Positions 1 to 49,678 of a stretch of DNA of 49,678 nt are shown here, piece after piece. Below the pieces are notes generated by a model. The model did not search any database and had not been told where the DNA came from. It worked only from the letters and a program-made list of their open reading frames with translations. A program made the position numbers and the translations under genes. Position 1 is the first letter of the stretch, and every line of letters begins with the position of its first letter. The DNA lies in assembly GCA_022750375.1 (NCBI GenBank), contig JAKIVU010000003.1, positions 1-49,678 of the forward strand. The letters run 5' to 3'. The DNA comes from Thermoplasmata archaeon. Its GTDB lineage: Archaea; Thermoplasmatota; Thermoplasmata; Lutacidiplasmatales; UBA184.

Positions 1-1537
1 TCCGGTAGATCGGGCCCGAGTTGTACGAGCAGAACGGGATGACGCGCCCGTCCGGAACCGCGTAATGGATATCGCAGCGCATCAGGCGCTGGATATCGTA
101 GTCGTACGCGTCCTGGAAGTGCATGTTCCCGATGTAGAGCGTGCGCCACGTGAACTTCGCGAGAGCTTCCTTGTTCCCTTCGGTGAAGATCCCCGCGATC
201 ACCTTGACGCAGTTCTTCTCGCTCAGCCCTTCCGGTGCCTTCGAGAAGTCGAAGTACTTCGACACATCGTGGAGCAGTCGAGCCCCCGCGACGGCCGTCC
301 GGACCCGCGAGAACCGCGCGTCCCGGTACTTCTCGATCATCGTCTCGACGTTCTCGAAGAACCCGTCGACGTCCATGAACCGGGGTAGCGGGGTGATCTT
401 CTGTCCGTCCTTCGAGATGAAGGCGAACGTAGCGCATCCGCAGCCGGGGTGGGTCGTCAGCGTCATCTTCTCCTCGCCGTGGATGATCGACACGAGCTCC
501 GAGATCGGAGCGACCGACGGCACGGGGAAGAAGTCCGACTTCTCGAACGGTCCCTCGGTGCAGAGGATGCGCACCAGGTCCGACTGGGTGAACCGCATCT
601 GGAAGCGGTCCTTGTCGGGGATACGGGCGGTCAGGGCGACCGGCTGGAAGTTGACGCCGCGCACGACGTCGATGTTGTCGATCGCGAACTTGACCGTCGG
701 CCAGATCTCCTTCTCGTTGAACCCGCCGACCAGCGTCGGAACGAGCACGACGGAGAGCGGCTTGTCCGGCTTGCCGACCGCGAGCTCCGCGGCCGAGGAG
801 TGGGTCTCCCGGGCAGCCTGGATCGCCTTCTGCTTGACCTTCAGGAGCGGGACGCCCCGGACCTTCCGGTAGATCTCGTCGTCCAGACCGTCAAACTGGA
901 GATAGAGCGTGTGGAGCCCCGAGTCACGGCACGCCTGGGCAAAGCCGGGTTCGTTCGCGACACGGATACCGTTCGTCGCGACCTGCACCTGCTTGAAGCC
1001 GAGGTCCCGCGCCATGGAGACCGCGTCCAGGAACAGCGGAGAGAGGGTCGGTTCGCCACCCGAGAACTGGACCGCGACCGTTCCCACGGGCTTCTGCTCG
1101 CGGAGGGTCTTCAGCATGAAGTGGATCTGCTCGCGGGTCGGCTCGAAGACGTAGCCCGCGGCGTTCGCGTTCGCGAAGCAGACCGGGCACTTCAGATTGC
1201 ACCGGTTCGTCAGGTCGATCAGGGCGAGTCCCGTGTGGGACTTGTGGTGACTGCACATTCCGCACGTTGTCGGGCAGCCACGGAACTTGTCGTAGTAGGG
1301 GTTCTCGTAGCCGACGCCGTCGTGGGCGTAGACTTCCATCCGGAGGTAGAAGTCGACGTCGTTCGAGATGATGTCCCAGAAGTACCCGTGCGTTCGGCAG
1401 GTCTTTTCCATGATGACGCGATTGTCCTTCTCGCGGACGATCGCCGGAATGACCTTGATGCATTCGGGGCAAACCGAGGCCGTCTTCCTGGGCAGGCCCC
1501 GGGGGGCCTGGAACTCCTTCATGACACGTGCCGGCAT
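1..1537 (-). CDS. tes: Radical SAM protein, tetraether lipid synthase (Tes)-like, C-terminus cut by window edge
   Basis: About 512 residues are visible; the reading frame stays open to position 1, so only the C-terminal end is missing. The radical SAM motif CNLKCPVC (Cys113, Cys117, Cys120) binds the AdoMet-reducing [4Fe-4S] cluster and is followed by the SGGEP motif. Extra cysteines precede it (Cys23, Cys26, Cys47 and the cluster Cys88, Cys92, Cys95). An N-terminal Cys-rich part before the radical SAM core, and a total length near 500 residues, fit the archaeal family of Tes (MJ0619 of Methanocaldococcus). Tes joins two archaeol-type lipids tail to tail to make membrane-spanning tetraethers. 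The start is ATG at 1537; an ATG five codons inside is possible. GGAG precedes the ATG by about 8 nt. The family assignment is from recognised sequence pattern; other radical SAM enzymes of this type exist. Confidence 0.8.
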   Translation of the reverse strand, partial: MPARVMKEFQAPRGLPRKTASVCPECIKVIPAIVREKDNRVIMEKTCRTHGYFWDIISNDVDFYLRMEVYAHDGVGYENPYYDKFRGCPTTCGMCSHHKSHTGLALIDLTNRCNLKCPVCFANANAAGYVFEPTREQIHFMLKTLREQKPVGTVAVQFSGGEPTLSPLFLDAVSMARDLGFKQVQVATNGIRVANEPGFAQACRDSGLHTLYLQFDGLDDEIYRKVRGVPLLKVKQKAIQAARETHSSAAELAVGKPDKPLSVVLVPTLVGGFNEKEIWPTVKFAIDNIDVVRGVNFQPVALTARIPDKDRFQMRFTQSDLVRILCTEGPFEKSDFFPVPSVAPISELVSIIHGEEKMTLTTHPGCGCATFAFISKDGQKITPLPRFMDVDGFFENVETMIEKYRDARFSRVRTAVAGARLLHDVSKYFDFSKAPEGLSEKNCVKVIAGIFTEGNKEALAKFTWRTLYIGNMHFQDAYDYDIQRLMRCDIHYAVPDGRVIPFCSYNSGPIYR

Positions 1538-1813
1538 TCTCGTTACTCCACTTCGAGCCGTCCACCTTGCGGTGGGGCTCGGGCGGACCACCCACTCCTG
1601 CCTACATAATCCATCTGTCGTCGTGGACGCTACAAAAGTCACTCCCCGTGACGTATATTGACACGGTGGTCTTCGCTACAAACGTCGAAAAAGCGAAGGG
1701 TTTCTCGAGCGGATTCCCGTTCGAAACCAGTCGCTGCACCCCGCGGTGAGTCCCCCTCTCTGCGACTCCGCTCCCCTAGCTTATGATTTCCCGAGCCTCC
1801 CCTACTCTGTACT
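1538..1813. other. Longest non-coding stretch, with several hairpins
   Basis: This 276-nt divergent spacer separates tes from the next gene. It holds short perfect hairpins: CCACC/GGTGG near 1561-1574, GTCAC/GTGAC near 1636-1650, CTTCGCT/AGCGAAG near 1671-1698 and GGTTTC/GAAACC near 1699-1727. A TATA-like ATATT lies near 1652-1658, and a second, GCTTATGATT at 1779-1788, sits about 30 nt before the ATG at 1814. I see no convincing gene here. A small RNA is possible but unproven. Confidence 0.5.
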
Positions 1814-2353
1814 ATGGTACGGAAGCGAAGGCCGACCCGGAAAGCGGTTCGGCGTCCGCAGGACCGCGCGAAGCCCGCAACACCCCCGCGGTTCGTCGGT
1901 CGCGACGCGTCCCCCGTACTGGCGAAGTACCCACCTAAGGACCCCGCCCTCTCCGTCCGCGGACCCCCCGCACCTGCCCCGTCCGCTCCACCGAAGGCCG
2001 CCGTCACGGCAGCCGCGCTCCTTTCCGCCGCGGCCGCCGCTCCGATCCCCCTCATCGCGCTGGAACGACCGTTCGATGTCGACGATTTCGCGAGCTTGCT
2101 GGGAGAGACTTCGATCCGCGTCACCGTCCCTCGCGAAGACCTCGCCGAGGTGCTTCGGCGGGTGACCGACTTCATGGGGTTCGGGATCTACGTCTATGCG
2201 ATCTCGTTGCGTCCGACGCCGGGCGACCTGCTGAAGAGCTTCGTCGTCGAGCTCCAACGGGTCGATTACGACCCCGACAAGGGCGCCTGGGTCCCGTTCA
2301 TCGACAAGGGGACTTCCAACTCACCGTTCGGGCCGTCGGGCACCCGCACGTAG
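1814..2353 (+). CDS. Hypothetical protein, basic and proline/alanine-rich N-terminus with a folded C-terminal region
   Basis: This is a 179-residue protein I do not recognise. Residues 1-30 are very basic (MVRKRRPTRKAVRR at the start), residues 40-75 are Pro/Ala-rich and probably disordered, and residues 80-170 look like a folded mixed alpha/beta domain with regular hydrophobic spacing. There is no signal peptide. The ATG lies about 30 nt after a TATA-like box at 1779-1788, which supports a leaderless start. It is followed by a G/C hairpin and then another small gene on the same strand. Long open frames also run on the opposite strand here, but they have no comparable hydrophobic pattern. A nucleic-acid-binding role is only a guess from the basic N-terminus. 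Confidence 0.55.
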   Translation: MVRKRRPTRKAVRRPQDRAKPATPPRFVGRDASPVLAKYPPKDPALSVRGPPAPAPSAPPKAAVTAAALLSAAAAAPIPLIALERPFDVDDFASLLGETSIRVTVPREDLAEVLRRVTDFMGFGIYVYAISLRPTPGDLLKSFVVELQRVDYDPDKGAWVPFIDKGTSNSPFGPSGTRT

Positions 2354-2363
2354 TTCGTGGTGC

Positions 2364-2380
2364 GGGGGTAACGAACCCCC
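2364..2380 (+). terminator. G/C hairpin just after the 1814-2353 gene
   Basis: GGGGGT (2364-2369) pairs with ACCCCC (2375-2380) around a 5-nt loop, 10 nt after the stop codon. There is no following T-run, so it is not a classical terminator; it may stabilise the 3' end of the transcript. Confidence 0.3.
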
Positions 2381-2419
2381 TATGTACCCACTGAGGGTCG
2401 TGGCGGAAGAGGGACTCCA

Positions 2420-2632
2420 ATGACGTTGCCGACCGAGAAGGAACGGTGGGAGGTCGAGCTGCGCCAGTTACGCGAGGAGTTGCACGAGCTCCGCGCCGAA
2501 CAGAAAGAGCTCGCGAAAGCCGTCGACCAACTGGTGCGCACGTTCACGACCCTTTCGACCCACCTGGGGATCACCTCCGAGCCGTACTCCCGCAAGGAAC
2601 GGCGAAACCAGGACGTTCAGGGCTTCGCCTGA
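2420..2632 (+). CDS. Small coiled-coil protein
   Basis: This 70-residue protein has an amphipathic heptad pattern across residues 8-50 (repeated Leu/Val at a and d positions between Glu, Arg and Lys), predicting a coiled coil. A short basic tail follows. It has no membrane segment and no recognised family. The ATG has a TATA-like TATGTACC near 2381-2388, about 35 nt upstream. The gene converges on the DUF35 gene, whose stop lies 22 nt further on. The length and heptad register make it a credible small gene, probably oligomeric; its function is unknown. Confidence 0.55.
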   Translation: MTLPTEKERWEVELRQLREELHELRAEQKELAKAVDQLVRTFTTLSTHLGITSEPYSRKERRNQDVQGFA

Positions 2633-2654
2633 GTTTCCCGGGTCTGCCGGCCCG

Positions 2655-3683
2655 TCAGGGCGGGGGAATCGCCTTGCGGCCGTACCGCCATTCGCCTTCC
2701 ATCGGGTAGAGGCGCCGCAATCGGGTGTGGACCCTCGCGCCGATCTTGAGCTGACCGGGTCGTGCATCGGCGACCTGCAGCGTGGCTCGAACACCGGGAA
2801 TCAGGTCTACGAGAACGACACCGTACGAACCGCCCGCCGCGACCTGATCGTCGAACTCTGTCGGCTGTCCGCCGGGCCCGATCGTGGTGGACGCGACGAC
2901 CTCGCCCCCGTCCCGGGGCAAACCGATCGGCTCGAGGTGCTCCGTGCCACCGCACTGCCGGCAGCGACCTCGCGGCGGGAACGTGACGGACTGGCAAGAG
3001 CTGCATCGTTCCGCCCAGAACCTCCAGCGACTCGGGAGGTTCTCTACGTACCGCGCGCGAGGGACATACGCCCCTTGAGAGACGGGGCCATCGATCGGGA
3101 GCAGCGGACGCGGCACGGGGACGAGGTCCGTTGTCGGCGCCGAGCTCACAGGTACGCCGAAGTCCCCCACCCACAAGCCGGGCTCCTCCACGGCTCGCTC
3201 TCGCGCCCACCGAAAGACAGTCGGGGTGGACGGCCAGTCGTCCGGGGGTGCGTCGAAGAGGGGCGTCGGGCCGACCGAACTCCGTTCCCCTACCCGCAGC
3301 GCCACCGCGGCATCCGAGTGGGCCCGAGGACCTTCATCGGGCGAGAGGTCAACGGCGACGATCACGACCGGTTCGGCGGCTCGCACCGGGTCCGCCGCCG
3401 CGCTCATCGCCGCGGTGAGGCCCACGACTCCGCCTCCGAATCGTGCGGTCGGTACCGGGCGGCCGAGGAATCGGCTGACATCGACATCGGCCGCAGGCGG
3501 GAGGTCCCCCACGAAGAGCACCCACGCGGGGGGAGCGAGCCCCCCGCTCACTTCCTCGAGTCGTTCGAGGGCGGTCGCAGCGAGCGTGAATCCGTCCTCG
3601 TCGCGCGCGGCCACCCGAAGGCCCCGGCTCGTGGCGGACGGCAGGTAGGCGGCGGCCCGCTCGACCGTCCTCGTACCGTTCAC
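2655..3683 (-). CDS. DUF35 (zinc ribbon plus OB-fold) protein with degenerate thiolase-like N-terminal domain
   Basis: This is a 342-residue protein starting at GTG 3683, which overlaps the thiolase stop in a GTGA tetranucleotide. Residues 220-342 are a DUF35 unit: a rubredoxin-like zinc ribbon (Cys227, Cys230, Cys241, Cys244) followed by an OB-fold. Residues 1-135 resemble the first half of the HMG-CoA synthase/thiolase fold (DEDGFTLAATALERL, then a Gly-rich turn), but the nucleophilic Cys region reads ARFGGGVVGL, so the domain cannot be catalytic in the usual way. DUF35 proteins bridge thiolase and HMG-CoA synthase in archaeal complexes and bind CoA. The neighbouring thiolase fits such a partner role. 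No HMG-CoA synthase is present in the window. The domain boundaries are my estimate. Confidence 0.8.
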   Translation of the reverse strand: MNGTRTVERAAAYLPSATSRGLRVAARDEDGFTLAATALERLEEVSGGLAPPAWVLFVGDLPPAADVDVSRFLGRPVPTARFGGGVVGLTAAMSAAADPVRAAEPVVIVAVDLSPDEGPRAHSDAAVALRVGERSSVGPTPLFDAPPDDWPSTPTVFRWARERAVEEPGLWVGDFGVPVSSAPTTDLVPVPRPLLPIDGPVSQGAYVPRARYVENLPSRWRFWAERCSSCQSVTFPPRGRCRQCGGTEHLEPIGLPRDGGEVVASTTIGPGGQPTEFDDQVAAGGSYGVVLVDLIPGVRATLQVADARPGQLKIGARVHTRLRRLYPMEGEWRYGRKAIPPP

Positions 3684-4843
3684 CCCACCGAGTAGATCGT
3701 CACGTTCGCCGTCGCCCCGGCGCCCCCGACGTTCTGCGTCAGCGCCCGGCTCGGGTGGGAGAGTTGTCGCGCCTCGGCGGCGCCCCGCAGTTGAAGGAAG
3801 ACCTCGTACGCCTGGCTCACTCCGGTCGCTCCGATCGGGTGCCCTTTTGCCTTGAGGCCGCCGTCGGGGTTGACCGGGAGCCGTCCGTCCCGCCGAGTCG
3901 TGCCGTCCAGGGTCATCCCCCCGGCCGTTCCCGGTTTTGCGAAACCGAGGTCCTCGATCGCGAGGAGTTCGGCGATCGTGAAGCAGTCGTGGACCTCGAG
4001 GAACGAGATGTCGGAACGGGAGACCCCGGCCGCATGGAACGCCTCGTCGGCGGCCCATCGGGTCGCACCGAATCGGGTCAATTCCGGTCGCTCCTGCACC
4101 GCGAGGGTATCGGAACCTGCCCCGACCCCGTCGATGTAGACCGGCGTGTCGGTGAACTTCTTTGCGCTACCGGGGGAGGCGATGAGGAGCGCGGCCGCGC
4201 CGTCGGAGACAGGGCAGCAGTCGTAGAGTCCGAGAGGGTCGGCGACGCGCGGGGCCTTCCGGACGTCCTCGCGGGTCACGCGCTTTTGGAACTGGGCGTT
4301 CGGATTGAGCGCGCCGTTCTCATGATTCTTAACCGCGACCTCGGCGAGGGCGTCGGCGCCCACCTGGTGCTGCGCGAGGTACCGGGAGGCGATCAGCCCG
4401 TACACCCCCGCGAACGTCAATCCCGCGGAGCGCTCCCACTCGGTGTCCCCCGATACGCCGAGCCAGTATCGGCGGCGCGCGTTCGAGACGTCGGTCATCT
4501 TCTCGAGGCCCGCGACGAGGACCAGGTCCCGGTCGCCATGCTCGACCGCACGTACCGCGGCCCGGATCGCCGTGCCGCCGGAGGCACACGCATTCTCGAC
4601 CCGGGTCGTCGGGACGCCGGGCATCCCCGCCTCCTCCGCGAGGACCGCGGAGGCGTTCCCGATCTGCCACCCACCGAAGCCGAGCGTCCCGAGGTACGCT
4701 TCTCCGACCGCGGCCCGCTCGACTCCTTTGTCGACGCTCGCTACCGCCGCGTCGACCGCAGACTTCAGCAGGGCCCGGGGTCCTTCCTCCAAGACTCCGA
4801 ATCGCGTGTGTCCCGCGCCGACGATTGCCGCTCGATGCCCCAC
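3680..4843 (-). CDS. SCP2-type thiolase / acetyl-CoA acetyltransferase
   Basis: This 387-residue thiolase probably condenses or cleaves acyl-CoA units, for example acetoacetyl-CoA for the mevalonate route. The nucleophile is Cys86 in ENACASGG; HDCF (His285-Phe288) and GHPIGATG (His335) complete the active site. The usual C-terminal CGG-G motif is NVGGAG, as in SCP2-type thiolases, where the HDCF Cys acts instead. I chose GTG 4843 because the family motif AAIVGAGHTRFG follows at once and a TATA-like GTTAAGAC lies about 25 nt upstream. An ATG at 4885 would add 14 residues but leaves only 23 nt to the divergent ubiX. The gene is translationally coupled to the DUF35 gene. The substrate cannot be read from sequence. 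Confidence 0.88.
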   Translation of the reverse strand: MGHRAAIVGAGHTRFGVLEEGPRALLKSAVDAAVASVDKGVERAAVGEAYLGTLGFGGWQIGNASAVLAEEAGMPGVPTTRVENACASGGTAIRAAVRAVEHGDRDLVLVAGLEKMTDVSNARRRYWLGVSGDTEWERSAGLTFAGVYGLIASRYLAQHQVGADALAEVAVKNHENGALNPNAQFQKRVTREDVRKAPRVADPLGLYDCCPVSDGAAALLIASPGSAKKFTDTPVYIDGVGAGSDTLAVQERPELTRFGATRWAADEAFHAAGVSRSDISFLEVHDCFTIAELLAIEDLGFAKPGTAGGMTLDGTTRRDGRLPVNPDGGLKAKGHPIGATGVSQAYEVFLQLRGAAEARQLSHPSRALTQNVGGAGATANVTIYSVG

Positions 4844-4861
4844 CGTGAACGCCTCGCCAAT

Positions 4862-4872
4862 CGTCTTAACGG
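4862..4872 (-). promoter_or_regulatory. TATA-like box for the thiolase-DUF35 pair
   Basis: On the minus strand CCGTTAAGACG is centred about 25 nt before GTG 4843. That is the spacing expected for a leaderless archaeal transcript, and it decides between two possible starts. Confidence 0.5.
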
Positions 4873-4908
4873 CCGAGTCGTTCAAGCCTCTTAAGGACGG
4901 GGAGCCGA

Positions 4909-5484
4909 GTGGCGGAAGAACCTCCGATCGTCGTGGGCATTTCGGGGGCCAGCGGCGCTCCGATCGCTCTCCGTGTCCTCGCGGCTCTCCGAGAGGCGCG
5001 AGTGCCGGTTGCCCTCGTGGTCTCGGACGGAGCGGTGGCGGTGCTTCGAGCGGAATGCGCTCTGGGGCCCGAAGCGTTCGCGGGCTTGGCGACGCACATC
5101 TACTCCGACCAGGACCTCGGTGCCCCGATCGCGAGCGGCTCCCGGCCGACCCGGGGCATGGTGATCGTCCCGTGCTCGGCGAACACCGCGGCGAAGGTCG
5201 CGCTCGGGTTCGGCGACACGCTGCTGACGCGCGCCGCGCACGTCCACCTCAAGGAGCGCCGCCCGCTGATCATCGTCCCGCGAGAGTCCCCTCTCCCCAC
5301 GATCCTCTTGCGGCACCTGACGACGTTGAGCGAACTCGGGGTCGTCGTCCTCGATGCCGCGCCCCCGTACTACCTCCACCCGAGATCGGTGGACGACCAG
5401 ACCGACTACCTCGCGGGGAAGGTCCTCGACCACCTGAACGTCCCGCACGAGCTGTATCGCGGCTGGAAATCGGGAGCTCCGTGA
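4909..5484 (+). CDS. ubiX: UbiX-family flavin prenyltransferase
   Basis: This 191-residue flavoprotein has the UbiX/Pad1 signature: VVGISGASGAPIALRVL at residues 8-24 binds FMN phosphate, a VIVPCSANTAAKVALG segment forms the conserved mid-domain, and RRPLIIVPRESPL is the family's prenyl-phosphate site. UbiX attaches a dimethylallyl group to FMN to make prenyl-FMN, the cofactor of UbiD decarboxylases. No ubiD is in the window, so the client enzyme must be elsewhere. It starts at GTG 4909; the next gene begins inside its stop codon (GTGA), so it leads a four-gene coupled set with two membrane proteins and GMP synthase subunit A. The length is normal for the family. Confidence 0.92.
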   Translation: MAEEPPIVVGISGASGAPIALRVLAALREARVPVALVVSDGAVAVLRAECALGPEAFAGLATHIYSDQDLGAPIASGSRPTRGMVIVPCSANTAAKVALGFGDTLLTRAAHVHLKERRPLIIVPRESPLPTILLRHLTTLSELGVVVLDAAPPYYLHPRSVDDQTDYLAGKVLDHLNVPHELYRGWKSGAP

Positions 5485-6041
5485 GGCCACCGAACCGATT
5501 CGCTCAGTGGTTCCCCTGGCCGTTCGTCGCGATTGCGGTACTCCTCATCGTACTGATCGTGGCAACCCCGATCCTTACCGGGCAACCCGTGGGGGGGATC
5601 TTCTACACTCAGGCGTACCTGGTCGTCGACGGCCTCCCCGGCAACGACTCGACCCACTTCTACGTCCGGGGACTGAGCACGACCGCTCGCTATTCGGAGA
5701 TCAACCTCGGCCTCGCGTGGGGGTTCAATTGGACCGGCTCGTTCCCCAGCGGACCGTTGAATTGGACCGACTGGACGAACGCCACGTCCGTCCTGTCGAT
5801 CGATCGGCTCGCGTCGGAGGATCCGGTCGCGGTCAATGTCACGGCGCTCTACACGGCGAACGGGGTCAACGCGCTCTACGTCGGCGTCCTCGCGGTCGAT
5901 GTGAGTATCCCCTCCGGCTCGACGATCGCGGTGTTCAGCATCGTCTCCGACACTACCGGGATCAACCCGTACTCGAACACAGTGACGAACCTGCCGTACT
6001 CGATCCCCCTCGTGTACGCCGGCACGGGAGGGACGTCGTGA
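5481..6041 (+). CDS. Hypothetical membrane-anchored protein with extracytoplasmic domain
   Basis: This is a 186-residue protein of unknown function. A short basic head is followed by one strong hydrophobic helix (about residues 12-34) and then a roughly 150-residue domain that is rich in Thr, Ser and Asn. The domain contains several N-x-S/T sequons (NDS, NWT, NWT, NAT, NVT), as expected for a glycosylated outward-facing domain. There is no cytoplasmic tail after the helix, so topology is probably N-in, C-out. GTG 5481 overlaps the ubiX stop and the stop overlaps the next start, so it is made together with a small two-helix membrane partner. No family was recognised. Confidence 0.75.
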   Translation: MRPPNRFAQWFPWPFVAIAVLLIVLIVATPILTGQPVGGIFYTQAYLVVDGLPGNDSTHFYVRGLSTTARYSEINLGLAWGFNWTGSFPSGPLNWTDWTNATSVLSIDRLASEDPVAVNVTALYTANGVNALYVGVLAVDVSIPSGSTIAVFSIVSDTTGINPYSNTVTNLPYSIPLVYAGTGGTS

Positions 6042-6382
6042 GCTCCTCTCGGCCCGTCATCCTGGTTTGGACGGGCCTGATCATCGGACTCCTCGCGGTG
6101 GAGTTCGCAGAAATCACGCACGTCTTCACGGTCCCGATCGCCTCGGCGCTCGGTGACCCGGTCACCCTGGTCTTCGCACTCGTTTTCACGACGATCCTGG
6201 CCCTCATCGGTGCGATCTTCATCGGGATCTACGTCTCGGCCGCCGTGCTTCGGGCGCAGGGGTTCACGCCCTTCGAGGAGGAGATGCTCCGGATGCGCGC
6301 GGACATCCGCGAGATCAAGGCCGCCGTGGAGCGGACGACCGAAGACCCGCCGAACCGTCCCCCCAAAGGGAGCAGGCCGTGA
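6038..6382 (+). CDS. Small two-helix membrane protein with cytoplasmic coiled tail
   Basis: This 114-residue protein starts at GTG 6038 within a GTGA overlap. Two hydrophobic helices (about residues 5-24 and 42-70) are followed by a charged amphipathic stretch (EEEMLRMRADIREIKAAVER) and a Pro-rich end. The pattern suggests a hairpin membrane anchor with a short cytoplasmic coiled coil, perhaps pairing with the upstream membrane protein. No family was recognised. Coupling to guaA by another GTGA suggests cotranslation, but gives no functional evidence. Confidence 0.75.
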   Translation: MSSSRPVILVWTGLIIGLLAVEFAEITHVFTVPIASALGDPVTLVFALVFTTILALIGAIFIGIYVSAAVLRAQGFTPFEEEMLRMRADIREIKAAVERTTEDPPNRPPKGSRP

Positions 6383-6942
6383 GGATACCGGTACTCGACA
6401 ACGGCGGGCAGTGGACCCACCGCGAGTGGAGGGTGCTTCGCGACCTCGGCGCGGAGACCACGATCGTCCCCAACACGACGCCGTTCGCCGAGTTGCATGC
6501 GGATGGGGTGGTCCTGTCCGGGGGCGCCCTAAGCATGGAGGGCAGCGATGCCCCCCTCGGCCGTGTGGACGAATGGATCGACACGGTGGATGTCCCGGTG
6601 CTGGCGATCTGCGTCGGCCACCAGTACCTTGGACGACACTTCGGTGGGAAGGTCGTCCACTCTTCTCCCGAATTTGGCTCCGTCGACCTCGTGGTCGACC
6701 GCGCTGACCATCCTCTGTTCGCGGGCCTCCCCGATCGATTCCGCGTCTGGGGGAACCACAACGACGAGGTCGCCGTAGCACCGCCGGGCTGGACCGTGCT
6801 CGCGCATTCGACCGCCTGCGCGGTCGAAGCGATGGCGCATCCGTCGCGACCGATCTGGGGCGTGCAGTTCCACCCGGAGGTGGAGCACACCGAGGGGGGG
6901 CGCGAGATGTTCCGACACTTCCTCGACGCGTGCCGCCGATAG
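6379..6942 (+). CDS. guaA: GMP synthase glutaminase subunit A (archaeal split type)
   Basis: This 187-residue class I glutamine amidotransferase releases ammonia from glutamine for the amination of XMP to GMP by a separate synthetase subunit. The triad is visible: Cys78 in LAICVGHQ, His165 and Glu167 in VQFHPEVEH. The start RIPVLDNGGQWTHR is characteristic of the archaeal subunit, and the length (about 188 residues) is normal. The partner GuaA-B is not in the window. The GTG start overlaps the previous stop (GTGA). The oxyanion motif CVGHQ differs from the more common C-YGHQ. Another class I amidotransferase is possible but less likely given the N-terminus and size. Confidence 0.9.
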   Translation: MRIPVLDNGGQWTHREWRVLRDLGAETTIVPNTTPFAELHADGVVLSGGALSMEGSDAPLGRVDEWIDTVDVPVLAICVGHQYLGRHFGGKVVHSSPEFGSVDLVVDRADHPLFAGLPDRFRVWGNHNDEVAVAPPGWTVLAHSTACAVEAMAHPSRPIWGVQFHPEVEHTEGGREMFRHFLDACRR

Positions 6943-6999
6943 CCCCCGACCCGACCCGCGGGAATATGTACGACCCGTCGCTCGCTCGGTAGAGGGGCC

Positions 7000-8565
7000 A
7001 TGCCGCGGGTACGGAAAGGAACGGGCGTTCGGGAGCACGACCTCCTCGCCCGGGCGAAAGTGCTGCGGGAGTCGGTCGACCCGCTGCTTCCGCGTCGCAC
7101 GCGCGACTGCCCGCCCGAACGGTTCGACCGACTGCGCGCGGAGCTCGAGGCGGTGCGGGAGGACCGGGACGATCAGAAGCGACTCGACCGCGCTACCCAC
7201 TGGGGGGAGTCGCTCGCCCGGTCGTACGCGGGGCTGCTCAAGTACTACCTCGACCCCCAGACGCCCGCGGTCGTCTCCTTCCCCCTCCCGGACGGGGAGG
7301 TCTCCTACGCATCGCTCGCCCGTGCCCCGCGCGAGAGCGAGGTCGCTGTCCAGCAGTCGGACGAACCGGCCCGCCTGCTCCTCGGCTACGTCGATTGGGC
7401 GCGGAAGGGGTACCACTTCTTCGCTACCCGCAAGACCCTCTGGTGCACGGGCAAATCGCCCAACCCGCCCGACGAGTTCCGCGCGGAGCGGGTCGCCGAC
7501 CTTCCGTACCGCCTGATCGAGGACCCGGCGAAGCATCTCTTCCTTTGTCCGCACCTCCAGGGGAACGAGCCTCGGCCGTTCCTTGAAGTCGGCTGGCCCG
7601 GGGCGACCACCGCGTTCCGCGTCTGCCGCCGGTGCGCGAAGGCCGAACGCCACCTCCTCTCGAGCCTCTCCGACGGCGCCGCCGTGCCCGACCCGATCGA
7701 GGAGTTCCCGGTCGGCGCCGAGTGGAACGTGCGGTGCCAGGGCGGACCCGAATGCGTCCACGCCCGGTTGCCCGAGCTCCCGCGAGCGATCCGAAAGCGG
7801 TACGAGCTCGGCAGACTCTCGGACGCCCAGCTCCTGGATGCCTACGCCGACGAGCTCCGTCCCCGGATCGAGGGGACGGACCGCCCGACGTTCGTTGCCG
7901 GCGGCGTCTGCTACGGCAGTAACTCCGCCGCGTTCCTGGAGGCCCTGGACGCCACCGCGATCGAGCGACGGGCGGTCGGCCGCGCGCTCGAGGAGGTCGG
8001 CGGATACTTCGAGGTCGACGAGCCGTCCGCGAGCCGCGCCTTGGAACGCCTCTGGCCGGAACACGCGGAGGTGATCGTCCGCACCATCGTCTCCGACCCG
8101 GCGGAAGCCCGACGCTGGATCGACGAGGCCCGAGGCGCCCCGGGACGCGTCGCCGAGATCCTCAAGCGGGCGCAGCGCCGGAGCGAGGAGCGCCAGGTGC
8201 TCGACGAGCTCCCGCGGTACCGTCGGCTCGCCCGCGAGGCCGCCTGGGTCGACCGGATCGCTCGGGACTACCGAACCCACGGCAGCTCGTCCGCCGAGCG
8301 TGCCATCCTTCAGTCGCTCCCCCAGGAAGGCAAGGAGCGCGGACTCGCGTTCGGACTCCTGAGCGCGATCGGACGGGGCACCGCGCACGGCTGGCAGTTC
8401 TCCAAGACCGAACAGGAATTCGGGAGCGCGCTCGCCGACCGCGCGCGGTCGACCCTCGCGGCGCCGGCGGAACGGTACCACGCGGCGCTCGATGCCCTGC
8501 TACAAGCCGCGGGCGTTGCCGACTGGGGCGAGCGAGAGCCCGCCGGCGAATCGACCGGCGCCTGA
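7000..8565 (+). CDS. Hypothetical 521-residue protein with Cys/His clusters
   Basis: I do not recognise this protein. Residues 1-80 are a charged helical region. Residues 180-255 contain Cys183-x-His185, then the pair Cys209/Cys212, then Cys246, Cys252 and His254, which could build one or two zinc sites. Residues 255-510 are rich in Arg, Glu and Ala and look all-helical. There is no membrane segment or signal. A TATA-like GGGAATATGTA at 6960-6970 lies about 35 nt before the ATG. It stands between guaA and a degenerate receiver-domain gene on the same strand but is separated by real spacers, so an operon is not implied. An RNA- or DNA-binding role would be a guess. Confidence 0.8.
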   Translation: MPRVRKGTGVREHDLLARAKVLRESVDPLLPRRTRDCPPERFDRLRAELEAVREDRDDQKRLDRATHWGESLARSYAGLLKYYLDPQTPAVVSFPLPDGEVSYASLARAPRESEVAVQQSDEPARLLLGYVDWARKGYHFFATRKTLWCTGKSPNPPDEFRAERVADLPYRLIEDPAKHLFLCPHLQGNEPRPFLEVGWPGATTAFRVCRRCAKAERHLLSSLSDGAAVPDPIEEFPVGAEWNVRCQGGPECVHARLPELPRAIRKRYELGRLSDAQLLDAYADELRPRIEGTDRPTFVAGGVCYGSNSAAFLEALDATAIERRAVGRALEEVGGYFEVDEPSASRALERLWPEHAEVIVRTIVSDPAEARRWIDEARGAPGRVAEILKRAQRRSEERQVLDELPRYRRLAREAAWVDRIARDYRTHGSSSAERAILQSLPQEGKERGLAFGLLSAIGRGTAHGWQFSKTEQEFGSALADRARSTLAAPAERYHAALDALLQAAGVADWGEREPAGESTGA

Positions 8566-8694
8566 CGCCGACCGTGCGACGGTGTCCCCGCCGACCCGCG
8601 CCCGTGCCGGGACCAAGCGTAGTCAAAAATACTCGGTGGTGTACCTAGAGTTGACCAGTAAGCGGGCCTTCGGGAGGCCAAATGCGACCGGTCA

Positions 8695-9096
8695 GTGAGA
8701 ATGGTCGACACGAGCCCGCCGGCGGCGTCCGCAGTCGTCGTTGCCGGTGACGAGGAGACGCGCGTCCTTTTGCGCGGTCTGCTCCGTCTTCACCACTTTC
8801 GGGTCGATGGAGAGGCCGAAGGGGCGACCCAGTGCCTCGAGCTCATCCGGGAGCATCACCCGACGCTCCTCGTCGCCGACGTGAACCTCGCGGAAGGGAG
8901 TCCCAGCTCGCTGGTCAGCGAAGCGCGCCGCGCCGAACCGTCGTTGCGCGTCATCCTCGTCGCCCCTGCATCGCGCCCGCCGGCGGCTCCGACGGACAAC
9001 GGGAAGGGGCCCGACGTCGTGCTGTTGCGCCCGTTCCGGATCCGCCAGTTCGCGGAGGCTCTCCTCGCCCCCGGCACGACCACGGGCGCGCCGTAA
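8695..9096 (+). CDS. Degenerate response-regulator receiver domain protein
   Basis: This 133-residue protein is a single receiver (CheY-like) domain with no output domain. The acidic pair is at Asp19/Glu20, the phosphoacceptor Asp62 is in LLVADVNL, but the conserved Thr/Ser position reads Ala90-Pro91 and the invariant Lys is Arg112 in LLRPF. These changes suggest it may not switch by normal phosphorylation. It starts at GTG 8695 or ATG 8701. An AT-rich TCAAAAATAC lies near 8623-8632, giving a short leader. No histidine kinase is nearby. It ends 1 nt before the convergent dphB stop. Confidence 0.75.
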   Translation: MRMVDTSPPAASAVVVAGDEETRVLLRGLLRLHHFRVDGEAEGATQCLELIREHHPTLLVADVNLAEGSPSSLVSEARRAEPSLRVILVAPASRPPAAPTDNGKGPDVVLLRPFRIRQFAEALLAPGTTTGAP

Positions 9097-9097
9097 C

Positions 9098-9886
9098 CTA
9101 TTCGACCGGTTTCGACCGCGCTCTCTGATAGCGCGCGAGCGCCGCAATCTCTTCGAAGTGGAGCCCGGGCGCCGGAATAACCACGACGTGCATCGGGGGA
9201 CCGAACTCCTGGTGAACGAGCTCCTCGAGAGGACCGAACCAGCCCGCCGCGTCGTCGCGACCGACCCGAGCCGCGACCCCCACGTCGGTGTTCGGGGGCA
9301 CCACGACCCCCTCTGGATCGCGTTCCCGGAGGAGCGCAAGGGCTGCGTTGGCGGTGAGGAACCGCCCGTCCGCCGGCTGGAGGTCGAGCAGCACGAGCGT
9401 GTGCAGTCCCCGCTCGCGGTTTCCGGCGATCTGTTCCACCGGTGAACGCGGAGCGAACCCGGGCGCCGGGAAGGGGAACGATACGGTCCGGCCGAACCGG
9501 TAATGCATGAATCCGAGGAACCCGGCCGCGGCAGTGAGGATGCTCGTGTTCGGGACGTACTTCCAGTCGTGACCACCGCGTTCGACCGCCAGCCGCAGCG
9601 CGACGTGGGTCGTGGCCGCAAACGGGTCGCCGACGACGATCAGCGCGACCCGTGCGGAGCGGGCGAGCGCGTCCAAGATCGGTCGCTCGGATTCGAGCTC
9701 GGCACGGTCCAGGCGCTGGATACGGCGGTGAAGCTCGACGCCCACCCGTTCGAGCGTACCGTCGGGCGCAACCGCGGTGTACTCCTCCGCGAACACCTCG
9801 TCGGCGGCGTGGAGCACTTCCCACGCGCGAGCGGAGAGGCCCCGCTCGTCCCCGAGGCCGAGGCCCACGAACGCGAGCTCCGCCAT
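9098..9886 (-). CDS. dphB: Diphthine synthase
   Basis: This is a 262-residue AdoMet-dependent methyltransferase of the tetrapyrrole-methylase fold. It trimethylates the 3-amino-3-carboxypropyl group on the target His of elongation factor 2 during diphthamide synthesis. Family marks are LAFVGLGLGDERGLS at the N-terminus, the AdoMet loop VVGDPFAATTH, and NTSILTAAAGFLGFMHYRFG in the centre. The length matches archaeal Dph5 (about 260). The TVSFPFPAPGFAPRSPVEQI segment is also typical. ATG 9886 lies 15 nt after the stop of the usp gene, so it may be the distal gene of the kdp-usp transcript. Confidence 0.93.
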   Translation of the reverse strand: MAELAFVGLGLGDERGLSARAWEVLHAADEVFAEEYTAVAPDGTLERVGVELHRRIQRLDRAELESERPILDALARSARVALIVVGDPFAATTHVALRLAVERGGHDWKYVPNTSILTAAAGFLGFMHYRFGRTVSFPFPAPGFAPRSPVEQIAGNRERGLHTLVLLDLQPADGRFLTANAALALLRERDPEGVVVPPNTDVGVAARVGRDDAAGWFGPLEELVHQEFGPPMHVVVIPAPGLHFEEIAALARYQRARSKPVE

Positions 9887-9901
9887 GGCCGACCTTCCGA
9901 C

Positions 9902-10711
9902 CTACGAACGGAGCGCGAGGACCGGGCACGGGGCCGCCCGGAACAGTTCCTCGAGGAACGGGCGGGTGAGGAGGGCGCCCCCGGCCTGGTCTCCTTCCTC
10001 GCTGACAAGGAGGAGGCCGAACCGCTCGCGCTGGGCGGCCTGGAGGATCACCGCGGGCAGTCGGCCGCGTCGCAGGAGCGAACCCGCGAAGATCGAACGT
10101 TTGTGCGTGACGAGCACCCCGCGCGACGACCGCTCCTCGCGGTCGAGCGCCTCGTCGGGCCCGCCGGGGGCCCGAGGCCCGACGGAGAGCGTCGTCACGG
10201 CGGCGCCGTCGTTGCGCAGCGCGATCTCCTCGGCGACCTGCATGGCCCTCGGGAGAGGCGTGGAGCGGAACGACGGCAGGAGGATCCGGGGAAACTTGCC
10301 GGCCCCGAGGGCCAGCCGGTTCACGATGAGCACGTCCGCATGCGCGTGGTGCAGTATCCCGCTCGCGGTATGGCCGACGAACGGGTTGCGGCTGCGTTTG
10401 TCCCCTCGCAGCGTCATGAGGATCGCGTCCACTCCGTGCGACTCGGCGCTCTCGAGGATCTCGCCGGGCACATCGGTCGCCGCGCGCACCTCGGGGTCGA
10501 CGCGGACGTCGAGGGCGGCGCCCGCCTCGTGGGCCGGGACGACCAGGTTCACCGACGCCCGCCACTCCCGGGTCACTTCGGGGAGGGTGGTGGTCGGGAT
10601 GACGTGCAATACGCGAATCTCCCCGTCGGTGTCGAGGAGCATCGCAGCGAACCGGATCAGGGGTTCGACCTCGGCCGGCTCCTGGACGGGAATGAGAATC
10701 TGCCGATACAT
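9902..10711 (-). CDS. Tandem universal stress protein, last gene of the kdp operon
   Basis: This 269-residue protein has two UspA-like domains. The first (residues 1-130) starts MYRQILIPVQEPAEVEPLI and ends with a G-H-A/S segment (VGHTASGILHHAHADVLIV). The second (about 140-269) starts FPRILLPSFRSTPLPRAM and ends FLEELFRAAPCPVLALRS. I chose ATG 10711, two bases after the kdpC stop; an ATG at 10729 would overlap kdpC. Halobacterium kdp also ends in a Usp-like gene (cat3), and bacterial KdpD sensors carry a Usp domain. A regulatory role in potassium uptake, perhaps nucleotide-dependent, is therefore a reasonable inference. Confidence 0.85.
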   Translation of the reverse strand: MYRQILIPVQEPAEVEPLIRFAAMLLDTDGEIRVLHVIPTTTLPEVTREWRASVNLVVPAHEAGAALDVRVDPEVRAATDVPGEILESAESHGVDAILMTLRGDKRSRNPFVGHTASGILHHAHADVLIVNRLALGAGKFPRILLPSFRSTPLPRAMQVAEEIALRNDGAAVTTLSVGPRAPGGPDEALDREERSSRGVLVTHKRSIFAGSLLRRGRLPAVILQAAQRERFGLLLVSEEGDQAGGALLTRPFLEELFRAAPCPVLALRS

Positions 10712-10713
10712 CG

Positions 10714-11376
10714 TTACTTTCCCACCCACGCGAGGAGGTCGATGTCGAGCTGCAGCACGTCGACGTACGAGACGCCGAGGTACGGGATCGGCGGGTTGAC
10801 GAGGTGCGCGTTGACGAATCCGGTGAGATTGGCGATCGACACGTTGTTCGCCTCGGCGACCCGCGGCACCTGCACGAGCACCGCCTCGGGCGTAAGGTCC
10901 GGGTCGATGGAGGAGCCCGACTCCGATACGAGCCAGAACGGAAGGGAAGCGTTCACGGTGAAGTTCCCATACTCCCTCATGTAGGCAATGGTTTCGTTCA
11001 GCAAGGTGCCGAGCGCGGGGTCGGTCGGCCCGGGCGGTGTGATCATCCCCAACGTCGTATTGTAGTCGCTCAACGAGGGCCGCTCCCAGAACAGGTAGGG
11101 GGCGCTCGTGTTCTGGGCGATGAGCGAGGAGCCCACCACGGTCCCATTGGGGTCGGTGAGTAACGAGCCGTTCGCGGCGTTCGGGTCGATGAGCTGCCCG
11201 ATCGCCGTCACGACGAGGGGGTAGGCGAATCCCGAAACGAACAACGTGAGGACGAGGAAGACGACGGTCGCCCGCACGTGCCCCATCCGGGTGTGGGACG
11301 GCCCGGGGGTCACCGCCCGTCGGGGCGTCGGGGCGTCGGTGGGTCGGCCCGTGGAGGGGACGGCGACCGCGCTCAC
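10714..11376 (-). CDS. kdpC: Potassium-transporting ATPase subunit C
   Basis: KdpC is the single-span accessory subunit of the KdpFABC potassium pump. This copy has 220 residues: a 30-residue extra N-terminal head, one membrane helix (about residues 34-57, ATVVFLVLTLFVSGFAYPLV), then an extracytoplasmic domain. Family motifs are GSSLIAQN (residues 83-90), YLFWERPS, the SESGSSIDPDLTPEAVLVQ block and VNAHLVNPPIPYLG near the end. Several N-x-S/T sequons lie outside. GTG 11376 overlaps the kdpB stop (GTGA). Replacement of the usual final glycine/valine motif with YVDVLQLDIDLL is within family range. Confidence 0.95.
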   Translation of the reverse strand: MSAVAVPSTGRPTDAPTPRRAVTPGPSHTRMGHVRATVVFLVLTLFVSGFAYPLVVTAIGQLIDPNAANGSLLTDPNGTVVGSSLIAQNTSAPYLFWERPSLSDYNTTLGMITPPGPTDPALGTLLNETIAYMREYGNFTVNASLPFWLVSESGSSIDPDLTPEAVLVQVPRVAEANNVSIANLTGFVNAHLVNPPIPYLGVSYVDVLQLDIDLLAWVGK

Positions 11377-13502
11377 AGTCCCCCCAACGGCAGGAAATGC
11401 GCGACGGCGACCCCGATCCCCTGGACCCAGCCCAGGCCGCTCAACCAGGCGAGGAGGAGGTAGAGGAGCTTGATCCCCACGAACGCGCTCACGAGGCCCC
11501 CGAACCCATAGTAGATGAGGTTCCGCCGCAGCAGGTCGATCGCCGGTCGGGGCCGGAACGGGACGCCCGCTAGCGCGAGCGGGATCAGCAATGGGATGAC
11601 CAACGCGTTGAACAGCAGGGTCGCGAGGACGGCGAGCTGAGGGTTCGAGAGACCCAGCAGGTTCAGGAACCCGATCCCCGGGAGCGCCGCGGCCCCCGAG
11701 GCGACGAAGATCGCCGGGATGATCGCGAAGTACTTCGCGACGTCGTTCGTGATCGAGAACGTCGTGAGCGCGCCGCGGGTGATCAGGAGCTGCTTGCCGA
11801 TCGACACGATCTCGATCAGCTTCGTGGGGTCATTGTCGAGGTCGACCATGTTCCCCGCCTCCTTCGCGGCGCTCGTGCCGTTGTTCATGGCGAGCCCGAC
11901 ATCCGCCCGAGCGAGCGCCGGTGCATCGTTCGACCCGTCGCCACTCATCGCGACGAGGCGCCCCTCCGCCTTCTCCCGCTCGATGACGACGAGCTTCGTC
12001 TCGGGCTTCGCCTCGGCGATGAAGTCGTCCACGCCGGCCTCCTCGGCGATCGCGGCGGCCGTGAGCCGGTTGTCTCCCGTGCACATGACCGTGCGGATTC
12101 CCATCGTCCGAAGCTCACGGATCCGGTCCTTAATGCCGGGCTTCACCACGTCCTTGAGGAACACAAGCCCGACGACGCGCTTTCCCACCGAGATCGCGAG
12201 CGGGGTCATCCCCTGCTTCGACGCTGCGTTCGCCGACTTCTTCAGCGGGCCGGGCAGCACGGCCCCGTACGCCTCGATCGCCTGGATCGACCCCTTGTAG
12301 AACTCGGTACCGTCCGCGAGCGCGATCCCGCTCATCCGACGCTCCGCCGTGAAAGGGAGGACCTTGAACGACCCCTGATCGAGCCGGCGGATCGGCGTCG
12401 CACGGCGGGCCGCGAGCCGCACGATCGACTTGCCTTCCGGTGTGTCGTCGAGCGTCGACGAGAGCATCGCTCCCTCGACCAGTGCGTCCATCGGCGTATC
12501 GGGCGCGGCCACGAACTGGACGGCGAGGCGGTTTCCCACGGTGATGGTGCCGGTCTTGTCGAGGATGAGCGTGTCGAGGTCGCCGGCGGCTTCCACCGCC
12601 TTGCCGGATTTCGCGATCACGTTCGTGCGGGCGACCCGGTTGATCCCCGAGATCCCGATCGCCGGTAGAAGGGCGCCGATCGTCGTCGGCATCAGGCAGA
12701 CGAACAGCGCGACGATCGTGGCCAGGTCGACGGCGATAATGTCGGTGAAGTTCGCAAGATACACGAACGTCACGACGACCGTGAACAGCGCGATCGTCAG
12801 CGCGGCGAGGAACACCCCGAGCGCGAGCTCGTTGGGGGTCGGCTCGCGGGCTTGCCCCTCGACAAGACGGATGAGTCGGTCGAGGAACGATTCGCCCCGC
12901 ACCGCGCTGACGCGCACACGGACCGTCCCCTGGACGACCCGGGCCCCGCCCAAGACGCTCGTCTTGTCCCCGCCGCTCTCCCGCATGACCGCGGCGGACT
13001 CACCGGTCATCATCGACTCGTCGATCAGCGCGGCGCCCTGGGTGACGTCGCCGTCGATCGGCACCGGCTCCCCGGCCTGGATCTCGACCGTATCGCCGAT
13101 CCGCAGGAGGTCCGCCGGCACCCACCGCGACGTCCCGTCGGGAAGGATCTGGCGGGCCCGGATGCCGCTGCGGATCTCGCGCAGGCTGTCGGCCTGGGCC
13201 CGTCCCTGCGCCTCGGCGATCGCCTCGGAGATATGGGCGAACCAGAGCGTGAGGAACAGGATGACGGTGACGCCGAGGTAGTAGCTCGCGCTGTAGAACC
13301 GTGCGATGTCGGGGAACGCCCGGGGAAACAGCGTGAGCACGATCAGGAAGATGAACAGCACCCAGACGACGAACATCATCGGGTTGTGGAGCTCGCGCCG
13401 CGGGTCGAACATCTTGAACGAGTCGACGACCACGCGCCGCCACGAGGTGTGCGGCACCCGCCGCACCGAAACCTTCGCTCCCGATTCCATCCGCTCGCTC
13501 AC
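11373..13502 (-). CDS. kdpB: Potassium-transporting P-type ATPase subunit B
   Basis: KdpB is the ATP-hydrolysing subunit, 709 residues. The phosphorylated Asp315 is in DKTGTIT; the actuator loop is TGES (166-169), whose Ser matches the serine that is inhibited by phosphorylation in E. coli; the hinge GDGSNDAPALARADVG is intact. Membrane helices lie near residues 42-60, 75-92, 228-250, 258-280 and at the C-terminus. GTG 13502 is one base after the kdpA stop. It drives ion movement through KdpA in the membrane. All catalytic motifs are present, so it should be functional. Confidence 0.98.
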   Translation of the reverse strand: MSERMESGAKVSVRRVPHTSWRRVVVDSFKMFDPRRELHNPMMFVVWVLFIFLIVLTLFPRAFPDIARFYSASYYLGVTVILFLTLWFAHISEAIAEAQGRAQADSLREIRSGIRARQILPDGTSRWVPADLLRIGDTVEIQAGEPVPIDGDVTQGAALIDESMMTGESAAVMRESGGDKTSVLGGARVVQGTVRVRVSAVRGESFLDRLIRLVEGQAREPTPNELALGVFLAALTIALFTVVVTFVYLANFTDIIAVDLATIVALFVCLMPTTIGALLPAIGISGINRVARTNVIAKSGKAVEAAGDLDTLILDKTGTITVGNRLAVQFVAAPDTPMDALVEGAMLSSTLDDTPEGKSIVRLAARRATPIRRLDQGSFKVLPFTAERRMSGIALADGTEFYKGSIQAIEAYGAVLPGPLKKSANAASKQGMTPLAISVGKRVVGLVFLKDVVKPGIKDRIRELRTMGIRTVMCTGDNRLTAAAIAEEAGVDDFIAEAKPETKLVVIEREKAEGRLVAMSGDGSNDAPALARADVGLAMNNGTSAAKEAGNMVDLDNDPTKLIEIVSIGKQLLITRGALTTFSITNDVAKYFAIIPAIFVASGAAALPGIGFLNLLGLSNPQLAVLATLLFNALVIPLLIPLALAGVPFRPRPAIDLLRRNLIYYGFGGLVSAFVGIKLLYLLLAWLSGLGWVQGIGVAVAHFLPLGGL

Positions 13503-13503
13503 C

Positions 13504-15216
13504 TCACAGGATCTGGGCGAGGGGCCCCATCGCGAGAACGGGCAGGAAGAGAAGTGCCGAAACGATGATCAAGATCATCGTCAGGTAGATCGTGAACGTC
13601 GCGCTGGCGGTCCGGAGCGTGCCGGGTCCGGGCGGCTTTTCCGACTGTTCCGCGAACAGCCCTCCGACCTGAAGCATCGCCCAGATCGGCACGAATCGGC
13701 CGACGAGCATCACCAGCGCCCCGGTGACGTTCCAGAATGGAGTGGTGTCCGTGAACGAGCCCGTCGAGAGCGCGCTCCCGTTATTCGCGGCTTCCGAGGT
13801 GAGCTCGTAGAGGACCGACGTAAAGTTGTGCGCGGAGGCGGCGAGCGTCGGGCCGGCGATGCCCGGATCTCCCCATAACACGCCGATGGAGAACGGGATC
13901 AGAATGATCGCCGGATGGATCAAGAGGGCCAGGGCCGCCCACTTTACCTGACCGATCTCGATCTTCTTCCCGAGATATTCTGGAGTCCGACCGACCATCA
14001 GGCCCGCGATGAAGATCGCGAGGACGGCGAACAGGAGGAGCGTCGCGAATCCCGTCCCTTCGCCCCCCGGGGTGCTCTGCGTGAACATCCCGAACAGCAG
14101 CACCATCTGGGCGATCGGCGACACCGAACCGATCGCCATGTTGTTCGCGCCGACGTTACTGTAGACGCTCACGACCTGGAAGAGGGAGGCCTCGGGCAGG
14201 CTGAACCGGGTCTCCTGCCCGACGGGGTAGCCGTTGGTCGACGTGCCCAGTCCAGAGACGCTCGCGATGCCGGGGTTCGTGGCCGCCTGATAGACGATGA
14301 AGAGGCCGAGCGCGACCGCGAAGACGATGACGATCGTCCCGACGTACGGCCACGCCTCCCCTTTCCGCCGGATGATCTGCGAAAAGGCGAACGGGGTGGA
14401 GAACGGTATCAGCATCATCACCCCGACCAGGAACAGGTTCGACACCGCCGAGGGGTTGGCCAGCGGCGAGGCGGCGTTCGCACTGTACCATCCGCCCCCG
14501 TTCGTGCCGAGGAGCGAGATCGACTGGAACGACGCGACCGGCCCGAGATAGATCGTCTGGGTTCCGCCGGTCAGTGGGTAGGCGATGATGTAATTCTTGA
14601 ACGTCTCCGGAACGCCGAGGAGGACGAGGATGACCGCGAAGAGGATGGCGATCGGAAGGAGGATCCGTGTGATGCTGCGGACCATGTCGACGTAGAAGTT
14701 TCCGAGCGTGCCGTCCTTCCGAATGAACCCTCGGATCATCGCTGCGGCGACCGACAGGCCGGTCGCGGCGGAGACGAACATCGCGAGCTGCCAGGCGATC
14801 ACCTCCGAGCCCATGCTGATCTGGGACTCGTTCGTGAAGTGGGTGAAATCCGTGTTCGTCGTGAAACTGGCCGCCGAGTGGAGCGCGAGGTCCCACGACA
14901 TGTTCGGGATGTGGTAGAACGTATTGGTCGGGTTCAGCGGGAGGCTCGATTGGAAGAAGAAGAACAGGTACAGGAAGGCGAAGACTCCGCCATTGACGAG
15001 CAGGAGCGCGAACATGTACTCCCGCGGTCGCATGCCGCGACGGGGTGAGGTTCCGAGCAGCCGGTAGACCGCCTGTTCGAGTGGGGCGAGCACGACGTCC
15101 CCGAACGCGGGACGGTTGAGGTAGACGCGGCCCAGATACGCCCCGAACCACGGCGCGATCGCCAGGACGAGCCCAATGACGAGGAGAACGTCCCAGAGCG
15201 ACTGCAGGTCGACCAC
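13504..15216 (-). CDS. kdpA: Potassium-transporting ATPase subunit A (channel-like subunit)
   Basis: KdpA selects and binds potassium. The protein has 570 residues with about ten membrane helices and four pore loops: TTNTDFTHF (P1), GTNGGGWYSANAASP (P2), SNVGANNMAIGS (P3) and SEAANNGSALSTGS (P4). The filter glycines are kept, while residues around them (WYSA for the usual FFNA) differ from enterobacterial forms. GTG 15216 follows the kdpF stop by 11 nt with a G-run between them. The length is close to the family norm (about 560). Confidence 0.97.
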   Translation of the reverse strand: MVDLQSLWDVLLVIGLVLAIAPWFGAYLGRVYLNRPAFGDVVLAPLEQAVYRLLGTSPRRGMRPREYMFALLLVNGGVFAFLYLFFFFQSSLPLNPTNTFYHIPNMSWDLALHSAASFTTNTDFTHFTNESQISMGSEVIAWQLAMFVSAATGLSVAAAMIRGFIRKDGTLGNFYVDMVRSITRILLPIAILFAVILVLLGVPETFKNYIIAYPLTGGTQTIYLGPVASFQSISLLGTNGGGWYSANAASPLANPSAVSNLFLVGVMMLIPFSTPFAFSQIIRRKGEAWPYVGTIVIVFAVALGLFIVYQAATNPGIASVSGLGTSTNGYPVGQETRFSLPEASLFQVVSVYSNVGANNMAIGSVSPIAQMVLLFGMFTQSTPGGEGTGFATLLLFAVLAIFIAGLMVGRTPEYLGKKIEIGQVKWAALALLIHPAIILIPFSIGVLWGDPGIAGPTLAASAHNFTSVLYELTSEAANNGSALSTGSFTDTTPFWNVTGALVMLVGRFVPIWAMLQVGGLFAEQSEKPPGPGTLRTASATFTIYLTMILIIVSALLFLPVLAMGPLAQIL

Positions 15217-15227
15217 GGGTGCCCCCC

Positions 15228-15341
15228 CTAGAACTTCTCGGGGTGGATCATGACGTAGAGGAGGTAGAGCGTGAGGGCCACCGCGATGACGGTGAGGCTG
15301 GTCAAGCCGAGGTTCTGAGCGAGCGCGGAAACGAGGCCCAT
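15228..15341 (-). CDS. kdpF: Small potassium ATPase subunit F
   Basis: This 37-residue single-helix protein was found by translating the space upstream of kdpA. It starts MGLVSALAQ, has one hydrophobic helix (about residues 13-31) and ends YVMIHPEKF. That ending corresponds to the L-RPE-F finish of bacterial KdpF. KdpF packs against KdpA and stabilises the complex. The gene order F-A-B-C is canonical, and the spacing to kdpA is 11 nt. It is easily missed because of its size. Confidence 0.9.
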   Translation of the reverse strand: MGLVSALAQNLGLTSLTVIAVALTLYLLYVMIHPEKF

Positions 15342-15370
15342 CGAAACCTTGCGCCGTTGGACCCGAGGGC

Positions 15371-15430
15371 CGTTATTTAGCCTCGCCGACGGACGGGTAC
15401 GCTATCGCACGGCTCAACAATCTTTATACT
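15371..15430 (-). promoter_or_regulatory. Two candidate TATA boxes for the kdp operon
   Basis: On the minus strand CTAAATAACG (15380-15371) is about 35 nt before the kdpF ATG, and a stronger AGTATAAAGA (15430-15421) overlaps the end of the helicase gene. The first would give a very short leader and the second a leader of roughly 55-60 nt. I cannot tell which is used, and no repressor operator is obvious. Confidence 0.45.
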
Positions 15431-17160
15431 GAACTTTTCGGCGGCGCGCCGCCCGGATCCTCGGGAGAGGCCGGGCGGCCGTTCGCCTTTCCTGCGCTCC
15501 GACTCCGCGCCTCCGAAGAGAGCCGACGCACGATTCGCTTCATCGCCTTTTCGCGACGGACTTCGGCGGCCTGGTACTGCACGTCCCGCGTCTCCCTCGT
15601 GAGCAGTACGGCAACACGGCCGAGCGACGTACGCCCGGTTCGTCCGCGGCGCTGGATCGCCCGTATCTCGCTCGGGACCGACTCGAAGAAGACCACCAGG
15701 TCCACGTCGGGCACGTCGAGCCCCTCCTCCGCAACACTGCTCGCGACGAGGACGGGGAACCGTCCGTCCCGGAACCCTTGGAGGACGCGCCCCTGCTCCT
15801 TTTGGTTCATCCCCTTGTCGTCGGCGTCCCGGGTCGCCTGCCCCACGAACCGTCCGACGTTCCAGCCCTGGAGTTCCAGCATCGTCTGGATCCCCTGGAT
15901 CGTGTCCCGGTACTGGGCGAACACGAGCACTCGGGGAGGATGGTCCTGGGTCCGAGCGAGCGTCGTGCGGACCAGCTCGACCAGGGCGTCAAGCTTCGGA
16001 TGGGACGGTTCCTTCGTGGAGCGCAGGAACTCCTGCGCCTCCGCGCGGGCTTGGACGACCTCGGGCAGCTTGAGGAAGGCGAGGTCGCCACGGCTCGGCT
16101 TCTCCTTCGCACCGACCCGGTCGAGGTACTGGAGGAACGGCTCGAGTCCCTGGGTCTCGAGGCGCTCCTGTGCGTGGTGGAGGTGGAGCAGGAGGAGCTG
16201 GTGGAACAACGGGCCGAACCGTCGGACCATCGGCCCGGGTCGTGCAAAGATCTCTGCGCGAAGCGCGATGAGGTCTTTGACGGAGAGCGACCGGATCGGT
16301 TTCTTTCGCAGATACCCCATCTTCTGGAGCTTGTGGGCCGTCGTGTGCGCCGCGGCCGCGAGCATCTCCCGGATCCGAGTCGCCTCGGGCGGGAGGTCGA
16401 CCCAGACGAGCTCGACGTCGGTCGGTTGAACGTACTCGGCGACTCCCGGGTCCTCCCGAGACCGGGCCTCAATGCGTTGGACACCGAGGGCCCCCACGAC
16501 CTCCTCGATGCGTTCGTCCTTTCCGCCGGGCGAGGCGGTCAGACCGAGCACCCTCCCGGCGGTCGGACGCTCGACCCGGTACTGACTCGCGATCGGCACG
16601 TACGCGTACTTCCCGACCGAGTGGTGCGCTTCGTCGAACACCACGAGGGCGACTTCGTTCAACCGGTACCGACCCGCCGCGAGGTCGTTCCGGACGATCT
16701 CGGGGGTCGCGAAGACGAGGTCCGCGCTCTCCCACGCCCCTTCCCGGACCGGGCGATGGACCGTGCCGGTGAAGCGGGCCGAACGCATGGGGGTCAGCCA
16801 GCGCCGGAACGAATCCGCGTGTTGCTGGACGAGCGGTCGGGTCGGGGCGAGGAGGAGGACCTTCCCCGGAGAGCGCCGAAGGATTTCCGCCGCGAGCAGG
16901 GCGGCGATCACAGTCTTCCCGAGCCCGGTCGGAAGTACGACCAGAAGGTCTTCTTCGAGACCGACGCGGGCGAGGTCAAGTTGGAACGGCAACGCCCGAA
17001 CGACGCCGGGCCGCAGGAACGGGTGGGAGACGAAGCCGTCCTCGACTCGCCAGACGCCGGGGAGGGCGGCCGGCCGTGCGCGTTCCGCCGGGGTCGCGAG
17101 AGGCGCATCCACGGTGGGCCTATCGGCTCCGAAGTCGTCGAGGAGACGTTGACGGCCCAT
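15424..17160 (-). CDS. Hef/FANCM-type superfamily 2 helicase without nuclease domain
   Basis: This 578-residue helicase has motif I PTGLGKT (near residue 76), motif II DEAH followed by HSVGKYAYV, motif III TASPGG, and motif VI QRRGRTGR near residue 515. The DEAHH and EGLDVPDVDLVVFFE segments and the helical insert between the two RecA-like domains match archaeal Hef and human FANCM, which process stalled forks and branched DNA. Classical Hef continues into an XPF-type nuclease; here the protein ends soon after the helicase core in a basic Ser/Arg-rich tail. No separate XPF gene is in the window. ATG 17160 lies 69 nt downstream of the serS stop on the same strand. Confidence 0.88.
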   Translation of the reverse strand: MGRQRLLDDFGADRPTVDAPLATPAERARPAALPGVWRVEDGFVSHPFLRPGVVRALPFQLDLARVGLEEDLLVVLPTGLGKTVIAALLAAEILRRSPGKVLLLAPTRPLVQQHADSFRRWLTPMRSARFTGTVHRPVREGAWESADLVFATPEIVRNDLAAGRYRLNEVALVVFDEAHHSVGKYAYVPIASQYRVERPTAGRVLGLTASPGGKDERIEEVVGALGVQRIEARSREDPGVAEYVQPTDVELVWVDLPPEATRIREMLAAAAHTTAHKLQKMGYLRKKPIRSLSVKDLIALRAEIFARPGPMVRRFGPLFHQLLLLHLHHAQERLETQGLEPFLQYLDRVGAKEKPSRGDLAFLKLPEVVQARAEAQEFLRSTKEPSHPKLDALVELVRTTLARTQDHPPRVLVFAQYRDTIQGIQTMLELQGWNVGRFVGQATRDADDKGMNQKEQGRVLQGFRDGRFPVLVASSVAEEGLDVPDVDLVVFFESVPSEIRAIQRRGRTGRTSLGRVAVLLTRETRDVQYQAAEVRREKAMKRIVRRLSSEARSRSAGKANGRPASPEDPGGAPPKSSV

Positions 17161-17229
17161 GGTACCCTCTCAATCGGGGAAGCGAAGTGAGCACCTTAGG
17201 GATTCCCTGCGGCGACCGTTCGCCGTCGC

Positions 17230-18741
17230 CTACAGGAACTTCACGTCGCGGGGGATCGTGCCGGCGTAGTCGCGGAATGCGGTCGGCCAACCTTCCGGGT
17301 CGAGCCCTTTCTGCGCCAGGAACGTCGTCAGCCAGCGCTCGAGACCGATCCCGCTGCAGCCCGACCAGAGTTCCCCTTTCTGGGTCTTGATCGCGAACGC
17401 CCGGGTGTACTTGTCGCCCACGATCGACAGGTTCTGGAACTCGAGCCACTCCGACGCCTCGCGGGTTCCGCGGTACGGAAGATACGCCTCGAAGTCGATC
17501 GTGCCTTTCACGTGCGCCTTCGCATCGTCGACCCCGACCTGGCCGCTCTGCTGCATGTAGAACGGCGTGACCCACGCCGTGCGCCACTCGAGCTCGAGGA
17601 TGTCGTTGAACACCCGAGCGTACCGTTCGAGCAGCCGCTCCCGGAGCGCGATCAGGTCGTCCGGGGCGCCGAGGTAGACCGGCTCGATCCGGTGGAACTC
17701 GTCGACCCGCTCGAGGCCATGGCGCCCCCCGCTCTCGTACCGATTCGACACCGCGGACTTGTCGAAGATCAGCAGCGGGAGACTCTCGGTGGCGATCGTG
17801 CGCCCCGAGAGCCACCAGTAGACGGTGGGGCACTGCGCGTAACAGGAGACGGCGGTCGGGCCCGTGACCATCTTGTCGAGCTCATCCTTGGGCACCTCCC
17901 CGGTGATCTTTACCAGGTCCGTGAACCGCTCCCACGCCGCAGGGTCACGGGTTTTCGGCTCGGCAACGTAGTAGAATTCGCCGGGGAGTCCCTCGAGGTG
18001 CCCCGTCTTCAGGAGCGTCTCGAACGAATCGTGGTGCGGCTGAACGACCTCGTGGAACCCGAGCGGCTCGAGCACCTCTTCCCGGGCGATCCGTTCCATC
18101 GTGCGGAACAGGTGCGCGGCGGTGGGACCGAGGAACCACTTTCCCTTCGTCGGTCCGGACCGGACCCAGTGGCGCTTCAGCATCTCCTCGGTCGGGTCCC
18201 GCGTGAACGGCATCTCCCGGCGAGGGCTCGACGTGAGGAGCGACCAGAACTGCTCCTTTCCTTCGTAGTACTGTTTGTCGACCTTCTCCTTGACGAGGGC
18301 GACCGCGCGGTCCATCCAGTTGTCGCGGAGCGCTTCCTCGCTCAGGTCCGTGAGCTCGAGGGTCGCCTCTTTCCCGTGGTGGGTGAGGTGGTGCGGTACC
18401 GGGAGCGTGACGGGCTTCTTCGGAATGGAGTCGAGCGGGAACTGCGTTCGATACCGCCCCGCCCGGAACGACCGGACCCCGACCTTCTCGGCACGGCCGA
18501 ACTCCTCCCCGAACCGGCGAACGAAGGCGAGCAGTGCCTGGTGGGGCCGAGGTCCCTTCGATTCGAGCACGAGGTTTAGCAGGTCGCCTTCGAGTTTCCA
18601 CTCGGCGAGACGACCCTCCCCTCGCGTTCCGATCGTCCGCTGGATCGCCTCGGCCGCGAGCCGCTCCACGGTCGGCCCGAGCGCGGCCGCGTCGCGGAGC
18701 GGCCCGCTCAGCGTGAGCTCGGCCTCGAGGCGGTGCTCCAT
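17230..18741 (-). CDS. serS: Type 2 (methanogen-type, zinc-dependent) seryl-tRNA synthetase
   Basis: This 503-residue enzyme charges tRNA-Ser. It lacks the long coiled-coil arm of common SerRS; instead residues 1-165 form the idiosyncratic N-terminal domain of the rare type 2 enzyme. The catalytic zinc ligands of Methanosarcina barkeri SerRS (Cys306, Glu355, Cys461) match Cys304 in SCYAQCPTVYWW, Glu353 in HRIEPVYLG and Cys462 in GCSGIGLERW, the last also being class II motif 3. I chose ATG 18741 because a TATA box lies 27 nt upstream; the open frame continues further but only as a shadow of the aldehyde dehydrogenase gene. The length is normal for this type (about 500). Confidence 0.93.
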   Translation of the reverse strand: MEHRLEAELTLSGPLRDAAALGPTVERLAAEAIQRTIGTRGEGRLAEWKLEGDLLNLVLESKGPRPHQALLAFVRRFGEEFGRAEKVGVRSFRAGRYRTQFPLDSIPKKPVTLPVPHHLTHHGKEATLELTDLSEEALRDNWMDRAVALVKEKVDKQYYEGKEQFWSLLTSSPRREMPFTRDPTEEMLKRHWVRSGPTKGKWFLGPTAAHLFRTMERIAREEVLEPLGFHEVVQPHHDSFETLLKTGHLEGLPGEFYYVAEPKTRDPAAWERFTDLVKITGEVPKDELDKMVTGPTAVSCYAQCPTVYWWLSGRTIATESLPLLIFDKSAVSNRYESGGRHGLERVDEFHRIEPVYLGAPDDLIALRERLLERYARVFNDILELEWRTAWVTPFYMQQSGQVGVDDAKAHVKGTIDFEAYLPYRGTREASEWLEFQNLSIVGDKYTRAFAIKTQKGELWSGCSGIGLERWLTTFLAQKGLDPEGWPTAFRDYAGTIPRDVKFL

Positions 18742-18760
18742 CGGGGGACCGACCGGGGTC

Positions 18761-18772
18761 GGGACTATAAAG
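18761..18772 (-). promoter_or_regulatory. TATA box for serS
   Basis: CTTTATAGTCCC on the minus strand is centred about 26 nt before the ATG at 18741. It is one of the best TATA matches in the window and implies a leaderless serS transcript. Confidence 0.65.
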
Positions 18773-18840
18773 TCTCGAGCGGCCGAGGCGAGGGCGAACG
18801 GCGACGCTTTTAGCGCCCCCCACTGTCGGCGTCCTCGGTC

Positions 18841-20346
18841 GTGGGGACGATGGCGGCGAAGGTCGAGGAGTTCGGTCTCTTCATCGGAGGAAAGTGGGCG
18901 TCGCCCCCGAAGGCGAAGCGGTTCAAGACCGTGAACCCGGCGACGCGGGAGCCGATCGCGTCGTTCGTCTCCGGAACGGCGAAGGACGTCGACCGGGCGG
19001 TGACCGCGGCGGCGAAAGCCTTCCATTCCTGGAAAGAGACACCGGCCCCGAAGCGCGGCGACATCCTTCTCGAGGCTGCGCGCATCCTCAAGGAACGGAA
19101 GCCCGAGGTCGGAAAGATCGTCACGCGCGAGATGGGCAAGGTGATCTCGGAGGGGCTCGGTGATGTCCAGGAGTCGATCGATTTCATCGAGTACATGGCG
19201 GGGGAGGGGCGGAGGCTGTTCGGCGAGACGGTCCCCTCCGAGCTCCGATCGAAGTTCTGCCTGACGGTCCGGCAGCCGAAGGGCGTGGTCGCGTGCATCA
19301 CTCCCTGGAACTTCCCGACCGCGATCCCGAACTGGAAGATCGCCGCCGCACTGATCTCGGGGAACACGATCGTCTTCAAGCCCGCGTCGAACACCGCACG
19401 CTGCGCGCTCGAGGTCGTGCGCGTCTACCAAGACGCGGGCCTCCCGAAGGGGGTGCTCAATTTCGTGACCGGTCCGGGCGGGGTCGTCGGCAACGCGATG
19501 GTCTCCGACCCCCGCGTCCGTACCGTCTCCTTCACGGGCGGGGTCGAGACCGGACGCGAGGTCTATGTCCGAGGGGCCCAGGGGCTCAAGATGGTCCACC
19601 TGGAGCTCGGCGGCAAGAACCCAGTGATCCTGATGGAGGACGCCGACCTCGACCTGGCGCTCGACGGCGTCCTCTTCGGCGCCTTCGGAACGTCCGGCCA
19701 GCGCTGCACTGCCACGAGTCGCCTGATCGTGCACAAGGACGTGTACGACGATTTCCTGGGTCGGTTGATCGCCCGCCTGGACGGATTTACCGTGGGGGAC
19801 CCCCTCGACCCGAAGACCGGGATGGGCCCCGTCGCGTCGGCGGACCAGGAACGGAAGATCCTCGAGTACATCGCGATAGGAAAGAAGGAGGCAAAGCTCC
19901 GGTACGGCGGGACAAAACTCACGGGCGGCGCCTACGACCGCGGCTACTTCATCTCGCCCACGATCTTCGAAACGAAGCACGGCACGCGGATCTCCAAGGA
20001 GGAGATCTTCGGACCGGTCCTCTCGGTGATCAAGGTCGGAAGCTACGAGAAAGCGGTACGGGTCGCGAATGACGTGGAGTACGGTCTTTCGTCGTCGATC
20101 TATACCCGGGACGTCAACCGCGCGTTCCGCGCGATGGGTGACCTCGAGGCCGGCATCACCTACGTCAACGCCCCGACGATCGGGGCGGAGGTCCAGCTCC
20201 CGTTCGGCGGTGTGAAGAACACCGGGAACGGCGGTCGGGAGGCCGGGAGCGTCGCGATCGACGAGTTCACGGAGATCAAGACGGTCTTCATCGACTTCTC
20301 CTCGAAACTCCAGAAGGCCCAGATCGAGGACGGCGGCGGCGAATGA
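18841..20346 (+). CDS. NAD(P)-dependent aldehyde dehydrogenase
   Basis: This 501-residue aldehyde dehydrogenase superfamily enzyme oxidises an aldehyde to an acid. Catalytic residues are Cys289 in [12 protein letters not shown], the general base Glu255 in LELGGKNP, Asn157 in TPWNFP and the cofactor-binding Lys180 in FKPAS. The glycine-rich turn reads FTGGVETG in place of the more common FTGS. The closest types I recall are semialdehyde dehydrogenases such as 2,5-dioxopentanoate dehydrogenase, but the substrate is unclear. GTG 18841 is about 31 nt after a TATA-like GCTTTTAGCG; ATG 18850 is an alternative. A small coiled-coil gene overlaps its stop by ATGA. Confidence 0.9.
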
Positions 20347-20552
20347 GCCCGTTCCGCGGCTCGGACGAGGCGCTCGACCGCGAGATCGCGGCGATCGAGG
20401 GGATCGCGAAGGTCCGCGTCCGACGCGTCAGCTCCGAACTGCGCGAGCTCGGGCGGGACCTCTCCGAACTCCGCCGGGAGCGCGTGCGTCGCCGGTCGGC
20501 GGGCGAGTTCCAGATCCTGGAAACTCTCCCGTCCGAGAGTGAGACGGCCTGA
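20343..20552 (+). CDS. Small coiled-coil protein coupled to aldehyde dehydrogenase
   Basis: This 69-residue hydrophilic protein begins in an ATGA overlap with the aldehyde dehydrogenase gene. Residues 8-50 are strongly charged with a heptad-like spacing of Leu, Ile and Val (RVSSELRELGRDLSELRRER), predicting a coiled coil. No family was recognised. Tight coupling suggests a partner or chaperone of the enzyme upstream, but this rests on position alone. It is followed by the convergent orc1/cdc6 gene. Confidence 0.55.
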   Translation: MSPFRGSDEALDREIAAIEGIAKVRVRRVSSELRELGRDLSELRRERVRRRSAGEFQILETLPSESETA

Positions 20553-20585
20553 ATTCTGGTCGGGCCGGCGCGGGGCCCGGAGAGG

Positions 20586-22013
20586 TCAGTACGGGCCGGT
20601 GCGCCCGGGATTGTCGAAGTTCGTCAGCAGCGTCTGCCCCCGGCTCTTCGGCCGCCCGAGCGGTGCGAGCAGAGAGTCCTCTTCGAGCGCGGGCATCGTC
20701 TCGGAGATCGGCACATCGACCTGGATCTCCCGCGTGCGTCCGCCGCGGCCCCGCGAAACGATCGTGGCGCGGATCAATCCGAGCGATTCGAGTTCGCTCA
20801 CGTAGTTCGAAATGGACCGGGCGTGGAGCGGGGGGAGGCCGAGGCGCTCCGCGAGCCGCTTGTAGTTGTCGTAGACCTCGCCGGTAAGCACACCGGTCCG
20901 GCGGCGCTCGTACGACTGGAGGATGGCGTAGAGGAGCACCTTGCAGTGCGGGGGGAGCGAGCGGCAGCACTCGATGATGATGTCCTTCTCCAGGCGATTC
21001 TTCGCCTTCACCACGTGGTCGCGGGTGATCCGCTTCGCATGATCCCGCTCCGCCATCTCGGCCGCGAGCCGAAGGAGCGCGAGCGCGCGGCGCGCGTCGC
21101 CGCTCTCGAGTTGGGCGTACGCCGCGCACAGCTCGATCACGCCGGGGTCGACGACTCCCTCGTGGAAGGCGACCCGGGCCCGGTCCTGGAGGATGTCCTG
21201 GAGCTGGGGCGCCTTGTACGGGTCGAAGAGGATCTTCTCCTCGTTGAGGCGGCTCCGGACCCGGGCGTCCAGATGGTTGGTGAACTTCAGGTCGTTCGAG
21301 ATGCCGAGGAGCACGAGGCGAGCCGTCTCGAGCTCGGTGTTGATCTGACTCAGCGTATAGAGGACGTTGTCGCCGCTGCGGGCGACCAGTCGGTCGATCT
21401 CGTCGAGGACGAGGATGATCGTGCCCCCCTTGGTGTCCATCAGGCGGCGCATCGCCGACTGCACGCGGTCGAGCGACCAGCCCGTCGGGATCCGGTCCGC
21501 GTCGTTCTTGGCGAACGTGTTCCCGATGTTTTGGAGGAGGCTGTAGGCGGTGTCGATGTTGCCACAGTTCACGGTGACGAACGTGAGCTTCGAGGCCGCC
21601 TCCGCGCGACGCTGGAGGTCTTGCCGTACCTGTGTCACGACGGCCGTCTTGCCGGTCCCGATCTTGCCGTAGATCAAGAGGTTCGACGGGACATCGCCTC
21701 GGAGGGCGGGTGCCAGCACCTCGGCGACCTGTCGTAGCTCGCCGTCGCGGTGGGGAAGTCGCGCAGGCACGTACGAGTCGCGCAGTACCTCGCGACTCTC
21801 GCGGAACAGTTCGCTCTTGTTCTGAAGGAATGCGTCCAGGAACTCGGCGGTGGAGGTACCGGGCGGAGGAGACGCGGTGCCGTACGTCGGCATCGGCGCT
21901 GATCCTCCGCTCGGCGGGCGGTCACTGACGGGCGTGGCCGCCCCGTTCGTGGCTTTATGCGGTTCCAACCGTTCCGACGTTTCCGCCGGCCGGTCTTCGG
22001 TAGCAGGTGGCAC
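20586..22013 (-). CDS. cdc6: Orc1/Cdc6 replication initiator
   Basis: This 475-residue AAA+ ATPase recognises replication origins and helps load the MCM helicase. Walker A is YGKIGTGKT (115-123), Walker B is LVLDEIDRL (about 200-208), sensor 1 is ISN in LLGISNDLKF, and sensor 2 lies in GDARRALALL. A C-terminal winged helix covers about residues 380-450. Residues 1-55 are an unusually long Pro/Ala/Thr-rich, probably disordered N-terminus, so the true start may be further inside, for example Met41. The GTG at 22013 is the first start in the frame. The gene lies next to an AT-rich patch that may mark an origin. Confidence 0.93.
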   Translation of the reverse strand: MPPATEDRPAETSERLEPHKATNGAATPVSDRPPSGGSAPMPTYGTASPPPGTSTAEFLDAFLQNKSELFRESREVLRDSYVPARLPHRDGELRQVAEVLAPALRGDVPSNLLIYGKIGTGKTAVVTQVRQDLQRRAEAASKLTFVTVNCGNIDTAYSLLQNIGNTFAKNDADRIPTGWSLDRVQSAMRRLMDTKGGTIILVLDEIDRLVARSGDNVLYTLSQINTELETARLVLLGISNDLKFTNHLDARVRSRLNEEKILFDPYKAPQLQDILQDRARVAFHEGVVDPGVIELCAAYAQLESGDARRALALLRLAAEMAERDHAKRITRDHVVKAKNRLEKDIIIECCRSLPPHCKVLLYAILQSYERRRTGVLTGEVYDNYKRLAERLGLPPLHARSISNYVSELESLGLIRATIVSRGRGGRTREIQVDVPISETMPALEEDSLLAPLGRPKSRGQTLLTNFDNPGRTGPY

Positions 22014-22201
22014 CGTCGACGCCTACCCGGGCCTCGGGCGGCGGTGCGAGGGGAGCGTGCCATATCAACCTTCTGTTGCTTTTTTTCAAAAATCCGCCGG
22101 CGACGCACCGTTCCCGCGTCGCGCGGCTCGGTGCGGTGTTTCGGGCGACGCATTTCGTTTCGACCGAACCCATTTGAAGGGGCGCCGTCTCTCACCCGGC
22201 G
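22014..22201. other. Divergent spacer beside cdc6, possible origin or promoter region
   Basis: This 188-nt spacer contains an AT-rich patch, CTTTTTTTCAAAAAT (22079-22093), flanked by GC-rich DNA, and a direct repeat GGCGACGCA (22099-22107 and 22143-22151). It is a plausible unwinding element next to an initiator gene. I found no clear match to a known origin recognition box. A TTTGAAGG near 22174 is about 28 nt before the ATG at 22202 and may be the TATA box of that gene. Confidence 0.35.
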
Positions 22202-22426
22202 ATGTCAGCGCATGCCACGATGCCGGACGGTCACCCCCACCACGTGTCGAGCCCGATCTCGGTAACCTGGGTGATCGCCGCTTCGCTCGCCGCGGGCGCC
22301 GGCCTCCTCGTGCTCTGGCAAGCGGTCACGACCATGGACCCGCTCTACTTCTTGGGAGGACCGATCCTCGTCCTGATCGGGTCCCTCATGTTCCTTAACG
22401 ACCGCGCCGGCCTCGACCACGCGTAG
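22202..22426 (+). CDS. Small two-helix membrane protein
   Basis: This 74-residue protein has a His-rich head (HATMPDGHPHH), then two hydrophobic helices (about residues 22-42 and 47-66) and a short acidic end. It has no recognised family. The ATG is about 28 nt after a TATA-like sequence. The stop lies 17 nt before the isopentenyl phosphate kinase gene, so the two may share a transcript, although the functions have no evident link. Confidence 0.6.
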   Translation: MSAHATMPDGHPHHVSSPISVTWVIAASLAAGAGLLVLWQAVTTMDPLYFLGGPILVLIGSLMFLNDRAGLDHA

Positions 22427-22443
22427 ACCTCGAGCTCGCGCGG

Positions 22444-23262
22444 ATGACGGCCTCGACTTCCGGGGAGCGGCCGCTCATCGTGGTGAAGTTGGGCGGCTCG
22501 GTGATCACCCGGAAGCGAGAGGTCGAACGCCCGCGACCGAAGGTCCTCGCGAGGTTGGCCGAAGAGATCGCCAGCGGGAAGGACCGGCGCGTAGTCATTC
22601 TCCACGGGGCGGGATCGTTCGGCCACCCGGGCGCAAGAAAGTTCGGGCTCGCCCGCGCCCCGCTCGAATCGGAGACCGCGGCCCACCGCGCCCGGGGCGC
22701 CGCGATCGTCGCGACCGAAGTGCGCCGACTGCACCTGCTCGTGCTCCGAGCTCTCGTAGGTGCCGGAGTTTCCCCTGCATCCGTGCCGATCGCGACGCAC
22801 GCTCGCAATCGGGAGGGGCAGCTCGTCGGCTTCGACTCTGCTCCGTTCGCCGACGCGCTCCACCGCGGCCTTTCTCCCGTGTCGTTCGGTGACGTCGTGC
22901 CGGACGAGACCTGGGGCGCCTCCATTCTCAGCGCCGACACGATTGCCGAGCAGCTCGTGAAGCCGCTCCGCCCTGCGCGAGTCATCTTCGTGAGCGATGT
23001 TCCGGGGATCCTCTCGGGTCCGTCCCACGGACGGCGAACGGTCGTGCGCGATCTCACGGACGACGTCGTCGCGAACCTTCGACCGACGGCGGGGGCCCCG
23101 GATGTCACCGGAGGGATCCGGGGCAAGGCAGAGTCGATGCTCCGGATTGCGAACGCCGGCGTGGACGCAGGTCTTATTAGCGGACTCACGGATGGCGGAC
23201 TCTCTCGCGCCCTTCGGGGGGAGATGGTCTACGGGAGCTGGGCGCACGCAAGGTCCGGATGA
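22444..23262 (+). CDS. ipk: Isopentenyl phosphate kinase
   Basis: This 272-residue amino-acid-kinase-fold enzyme phosphorylates isopentenyl phosphate to IPP, the last kinase step of the archaeal mevalonate pathway. VVKLGGSVIT (residues 13-22) binds ATP phosphates; HGAGSFGHP (54-62) carries the His that contacts the substrate phosphate; FGDVV and the SADTIAEQLV / FVSDVPGIL segments complete the family pattern, with TGGIRGK near the end. It precedes the IPP isomerase gene, which acts on its product. The length is normal. Confidence 0.93.
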   Translation: MTASTSGERPLIVVKLGGSVITRKREVERPRPKVLARLAEEIASGKDRRVVILHGAGSFGHPGARKFGLARAPLESETAAHRARGAAIVATEVRRLHLLVLRALVGAGVSPASVPIATHARNREGQLVGFDSAPFADALHRGLSPVSFGDVVPDETWGASILSADTIAEQLVKPLRPARVIFVSDVPGILSGPSHGRRTVVRDLTDDVVANLRPTAGAPDVTGGIRGKAESMLRIANAGVDAGLISGLTDGGLSRALRGEMVYGSWAHARSG

Positions 23263-24337
23263 ACCCCGCGACGCCTCCGGCCTCGACCTGAGCCATCGAA
23301 AAGCCGAGCATGTCAAGGTCGTCCTCGGCCGCAACGTTGAAGGGCGGTACCGCTACTGGAACGACGTTCAACTGGTCCACAAGGCGCTGCCCGAGGTCGA
23401 CTTTGCCGACATCGACCCGTCTGTCACGCTCCTGGGCCACAAGTTGGCCGCACCGATCGTGATTACGGGGATGACGGGCGGATTCCCGGACGCGGTCAAG
23501 ATCAACGACAACCTCGCGCATGCAGCCACGGACGTCGGCGTCGCGATGGGGGTCGGCAGCGAACGGGCCGCGGTGCTCAAAGGACAGTACCCCGAGAGCT
23601 ACGCGACGGTCGCCCGCCATGCGGTGCCGCTCAAGTTCGCGAACATCGGCGCGCCCCAGATCATCCCTCAGGGACCGAACGACCGGGTCGTTGGACCCGA
23701 GGAAGTGCGGGCCGCGATGGAACTGATCCACGCGGACGTCCTCGCGATCCATCTCAACTTTCTCCAGGAGATGGTGCAACCCGAGGGGGATCGCCGCGCC
23801 CGAGGATGCGTCGAGAAGATCGGGGAGCTCGCGGAGCAGTTCCCCGTCCTCGTCAAAGAGACGGGCGCCGGCATCTCGCGCGAGGTCGCCGAGGAGCTGC
23901 GCGAGCGAAAGGTCCGGGCGTTCGATGTCAGTGGCACCGGCGGCACCTCGTTCGCTGCGGTCGAGCACTTCCGGGCGGTCGAGCAGGGAGCCGAACGGGA
24001 GGCGCGCGTCGGGAAGACGTTCTGGGACTGGGGGATCCCTTCCCCCGTCTCGGTGCTCGAACTCGTCCCGCTGGGTCTCCCGGTCGTTGCGAGCGGCGGG
24101 ATCCGCTCCGGCCTGGACGTGGCGCGCGCAATCGCCCTCGGTGCGACCGCTGCCGGCACCGCGGGCGGGGTGCTCAAGGCGGCGTCCACGGGGTACGAGG
24201 AGACGCGGCGCGAGCTCGAACACCTCGTCCATGAACTGAAGGTGGCGATGTTCCTGACGGGCTCTCGCACGCTCGACGACCTTCGACGAGCGCCGTACCT
24301 CGTGACGGGAGAGAGCCGACAATGGCTCCATCGGTAG
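23192..24337 (+). CDS. fni: Type 2 isopentenyl-diphosphate delta-isomerase
   Basis: This FMN-dependent enzyme converts IPP to DMAPP. Conserved features after the ATG at 23192 (381 residues) are SHRKAEHVKVVL at about residue 32, ITGMTGGF (FMN and substrate), GSERAA, HLNFLQEMVQPEGDR, KETGAGIS, SGTGGTSFAAVEH and VASGGIRSGLDVARAIALGA. The first ATG in frame lies 71 nt inside the ipk gene. The homologous region begins only about 30 residues later, so a rarer start codon nearer 23280 is possible. Overlap with ipk and with elp3 (ATG 24322) makes this a compact run. Activity is well supported; the exact N-terminus is not. Confidence 0.9.
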   Translation: MADSLAPFGGRWSTGAGRTQGPDEPRDASGLDLSHRKAEHVKVVLGRNVEGRYRYWNDVQLVHKALPEVDFADIDPSVTLLGHKLAAPIVITGMTGGFPDAVKINDNLAHAATDVGVAMGVGSERAAVLKGQYPESYATVARHAVPLKFANIGAPQIIPQGPNDRVVGPEEVRAAMELIHADVLAIHLNFLQEMVQPEGDRRARGCVEKIGELAEQFPVLVKETGAGISREVAEELRERKVRAFDVSGTGGTSFAAVEHFRAVEQGAEREARVGKTFWDWGIPSPVSVLELVPLGLPVVASGGIRSGLDVARAIALGATAAGTAGGVLKAASTGYEETRRELEHLVHELKVAMFLTGSRTLDDLRRAPYLVTGESRQWLHR

Positions 24338-25875
24338 ACGTCCCGGTCGCGCCCTCCCCCCAGGAGGTCCATCGCGAGAAGCTGGCACGGGCGAAGACCC
24401 GCCCCGCCGGACCCCTGCCGTCCAACGTCGATTGGATCCGCGGCCTCCCGTCCGAGGAGCAGGCGCGCTTCGTGGGCTCGGTGCGACGCAAACCCTCTCG
24501 CACGCTGTCGGGCGTGGCGGTCGTGGCCGTGATGACCGCACCGGCCCGGTGCCCGCACGGGACGTGCACCTACTGTCCGGGGGGCGTCGAGAACGCGAGC
24601 CCCCAGAGCTACACCGGTGAGGAGCCGTCGGCCCTCCGGGGGGCCCAATTCCAATGGGACTCGGCCGCGATCACGCGTCACCGGATTGATACCCTCGAAG
24701 CGATCGGACATCCCACGTCGAAGGTCGAGGTGATCGTCATGGGCGGGACGTTCCCGGCCCGTCCGCGCGCCTACCAGGAAGAGGTCCTTCGCGGGATCTA
24801 CGAAGGACTCAACGGGGAGCGCAGCGCGACGCTCCCGGAGGCGGTGGCTCGAAACGAGACCGCGGAACACCGGATGGTGGGGTTGACAGTGGAGACTCGA
24901 CCCGATTGGTGCGACGCGCGGGTCCTGCCGTTCCTGCTCGATGCGGGCGTGACCCGGATCGAGGTAGGGGTCGAGTGCCTTCACGACGACGTGCTCCGAG
25001 CGGTGGGGCGAGCGCATGACGCGGGAGCTGTCGCACGCGCCACCCGCGAGGCGCGAGATCGCGGCCTGAAGGTCTGCTACCACCTCATGCTCGGGCTCCC
25101 GGGGATGGATCCCTCGAGCGACCTCGCAGATTTCCGACGACTCTGGGACGAGCCGGAGTTTCGACCGGACCTCCTGAAGATCTATCCGACGCTGGTACTT
25201 CCCGGTACTCCGCTCTACGAGGATTGGAAGCAGGGCCGGTACGCCCCCTACGATACGCCGACCGCGGTGGAGCTCCTCGCCGAGATGAAGCGGATCGTCC
25301 CGCCGTGGGTGCGCATCCAACGGATCCAACGGGACATTCCCTCCCGCCTGGTTGCCGCGGGGGTGCGGGCGAGCAACGTACGCCAGAAGGCGGTGGCCCG
25401 GCTCCGGGAGAGCGGTCGCGATTGTCGGTGTCTCCGGTGTCGGGAGGCTGGTCGACGGGCGACCCCGGCGTTCGACGCCTTCCACCTCCACCGGACGGAG
25501 TACGCCGCGAGCGGGGGGCGGGAGGTATTCTGGGTGTGGGAGGACGAGTCCACCGACACGGTCGCGGGGTTCCTACGGCTGCGTGTCCCTTCGTCGATCA
25601 CGGAAGGCGGTCTCACTGAGCCCGTGATCCGGGAGCTCAAGGTCGTCGGGAGCGAGGTCGCGGTCGGGCGCCCCGCCGGCCGACCGACCGATTACCAGCA
25701 TCGGGGGTTCGGGAAGGCGCTCCTCGCCGCCGCCGAATTGGAGGCGGGCGAGCAGGGCTTCTCCGGGCTATACGTCACCAGCGCGGTGGGTACCCGCGAG
25801 TACTACCGTGCCCAAGGCTACGTGCGAGCGGGCGCGCATATGAGGAAACCGCTCTGCGTCCCGCGCAACACCTGA
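24322..25875 (+). CDS. elp3: Elp3 tRNA-uridine acetyltransferase (radical SAM and GNAT domains)
   Basis: Elp3 makes the carboxymethyl group of modified uridine 34 in tRNA from acetyl-CoA by a radical mechanism. In this 517-residue protein the radical SAM cluster binds Cys77, Cys82 and Cys85 in ARCPHGTCTYCPGG, the x4/x2 spacing of Elp3. Further marks are VIVMGGTF, VGLTVETRPD and HLMLGLPGMD. A cysteine cluster, CRCLRCRE near residue 370, precedes the C-terminal GNAT domain with the acetyl-CoA loop QHRGFGKALL and EYYRAQGY near the end. In archaea it acts alone without Elp1/2. It overlaps fni by 16 nt. Confidence 0.96.
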   Translation: MAPSVDVPVAPSPQEVHREKLARAKTRPAGPLPSNVDWIRGLPSEEQARFVGSVRRKPSRTLSGVAVVAVMTAPARCPHGTCTYCPGGVENASPQSYTGEEPSALRGAQFQWDSAAITRHRIDTLEAIGHPTSKVEVIVMGGTFPARPRAYQEEVLRGIYEGLNGERSATLPEAVARNETAEHRMVGLTVETRPDWCDARVLPFLLDAGVTRIEVGVECLHDDVLRAVGRAHDAGAVARATREARDRGLKVCYHLMLGLPGMDPSSDLADFRRLWDEPEFRPDLLKIYPTLVLPGTPLYEDWKQGRYAPYDTPTAVELLAEMKRIVPPWVRIQRIQRDIPSRLVAAGVRASNVRQKAVARLRESGRDCRCLRCREAGRRATPAFDAFHLHRTEYAASGGREVFWVWEDESTDTVAGFLRLRVPSSITEGGLTEPVIRELKVVGSEVAVGRPAGRPTDYQHRGFGKALLAAAELEAGEQGFSGLYVTSAVGTREYYRAQGYVRAGAHMRKPLCVPRNT

Positions 25876-25905
25876 GGGCCGCGGGAAGACCACCGCCTCC
25901 GCGCA

Positions 25906-25917
25906 ACCGTTAAACCC
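25906..25917 (+). promoter_or_regulatory. TATA box for SAM synthetase gene
   Basis: ACCGTTAAACCC is centred about 28 nt before GTG 25940, which supports a leaderless transcript and that GTG as the start, in preference to ATG 25949. Confidence 0.55.
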
Positions 25918-25939
25918 ACCCCCGGCTCCGCCGACCGAA

Positions 25940-27145
25940 GTGACCTCGATGCCTCGGAATTTCCAGGTGGAACCGCTCCGGACCGTCCATATCGAAGACC
26001 AATTGGTCGAGATGGTCGAGCGCAAGGGGCTCGGACATCCCGACTCGATCGCCGACGGCGTCTCCGAGTCGGTCAGCCAGGCGCTCTGCCGGTTGTACCT
26101 CGACGAGTTCGGCCACATTCTCCACCACAACACCGACGAGACCCAGGTCGTGGGCGGGGCCTCCGAACCGAAGTTCGGCGGCGGCAAGGTGACGAAACCG
26201 ATCTACATGCTCCTCGTCGGGCGCGCCACCTCCGAGGTCAACGGGGAGAAGCTGCCGATCCGGGACACGTCGATCGAAGCAGCCCGCAAGTACGTTCAAA
26301 CCGTCTGCGCCCACATCGACGTCGCCAAGCACGTCGAGTTCGACTGCCGCATCGGCCAGGGGTCGGTAGACCTCCGCGGCGTCTTCGAGCAGAAGAGCGT
26401 GCTCTCCAACGACACGTCGTTCGGCGTCGGATTCGCCCCGCTCTCCGACCTCGAACGGCTCGTCCTCGAGAGCGAGCACTTTCTCACGTTGAAGCTCAAG
26501 AAGAAGCTCCCGGCGCTCGGGGAGGACGTCAAGGTCATGGGCTACCGCCAGGGCGAGAAGATCCGACTGACCATCGCCGCCGCGCTGGTCGATAGCGAGA
26601 TCGCGAACCCGAAGGAGTACCGCTCGGTCTGCGACGAGATCGGCGAGCAGCTCGCCGACCAGGCCGCGAAGTTGACCCAGCGTAAGGTCGCGATCGACGT
26701 CAACACCGCCGACGACCCCGAGCTCGGCCGCTTCTACCTCACCGTCACCGGTTGCTCGATGGAGGCCGGCGACGACGGCTCCGTCGGGCGGGGGAACCGA
26801 GCGAACGGGCTCATCACTCCGTGCCGGCCGATGAGCCTCGAAGCATCCGCCGGCAAGAATCCGGTCAACCACGTCGGGAAGATCTACAACCTCCTCGGGA
26901 ACCTGATCGCGAACGACATCGTGAAGGAGACGGGCGGGAACGTGAAAGAGGTCCACGTCCGGATCCTCTCGCAGATCGGCAAGCCGGTCGACGAGCCCCA
27001 GGTCGCGAGCCTCCAGATCCTCCCCGCGGACGGCGTCAAGCTCTCCGCGGTCAAGGGGAAGGCGGACGCCGTGGCGAACAGCTGGATGGACCAGATCGAC
27101 ACCATCCCCCGCCGCCTGCTGACCGGAAAGCTGACGGTGTTCTGA
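25940..27145 (+). CDS. mat: Archaeal-type S-adenosylmethionine synthetase
   Basis: This 401-residue enzyme makes AdoMet from methionine and ATP. It belongs to the archaeal family, distinct from bacterial Met[18 protein letters not shown] near residue 28, [44 protein letters not shown] and [11 protein letters not shown] are characteristic. The product feeds the AdoMet users nearby (Tes, Elp3, diphthine synthase), although this link is metabolic and not an operon. The length is normal (about 400). A structured 3' region follows. Confidence 0.97.
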
Positions 27146-27161
27146 TCCGAACGACGCGGGG

Positions 27162-27203
27162 CGCTGCCGTAGGGTTCTTCCACCCTCGCACGGGCGGGCA
27201 GCG
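27162..27203 (+). other. Two-level hairpin downstream of SAM synthetase gene
   Basis: CGCTGCC (27162-27168) pairs with GGCAGCG (27197-27203), enclosing AGGGT/ACCCT (27171-27175 with 27182-27186). It sits 16 nt after the stop codon and just before a TATA-like CTAAATACC near 27215. It may be a 3'-end structure. There is no T-run. Confidence 0.3.
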
Positions 27204-27285
27204 CGAAGCGTCGGTCTAAATACCCGTTCTTTCCAGTTACGTCGTGGTCCGCTACCGGGGCGACGCCGCCGGGAGGACCGAGCGA

Positions 27286-27292
27286 GAGGAGG
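27286..27292 (+). promoter_or_regulatory. Ribosome binding site of the zinc-ribbon membrane protein
   Basis: GAGGAGG ends 4 nt before GTG 27297. Most genes here look leaderless, so this clear Shine-Dalgarno match, with a TATA-like box about 80 nt upstream, marks a leadered transcript and supports the GTG start. Confidence 0.5.
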
Positions 27293-27296
27293 ACGC

Positions 27297-28229
27297 GTGG
27301 CGACGGAACAGGTCTACGTACTACTCTTCGGCGCCGTCGTTCTCGTCATCGTCTTCGTCGGGGTTCTGCTCTTCGCGCTCCAGCGGCTCCGGCGGCGCAA
27401 AGCGCAGCTCCTGAGCGAACTGAACCGCTCGCCCCGGCTCGACGCCGACCGGGCGTTCAACCGGCTCGAGATGGCGCGCCGTGAAGCCGACATCGTCGCG
27501 CGCCAGGGCACCGACGTCTCGCACGCGCGCGACCTCGTGGCGCAGGCCCAGGCGGCGCTCGACCTCCGTCAATTCGACCGGGCATATGAATTGGCCCAGT
27601 CCGCGCACGAGTCCCTGGTGGCGGCCCGGCAGGGGCGACTCCCGAGCGCACCCGTGCCTTCCTCGGAACCGATGAGCCCGCGGTCAACCCCTCGAACCGC
27701 CACGTCGGTCGGAGTCTTCTCCCCGCCGTCCGCGCGGAGCGCCGCGCCGCTTGTTACGGCCCCCACGCCCGCCCCCGCACGGAATCGGATGGAGTCCCAG
27801 TTCGAGATGCGCCTCCTCGACGCGGACCTCGAGACCGCGAAGCAGGCCCGCCCGTCGGAGCCTGCGACGATCGCGGGTCTCGAGTTCCAGAGCAAGGCGC
27901 GGACCGCCTTCACCGCCGGGGAGTACACCGACGCGTTCCGGTATGCCTTGAAGGGCCGCCGTGGCCTAGGCGGGAAGGTCGAGACGGTCGCTCCCGGACC
28001 GGGAACCCGGATCTCCGACGTCACCGGTGAATCCGCGGACCCCGCTCAGGCCGCGGAAACTGCCGCCAGCGCGACACGCTGTTCCAGCTGCGGCTACCCG
28101 ACGACCCCGGAGGACGTCTTCTGCCGCGGATGTGGAGCGCCCCGCGTTCCGAGCAGTTGCCCGCGCTGCGGAACGCCGCGGACCCCGAACGACACGTTCT
28201 GCGGCCGGTGCGGCGAGCGGTTCAATTAG
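27297..28229 (+). CDS. Membrane-anchored protein with two C-terminal zinc ribbons
   Basis: This 310-residue protein has one N-terminal membrane helix (about residues 6-28) followed by a basic stop, two helical repeats that resemble TPR-like hairpins (residues 50-115 and 165-225), a Pro/Ser-rich linker between them, and two four-cysteine zinc ribbons at the end. The ribbons are CSSCGYPTTPEDVFCRGCG and CPRCGTPRTPNDTFCGRCG, near residues 260-308. The design is common in archaeal scaffold-like proteins; the specific role is unknown. The stop overlaps the convergent nreA gene by 8 nt. Confidence 0.85.
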   Translation: MATEQVYVLLFGAVVLVIVFVGVLLFALQRLRRRKAQLLSELNRSPRLDADRAFNRLEMARREADIVARQGTDVSHARDLVAQAQAALDLRQFDRAYELAQSAHESLVAARQGRLPSAPVPSSEPMSPRSTPRTATSVGVFSPPSARSAAPLVTAPTPAPARNRMESQFEMRLLDADLETAKQARPSEPATIAGLEFQSKARTAFTAGEYTDAFRYALKGRRGLGGKVETVAPGPGTRISDVTGESADPAQAAETAASATRCSSCGYPTTPEDVFCRGCGAPRVPSSCPRCGTPRTPNDTFCGRCGERFN

Positions 28230-29562
28230 CTTCCGGCAGGTGTTCCGGGGGACGGTCGGTCACCCAGTCATCCAGTCGTCGTTGGGTCCGTGCGTCGTGC
28301 AGGACCGCGCTCGCCTTCAGCCAGCGCTCGAGGGGGATCGCGAAAGTAGACCCGATCGATGCGGAAAGTTCGGCCAGCGTCCCGAACTTCTCGGGCGGCC
28401 GCTGCATCGCTGCCCGAACGTGCTCCCGTACGTTCCAGACGCCCAGTGGCAAGATCTCGCCGGGATGGACCTCCCGAAGGACGACCACCCCGGCCTGTCG
28501 TCCCTCCGCGAGTAGGCTCTCGCTGGTCGCGAGCCGCGCCGCGTAGTAACACCCTCCGATCGACGCGTACGTCGTTCGGCCGTGGTGGCCCTCGTGGTCT
28601 CCCATGATCACGATGCTGGTCGTGTTGGGGTTCCAGAGCGTGTTGGGATACCACGCTTCGATCGATTCGTAACGATACGCCCCCGGGAGCAGGGCGATCA
28701 GCCAGCGGTTGTCGAGCGCGGTCAGGCGGTGCACTCGGATCTCGGAGAGCTCGGGCAGGTCGCGGATCCGCTCGAGGTTCGCCTTCGACAGGAGGTCATC
28801 GACGGCCGTGATGCTCCACCGGGTGGGGACGAGTCGCCGACGACCGTGCCGGCCGAGCGTGCCGACGCTGAACGCGCGCTGGATCCGGCTCACGGGCACC
28901 CCGCGATGGTACAGCTCTCCGACCGCGACCCGGGCGTTCGCGTCGGTGTCCGAACTCAGCCGGTCCAGGTGGGGGTCGACCCGACGGACGTCGAGACGGA
29001 ACGATTCGATCGGCGCGGAGGGTCCGAACGGCGGAGTGGAGTCCGAGAGCGCGAGGTGACCGCGCGGGGGACGACGGAACCTCGTCTCGCTCTCCGCGGA
29101 CTCGGCGGCGATCCCGAGGAGCTGGAGGTCTTGCAGCAGCCGGATCGGTTGCTCCGCGTCGGTGACGCGGATCGGCGCGGTGCCCCGCACCAGGCCAGTA
29201 CGAAAGCCGACGACCTCGGAGACCGAACGACCGACCCAATCCTCGGGGCTGTCCAGGAGCTCGGTCGAGCCGTGGACCGGGCTCAAGAGCGGGCCGAACG
29301 AGACCTTGGGGTAGCCGTACCGTCCGACGAACACCCCCGGCGGGGAGCTCCCCGAGAGGTCGTGTCCGCCGACCAACGGAAGGGTGCGCTCGAACGCGTG
29401 GTACTTCACGAGGATCGGGCAGACCGGTTTCCCGCAGAGCAGTTGCGCGGACCGGCATCGCACGCACATCGTCGGGTCGTCGCGCAGGCCGGGAATGCTC
29501 CATGAGAGCGATTCCATGGGCGAGATACCGGGGAGCGGCGGCGACGCCGAAGTTTGGGTCAT
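28222..29562 (-). CDS. nreA: NreA-type archaeal DNA repair protein
   Basis: This 446-residue protein is typical of NreA (DUF650/DUF651). The N-terminal zinc finger is CVRCRSAQLLCGKPVCP (residues 33-49), followed by SGSSPPGVFVGRYGYP and GPLLSPVHGSTELLDSP. The C-terminal half has IVIMGDHEGHHGRTTYASIGG and the helical end. NreA binds PCNA in haloarchaea and is linked to repair of alkylation damage. Here QRRLDDWV close to the C-terminus is a plausible PCNA-interacting motif (Q-x-x-L-x-x-aromatic-V). The ATG at 29562 has a TATA-like GGTATTC about 35 nt upstream; ATG at residue 16 is an alternative. Confidence 0.9.
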   Translation of the reverse strand: MTQTSASPPLPGISPMESLSWSIPGLRDDPTMCVRCRSAQLLCGKPVCPILVKYHAFERTLPLVGGHDLSGSSPPGVFVGRYGYPKVSFGPLLSPVHGSTELLDSPEDWVGRSVSEVVGFRTGLVRGTAPIRVTDAEQPIRLLQDLQLLGIAAESAESETRFRRPPRGHLALSDSTPPFGPSAPIESFRLDVRRVDPHLDRLSSDTDANARVAVGELYHRGVPVSRIQRAFSVGTLGRHGRRRLVPTRWSITAVDDLLSKANLERIRDLPELSEIRVHRLTALDNRWLIALLPGAYRYESIEAWYPNTLWNPNTTSIVIMGDHEGHHGRTTYASIGGCYYAARLATSESLLAEGRQAGVVVLREVHPGEILPLGVWNVREHVRAAMQRPPEKFGTLAELSASIGSTFAIPLERWLKASAVLHDARTQRRLDDWVTDRPPEHLPEAN

Positions 29563-29695
29563 GTGGCTCGAATGGGGACAACGCTCCGGGGGTGAATACC
29601 CCGCCCGGGAGGTCGCGAAACGCCTTCCCGGGGCGGGGCTCGTTCTCGGCGGCCCGCGCGCTCAAATAGCGGGGTGGGGTCGCCGACCCCTGTCT

Positions 29696-29770
29696 GGGAC
29701 TGTGGGGTAGCTTGGTCCATCCTTCGGGGTTCGGGACTCCGAGACGCCAGTTCAAATCTGGCCAGTCCCA
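29696..29770 (+). tRNA. trnP: tRNA-Pro (anticodon CGG)
   Basis: A 75-nt cloverleaf is clear: acceptor GGGACTG pairs with CAGTCCC, discriminator A, T-arm GCCAG/CTGGC around TTCAAAT, and an anticodon stem CGGGG/CTCCG with one G-U pair around the loop TTCGGGA. The anticodon is therefore CGG with G37, as in tRNA-Pro. CCA is not encoded. There is no intron. A TATA-like CTCAAATAGC (29661-29670) lies about 30 nt upstream. Confidence 0.93.
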
Positions 29771-29811
29771 CTTTCGCCGCCCTCTCGGGGTTCGCCGCCG
29801 GCGCCCCGCGT

Positions 29812-30495
29812 TCAGCGAACGGCGGTGTCGGTTTCCTGGGTAAAGGCGCGCATCGCCTTCCCGCCGTTCTTCAGGACCGGGCCGCCGTGGTAGCTCATCA
29901 GCGAGTCGACCGACAGTTGGTTCATCCTGCGGGCCGAGATCAGCGCCGTCGCGGAGTGGTGAGTGTACTCCCCGGGCGTTAGGGAGACGTTCTCCCCATC
30001 GACAAAGAACAGGTCGCCCGAGAAGAGGAGCTTCCTTTCGGGTTGATAGTACGACGTGTGGCCCGGCGTGTGCCCCGGAGTGTGGTAGGCGATGAGCCCG
30101 CCCGCCGCGTCGATCGAGTCGCCGTCCTTGAACGTCTCGTCGACGACGAACGGCTCGGCCGGTGGGGAGCCCGGGCCGGTGTACGGCGGGTCGCACGCGA
30201 TGTAGGCGGCCTCGATCCAGTGGGCGAACGTCTTCGCGTGCGTCCGTGCCGCGACCGGCTTCAAGGAGCCGGTATGGTCGCGGTGCAAGTGGGTCAATAG
30301 GATCTTCTTGACCGCGGTCGGCTCGATCTTCAGGTGCGCCAGATACTTCTCGATCGCCGCGTGGGCGCCGGGAAGACCCGTATCGATCAACGTCCAGGTG
30401 GCGCCCTTGTCCTTCAACAGATAGACGTGGGTCGTAAAGTCGGGACTCGGGTCGACGCCGTCAATCAAGTGGACTCCCGGGAGAATCTCGCCCAT
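29812..30495 (-). CDS. Metallo-beta-lactamase-fold hydrolase
   Basis: This 227-residue protein has the metal-binding motif THLHRDHTG (residues 68-76), GHTPGHTSYY, FSGDLFF and a final His in SYHGGPVLKNGG. These supply the two-metal site of the glyoxalase II/MBL superfamily. It has no signal peptide and is probably cytoplasmic. The substrate is unknown; thioester or lactone hydrolysis is typical. A TATA-like GGATTTATCC near 30526-30534 lies about 33 nt before the ATG. The upstream divergent gene encodes the large surface protein. Confidence 0.88.
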   Translation of the reverse strand: MGEILPGVHLIDGVDPSPDFTTHVYLLKDKGATWTLIDTGLPGAHAAIEKYLAHLKIEPTAVKKILLTHLHRDHTGSLKPVAARTHAKTFAHWIEAAYIACDPPYTGPGSPPAEPFVVDETFKDGDSIDAAGGLIAYHTPGHTPGHTSYYQPERKLLFSGDLFFVDGENVSLTPGEYTHHSATALISARRMNQLSVDSLMSYHGGPVLKNGGKAMRAFTQETDTAVR

Positions 30496-30634
30496 TTCGC
30501 ACCGCGACCGCCCCTAGGCATCCGGGGATAAATCCAGTTCGCCCGATGCCGGCCGTCCCACGAGGCAGGGGGGCCCAGTTTCCTGCGTAGGGGAGGAATC
30601 GTCCCGCCCGAGGCCCCTGCTAAACGGGAGAGGG

Positions 30635-30645
30635 TTTGAAATACC
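30635..30645 (+). promoter_or_regulatory. TATA box for the large surface protein
   Basis: TTTGAAATACC is centred about 29 nt before ATG 30669. This argues for a leaderless transcript and against an earlier TTG start at 30636, which lies inside the box. Confidence 0.6.
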
Positions 30646-30668
30646 AGCTCGAACGAAGGTTTAGCCCT

Positions 30669-33089
30669 ATGTCGCGCCGACTGCTCGTTCTGGGCGTAAC
30701 CGCACTGTTGATCGTCGTCTCCGTTCTTGCCGTCGTTTCGGCCGCGGCCCCCGCGTCTCCCGCACGCGCCCCGGCGTCCCCCGCGGTCGTACCGTCCCTC
30801 GGACCGATCACGGTGTACCCTCTCGACCAGAGCGACAATCCCACGTTCACCTTCTTCCCCGGGCAGACCGAGGGCCGCGTCTACTTCGCGATCGACGACC
30901 CCAGCGACGACGCCCAGGTCACGGTCAACATCACCGACACGAACTCCAGCCGGGACGGCGTTTCGAGCCCGGCGGCGACGTGGGTAGTCAACGTCTCGGG
31001 CGGGACGTACGACTCCACCCGGACGGGCCTCGCGTACACGATTCCCACCTCGCTCATCTACGGGGGCAACTGGACCGTCAACGCGTCCGGTGCGGTGGGC
31101 GGCACGGCGAGCGCCGAGTTCTTGGTCCAAACGTACCAGGTCGCCCTGACGCTCTCCCCGCAGCAGGTCCTGGCGGGGCACACCGGGACGATCCAATTCT
31201 ACGTCACGGGGATACCGAGCGGCACCCCCTACACCGAGGTCACGTCGGTGAACCTCACCGCGACCTACTATGATGGCGCGATTCCGGGTCAGGCCCGGCT
31301 CAATCTTTCCGCATACTCCTTCGGCCCCAGCGTCACCCAGGGTACGGCGACGTTCCTCCTCCCGTTGAACGCCACGACCGGGGGCGGGATCCATCTCGCC
31401 GCCTATGCGAACGTGACGAGTTCCGGGCAGTACTCCGTGCTGTACACGAAGGTCGGGGACATCGCCACGTTCAACACCGCCTACCTCACGGAACAGTGCA
31501 CTTGCCTGAACGGGAACGCCGCCGCCGCGAACTCTCAGGTCGAGGTGACCGTGACGGTGGAACTGAACTCCCATTCCAATAACGTCGGATCAGGGGTCAA
31601 CGTATCGTTCTCCTTTGCCAGCGGACTCACCCCGGTGAACAACAGTGCGGTCCCGGGCAACCCTCCCACCAACCTCACCACGAACTCCTACGGCCAAGCG
31701 ACGATCCTGTTCCTCGCGTCGCCCACGGTCTTCTCGACCTCGGCGACCGACCTCGTGAACGTCTCCGTGACCGCGCTGCCTTCCGTCAACGGGTCCGCAC
31801 CGGTGTTCGACAACCTCTCCTGGGCGTTCCTCGTGCTCACGAACGGGACGGAAGGTGCGACGATTGTCGCCTCGTTCGGCTCCGCGACCTACTACAGCGG
31901 CGAGGCCGGGAGCGCGACGTGGTCGGTCCTCCCTGCCCTCGGTGGCACGACCAGCGGCTGGAGCGGACTCGACTACGTCCTCGAGAGTTACAACAGCAAC
32001 AACCGACTGCTCGCGATCCTCGAGAGCGGCCCGCTGTCGGGACTCTCGGGCACCGTGACGTTCACGACTCCCGAGAATCTGACGGGGTCGCTCCAGTTCT
32101 CCGTCGACGCCCACAACCTGACGAACCTCATCGGCGCCGAGGTGACCGCCCAGGTGCTCACGGCGGGGATCGAGCTCGTTCCCAGCGAGACCGCCTACCA
32201 TCCCGGGGACACGGTCGTCTTCTCGGTCCAGACGTACGGGCCGGGCTTCTCCACTGCCACGATCTACGAAACGGTCGTGGTCTACGGCACCGATTCCGTC
32301 CTCTCCTCGAGCGTCGTCACGGGAGATTCGTTCTCGATCGTGATCCCGTCGGGCACCGTTCCGGCCGAGATCACCGCTTCCGTCGCGGCGCAAAGTCCCA
32401 CGCTCGGTGTGTTCGCCACGGGCAGTGCCACGCTCCGGGAAGCGAACGGGCTCACCGTGAACGTGGGAATCTCGACGGTCTCGCACTACTCGGACGGGAG
32501 CTTCCAGCCCGGTCAGACGCTCACGGTCACCTGGAGCGAACAGACCTACGGAACGGGCGTGAGCTCCCTCGCCTACTACGTTACGCTCTGGAACACGAAC
32601 GGGGAAGCGTTCTTCGGGGACGCGCCGCCGCTCGTCAGTATCATCACGAACGCGACCTCGGGCTCCTTCCAGTACACGATCCCCTCGGGCTCCCCCGCGG
32701 GGTCCCAGTCGCTGTGGGTCACGGCCGACGCGGCAGAGAACTGCGTCAGCTACTGCTACGGGGTCGGCCAGGTATCGTTCCAGGTGAACCCGAACCCCTC
32801 CGCCCTGAACCTGGAGCTCGGCCCGGGCTCGGGGGTCACGGTCGGCTGGCTGATCCTGCTCGTCCTGATCCTGGTGGTCGCGGTGCTGCTGGTCCTCTTG
32901 ATCCGGCGGGACCGGTCCTCGAGGATGCCGCCGTCCACGTACACGACGACGACGGAGCCGATGCCACCGCCCGCTCCCGCGCCGTCGACCCCACCCGCGG
33001 CGGAGTGGAACCATCCGACTGCCGACCCCGCTCCCGTAGCCACCGACGCTCCTCCGCCGCTCCCGACACCCCCCGCCAGCCCCCCGTAA
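30669..33089 (+). CDS. Large secreted, membrane-anchored surface protein with Ig-like domains
   Basis: This 806-residue protein begins with a signal/anchor (MSRRLLVLGVTALLIVVSVL) and an Ala/Pro-rich linker. About 680 residues of beta-rich, Ser/Thr/Asn-rich sequence follow, with many N-x-S/T sequons. Repeated patterns such as YHPGDTVVFSVQTYGPG and FQPGQTLTVTWSEQTYGTG indicate successive Ig-like or MG2-like domains. A C-terminal helix (about residues 727-748, WLILLVLILVVAVLLVLLI) ends in RRDR, followed by a cytoplasmic tail of about 55 residues rich in Pro and Thr. The likely position is the cell surface with the bulk outside. There is no recognised enzyme domain. Two Cys pairs (CTC and CVSYC) may form disulfides. 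Confidence 0.85.
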   Translation: MSRRLLVLGVTALLIVVSVLAVVSAAAPASPARAPASPAVVPSLGPITVYPLDQSDNPTFTFFPGQTEGRVYFAIDDPSDDAQVTVNITDTNSSRDGVSSPAATWVVNVSGGTYDSTRTGLAYTIPTSLIYGGNWTVNASGAVGGTASAEFLVQTYQVALTLSPQQVLAGHTGTIQFYVTGIPSGTPYTEVTSVNLTATYYDGAIPGQARLNLSAYSFGPSVTQGTATFLLPLNATTGGGIHLAAYANVTSSGQYSVLYTKVGDIATFNTAYLTEQCTCLNGNAAAANSQVEVTVTVELNSHSNNVGSGVNVSFSFASGLTPVNNSAVPGNPPTNLTTNSYGQATILFLASPTVFSTSATDLVNVSVTALPSVNGSAPVFDNLSWAFLVLTNGTEGATIVASFGSATYYSGEAGSATWSVLPALGGTTSGWSGLDYVLESYNSNNRLLAILESGPLSGLSGTVTFTTPENLTGSLQFSVDAHNLTNLIGAEVTAQVLTAGIELVPSETAYHPGDTVVFSVQTYGPGFSTATIYETVVVYGTDSVLSSSVVTGDSFSIVIPSGTVPAEITASVAAQSPTLGVFATGSATLREANGLTVNVGISTVSHYSDGSFQPGQTLTVTWSEQTYGTGVSSLAYYVTLWNTNGEAFFGDAPPLVSIITNATSGSFQYTIPSGSPAGSQSLWVTADAAENCVSYCYGVGQVSFQVNPNPSALNLELGPGSGVTVGWLILLVLILVVAVLLVLLIRRDRSSRMPPSTYTTTTEPMPPPAPAPSTPPAAEWNHPTADPAPVATDAPPPLPTPPASPP

Positions 33090-33156
33090 CCGCGGGGCCA
33101 AATCACCCGAGCGAACCGTTTCCTCACCGATCGGATCGCCCGGAGCGCGCTTCGAT

Positions 33157-34155
33157 TCACCGACGCTGGGCGGCGAACGCGGCACCGAGTTCCGTCACCG
33201 AACGGACCGCCTCGTGGGATTCCAGACCACCGAAATCGAAGATGCCGAGGATCTCGTCCACCCCGATCGCCGCGTACTCTCCCAGTCGTCGCACGACCTC
33301 GGGAGCTGACCCGAACAGCGCGAAGCCGCTCGCTTCGATGGACGCGGCGTTCGCGTGGTGGGGGTCGAGGCGAACTTTCTCCTGGTAGAACACGCTCTGG
33401 GTTGCGAGGCGAGCGTCGAGGTACCGTTGGAGCGCGACTCGGGCCCGGTCCGGTCGGTCCCCCGCATACAGGTGCACCGCGACCGCCACTTCCGCCGACG
33501 ACCCGGGCGGCACGTGCGACCGAAATTCGCGGACCTGCTCCCCGAGCTCCGCGAGGTTCGCGACCGTGGCGTACGGCACGAGCGCCAGGGAGGCGCCGCG
33601 GCGGGCCACGTACGGGATCGCCTCCCGCCGCTGGACGGCAATCCACAAGGGCGGGTGAGGGCGCTGCAGTGGGAGGACGTTGAGACGGACCGGAACCGCG
33701 CCGGGTTCGTCCGCCCGCACCAGTTGACCGTCGAACGCCGCGAGCAGGGTCTCGAGACCGCGGTCGAACCGGTCGCGCTTCGTCGCGGGGTCGACTCCCC
33801 ATCCTTCGAACTCGAGCGGGATGTATCCGCTGCCGACCCCCAGGTTGAACCGGCCTCCCGTCAGGCGGTCGACCATCGCGTATTGTTCGGCGAGTTCGAT
33901 CGGGCGATGGAAGGGAAGGACGCTCACGAGCACCCCGAGACGGATCCGCCGGGTCCGCTGCCCGCAGGCGGCGAGGAGCACCGGGGGCGCGGGGCAGACC
34001 CCGCCCGGTTGGAAATGGTGTTCCGCGACCCAGAGGGTCGACAGGCCGCCGGCTTCCGCCGCTTCCGCGAGGCGGAGGACGTCCCCGTACCGATCCGGTG
34101 TTGCACCGGAACCCGCAGGGTACTCATCGACGACCGAGAAGGCGCTGAGTTTCAC
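33157..34155 (-). CDS. LLM class (luciferase-like) flavin-dependent oxidoreductase
   Basis: This 332-residue TIM-barrel enzyme has the family pattern: SVVDEYPAG at the start, LWVAEHHFQPGG, RIRLGVLVSVLPFHRPIELAEQYAMVDRLTGGRFNLGVG and a later FALFGSAPEVVRRL. Such enzymes use FMN or coenzyme F420. The cofactor and substrate are not evident here. I chose GTG 34155 because VKLSAFSV is where homologues begin; GTG or ATG starts up to 34203 would add an atypical Arg/Gly-rich head. It converges on the surface protein gene, with 67 nt between the stops. Confidence 0.88.
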   Translation of the reverse strand: MKLSAFSVVDEYPAGSGATPDRYGDVLRLAEAAEAGGLSTLWVAEHHFQPGGVCPAPPVLLAACGQRTRRIRLGVLVSVLPFHRPIELAEQYAMVDRLTGGRFNLGVGSGYIPLEFEGWGVDPATKRDRFDRGLETLLAAFDGQLVRADEPGAVPVRLNVLPLQRPHPPLWIAVQRREAIPYVARRGASLALVPYATVANLAELGEQVREFRSHVPPGSSAEVAVAVHLYAGDRPDRARVALQRYLDARLATQSVFYQEKVRLDPHHANAASIEASGFALFGSAPEVVRRLGEYAAIGVDEILGIFDFGGLESHEAVRSVTELGAAFAAQRR

Positions 34156-34273
34156 GCGCCTCGGACCCCCGCCGGGTAGAAGGCGTTTCCCGCGTCCGGT
34201 CACGCGGAGCGCCTTCGCTGTACCCTCGCCGTCCGAAAGGCTAAGACGGAGAGGGCCACCTGACCGGCCGGAT

Positions 34274-34347
34274 GGGCTGGTAGATCAGTCCGGAAGATCG
34301 CCGGTTTTGCAAACCGGAGGCCTCGGGTTCAAATCCCGACCAGTCCA
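34274..34347 (+). tRNA. trnA: tRNA-Ala (anticodon TGC)
   Basis: A 74-nt cloverleaf is seen: acceptor GGGCTGG/CCAGTCC with the G3-U70 wobble that identifies tRNA-Ala, D-stem GATC/GATC, anticodon stem CCGGT/ACCGG with loop TTTGCAA (anticodon TGC), 5-nt variable loop and T-arm TCGGG/CCCGA around TTCAAAT. Discriminator A; CCA is not encoded; no intron. GGCTAAGA near 34238-34245 may be its TATA box. Confidence 0.95.
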
Positions 34348-34484
34348 TCCTGCCCGCTTCCCGTCTCCGAAAGGCGTGACCGACCAGCGATTCCCTCACT
34401 CGCGGCACGGAGGGGGCGAGCTTGTTTAACCCTCCGCGAATTGGGGCGCCGGCCGCGACCTCGCCCTGGGCGGCAGAGAAAATC

Positions 34485-36083
34485 ATGACGGACCGGAACT
34501 CGTGGGTGACCCGCTTCGTACCGTTGCTCGTCGGGAGCGCCGTCGTCGCGCCGACGCCGGATTGGCCGGCGCTCGGTCAACGCTGGTGGTCGCACATCCA
34601 GTTCCTCGCGGACGATCGGCTCGAGGGACGGGACACCGGAAGCCGAGGGTTCGACGCGGCGGCCGACTACGTGGCCGAGCAATTCCGCATGGCAGGGCTC
34701 GCTCCCGGGGGCTCGGACGGCTACCGGCAGCGGCTGTCGCTCAACGTGGTTCAGCTGGACGAGGGGCACAGCTCCCTCGAGATGGTGCACGACGGCGTCG
34801 CGACCCCACTCAAGTTCGGCGATGAAGCGGCATTCTTCCTGACGGTGGGGGCCGCCCCGGAGGCCGAGGCGGAGGCCACGTTCGTCGGGTATGGATTGAC
34901 GGTACCCGAGCTGAACTACGACGACCTCGCATCCACGAGCGTGAAGGGCAAGATCGCGGTGCTATTGACCGGCGGTCCAGTCGACATGCCCGGACCGATC
35001 AAGGCCCACTACCAATCGACCCACGAACGTCGGCGGGCCCTGCGAGCTGCCGGAGCGGTCGGCTGGGTGCGAATCTCGAATCCGAAGAGCATCGACCTTC
35101 CCTGGTCCCGCATGGCCTCGGCCCGACACCAGCCGAAGATGGAGCTCGCTGAACCGGGAGACCCCCTTCCGGCGGGGCTCCCCTTCATGACCCTGTTCAA
35201 TACCGACCGAGCGGAGCTGCTGTTCCAGCACAGCGGCCACTCGTTTGCGGAGATCCTCTCGGCCCTGGAGGCGGACCGGCCGCTCCCTCACTTCCCGCTC
35301 CACATCCGTCTCCGGGCGCGCGTCGGGATCGAGCGCTCGACCGTCACCTCCCAGAACGTAGCGGGCATCTACCCTGGCTCCGACCCGGCGCTTTCGAAGG
35401 AGTTCGTGGTCGTCACCGCCCACCTCGACCACGTCGGGATCGGCCAACCCGTCCACGGCGACCGAATCTATAGCGGGGCGATGGACAACGCCTCGGGCGT
35501 CGCGTCGCTCATCGAGATCGCGCACTCGCTGAAGCGTTCGGGGGCGCGACCCCGGCGCTCGATCCTCTTCCTGGCGGTCACCGGCGAGGAAAAGGGCCTT
35601 CTCGGCTCGCAATACTTCGCGGGCCATCCGACCGTTCCGGGCCCGATCGTCGCTAACCTGAACATGGACATGTTCAACCCGATCTTCCCGCTGCGGTACC
35701 TGGAGGTCCAGGGGCTCGCGGAGTCGACGCTAGGGGATGACATCCGGGCCGTGGCGGAACCGTCGGGGGTCGTCGTGCAGCCGGATCAAGAACCGGAGCA
35801 CAACCTGTTCATCCGAAGCGACCAGTATAGCTTCATCCAGAAGGGAGTGCCGGCGCTGACCTTCAAGTTCAGCTACCTACCGGGAACTCCGGAGGAACAG
35901 CTGTTCAAGAGTTGGCTGACCGAGCGATATCACGCTCCGTCGGATGACCTCGAGCAGCCGGTCGACCTGCCTGCGGCCGCCCAGTTCAACTCGGTCCTGG
36001 AGCGGTTGATCCTCCGGGTGGCCAACGCGGAGCGCCGGCCGGAGTGGAAGCCCGACAGCTTCTTCCGTCGTTTCGTGAAGTAG
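34485..36083 (+). CDS. M28-family zinc peptidase, bacterial-like
   Basis: This is a 532-residue aminopeptidase-type protein. The co-catalytic metal ligands are visible: His313 in VTAHLDHVG, Asp334 in AMDNASGV, Glu368/Glu369 in TGEEKGLLGS, Asp395 in NMDMF and His483 in RYHAPSDD. A PA-type insert (about residues 130-280) lies between the N-terminal region and the peptidase core. The N-terminal block WWSHIQFLADDRLEGRDTGS closely resembles peptidases of Acidobacteria and Proteobacteria, which are secreted. Here the first 25 residues are only weakly hydrophobic, so a functional signal peptide is doubtful. ATG 34485 has AGAGAA upstream and TTGTTTAACC about 57 nt before it. Horizontal transfer is an inference from similarity. 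Confidence 0.87.
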   Translation: MTDRNSWVTRFVPLLVGSAVVAPTPDWPALGQRWWSHIQFLADDRLEGRDTGSRGFDAAADYVAEQFRMAGLAPGGSDGYRQRLSLNVVQLDEGHSSLEMVHDGVATPLKFGDEAAFFLTVGAAPEAEAEATFVGYGLTVPELNYDDLASTSVKGKIAVLLTGGPVDMPGPIKAHYQSTHERRRALRAAGAVGWVRISNPKSIDLPWSRMASARHQPKMELAEPGDPLPAGLPFMTLFNTDRAELLFQHSGHSFAEILSALEADRPLPHFPLHIRLRARVGIERSTVTSQNVAGIYPGSDPALSKEFVVVTAHLDHVGIGQPVHGDRIYSGAMDNASGVASLIEIAHSLKRSGARPRRSILFLAVTGEEKGLLGSQYFAGHPTVPGPIVANLNMDMFNPIFPLRYLEVQGLAESTLGDDIRAVAEPSGVVVQPDQEPEHNLFIRSDQYSFIQKGVPALTFKFSYLPGTPEEQLFKSWLTERYHAPSDDLEQPVDLPAAAQFNSVLERLILRVANAERRPEWKPDSFFRRFVK

Positions 36084-36194
36084 GACGCCTCGACCTCGCG
36101 ATACGGCGCGGTCACCCCTGCGGAATGCTCTTGCCCGGCCGGTCGGCTCTCGTCCTCCCGCGCGCAAACTCTTTAGGGGCTCGCGGCGCAGCGG

Positions 36195-36659
36195 GTGCCG
36201 GTGCCCGACGAAGAGCTTGACCCGATCCTGATCCAGGTGACGGTCCCGTTGCCCATCCCCATGATCTATGCGGCGTTCCTGGACCCCGCCCAGATGAAGG
36301 GCTGGCTCTGCGACTCCGCCTCGGTCGATGCGAAGGTCGGAGGGGAGTATGTCGTGGGCTGGTCGGAGCCGACTGCGTTCGAGAGCCACGGCACGATCCT
36401 CGCGATGCACGCCGACCTCGACATCGACTTCAGCTGGCGGGCGCCCCCGCCGTTCGCGACCCTGCTGAACGAGCCGGAACCGAAGACCCATGTCTACGTC
36501 CGGTTGACCGAATCACCCGAGGGGATCGATGTGACGCTCGAGCATTCCGGCTGGGGCTCCGGCGAAGCCTGGGAAGATGCGCGGTCGTGGCATTTCCACT
36601 TGTGGGACGACCGGCTGCACCGTCTCAAGGACTACATGATCAAGGCCGCGTACGGCTGA
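36195..36659 (+). CDS. SRPBCC/AHSA1-type protein
   Basis: This 154-residue protein has a START-like helix-grip fold of the AHSA1 group. PLPIPMIYAAFLDPAQMKGWL and the segment KVGGEYVVGW are typical, followed by a conserved beta-rich region and a long C-terminal helix (WHFHLWDDRLHRLKDYM). These proteins bind hydrophobic ligands or client proteins; no ligand can be assigned. GTG 36195 and GTG 36201 are both possible; the TATA-like ACTCTTTAGG near 36168-36177 favours 36201 slightly. It is not clearly linked to its neighbours. Confidence 0.8.
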   Translation: MPVPDEELDPILIQVTVPLPIPMIYAAFLDPAQMKGWLCDSASVDAKVGGEYVVGWSEPTAFESHGTILAMHADLDIDFSWRAPPPFATLLNEPEPKTHVYVRLTESPEGIDVTLEHSGWGSGEAWEDARSWHFHLWDDRLHRLKDYMIKAAYG

Positions 36660-36665
36660 CGCCGC

Positions 36666-36854
36666 CTACGCGCCGCCGGGAGTGAATTTCCGGCACACCG
36701 CGTCGCCACAGATCGCGCACGGGCCGGACGGTTCGAGTCGGAAGCTCGCGCTCACCCCGACGGGCACCACGACCATGTGGTGGGTGGGGAGGTGTCCGCA
36801 TCGGCACCGCGCCCGCATCGCGGGGAACGATTCGCCGTCCGTGCCGGACGTCAT
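36666..36854 (-). CDS. Small zinc-binding protein
   Basis: This 62-residue protein is dominated by potential metal ligands: CRCGHLPTHH in the middle (Cys17, Cys19, His21, His24, His25) and CAICGDAVC near the end (Cys45, Cys48, Cys53). The rest is a short beta-rich stretch. A TATA-like AAGCTTTTCC on the minus strand is about 28 nt before the ATG. It shares its upstream spacer with the divergent GcvH/TusA-like fusion gene, so the two may be coregulated. No named family was recognised. The Cys/His spacing and promoter make it more than a chance frame. Confidence 0.6.
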   Translation of the reverse strand: MTSGTDGESFPAMRARCRCGHLPTHHMVVVPVGVSASFRLEPSGPCAICGDAVCRKFTPGGA

Positions 36855-36876
36855 CGGAAGGCGACGAACCGGCCGC

Positions 36877-36908
36877 GGGAAAAGCTTGCGGGTTCGCAGG
36901 GCTAATGC
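36877..36908. promoter_or_regulatory. Divergent promoter pair for the zinc protein and the GcvH/TusA fusion
   Basis: AAGCTTTTCCC reads leftward (36887-36877) and GGCTAATGC reads rightward (about 36900-36908). They lie about 28 nt before ATG 36854 and GTG 36931, respectively. The two genes thus start from a spacer of only 76 nt. Confidence 0.5.
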
Positions 36909-36930
36909 TCCGGCGACTTTTCCCTCGGAC

Positions 36931-37623
36931 GTGGAGATCGGTGGCTGCCCGGTCCCAGAGGATCGGCTCTACGACCTCGAGAACGACGTCTGGTATCTGC
37001 CCGAAGCCAACGGGGGGCTCGCCCGCGTCGGCCTGATTGGGCCCCTCGTCTGGTTCGCCGGCCTGTTCCGGACGATCTCGTTCCGGCCGGTGACGGGGAC
37101 GATCGGACGGGGTCGAAGCGTGGCGACCGTAGAGAGCACTCGTTACACCGGTGCCGTGCGTCTTCCCCTCGACGCGACGGTCGTCGACCGGAACCTCGCC
37201 CTGGTCGTGCGACCCCGACTCCTGAACGATGCGCCGTACGACGACGGATGGGTGGTGCGGATTCGTGCGGAGGAAGGGGTGCGGGCGGGGCTCGAGACCG
37301 CGGAGGCGATCGCCGAGCGGTTGGCGGAGCGGATCCGGACCCAGCGGATCCGATGCTGGCCGCAAACCCCGGACCTCGAACTCTACGAGATCGGGGTCGA
37401 ATGCTCGGCGGTGCTGACGATGCTCAACGAGGAATTGCGGGGACGTCCGGCGGGGGAGGCGCTGCTCCTCGTGACGGACGACCCGACGAGCCCGATCGAG
37501 ATGGAACGGTGGTCCGATCAGACCGGCCATAAACTCCTGGCACACCGGAAGGAGGGCGACCTCCACCAGTTCCTGGTACGGAAGGAGGCGCATCCGGTGC
37601 CGCGCCGGCGGCCGGGAAGCTGA
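36931..37623 (+). CDS. GcvH-like domain fused to TusA-like domain, lipoyl lysine missing
   Basis: This is a 230-residue protein. Residues 10-112 follow glycine-cleavage H protein (YLPEANGGLARVGLIG, then VESTRYTGAVRLPL, then NDAPYDDGWVVRI), but the lipoylated Lys is Arg71. Residues 120-225 follow TusA (YEIGVECSAVLTMLNEELR, LLLVTDDPTSPIEMERW, TGHKLL); Cys158 sits at the first position of the TusA Cys-Pro-x-Pro motif, but both prolines are lost. TusA relays persulfide sulfur and GcvH-like LbpA carries lipoate in sulfur oxidation. A sulfur-transfer scaffold is therefore likely, but lipoate carriage is not. GTG 36931 is about 28 nt after a TATA-like box; the open frame upstream is antisense to the zinc protein gene. 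A rhodanese gene converges from downstream. Confidence 0.75.
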   Translation: MEIGGCPVPEDRLYDLENDVWYLPEANGGLARVGLIGPLVWFAGLFRTISFRPVTGTIGRGRSVATVESTRYTGAVRLPLDATVVDRNLALVVRPRLLNDAPYDDGWVVRIRAEEGVRAGLETAEAIAERLAERIRTQRIRCWPQTPDLELYEIGVECSAVLTMLNEELRGRPAGEALLLVTDDPTSPIEMERWSDQTGHKLLAHRKEGDLHQFLVRKEAHPVPRRRPGS

Positions 37624-37647
37624 CGCCCTACCGCGGGGCGGGACCGA

Positions 37648-38505
37648 TTACGGTTTCTCGATCGGCGTCCGAATTAGATTTCCCCATTCGGTCCAGGAGC
37701 CGTCGTAGTTCCGCACGTCCGGGTATCCGAGGAGATACTTCAACACGAACCAGGTGTGGCTCGACCGCTCCCCGATACGGCAGTAGGTGATCACGGGATG
37801 GGCCGGCCCGACGCCTTTCGACCGGTAGAGCTCCTCGAGTTCCTCCCGCGACTTGAACGTCCCGTCGTCCTTGACGGCCTGCGCCCAGGGGATGTTCTTC
37901 GCGCCGGGAATGTGACCGCCGCGTTGCGCGTGTTCCGTCGGATACTCGGGGGGCGCGGTGATCTCTCCCGAGAATTCCTTCGGACCGCGGACGTCCACGA
38001 GGCCGAACTTCCCGGCCTGGACCTCGGGCAGCGCCTTCCGAACGTCGTCGAGGTAGGCGCGCAGCTTCGCATCGGGCGCTCCCGCGGTGAACTTCCCTGC
38101 CGAGTGCTTCGGGGCCTCCTTCGTGAGCGGCCGGTCCTCGGCGATCCACTTTTTTCGGCCCCCGTTCAGGAGCTTCAGGTTCTTCGCGCCGTAGTACGAG
38201 AACACCCAGTAGGCAAAGGCGGCGAACCAGTTGTTGAAATCCCCGTAGAGCACCACCGTCGTGTCGGGGTCGATCCCGGCGCGGGCGAACAACGCCGCGA
38301 ACGCGTCGGGGGAGAGGATATCGCGCCGGACCGGGTCGTTGATGTCCTTTCGCCAGTCGAACAGCACCGAGCCGGGGACGTGACCCAGCTCATAGTTCGC
38401 GGCGGGGTCGTAGTCGACCTCCGCGATGCGGACCTTCGGGTCGTTCAGGTGCTCGGCGAGCCACTCGTTCTCCACGAGCACTTCGGGGTGTGCGTACGCC
38501 GCCAT
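37648..38505 (-). CDS. Tandem-rhodanese sulfurtransferase
   Basis: This 285-residue protein has two rhodanese domains. The first (about residues 8-130) has [19 protein letters not shown] and [14 protein letters not shown] and lacks an active Cys. The second has [13 protein letters not shown] and the active-site loop [14 protein letters not shown], where the Cys carries persulfide. This is the layout of thiosulfate or 3-mercaptopyruvate sulfurtransferases; the loop CRIGERS is the usual thiosulfate type. I chose ATG 38505, with the TATA box GGGTATATCC 30 nt upstream. The stop lies 24 nt from the stop of the GcvH/TusA-like gene. Confidence 0.92.
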
Positions 38506-38533
38506 AGTTCTCGAGGGCGTTCGAGTCCCGGAA

Positions 38534-38543
38534 GGATATACCC
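38534..38543 (-). promoter_or_regulatory. TATA box for the rhodanese gene
   Basis: GGGTATATCC on the minus strand is centred about 33 nt before ATG 38505, so the transcript is probably leaderless or nearly so. It excludes an upstream ATG at 38559. Confidence 0.6.
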
Positions 38544-38637
38544 TCGACGGCCCGCACAATCGGTGCCGAATGGGGCGGAATATGCGCGGGGACTGGGTTC
38601 CGGCACGGCACGTGGGTGCAATCCGGGCGCCCGGCGA

Positions 38638-38955
38638 CTAGCCGCGACGTCCGCGTTTCGGGAGGGGGGCGTCCGACACCTCGACCGTTTCCGGGTCGAA
38701 ACCGAGGCGGGCGAGCTCATCGCGGATCCGTGCCCGGTGGTCGCCCTGCAGATAGACCTCGCCGTCGACCACCGAGCCGCCGGTCGCGAGGCGGTTCTTG
38801 AGCGATCGGGTCGTCTCGACCAGGTCGACCCCGGGGGGGAACCCGCCGATGACGGTCGCCGGCTTGTTGTACCGCCGAGGTTCGGCGCGCACTCGGATCC
38901 GGGCGGTCTCGCGGTCCAGCGCGGACAGGATCTCATCGAACTCGTCGTTGCCCAT
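38638..38955 (-). CDS. Translation initiation factor aIF1 (SUI1)
   Basis: This 105-residue protein is archaeal IF1/SUI1, which acts in start-codon selection on the small ribosomal subunit. Marks are RIRVRAEPRRYNKPATVIGGF, the basic loop RSLKNRLATGGSV and YLQGDHRARIRDEL. The C-terminal ten residues are basic and probably flexible. It is a single copy in this window and lies upstream of the rhodanese gene by 78 nt with its own probable promoter. Confidence 0.93.
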   Translation of the reverse strand: MGNDEFDEILSALDRETARIRVRAEPRRYNKPATVIGGFPPGVDLVETTRSLKNRLATGGSVVDGEVYLQGDHRARIRDELARLGFDPETVEVSDAPLPKRGRRG

Positions 38956-39125
38956 CGTTTGGTCTCTCTACCGCCCTCCGGTTTGGGAGTAGCGGATCGT
39001 GCAACGGAGTACGGGGTACGGACCTCCCGCACGGTCGCCGGGGCGAGGAGGGTTCGGTCCGTGTTTCGCTGGGCGCACCGAAGGTACCATGACCCCGCTC
39101 GACTTGAACGTTTCCCAGCGCCGGC

Positions 39126-39908
39126 TCACCCTTCACCCCAGCGGTAGAGGCGGAGGGTGATCGCCAGCCCGACGATCGCGCACGCGGCGAGGAGCGCCGC
39201 GTAGAGGGCGAGTTGCACGGGGGTCGCGGGAGTGATCCCGAGCGCTCCCTGGACGAGCAACGCGGCGTACGTCGTGGGAAGGAACCGCGCGACGTCCTGC
39301 CAGACGGGTGGGAGCGCGCTGAGCGGGTAGTAGAGTGGGGAGAGCATCCCGAGGATCGTGAACGTCAGGTTGCCGACCGGCCAGATCTCGCGTTGCGTCT
39401 GGATCCGGCTCGAGATGGCGATCCCGATCGACGAGAACAGCACCCAGAGGGTCAGGAGCCCCGCGAAGAGCGCGACCGCCGCCAGGGGGGTGAACGGGTA
39501 CCCGCGGGACCCCCCGACCCAGGCCAGGAGGACGGTGAGGATCGCGAGCGCGGGCAGCATCGCGATCAGGTTCGAAAACGCGATGCCGAACAGGTAACGG
39601 ATCCGGGAGAGCGGACTCGCGACGAACAGGTCCTGGAGCGAGCACTCGATGCGCCAGAAGGCGCTGTCGCCGAGCGTCCAACTGCCGATGTTCTGCATCG
39701 TGAACAGCATCGCCCCCACGATCTCGAGGGGCAGGAGGCTCGGCGGGGAGATCAGCGAGAGAAAGTAGAGGAAGATGAACGGTAACAGCACCGGGGTGAT
39801 CGCGACCGCGGGGTTTCGGGAGATCCATCGCCACCCGACGATCCCGAACGCGGGGAGTGATCGGCCCTGGGTCGGTACATTGGGGAAAGGGTCACTGAGC
39901 GTCGCCAT
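39126..39908 (-). CDS. ABC-2 type exporter permease
   Basis: This 260-residue membrane protein has six helices in the ABC-2 pattern; the segment LLTLWVLFSSIGIAISSRI and the helix TFTILGMLSPLYYPLSALPPVW are typical of drug or polysaccharide exporters. It is the last of a three-gene set (ATPase, permease, permease) and starts directly next to the stop of the preceding permease with no gap. The substrate is unknown. Confidence 0.9.
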   Translation of the reverse strand: MATLSDPFPNVPTQGRSLPAFGIVGWRWISRNPAVAITPVLLPFIFLYFLSLISPPSLLPLEIVGAMLFTMQNIGSWTLGDSAFWRIECSLQDLFVASPLSRIRYLFGIAFSNLIAMLPALAILTVLLAWVGGSRGYPFTPLAAVALFAGLLTLWVLFSSIGIAISSRIQTQREIWPVGNLTFTILGMLSPLYYPLSALPPVWQDVARFLPTTYAALLVQGALGITPATPVQLALYAALLAACAIVGLAITLRLYRWGEG

Positions 39909-40673
39909 CTAATCCGCCATCACCGTGCGGCGAGCCCAGTAGATCGCAAAGACGAACACCGCCACGGTCTCCGCGACGAGGCCCCCCGCGGCGAGGGCGG
40001 TCTGCCACGGAGCGAGGGTGGCCGCCCCGATCACGGACTGGACGAGCGCGGCGGCGGCGCTCGGCGGCATGAGGAGGACGATCGGCCGGAGGGCGGAAGG
40101 GAACAGGCCGAGGGGGTAGAAGACCGGGGCGAGCACCCCGAAGACGTTGAAGAACAGGCTCGAGTACGCCCAGATCGCCCGGTTGTCGAGGAAGAACGTC
40201 GAGAAGATGTAACCGGTCGAAGCGGCGAACAGCCAGACGGCCGCCGCGAGGGCGAAGAGGAGCAGGCCGGTGCCGAGGGAGAGGGGCACGACCACGACGG
40301 CGAGCACGCCGAGGAACACGGTCGGAGCGAGGTAGATGATCATGATGCCGACCGACATTCCGAGGAAGTACGCCTCCGGAGTCATCGGGCCGGCGAGGTA
40401 GAGGTCGTTCGCCTTGTGGTCGATGCGGAGGTAGGCCGCCTCGTTGAGGACCCGTTGGCCCATCGTGAACGTCGAGAACAAGATCGCGCCGACGAGCGCG
40501 ACGCCGATCAGGGCCGGGTTCAAGATCTCGACGAAGACGAGGATGATCCCCGGAACGACCATCGAGGTGAGCATCGCCATCCGCTCGTTGCCCTGGACGA
40601 GCACCTCGGTCCAGAGGAACGCCGCGGTGCCGGCGAACGCGCGCGACGGGGCGAGTGGTGTGCTAGTCTTCAT
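39909..40673 (-). CDS. ABC-2 type exporter permease
   Basis: This 254-residue protein with six membrane helices has the same ABC-2 features as its neighbour (STGYIFSTFFLDNRAIW, then FGVLAPVFYPLGLFPSALRP). I chose ATG 40673, which overlaps the end of the ATPase gene by 11 nt; an upstream start at 40694 would overlap further. Two unlike permeases probably form a heterodimer with the ATPase dimer. Confidence 0.9.
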   Translation of the reverse strand: MKTSTPLAPSRAFAGTAAFLWTEVLVQGNERMAMLTSMVVPGIILVFVEILNPALIGVALVGAILFSTFTMGQRVLNEAAYLRIDHKANDLYLAGPMTPEAYFLGMSVGIMIIYLAPTVFLGVLAVVVVPLSLGTGLLLFALAAAVWLFAASTGYIFSTFFLDNRAIWAYSSLFFNVFGVLAPVFYPLGLFPSALRPIVLLMPPSAAAALVQSVIGAATLAPWQTALAAGGLVAETVAVFVFAIYWARRTVMAD

Positions 40674-41589
40674 TGATCGACCGCCCGACCGCACGCAGGA
40701 ACGCCTCTTCGAGCGTCACGGGCCCGACCGTGGCGGTCATCTCGGAGCGCTCGACGATCTCCATCACGTCGCCGAGCGTGTGGGGATTGACGATCACCGT
40801 GAGCGAGAGCCCATCCGTCACGCACGTTCCGAACGACCGGAACTGTTCGACCTGGACCGCGCCGGACGGGATCAGCACCTTCAGCGTGCCCCCGACGGAT
40901 GCCTTCAGTTCTTCCGCGGTGCCGGCGGAGAGCACGGCGCCGCGTTCGACGATGTACAGTCGGTTACTGAGGACCTCGGCCTCGTCGAGGTAATGGGTCG
41001 TGAGCAGGATGGTCGACCCTTTCTGGGTGAGCGACCGCAACGAGCTCCAGACCTCCCGTCGCGCGAACGGGTCCATCCCGATCGTGGGTTCGTCCAAGAA
41101 CAGGAGCGGCGCCTCGGTCGCGATCACCGTCGCGACCATCGTGCGCTGGCGTTGACCGCCCGAGAGGGTGACGGACAGACGGTCCGCAAATTCGTTGAGT
41201 CCCATCCGTTCGAGCGACTCCTCGGTGCGGGCCTTCGCGGTCTCTCGGGCGAATCCCCGCGCCCGCAGGTAGGTGTAGATCTGTTCCCGGGGAGTCAGGT
41301 GAAAGAACGGCTTTCCTTCCTGCGGCACGACCGCGATGTACGGACGCGCCTTCTCGGGGGAGCGTGCGATGTCGAATCCGAACACCTCGACACTGCCCGA
41401 GGTCGGCCGGAGCAACGTGGAGGCAATCTTGAGGAACGTCGTCTTGCCGGCGCCGTTCCGACCGAGGAGGGCGACCCGCTCTCCGCGGTGCACCTCCATC
41501 GAGACCCCGGTGAGTGCCTCGACCGGGGGGGTGCCCCGGGACTGGTAGATCTTGCGGAGGTCGACGCTCCGCAGGGCTTCTCCGCTCAC
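40663..41589 (-). CDS. ABC exporter ATP-binding protein
   Basis: This 308-residue ATPase powers the two downstream ABC-2 permeases. Walker A is GRNGAGKTT (about residues 43-51), the signature is LSGGQRQR, Walker B is LLFLDEPTIGMDP and the H-loop is TTHYLDEAE. A C-terminal extension of about 80 residues follows, as in many drug-exporter ATPases. GTG 41589 has the TATA box GTTTAAGTACC about 28 nt upstream, so the three-gene transcript is probably leaderless. Confidence 0.95.
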   Translation of the reverse strand: MSGEALRSVDLRKIYQSRGTPPVEALTGVSMEVHRGERVALLGRNGAGKTTFLKIASTLLRPTSGSVEVFGFDIARSPEKARPYIAVVPQEGKPFFHLTPREQIYTYLRARGFARETAKARTEESLERMGLNEFADRLSVTLSGGQRQRTMVATVIATEAPLLFLDEPTIGMDPFARREVWSSLRSLTQKGSTILLTTHYLDEAEVLSNRLYIVERGAVLSAGTAEELKASVGGTLKVLIPSGAVQVEQFRSFGTCVTDGLSLTVIVNPHTLGDVMEIVERSEMTATVGPVTLEEAFLRAVGRSINED

Positions 41590-41610
41590 AGGATGCCGCC
41601 CACCCTGGGG

Positions 41611-41622
41611 CGGTACTTAAAC
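41611..41622 (-). promoter_or_regulatory. TATA box for the ABC exporter operon
   Basis: CGTTTAAGTACC on the minus strand is centred about 28 nt before GTG 41589. It supports that GTG as the start. Confidence 0.6.
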
Positions 41623-41716
41623 GCGGGCGCGGAGCGGTGGAATTCCGGGTCGTCGGGCGCAGCCCGGTCGCGCGACCGCCGGAGTTGGTCAGCGGGCTTC
41701 GTCGGAACCCGTCCGT

Positions 41717-42112
41717 CTAGTGGCTACCGCAGCCGCAACCGCCGCCGTTCTCTGAGTTGCTGCCGCACGAGGTGCATCCGCCGGCCATGCCCGCCGCGTC
41801 GGGTTCGGGCAGGGTGGGATTGGTGATCTTGAAGCCGGACTGGCTCAGGTCTTCCACGTAGTCGATGACCGCGCCGTCGACGAACTTCGTGCTCGTCGGG
41901 TCGATGAGGAGGGCAACGCCGTCCACGCGCAGCACCTCGTCGTCGGACCTCGGCTTCGCGAACGCGAGCCCGAACTGGACCGCGCTCCCGCCTCCGCAGC
42001 AGCCTCCGCCGCCGGGTTGCGCGTAGACACGAACTCCGATCTCCGGCTTCTGACCCCGAATGAGCGTCTTCACCTGCTCGACGGCCGCTGGGCGAATCTC
42101 GACGTGAATCAT
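41717..42112 (-). CDS. A-type iron-sulfur carrier (IscA/HesB family) with extra cysteine insert
   Basis: This 131-residue protein carries or inserts Fe-S clusters. The family Cys lies at Cys38/Cys39 in GGGGCCGGGSAVQFG, LLIDPTSTKFVDGAVIDY is the conserved centre, and the terminal GCGCGSH supplies Cys126 and Cys128. Between FKITNPT and that end is an insert with a second pair, CTSC (Cys113, Cys116), so the tail has four cysteines where the family usually has two. The insert could bind another metal. The promoter is probably near GCTTAACTGC, about 40 nt upstream. Confidence 0.88.
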   Translation of the reverse strand: MIHVEIRPAAVEQVKTLIRGQKPEIGVRVYAQPGGGGCCGGGSAVQFGLAFAKPRSDDEVLRVDGVALLIDPTSTKFVDGAVIDYVEDLSQSGFKITNPTLPEPDAAGMAGGCTSCGSNSENGGGCGCGSH

Positions 42113-42255
42113 GGACTGTCCTCGAGCGCAAGAACCCGGTTCAAGCAGTTAAGCTCTCTGACGCGCCCGTAGCGACAAACACACGTCGTGACCCCCGTTA
42201 CGCTATCGGAGTGCGAAAGTAGCGCACGGTGAGACAGATGCCAATTCCGAACCGC

Positions 42256-44091
42256 TCAGTGTCGGCGTTCTTCCTCGTCGCCGTTCGGGGGAACCGTCCC
42301 CGCGATCTCGGGAAGCTCCCCCGTACCCGTGAACGTTTCCGGTAGTTCCGGCTGCCGCAGACCCTTCGCCCGCGCCAGCCCCTCCGGCGAGAGCCCGGGC
42401 GAGGAGGCCCGCCAGCAGATGCTGGCGAAGAAGTTCACCAATTCGGCCGGGAGGCCGATCGAATTGCCGATCAGATGCACGTCCTGTTTGGTCAGCTCCC
42501 CGATCGCGACGAGGGTAAGGAAGTAGACGACGAAACAGAGGATCAGGACCCAGACGAGCTCGAAGCCGGTCGTCGCCTGGAGCGAGCCGAATCGGTTGAG
42601 CAGGGCGACCGGGCCGAACAGCTGCCAGGTCAACGCGGGCGAGAACAACGCCGGCTTGTTGAACCGAGAGATGACGCCGAACGCAAAGAGAGCCCCGACC
42701 GTGATCCCGACGACCGACCGGAGTTGGATACGGACGGCGAGGAGCGTTTCCAGGAAGTACGTGTTCAACGCGAGGGCTGCGGCAGAGGAGAGCAGGACCG
42801 CGATCGCCGCAGACTCCAGGATCTCACCGTGGGGGAGGAGCCCGTGGGGCAGGATCACGTTCGGCACGAGGAACAGGTAGCAGGCACCGAGCAGTACCGC
42901 GACCTGCGTGCTCGTGATGTACAGCTCGAGCCGTTGGCGACCGATCGCGTTGATCGCGGACTGCATCACTTGGCTCAAGGAGAGTGGGATCGCGCCGACG
43001 ACGAGGATCGCAAGCGGGATCGACGCGACGGCGACGTAATGGGTTCCCCCGAGGACCAGGAGGAAGGTACTACGATAGGTCACGAGTGCGACGACGCCGG
43101 GCACGAGGAGGATGGACGTGTATCGTAACGCCTGCCACGTGCCCCGCCGCACGCCCTCGTACTGCTCTTGCTGATGGAGCCCGGCGATGTAGGGGAATAA
43201 CGGAGTAGAGACGGCCGCCGGAAGGGAGAGTACGAGGATGCGGAATCCGTTCGCCAGAAGGAACGCGTTGAGGCCCACCGGGCCGGCCGCCCCGTCCACG
43301 ATGAACGGGATCATGTTCGTCACGAGGTAGTTCAGCATCAGGCTCCCCATCAACGGCCAGGCGAAACGGAAGAGGCGCGAGACCTCGATCTGGCGGAATT
43401 TTCGGGTGCGACGCAGGATCGCGGGGAGCGAGAAGAGCGTCGACGCCGCCGCCCCGACGACATAGGCGATCGTCAGTCCTTGGATCGTCGGGTCGTGGTA
43501 GGCGACGTAAATCAGGACCGGCAATCGGGCGAGGGCCTCCACGAGGCCCGGATATTGGGCCTTGAGGGAGTTCCCCTCCCCGATGAACATCGCATTGTAG
43601 ACGGTCGAGAACGACCAGAGTATCGGGAGCGCGAGGAAGATCCCGAGCGAGGTCCACTGGATGTTACCCGTGACGATCGAGTGGCCGCCGATCGTCATCG
43701 GCGCGATCACGAACAGGACAAGTCCGACGGATGCGACCATGCCCATCCGAACGAGCAGATAGACCGTCGTGTTGTCGGTCGCGGGTTTCCCTCGAGCGAG
43801 ATAGTAGGTGTAGGCCGTGCCCAGCCGCAGGTCGCCGATCCCGTTGATCGAGGAACCGATCAGGAGGAACAGCTGGACCGTTCCGAGCAACGCGGCGCCG
43901 GTCTCGGAGACGTCTCCGATGTGGTGATACAGGAAGTAGCTGGCCCCTACACCGAGGAGCTGGATCGCGAGGCTCGCGAAGAAAACCGCACCGGAGCTGA
44001 GCGTGAGCGAGAGCGCCGCCTTGGGTACGACCGGCTTGGGCCGGGGGGCGACCGACGCGGGGACGCCTGACGCAGAACTCGGTGAATCCAA
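42256..44091 (-). CDS. Polysaccharide flippase-like membrane protein (MATE/Wzx superfamily)
   Basis: This 611-residue protein has about 14 hydrophobic helices in the order expected for oligosaccharide flippases (for example SSGAVFFASLAIQLLGVGAS, SINGIGDLRLGTAYTYYLARG, and RFAWPLMGSLMLNYLV mid-protein). The last 60 residues are hydrophilic and cytoplasmic. It probably moves lipid-linked sugars across the membrane for glycan assembly, in line with the sequon-rich surface proteins here. No glycosyltransferase is nearby. The start is TTG 44091 with a TATA-like GGGCATAAGT about 36 nt upstream. Confidence 0.83.
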   Translation of the reverse strand: MDSPSSASGVPASVAPRPKPVVPKAALSLTLSSGAVFFASLAIQLLGVGASYFLYHHIGDVSETGAALLGTVQLFLLIGSSINGIGDLRLGTAYTYYLARGKPATDNTTVYLLVRMGMVASVGLVLFVIAPMTIGGHSIVTGNIQWTSLGIFLALPILWSFSTVYNAMFIGEGNSLKAQYPGLVEALARLPVLIYVAYHDPTIQGLTIAYVVGAAASTLFSLPAILRRTRKFRQIEVSRLFRFAWPLMGSLMLNYLVTNMIPFIVDGAAGPVGLNAFLLANGFRILVLSLPAAVSTPLFPYIAGLHQQEQYEGVRRGTWQALRYTSILLVPGVVALVTYRSTFLLVLGGTHYVAVASIPLAILVVGAIPLSLSQVMQSAINAIGRQRLELYITSTQVAVLLGACYLFLVPNVILPHGLLPHGEILESAAIAVLLSSAAALALNTYFLETLLAVRIQLRSVVGITVGALFAFGVISRFNKPALFSPALTWQLFGPVALLNRFGSLQATTGFELVWVLILCFVVYFLTLVAIGELTKQDVHLIGNSIGLPAELVNFFASICWRASSPGLSPEGLARAKGLRQPELPETFTGTGELPEIAGTVPPNGDEEERRH

Positions 44092-44159
44092 GGCCGGCCG
44101 GGGTCTCCGAGGCGGGTCGTCCCACTTATGCCCGTCGGTCCAGCGGTGGGCTCCCTACG

Positions 44160-44561
44160 TCAGCCCCCGCCGCGGGAGGTGGGGGGGACCTCGTCCGCCG
44201 TGCGTTCGTTCAGCTCGACCCAAACGCCGTCGGGGTCCGAGAGGAACGCCAGTCGTTCATCGCCTTCGGTGAACGGCGGGATCCGGACCCGCGCTCCGAG
44301 CTCCACGAGGCGCGCCACGGTGCGCTCGAGATCCCCGACCCGGAATCCGAGGTGGTCGAGTTCGTCGCCTTCGCGGTAGGGGGGATCGCCCGGATAGAAG
44401 TTCAGCTCCAGCACCGAGCCCGACCCCGGGTCCTTGAGCTCCTGCCAAAGTCCGCCCGCGGCCATCCGTCCCTTCGGGCCGATGGCGAGGCCGAGACCCT
44501 CGGTATAGAATCGGACGGAGCGTGCGAGATCCCGAACACGGATCCCCGTGTACTCGAGCAC
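44160..44561 (-). CDS. VOC-superfamily (glyoxalase/dioxygenase-like) protein
   Basis: This 133-residue protein has paired beta-alpha-beta-beta-beta units: VLEYTGIRVRDLARSVRFYTEGLG at the start and ELDHLGFRVGDLERTVARL in the second unit, ending with FLSDPDGVWVELNE. The metal ligands of glyoxalase I would be the His in DHLGF and the two Glu in LELNF and VELNE. No substrate is evident. GTG 44561 is preceded by the TATA box CTCAAATAGC, about 25 nt upstream, which rejects the longer frame. Confidence 0.85.
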   Translation of the reverse strand: MLEYTGIRVRDLARSVRFYTEGLGLAIGPKGRMAAGGLWQELKDPGSGSVLELNFYPGDPPYREGDELDHLGFRVGDLERTVARLVELGARVRIPPFTEGDERLAFLSDPDGVWVELNERTADEVPPTSRGGG

Positions 44562-44674
44562 GGGGGGGTTTCGCTCCTCGGCTATTTGAGCCGGCACCCC
44601 CGGGAGCCGGTCGCTCGCGAAGGGGAGGCGGAAGCTCTTAGGGAAAACCGTCTGACGGGTCTTCGAAGGGTACC

Positions 44675-45910
44675 GTGAGCTCGACGTCGGGCAGCGCCGG
44701 GAGCCGGTTTCGGTCGGTCCTCGGCAACCGTCAGTTCCTGATCTTCCTCGGGACCTCGAACGCCGCGATGGTCGGCTACGCGGTCTACTCGATCTCGATC
44801 GTTTGGCTCGCGTACACGACCTCCCACAGCTTCCTCGTCGTCGGAGCGGTCATCTTCATCGAGTATGCCTGCTACACGCTCACTTTCCTCGTCGGCCCGG
44901 TCGTCGATCGAGTCCGGAACCAGCGCACGATCTTCGTCGCCTCGTATCCGATCCAGGCCGCCGCAGCGGCGGCGATCGGGTTCGGGGTGCTCTACGGGTT
45001 CCTGTCGGTGAGCCTCCTGCTGGCCCTCGTAGCCCTCATCTCGATCCTGTGGGACATGACATGGGCCGCGATGAACGCCGCTCCAGGGGTGCTCCTTGGG
45101 CCGGACGAGCAGTTCGCAGCTTCGGGAGTTTCCGGAGCGATCGGCGGAGTCCTGACGATCGCCGGGTATGCCGTCGGGGGCGCGCTCATTCTCCTGGTCG
45201 GCGCGGCCGGCGGGATGTTCCTCTACGCGGCGCTTCTCGTCGCTGGAACGATCATCGCGATTCCCCTCACGATCTCCCCGCCCGTCGGGCCGGAGGCGAC
45301 GTTCTCGGAGAGCTTCTGGCAGGGCTGGAGGCTGGTGTTCGGCGGCGAAGGGCGACCGTTGCTCCAGCTGGCGACGATCGATTCTGTGGAGGGGTTCCTT
45401 GCTTCCGCGGCCGCGATCCTGATCACGCTGCTCGCGACGACCTCGTATCACCAATCCGCGGCGGGGTATGGCGTCCTATTCACCGCGTTCGTGGCCGGTG
45501 GGGTGGCCGCAGGGCTTGTTCTCGGCCACTGGAACCCTCGTGCCAAGGTCGGGGTGGTCATGGGGGCGGCCCTCAGCGCCACCGGGCTCGCCTACATCCT
45601 TGCCGTGACCGTGCCGTCCTTGCTGCTCCTCGGCGCGGGGGCGTGGTTCGTGGTCGGATTCGCGTCGGCGACGTACCTTGACGCGAAGTACGCTTTCTTC
45701 CGGGGAGCGGTCGCGCCGGAGAAGCTCGGTCGCCTCGTCTCGAATATGTACCTCTTCCCGGGGATCGCGAGCTCGCTCGGTGCGCTCGTGATCAGTGCGG
45801 TGGCCGTGAGCGGTCGATCGGTGGAGTTAGGCGTGGCGATCGGAATCGCGTTCCTCGGGGCGGGGGCGTTGGGTTTGGCCCTTCCCGGCGTGCGGCGAAT
45901 GCACTACTGA
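44675..45910 (+). CDS. Major facilitator superfamily transporter
   Basis: This 411-residue protein has about 11-12 membrane helices with the MFS loop VVDRVRNQRTIF (residues 75-86) after the second helix. The pattern is like the DHA3-type efflux group (a helix-rich protein with GNRQFLIFLGTSNAAMVGYA at the start), but the substrate is unknown. GTG 44675 lies about 38 nt after GCTCTTAGGG. It ends 27 nt before the 3' end of the tRNA-Trp gene on the opposite strand. Confidence 0.88.
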   Translation: MSSTSGSAGSRFRSVLGNRQFLIFLGTSNAAMVGYAVYSISIVWLAYTTSHSFLVVGAVIFIEYACYTLTFLVGPVVDRVRNQRTIFVASYPIQAAAAAAIGFGVLYGFLSVSLLLALVALISILWDMTWAAMNAAPGVLLGPDEQFAASGVSGAIGGVLTIAGYAVGGALILLVGAAGGMFLYAALLVAGTIIAIPLTISPPVGPEATFSESFWQGWRLVFGGEGRPLLQLATIDSVEGFLASAAAILITLLATTSYHQSAAGYGVLFTAFVAGGVAAGLVLGHWNPRAKVGVVMGAALSATGLAYILAVTVPSLLLLGAGAWFVVGFASATYLDAKYAFFRGAVAPEKLGRLVSNMYLFPGIASSLGALVISAVAVSGRSVELGVAIGIAFLGAGALGLALPGVRRMHY

Positions 45911-45937
45911 CAACGACCCGGTTCAACAGTGGAGGGG

Positions 45938-46100
45938 TGGGAGCAGGGGGATTTGAACCCCCATATGCGGGTCTCTCCGCGCGCTCCAGTCAATCGTCAC
46001 GGGAACGCGAAACGCGTTCCTCCGCAGACCCATTTCACAGGAGACGGTTGCCCGCATCCTGACTGGAGCCCGCTGGTCTGCCAAGTTAGCCTATGCTCCC
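45938..46100 (-). tRNA. trnW: tRNA-Trp (anticodon CCA) with 90-nt intron
   Basis: Exon 1 is 46063-46100 and exon 2 is 45938-45972, giving a 73-nt mature tRNA; the intron is 45973-46062 between positions 37 and 38. Acceptor GGGAGCA/TGCTCCC and T-arm GGGGG/CCCCC are perfect, and the anticodon stem is GCGGG/CCCGC. In the precursor CTCC (32-35) pairs with GGAG near the intron end, leaving 3-nt bulges AGT and AGA cut as AG^T and AG^A, which fits the archaeal splicing endonuclease. The D-stem has one C-A mismatch. CCA is not encoded. A TATA-like GGATATCCC is about 29 nt upstream. Confidence 0.92.
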
Positions 46101-46227
46101 TCCGGGCGAGGGTCACGTTCTGGAGGGATATCCTTTGTTGTCCCGGCGCCTCGAACGGCCCCGGGCGACCTCTCTCCCTGCGTGGCGCGCGCAATGCTTA
46201 TGTGAAAGTGTGTTTGCTCGCAATCCA

Positions 46228-47259
46228 ATGTCCTTGAATGCCACGCCCTCGGTGTCCGCGCCTCGACCGCGAGGCATCTCGCTCACGGTCTTTGTCATCG
46301 CCCTGCTCGTGGTGGGAGGAGTGGCCGTAGCTGCGACCGCGGCCGTCTACGCGATCCAAGGCTCCGGCCCGTCCGGACCCCTGACCCTCACGGATGATCT
46401 CGGCCGGACAGTCTCCGTCCCCCGCGACCCCGCGCGGGTCGTGGTGCTCTCCCCGAGCATCATGGATTCGATGTATCGCCTGGGCCTGCGGTCCCACGTC
46501 GTCGGGGTGGACTGCTATGCCGTCTCGTTCGGGGGGCTCACGGCCGACTACTCTCCGGACCAGGTCGCGCTGTGGAACCTCTCGCAATCGATGTGCATCC
46601 AGATCGGACCGACCTTCGATGTGGAGTCGTTGCTCAACGACACTCCGCAGCTGGTGCTCGCCTCGACGATCGTCTCGGTCGCGGACGTCGAGACGATCAG
46701 CGCCACCTACAACATCCCGGTGGTGATGCTGCAGCCCCCGACGCTCAGCGGGATCGAAGTTGACGTCGCGCTCCTCGGTGAGATCTTCGGAGTGTCGGGG
46801 GCCGCCACGGCCCTCAACAACGAGCTTCAGGTGGAACTCGCGGACGCTGCCGCGGTGCAGACGAACCTCACCGATGCGGGTACTCCGTTCCCCACCGTGT
46901 TGGTGACCTACTCGACGGACATCAACGGGTACTGGACCTACGGTCCGGGTTCCTTCGGGGAATCGCTCATCGAGCTCGCGAGCAGCTCTAGCATCTCGGC
47001 CAACGCGACCATCCCGTATCCCGAACTTTCAGGAGAGCTGGTCCTCGTGGCGAATCCCACGTTCCTCGTCTACGGCACGGGATTCGGACTCGACGAGAGC
47101 TCGTACTCCTCGGCCCCGTTCTGGGCAGATCTCTCCGCGACGCAGGACGGGATGGCCGTGGGCATGAATTCGAACTGGCTCACGGAACCGGACCCGACGA
47201 TGATTCTCGCGGGACTACCCGCACTCGTGACCTTGTTCCATCCCGATGTCCCAGTCTAG
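46228..47259 (+). CDS. btuF: ABC importer substrate-binding protein (BtuF/FhuD-like)
   Basis: This 343-residue protein has an N-terminal anchor helix (about residues 17-42, SLTVFVIALLVVGGVAVAA) and a class III binding fold with two lobes. TLTDDLGRTVSVPRDPARVVVLSPSIMDSMYRLGL is the classic start for periplasmic-type vitamin B12 or siderophore binders. It captures the chelate outside and delivers it to the BtuC permease downstream. ATG 46228 follows a TATA box GCTTATGTG by about 28 nt. It overlaps btuC by 14 nt. The ligand, cobalamin or an iron chelate, cannot be decided. Confidence 0.9.
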   Translation: MSLNATPSVSAPRPRGISLTVFVIALLVVGGVAVAATAAVYAIQGSGPSGPLTLTDDLGRTVSVPRDPARVVVLSPSIMDSMYRLGLRSHVVGVDCYAVSFGGLTADYSPDQVALWNLSQSMCIQIGPTFDVESLLNDTPQLVLASTIVSVADVETISATYNIPVVMLQPPTLSGIEVDVALLGEIFGVSGAATALNNELQVELADAAAVQTNLTDAGTPFPTVLVTYSTDINGYWTYGPGSFGESLIELASSSSISANATIPYPELSGELVLVANPTFLVYGTGFGLDESSYSSAPFWADLSATQDGMAVGMNSNWLTEPDPTMILAGLPALVTLFHPDVPV

Positions 47260-48382
47260 GGCGGTGGCACCGGCGACGTCCGTCGTACCCGGTGTCCGAG
47301 CGCTGCCCCCGACCCGCGGTCGGCGGACCGTGTGGGTCGCCCTGCTCCTGCTCGCCGCCGGGCTGGTCCTCCTCCTCTCCCCTCTGATTGGTTTGCTTCC
47401 CTCATCCATCGCGATCCCGCCGCTGCGCGCGTTGGAGATCGTCCTCTCGGGGGGCGGGGCTCTCTTCAACCCCTGTGCGGGGGCCGGCGCGGAGTGCGCT
47501 CGGGCCTGGATCCCGATCGTCTGGCAGGAGCGGGTGCCCGTGGTGCTGTTGGCCGTGATCGTAGGCGGGGCGCTCGGTCTTTCGGGGGCGACGCTGCAGG
47601 GAATCTTCCGAAACCCGCTCGCCGACCCGTTTCTGCTGGGGATCTCTACGGGAGGGACGCTCGGAGCCTCCCTCGTCTTCGTGTTCGCGATCGGGGAGGC
47701 GGAAGCCGACCTCGCTCTCCCGCTCTTCGCCTTCTTGGGGTCCCTCGGCACCGGCCTCCTGATCCTCGCCGCCGCTCGCGGACGCTACGGTTCCGTAGAG
47801 ACCCTCCTCCTCACCGGCGTGGCGCTGAACGCCTTTCTCTCGTCCGTTCTGACCGTGATCCTCCTTTACAATCCAACGGCCAGCCTGCAGGTCGACTTTT
47901 GGCTGCTCGGGAGCCTCGGCGGCGGAAGCTCCGTGACCTGGGCTCGTGACGGGATCGCTTTCGGGGGCGTGCTGGCCGCCGGCACCGTGATCGCGATCCA
48001 CGGACGGGAGCTCAATCTCCTCCAGCTGGGGAACGATGTGGCCCAGAGCGCCGGCGTCGACTCTCGGAGGATTCGTAATCGGCTTCTGTTGCTGACTTCC
48101 GTCGTGACGGCGGTCGCCGTCGCGTTCACTGGCATCATCGGCTTTGTGGGCCTCGTCTCACCGCACGTGGTCCGACGCGTGGCGGGCTCCGACTACCGCA
48201 TCGTGCTTCCCGGGGCCGTGGTGGTCGGTGCGGCATTCCTTCTCGGGGCCCGGGACCTCTCGGCCCTTGCGTTTCCGGGTGACGTCCTTCCGATCGGAAT
48301 CTTCACCTCCTTCGCCGGGGCGCCGTTCTTCCTCTACTTACTCTACCGGCGGCGCCGCCTGACGACCATGGGGGACATGTGA
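47246..48382 (+). CDS. btuC: ABC importer permease (BtuC/FecCD family)
   Basis: This 378-residue permease has about ten helices. Family blocks are RVPVVLLAVIVGGALGLSGATLQGIFRNPLADPFLLGISTGG, LTGVALNAFLSSVLT, and near the end FTGIIGFVGLVSPHVVRRVAGSDYR, which holds the EAA-like coupling helix. A 28-residue hydrophilic head precedes the first helix. It forms a dimer with two ATPase subunits. The ATPase gene starts within its stop codon (GTGA). Confidence 0.95.
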   Translation: MSQSRAVAPATSVVPGVRALPPTRGRRTVWVALLLLAAGLVLLLSPLIGLLPSSIAIPPLRALEIVLSGGGALFNPCAGAGAECARAWIPIVWQERVPVVLLAVIVGGALGLSGATLQGIFRNPLADPFLLGISTGGTLGASLVFVFAIGEAEADLALPLFAFLGSLGTGLLILAAARGRYGSVETLLLTGVALNAFLSSVLTVILLYNPTASLQVDFWLLGSLGGGSSVTWARDGIAFGGVLAAGTVIAIHGRELNLLQLGNDVAQSAGVDSRRIRNRLLLLTSVVTAVAVAFTGIIGFVGLVSPHVVRRVAGSDYRIVLPGAVVVGAAFLLGARDLSALAFPGDVLPIGIFTSFAGAPFFLYLLYRRRRLTTMGDM

Positions 48383-49678
48383 GCGGCGAACTTCCGGGGC
48401 CGCTGCCCGTGCGGATGCGGGGGGTCACCGTCCGCTTCGGGGCGAGAGCGGCGCTCCAGGAGGTCGACTTTTCCGCGGGGCGAGGGGAGTTCGTGGCGCT
48501 CGCGGGTCCGAACGGTTCCGGGAAAACGACCCTCCTCCGGGCGCTCCTCGGGTTCGTTACGCCCGATGCGGGCGAGGTCGAACTGTTCGGGGCCCCCGTC
48601 CCCGAATTGAGCGTGCGGGAACGCGCCCGACGGGTCGCCTGGGTGCCGCAGGAGGAAAGCCCCCGCGACAACGTCCCCATCCTGGACTACGTCCTCTACG
48701 GCCGGTACGCCCACCTCGGCCCTCTCGAAGGGGAGAGCGATGAGGACCGGCGCTTCGCACTCCAAGTTCTACAAGACGTCGGGCTGGCCGACCGGGCGAT
48801 GGACGGGGTACTGTCGATCAGCGGAGGGGAGCGTCAACGGGCGATCCTCGCCCGCGCGCTCGCCCAGGAGACTCCGGTCCTCCTCCTCGACGAGCCGACG
48901 GCCCACCTCGACATCGGACATCAACTCGACCTCCTGGAACGCGTGCGTCAGCTGAGTCGACAGCGCGGGGTGACGGTCATCGCCGCGCTCCACGACCTGA
49001 ATCTCGCGGCACGGTTCGCGGACCGTATCTTTGTCCTCTCCCGCGGGCGCCGCTACGCCGACGGACCGCCCTCCGAGGTCATCTCGGAGGACCTCCTCGG
49101 TCGCGTCTGGGGCGTCGTCGCGGACCTCCGTCGGGACCCCCGCACCGGCGCGCCGTACCTGATGCCGCATCGGGTCATCATTGCCGTACCCCCGGGAGCG
49201 ACCCCACCGTCGCTGGGTCCGGTCCATGTGGTCGGCGGGGGCGGGGCGGGGAGCCCGTATCTCCGCGCCTTATCGGATGGTGGATTCCGACTTACGACGG
49301 GCGCCCTGCATTTATTGGATTCCGACTCCGAGACCGCGGATACTCTCGGTATCCCTACCGTGGTCGAGATCCCTTTCGCTCCGCTCGGCGACGAAGTGCG
49401 GGCGCGAAATCGCGAGCTAATGGGGGCTGCGCGGGCGATCGTCGTCACTCCGTTCGCGGTCGGCCCTTCCAACCTCGCGAATCTCGAAGACCTTGTTCCG
49501 CTCGTCGGAAGAACTCCGATGTTCGTCGTCTCCCGTCCGACGACCCCGGAGTGGGATTTCACCGGGGGTCGCGCCACGGCGCTATGGGAGACGCTCATCC
49601 GCGGGGGCGCCCAAGAGGTCTCCGGATCCGAATCGCTGCTCGTGGACCTGCGAGTGGTCCTGGGCTCCCCGTCCGGGA
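48379..49678 (+). CDS. btuD: ABC importer ATPase (BtuD-like) with extra C-terminal domain, cut by window edge
   Basis: At least 433 residues are visible and the frame is still open at the right edge. The first 260 form a normal importer ATPase: Walker A GPNGSGKT (43-50), signature ISGGERQ (147-153), Walker B LLLDEPTAHLD (168-178) and H-loop AALHDLN. Family members usually end near 250-270. Here about 170 more residues follow, with an alpha/beta pattern (VHVVGGGGAGSPYLRAL, then PTVVEIPFAPLGDEVRARN, then ARAIVVTPFAVGPSNLANL). Similar tails occur in archaeal BtuD proteins; their function is not established. GTG 48379 overlaps the btuC stop. Confidence 0.93.
   Translation, partial: MSGELPGPLPVRMRGVTVRFGARAALQEVDFSAGRGEFVALAGPNGSGKTTLLRALLGFVTPDAGEVELFGAPVPELSVRERARRVAWVPQEESPRDNVPILDYVLYGRYAHLGPLEGESDEDRRFALQVLQDVGLADRAMDGVLSISGGERQRAILARALAQETPVLLLDEPTAHLDIGHQLDLLERVRQLSRQRGVTVIAALHDLNLAARFADRIFVLSRGRRYADGPPSEVISEDLLGRVWGVVADLRRDPRTGAPYLMPHRVIIAVPPGATPPSLGPVHVVGGGGAGSPYLRALSDGGFRLTTGALHLLDSDSETADTLGIPTVVEIPFAPLGDEVRARNRELMGAARAIVVTPFAVGPSNLANLEDLVPLVGRTPMFVVSRPTTPEWDFTGGRATALWETLIRGGAQEVSGSESLLVDLRVVLGSPSG

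Follow-up and report, generated by a model that had tools for sequence, protein, structure and literature searches.

The gene at 36931-37623 (+ strand) of the window, by which we mean the whole 49,678-nucleotide stretch of DNA that was analysed, encodes a protein in which an H-fold domain of the LbpA type is joined to a TusA domain. Our main reading, to which we assign a probability of roughly 60%, is that this protein is a lipoate-independent LbpA-TusA sulfur carrier, supplied by a rhodanese to which it is genetically linked.

Sequence and predicted structure of the fusion

The open reading frame begins with GTG and codes for 230 amino acids, a start that is backed by the homologues, all of which begin at the same place. 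In many of them (inspected by eye upstream of 36931 of the window and in loci L002-L030) an A/T-rich box (CTAATG, CTAAAG or similar) precedes the start codon by about 25-30 bp, which is consistent with a leaderless archaeal transcript. Searches of the full protein against Pfam returned GCV_H over residues 14-131 (E=2.5e-15) and TusA over residues 155-218 (E=6.7e-9), both over the curated cut-offs; when the two halves were searched apart, the E-values were 3.4e-15 and 1.7e-9, respectively. An AlphaFold2 model, for which an alignment of 43 homologues was used as input, had a mean pLDDT of 93.3 and a pTM of 0.85, and Foldseek matched it to H-proteins (TMt of about 0.9) and to E. coli TusA (3lvj, TMt 0.88); in the model, both folds are predicted with high confidence. 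The proposal of the initial annotation that two carrier folds are joined in one protein was borne out by the searches of the separate halves, by the predicted structure and by the conservation of the fusion as a unit.

The H half (approximately residues 1-141; 36931..37353, +) contains no lysine and ends in a helix at residues 124-137, and the TusA-fold half (approximately residues 149-230; 37375..37620, +) lies beyond an interdomain linker. The only cysteines of the protein are Cys6 near its N-terminus (codon 36946..36948), Cys142 in the linker (37354..37356) and Cys158 in the TusA half (37402..37404). Arg71 (37141..37143) aligns with the lipoyl lysine of solved H-proteins (VES-T-R as compared to VES-V-K of 1onl), so that the VES core is kept and the lysine lost, as had been claimed from the sequence of this copy. 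There is not a single lysine in residues 1-200, and the H half therefore cannot be lipoylated. Cys158 aligns with the carrier cysteine of E. coli TusA, and is set in ECSAV instead of a CPxP motif (CSAV as compared to CPEP in E. coli).

Distribution and conservation

A total of 144 non-identical full-length fusions were gathered, their hosts being Thermoplasmata, Nitrososphaeria and further Thermoproteota. Within the window's order, 80 of 106 genomes have a full-length or nearly full-length fusion (a hand count from the search table), and it also occurs in two further Thermoplasmata families. A scan of named genomes turned it up in Candidatus Lutacidiplasma silvani, Nitrososphaera sp. AFS, a Nitrososphaeraceae MAG and several MAGs with the label Bathyarchaeota. 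In the class to which Nitrososphaera sp. AFS belongs, about 40 out of 250 genomes carry the fusion, and so do additional divergent Thermoproteota. Soil Thermoplasmata MAGs close to Lutacidiplasmatales are the group in which the window itself falls. Nitrososphaeria examples include full-length fusions on contigs of 1.6-3.4 Mb. Such very long contigs, together with the homologues across the order, indicate that the fusion is a product of neither chance nor misassembly. It is usually present in a single copy per host. Genome G257 holds a second one (L169:468-1127, - strand), a long-branch paralogue beside the normal copy (L154), with Thr71 and with the family's only proline after the TusA cysteine (ECPETL).

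Two of the three cysteines, Cys142 and Cys158, are present in all 144 fusions, and Cys6 in 140, the starts of the remaining four being unreadable. Residue 71 behaves differently: it is Arg in 107 members, Lys in 22, Thr in six, Ser in four, Val in two, Asn in two and Ile in one. In a tree built with the column of residue 71 masked, at least 13 changes between Lys and non-Lys were counted, of which at least 10 are forced by well-supported branches. The variability of this site and the invariance of Cys6, Cys142 and Cys158 show that the lipoyl lysine is dispensable and the cysteines are not. Arg71 was also considered as a key catalytic residue, and this was ruled out family-wide, as other members have K, T, S, V, N or I at the site. 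In the TusA half, CPxP is replaced throughout the family by C-[SA]-A-[VTI], with a proline at +1 from Cys158 in only one of the 144 sequences and at +3 in none; the earlier observation that the TusA cysteine survives without its prolines thus extends to the whole family. Of the two residues whose conservation the initial annotation proposed to check, the cysteine is conserved throughout, and the arginine is fixed within the window's own family (76 of 76 non-identical homologues) but not beyond that family.

The ratio dN/dS was roughly 0.1-0.3 in both halves, as estimated for nearest pairs by simple Nei-Gojobori counts in which synonymous sites are partly saturated, and these values point to purifying selection on the H half and the TusA half alike. 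Viewed in isolation, the window protein could be taken for a decayed copy of GcvH and TusA, or for the result of misassembly, since it has lost both the lipoyl lysine and CPxP. Against the number of full-length homologues, the low dN/dS, the invariant cysteines and the independent assemblies, some with very long contigs, this reading is scarcely conceivable, and a pseudogene is ruled out by the conservation, by dN/dS and by the number of independent genomes. Nor do the homologues share a lysine at position 71 that this copy alone has lost, for the window's family has arginine throughout and the site varies outside it. The initial suggestion of a carrier that is repurposed rather than degraded is upheld by the conservation of the fusion as a unit, the invariant TusA cysteine and the loss of the CPxP prolines across the family.

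Ancestry of the H half

The lipoate-binding proteins of sHdr systems differ from GcvH by two extra conserved cysteines, one near each terminus, and strictly retain the lipoyl lysine (Cao et al. 2018, PMC6067878). Cys6 and Cys142 of the fusion correspond to these two cysteine positions. The free LbpA of relatives have the same N-terminal cysteine, and their chains stop just after the counterpart of Cys142, which means that TusA was joined to the C-terminal cysteine tail of an LbpA, a tail which now serves as the linker. In a tree of H domains the fusions formed one group (94/96) adjoining free Nitrososphaerial LbpA (92/91), the supports of 92-94 falling just under the tool's starred threshold, while GcvH was set apart from the fusions (100/99). 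Together, the two marker cysteines and the grouping with free archaeal LbpA show, at the level of sequence, that the H half is of LbpA ancestry. Its description as GcvH-like therefore holds for the fold but not for the descent.

By the same tests the fusion is not a GcvH: it lacks the lysine, scores 39.8 bits with the GcvH equivalog TIGR00527 (cut-off 115.85) and lies outside the GcvH clade. Nor does it qualify as a genuine LbpA, for it has the ancestry and cysteines of one but neither the lysine nor hdr-like neighbours. Neither in the window nor in the loci used for comparison were hdr-like genes found beside the fusion, and no free LbpA was seen in most of the relatives that carry the fusion; membership in an sHdr operon was thus ruled out. 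A role in glycine cleavage was not supported, as the canonical GcvH is another protein in another clade, and several hosts possess neither another GCV_H protein nor a detectable lipoate ligase.

Loci of the hdr-like type with free LbpA do occur in relatives of the window genome (L051-L060; e.g. L058:8560-9006 and L058:11613-12002). The free LbpA in these loci keep the lysine (ESGKWAGPV) and have a C-terminal CxxC, and lipoate ligases, free TusA and DsrE-like genes are found there as well. The same loci contain a second, very divergent H-like protein (ESEKW/ESDKW) with its own long branch in the tree, which may be a distinct lipoyl carrier.

Linkage to a rhodanese gene

The proposed partner of the fusion is a two-domain rhodanese of the thiosulfate-sulfurtransferase type (37648..38505, - strand), with two stretches matching Pfam Rhodanese and the loop CRIGERSS. 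This neighbour is the strongest hint at function, and the initial annotation does not mention it. The two genes are convergent, and a gap of 24 bp (37624..37647) separates their stop codons. Among proteins of known structure, the closest match to the rhodanese was Thermus 1uar (E=7e-113), followed by mycobacterial thiosulfate sulfurtransferases (3aax, E=1e-90), and thiosulfate is a candidate for its in-cell donor.

In the first 21 loci compared, the rhodanese adjoins the fusion in all, including four in which the order of other genes has changed. Among 132 non-identical fusions, 107 have a tail-to-tail rhodanese no more than 250 bp away (median gap 14 bp) and a further nine have a convergent one within 10 kb; in 11 it was absent from the sampled flank, and in five there was no room to tell. 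Some of the fusions with no rhodanese in the sampled flank have one elsewhere in the genome. In four related Nitrososphaeria loci (L213, L214, L215 and L219) the two genes are about 4.3 kb apart and still convergent. The arrangement is another one in 12 divergent Thermoproteota loci, where the rhodanese is co-directional and directly upstream in seven, convergent in one and not seen nearby in four. Genetic linkage between fusion and rhodanese is therefore found in two gene arrangements, and this argues for a functional link between them rather than for one inherited layout. In itself, a pair of conserved convergent neighbours is weaker evidence than an operon.

Co-occurrence was also counted across genomes. 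Of the 106 genomes of the order, 78 have both genes, two the fusion only, five the rhodanese only and 21 neither (Fisher p=1.9e-15, a value that ignores phylogeny and the assembly gaps that remove both neighbours). Outside the order, the rhodanese was present in 15 of 15 re-checked genomes with the fusion and in 10 of 34 without it, and in the non-Lutacidiplasmatales loci no other gene is as constant beside the fusion.

Two other genes of the neighbourhood recur. An AHSA1/START-type protein is encoded directly upstream of the fusion (36195-36659, +) and is kept in 16 of the 21 loci of the window's order; it is absent where synteny breaks, and thus probably belongs to the neighbourhood only. 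A few genes past the rhodanese, an Fe-S biosynthesis protein of the HesB/IscA type (41717-42112, -) with a Cys/Gly-rich C-terminal tail (GGCTSCGS...GGGCGCGSH) is conserved in 12 of the fusion loci that were compared.

Lutacidiplasmatales have been predicted to use thiosulfate by means of a thiosulfate sulfurtransferase and sulfite oxidase (Sheridan et al. 2022, PMC9287336). The molybdenum oxidoreductase domain PF00174 was found in 25 of 40 genomes with the fusion as compared to 13 of 40 without it (p=0.013, uncorrected), and in three of 12 genomes of the window's family. Obligate coupling of the fusion to sulfite oxidase was rejected, as this association is weak.

Lipoate independence and alternative roles

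The lipoate ligase/octanoyltransferase domain PF21948 was not found in 14 Nitrososphaeria genomes (G505, G482, G512, G539, G595, G526, G653, G489, G492, G479, G511, G409, G410 and G494), a search which an unrelated ligase could escape and in genomes for which completeness is not stated. These 14 genomes have no GCV_H protein other than the fusion, which can thus work without lipoate. The Thermoplasmata hosts do possess lipoate ligases, and wherever a ligase exists those of the 22 members with Lys71 could be lipoylated. One might then suppose that the family is a true lipoyl carrier, the members with lysine being lipoylated and those with arginine acting as decoys or regulatory subunits. We regard this as very improbable, because the lysine was gained or lost so many times, because three hosts of Lys71 members (G489, G492 and G539) are among those with no detected ligase, and because members with Arg, Val, Ile, Ser, Thr or Asn hold all three cysteines and usually the rhodanese too. 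Moreover, with mostly one copy of the fusion per host, there is no lipoylated twin for which it could be a decoy.

The main rival to the sulfur carrier supplied by the rhodanese is a biosynthetic one, in which the TusA half would relay persulfide to enzymes of tRNA thiolation, molybdopterin or Fe-S synthesis, the rhodanese would be the source of the sulfur, and the H half would serve in docking or assembly only, with no chemistry of its own. E. coli TusA fills such biosynthetic roles, and the Foldseek match 3lvj is itself an IscS-TusA complex. The fusion also occurs in genomes with no free LbpA, and in Nitrososphaeria with ammonia-oxidiser-like genomes, in which energy-yielding sulfur oxidation is not expected. 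A free TusA, however, accompanies the fusion in the majority of 27 hosts, so that a dedicated biosynthetic TusA is already at hand there; the exceptions are the window's own genome and a few more, where the fusion is the sole TusA match. The loss of CPxP likewise speaks against this role, as do the two invariant cysteines of the H half, which argue for thiol chemistry in that half. For this reason the role of a docking module, which the initial annotation gave to the H half, is probably too narrow for it, and overall we consider the purely biosynthetic donor unlikely, if well worth keeping in mind.

Less probable again is that the protein is a redox or persulfide buffer or sensor, its cysteines forming disulfides or persulfides that protect from reactive sulfur or report it, while the rhodanese detoxifies sulfide or cyanide. 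Three invariant cysteines and a rhodanese partner would suit such a function, and the hosts are aerobic soil archaea (PMC9287336). Yet the protein has no DNA-binding or catalytic domain, and a TusA half joined to a half of LbpA ancestry is better suited to transfer than to sensing.

Proposed mechanism and significance

The division of labour proposed for sHdr organisms is that TusA delivers the sulfur and LbpA presents it to the enzyme (PMC6067878), and the fusion would thus unite two players of one pathway. We propose that an archaeal LbpA was joined at its C-terminal cysteine tail to a TusA domain, upon which the lipoyl arm turned dispensable. The rhodanese would draw sulfane sulfur from a donor, thiosulfate or some other compound, and pass it to the fusion; both the contact between the two proteins and this direction of flow are what we infer from the data above. 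The TusA half presumably takes and gives persulfide in the manner of a sulfur carrier, with Cys158 as the most likely first acceptor, whereas Cys142, 16 residues before it in the linker, and the N-terminal Cys6 are probably relay or resolving thiols. The H fold would then present the loaded carrier to an acceptor, the end use being either the utilisation of thiosulfate or the provision of sulfur for biosynthesis. In the former case, the fusion could be the missing sulfane-sulfur acceptor in the thiosulfate model of PMC9287336.

A broader claim, in which we place about as much belief as doubt, is that these proteins form an undescribed, lipoate-free branch of LbpA, in which the fused TusA functionally replaces the lipoyl swinging arm and which, with the linked rhodanese, constitutes a two-protein cytoplasmic module that processes sulfane sulfur (thiosulfate) in Nitrososphaeria, Lutacidiplasmatales and further archaea, some of them from lineages in which no lipoate ligase was detected. 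No description of an LbpA-TusA fusion was found in the literature searched, which is not proof that there is none. The fusion family shows an H-protein scaffold that is conserved in a sulfur context without lipoate. It thereby opens two questions to experiment: for what reason LbpA depends on lipoate in sulfur oxidation, and whether the core mechanism includes thiol chemistry at the two LbpA cysteines. It also puts forward a specific protein pair for the handling of sulfane sulfur in abundant soil archaea, Nitrososphaera and its relatives among them.

Comparison with known systems

With GcvH the fusion shares the H fold, the VES core and the N..P.L.N..PY..GW region; it differs in having no lipoyl lysine, in its two extra conserved cysteines, in its separate branch and in its occurrence in organisms where no lipoate ligase could be detected. 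The likeness to the LbpA of sHdr (Cao et al. 2018, PMC6067878) goes further, as it includes the H fold, the conserved N- and C-terminal cysteines and the fact that the nearest relative of the H domain is a free archaeal LbpA. In contrast to those proteins, the fusion has no conserved lipoyl lysine, is joined to TusA and has a rhodanese as its neighbour instead of hdr-like genes. The rhodanese matches the two-domain thiosulfate sulfurtransferases (Thermus 1uar, mycobacterial 3aax/3hzu) over its full length, with CRIGERSS for the CRIAERSS of 1uar, and is set apart from them by its genetic tie to the LbpA-TusA fusion. E. coli TusA (1dcj/3lvj) has the same fold and the same position of the carrier cysteine as the TusA half; in the fusion, CPxP is missing and the TusA part is joined to an LbpA domain rather than free. 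An archaeal parallel is thiosulfate transfer by DsrE3A/TusA of Metallosphaera cuprina, where, as outlined in Liu et al. 2014 (PMC4175335), a TusA protein likewise receives a sulfur group by cysteine-based transfer. There, according to the same outline, the proteins are separate, belong to an hdr-like cluster and have a DsrE donor, whereas the linked donor candidate of the fusion is a rhodanese and the carrier is joined to an LbpA domain.
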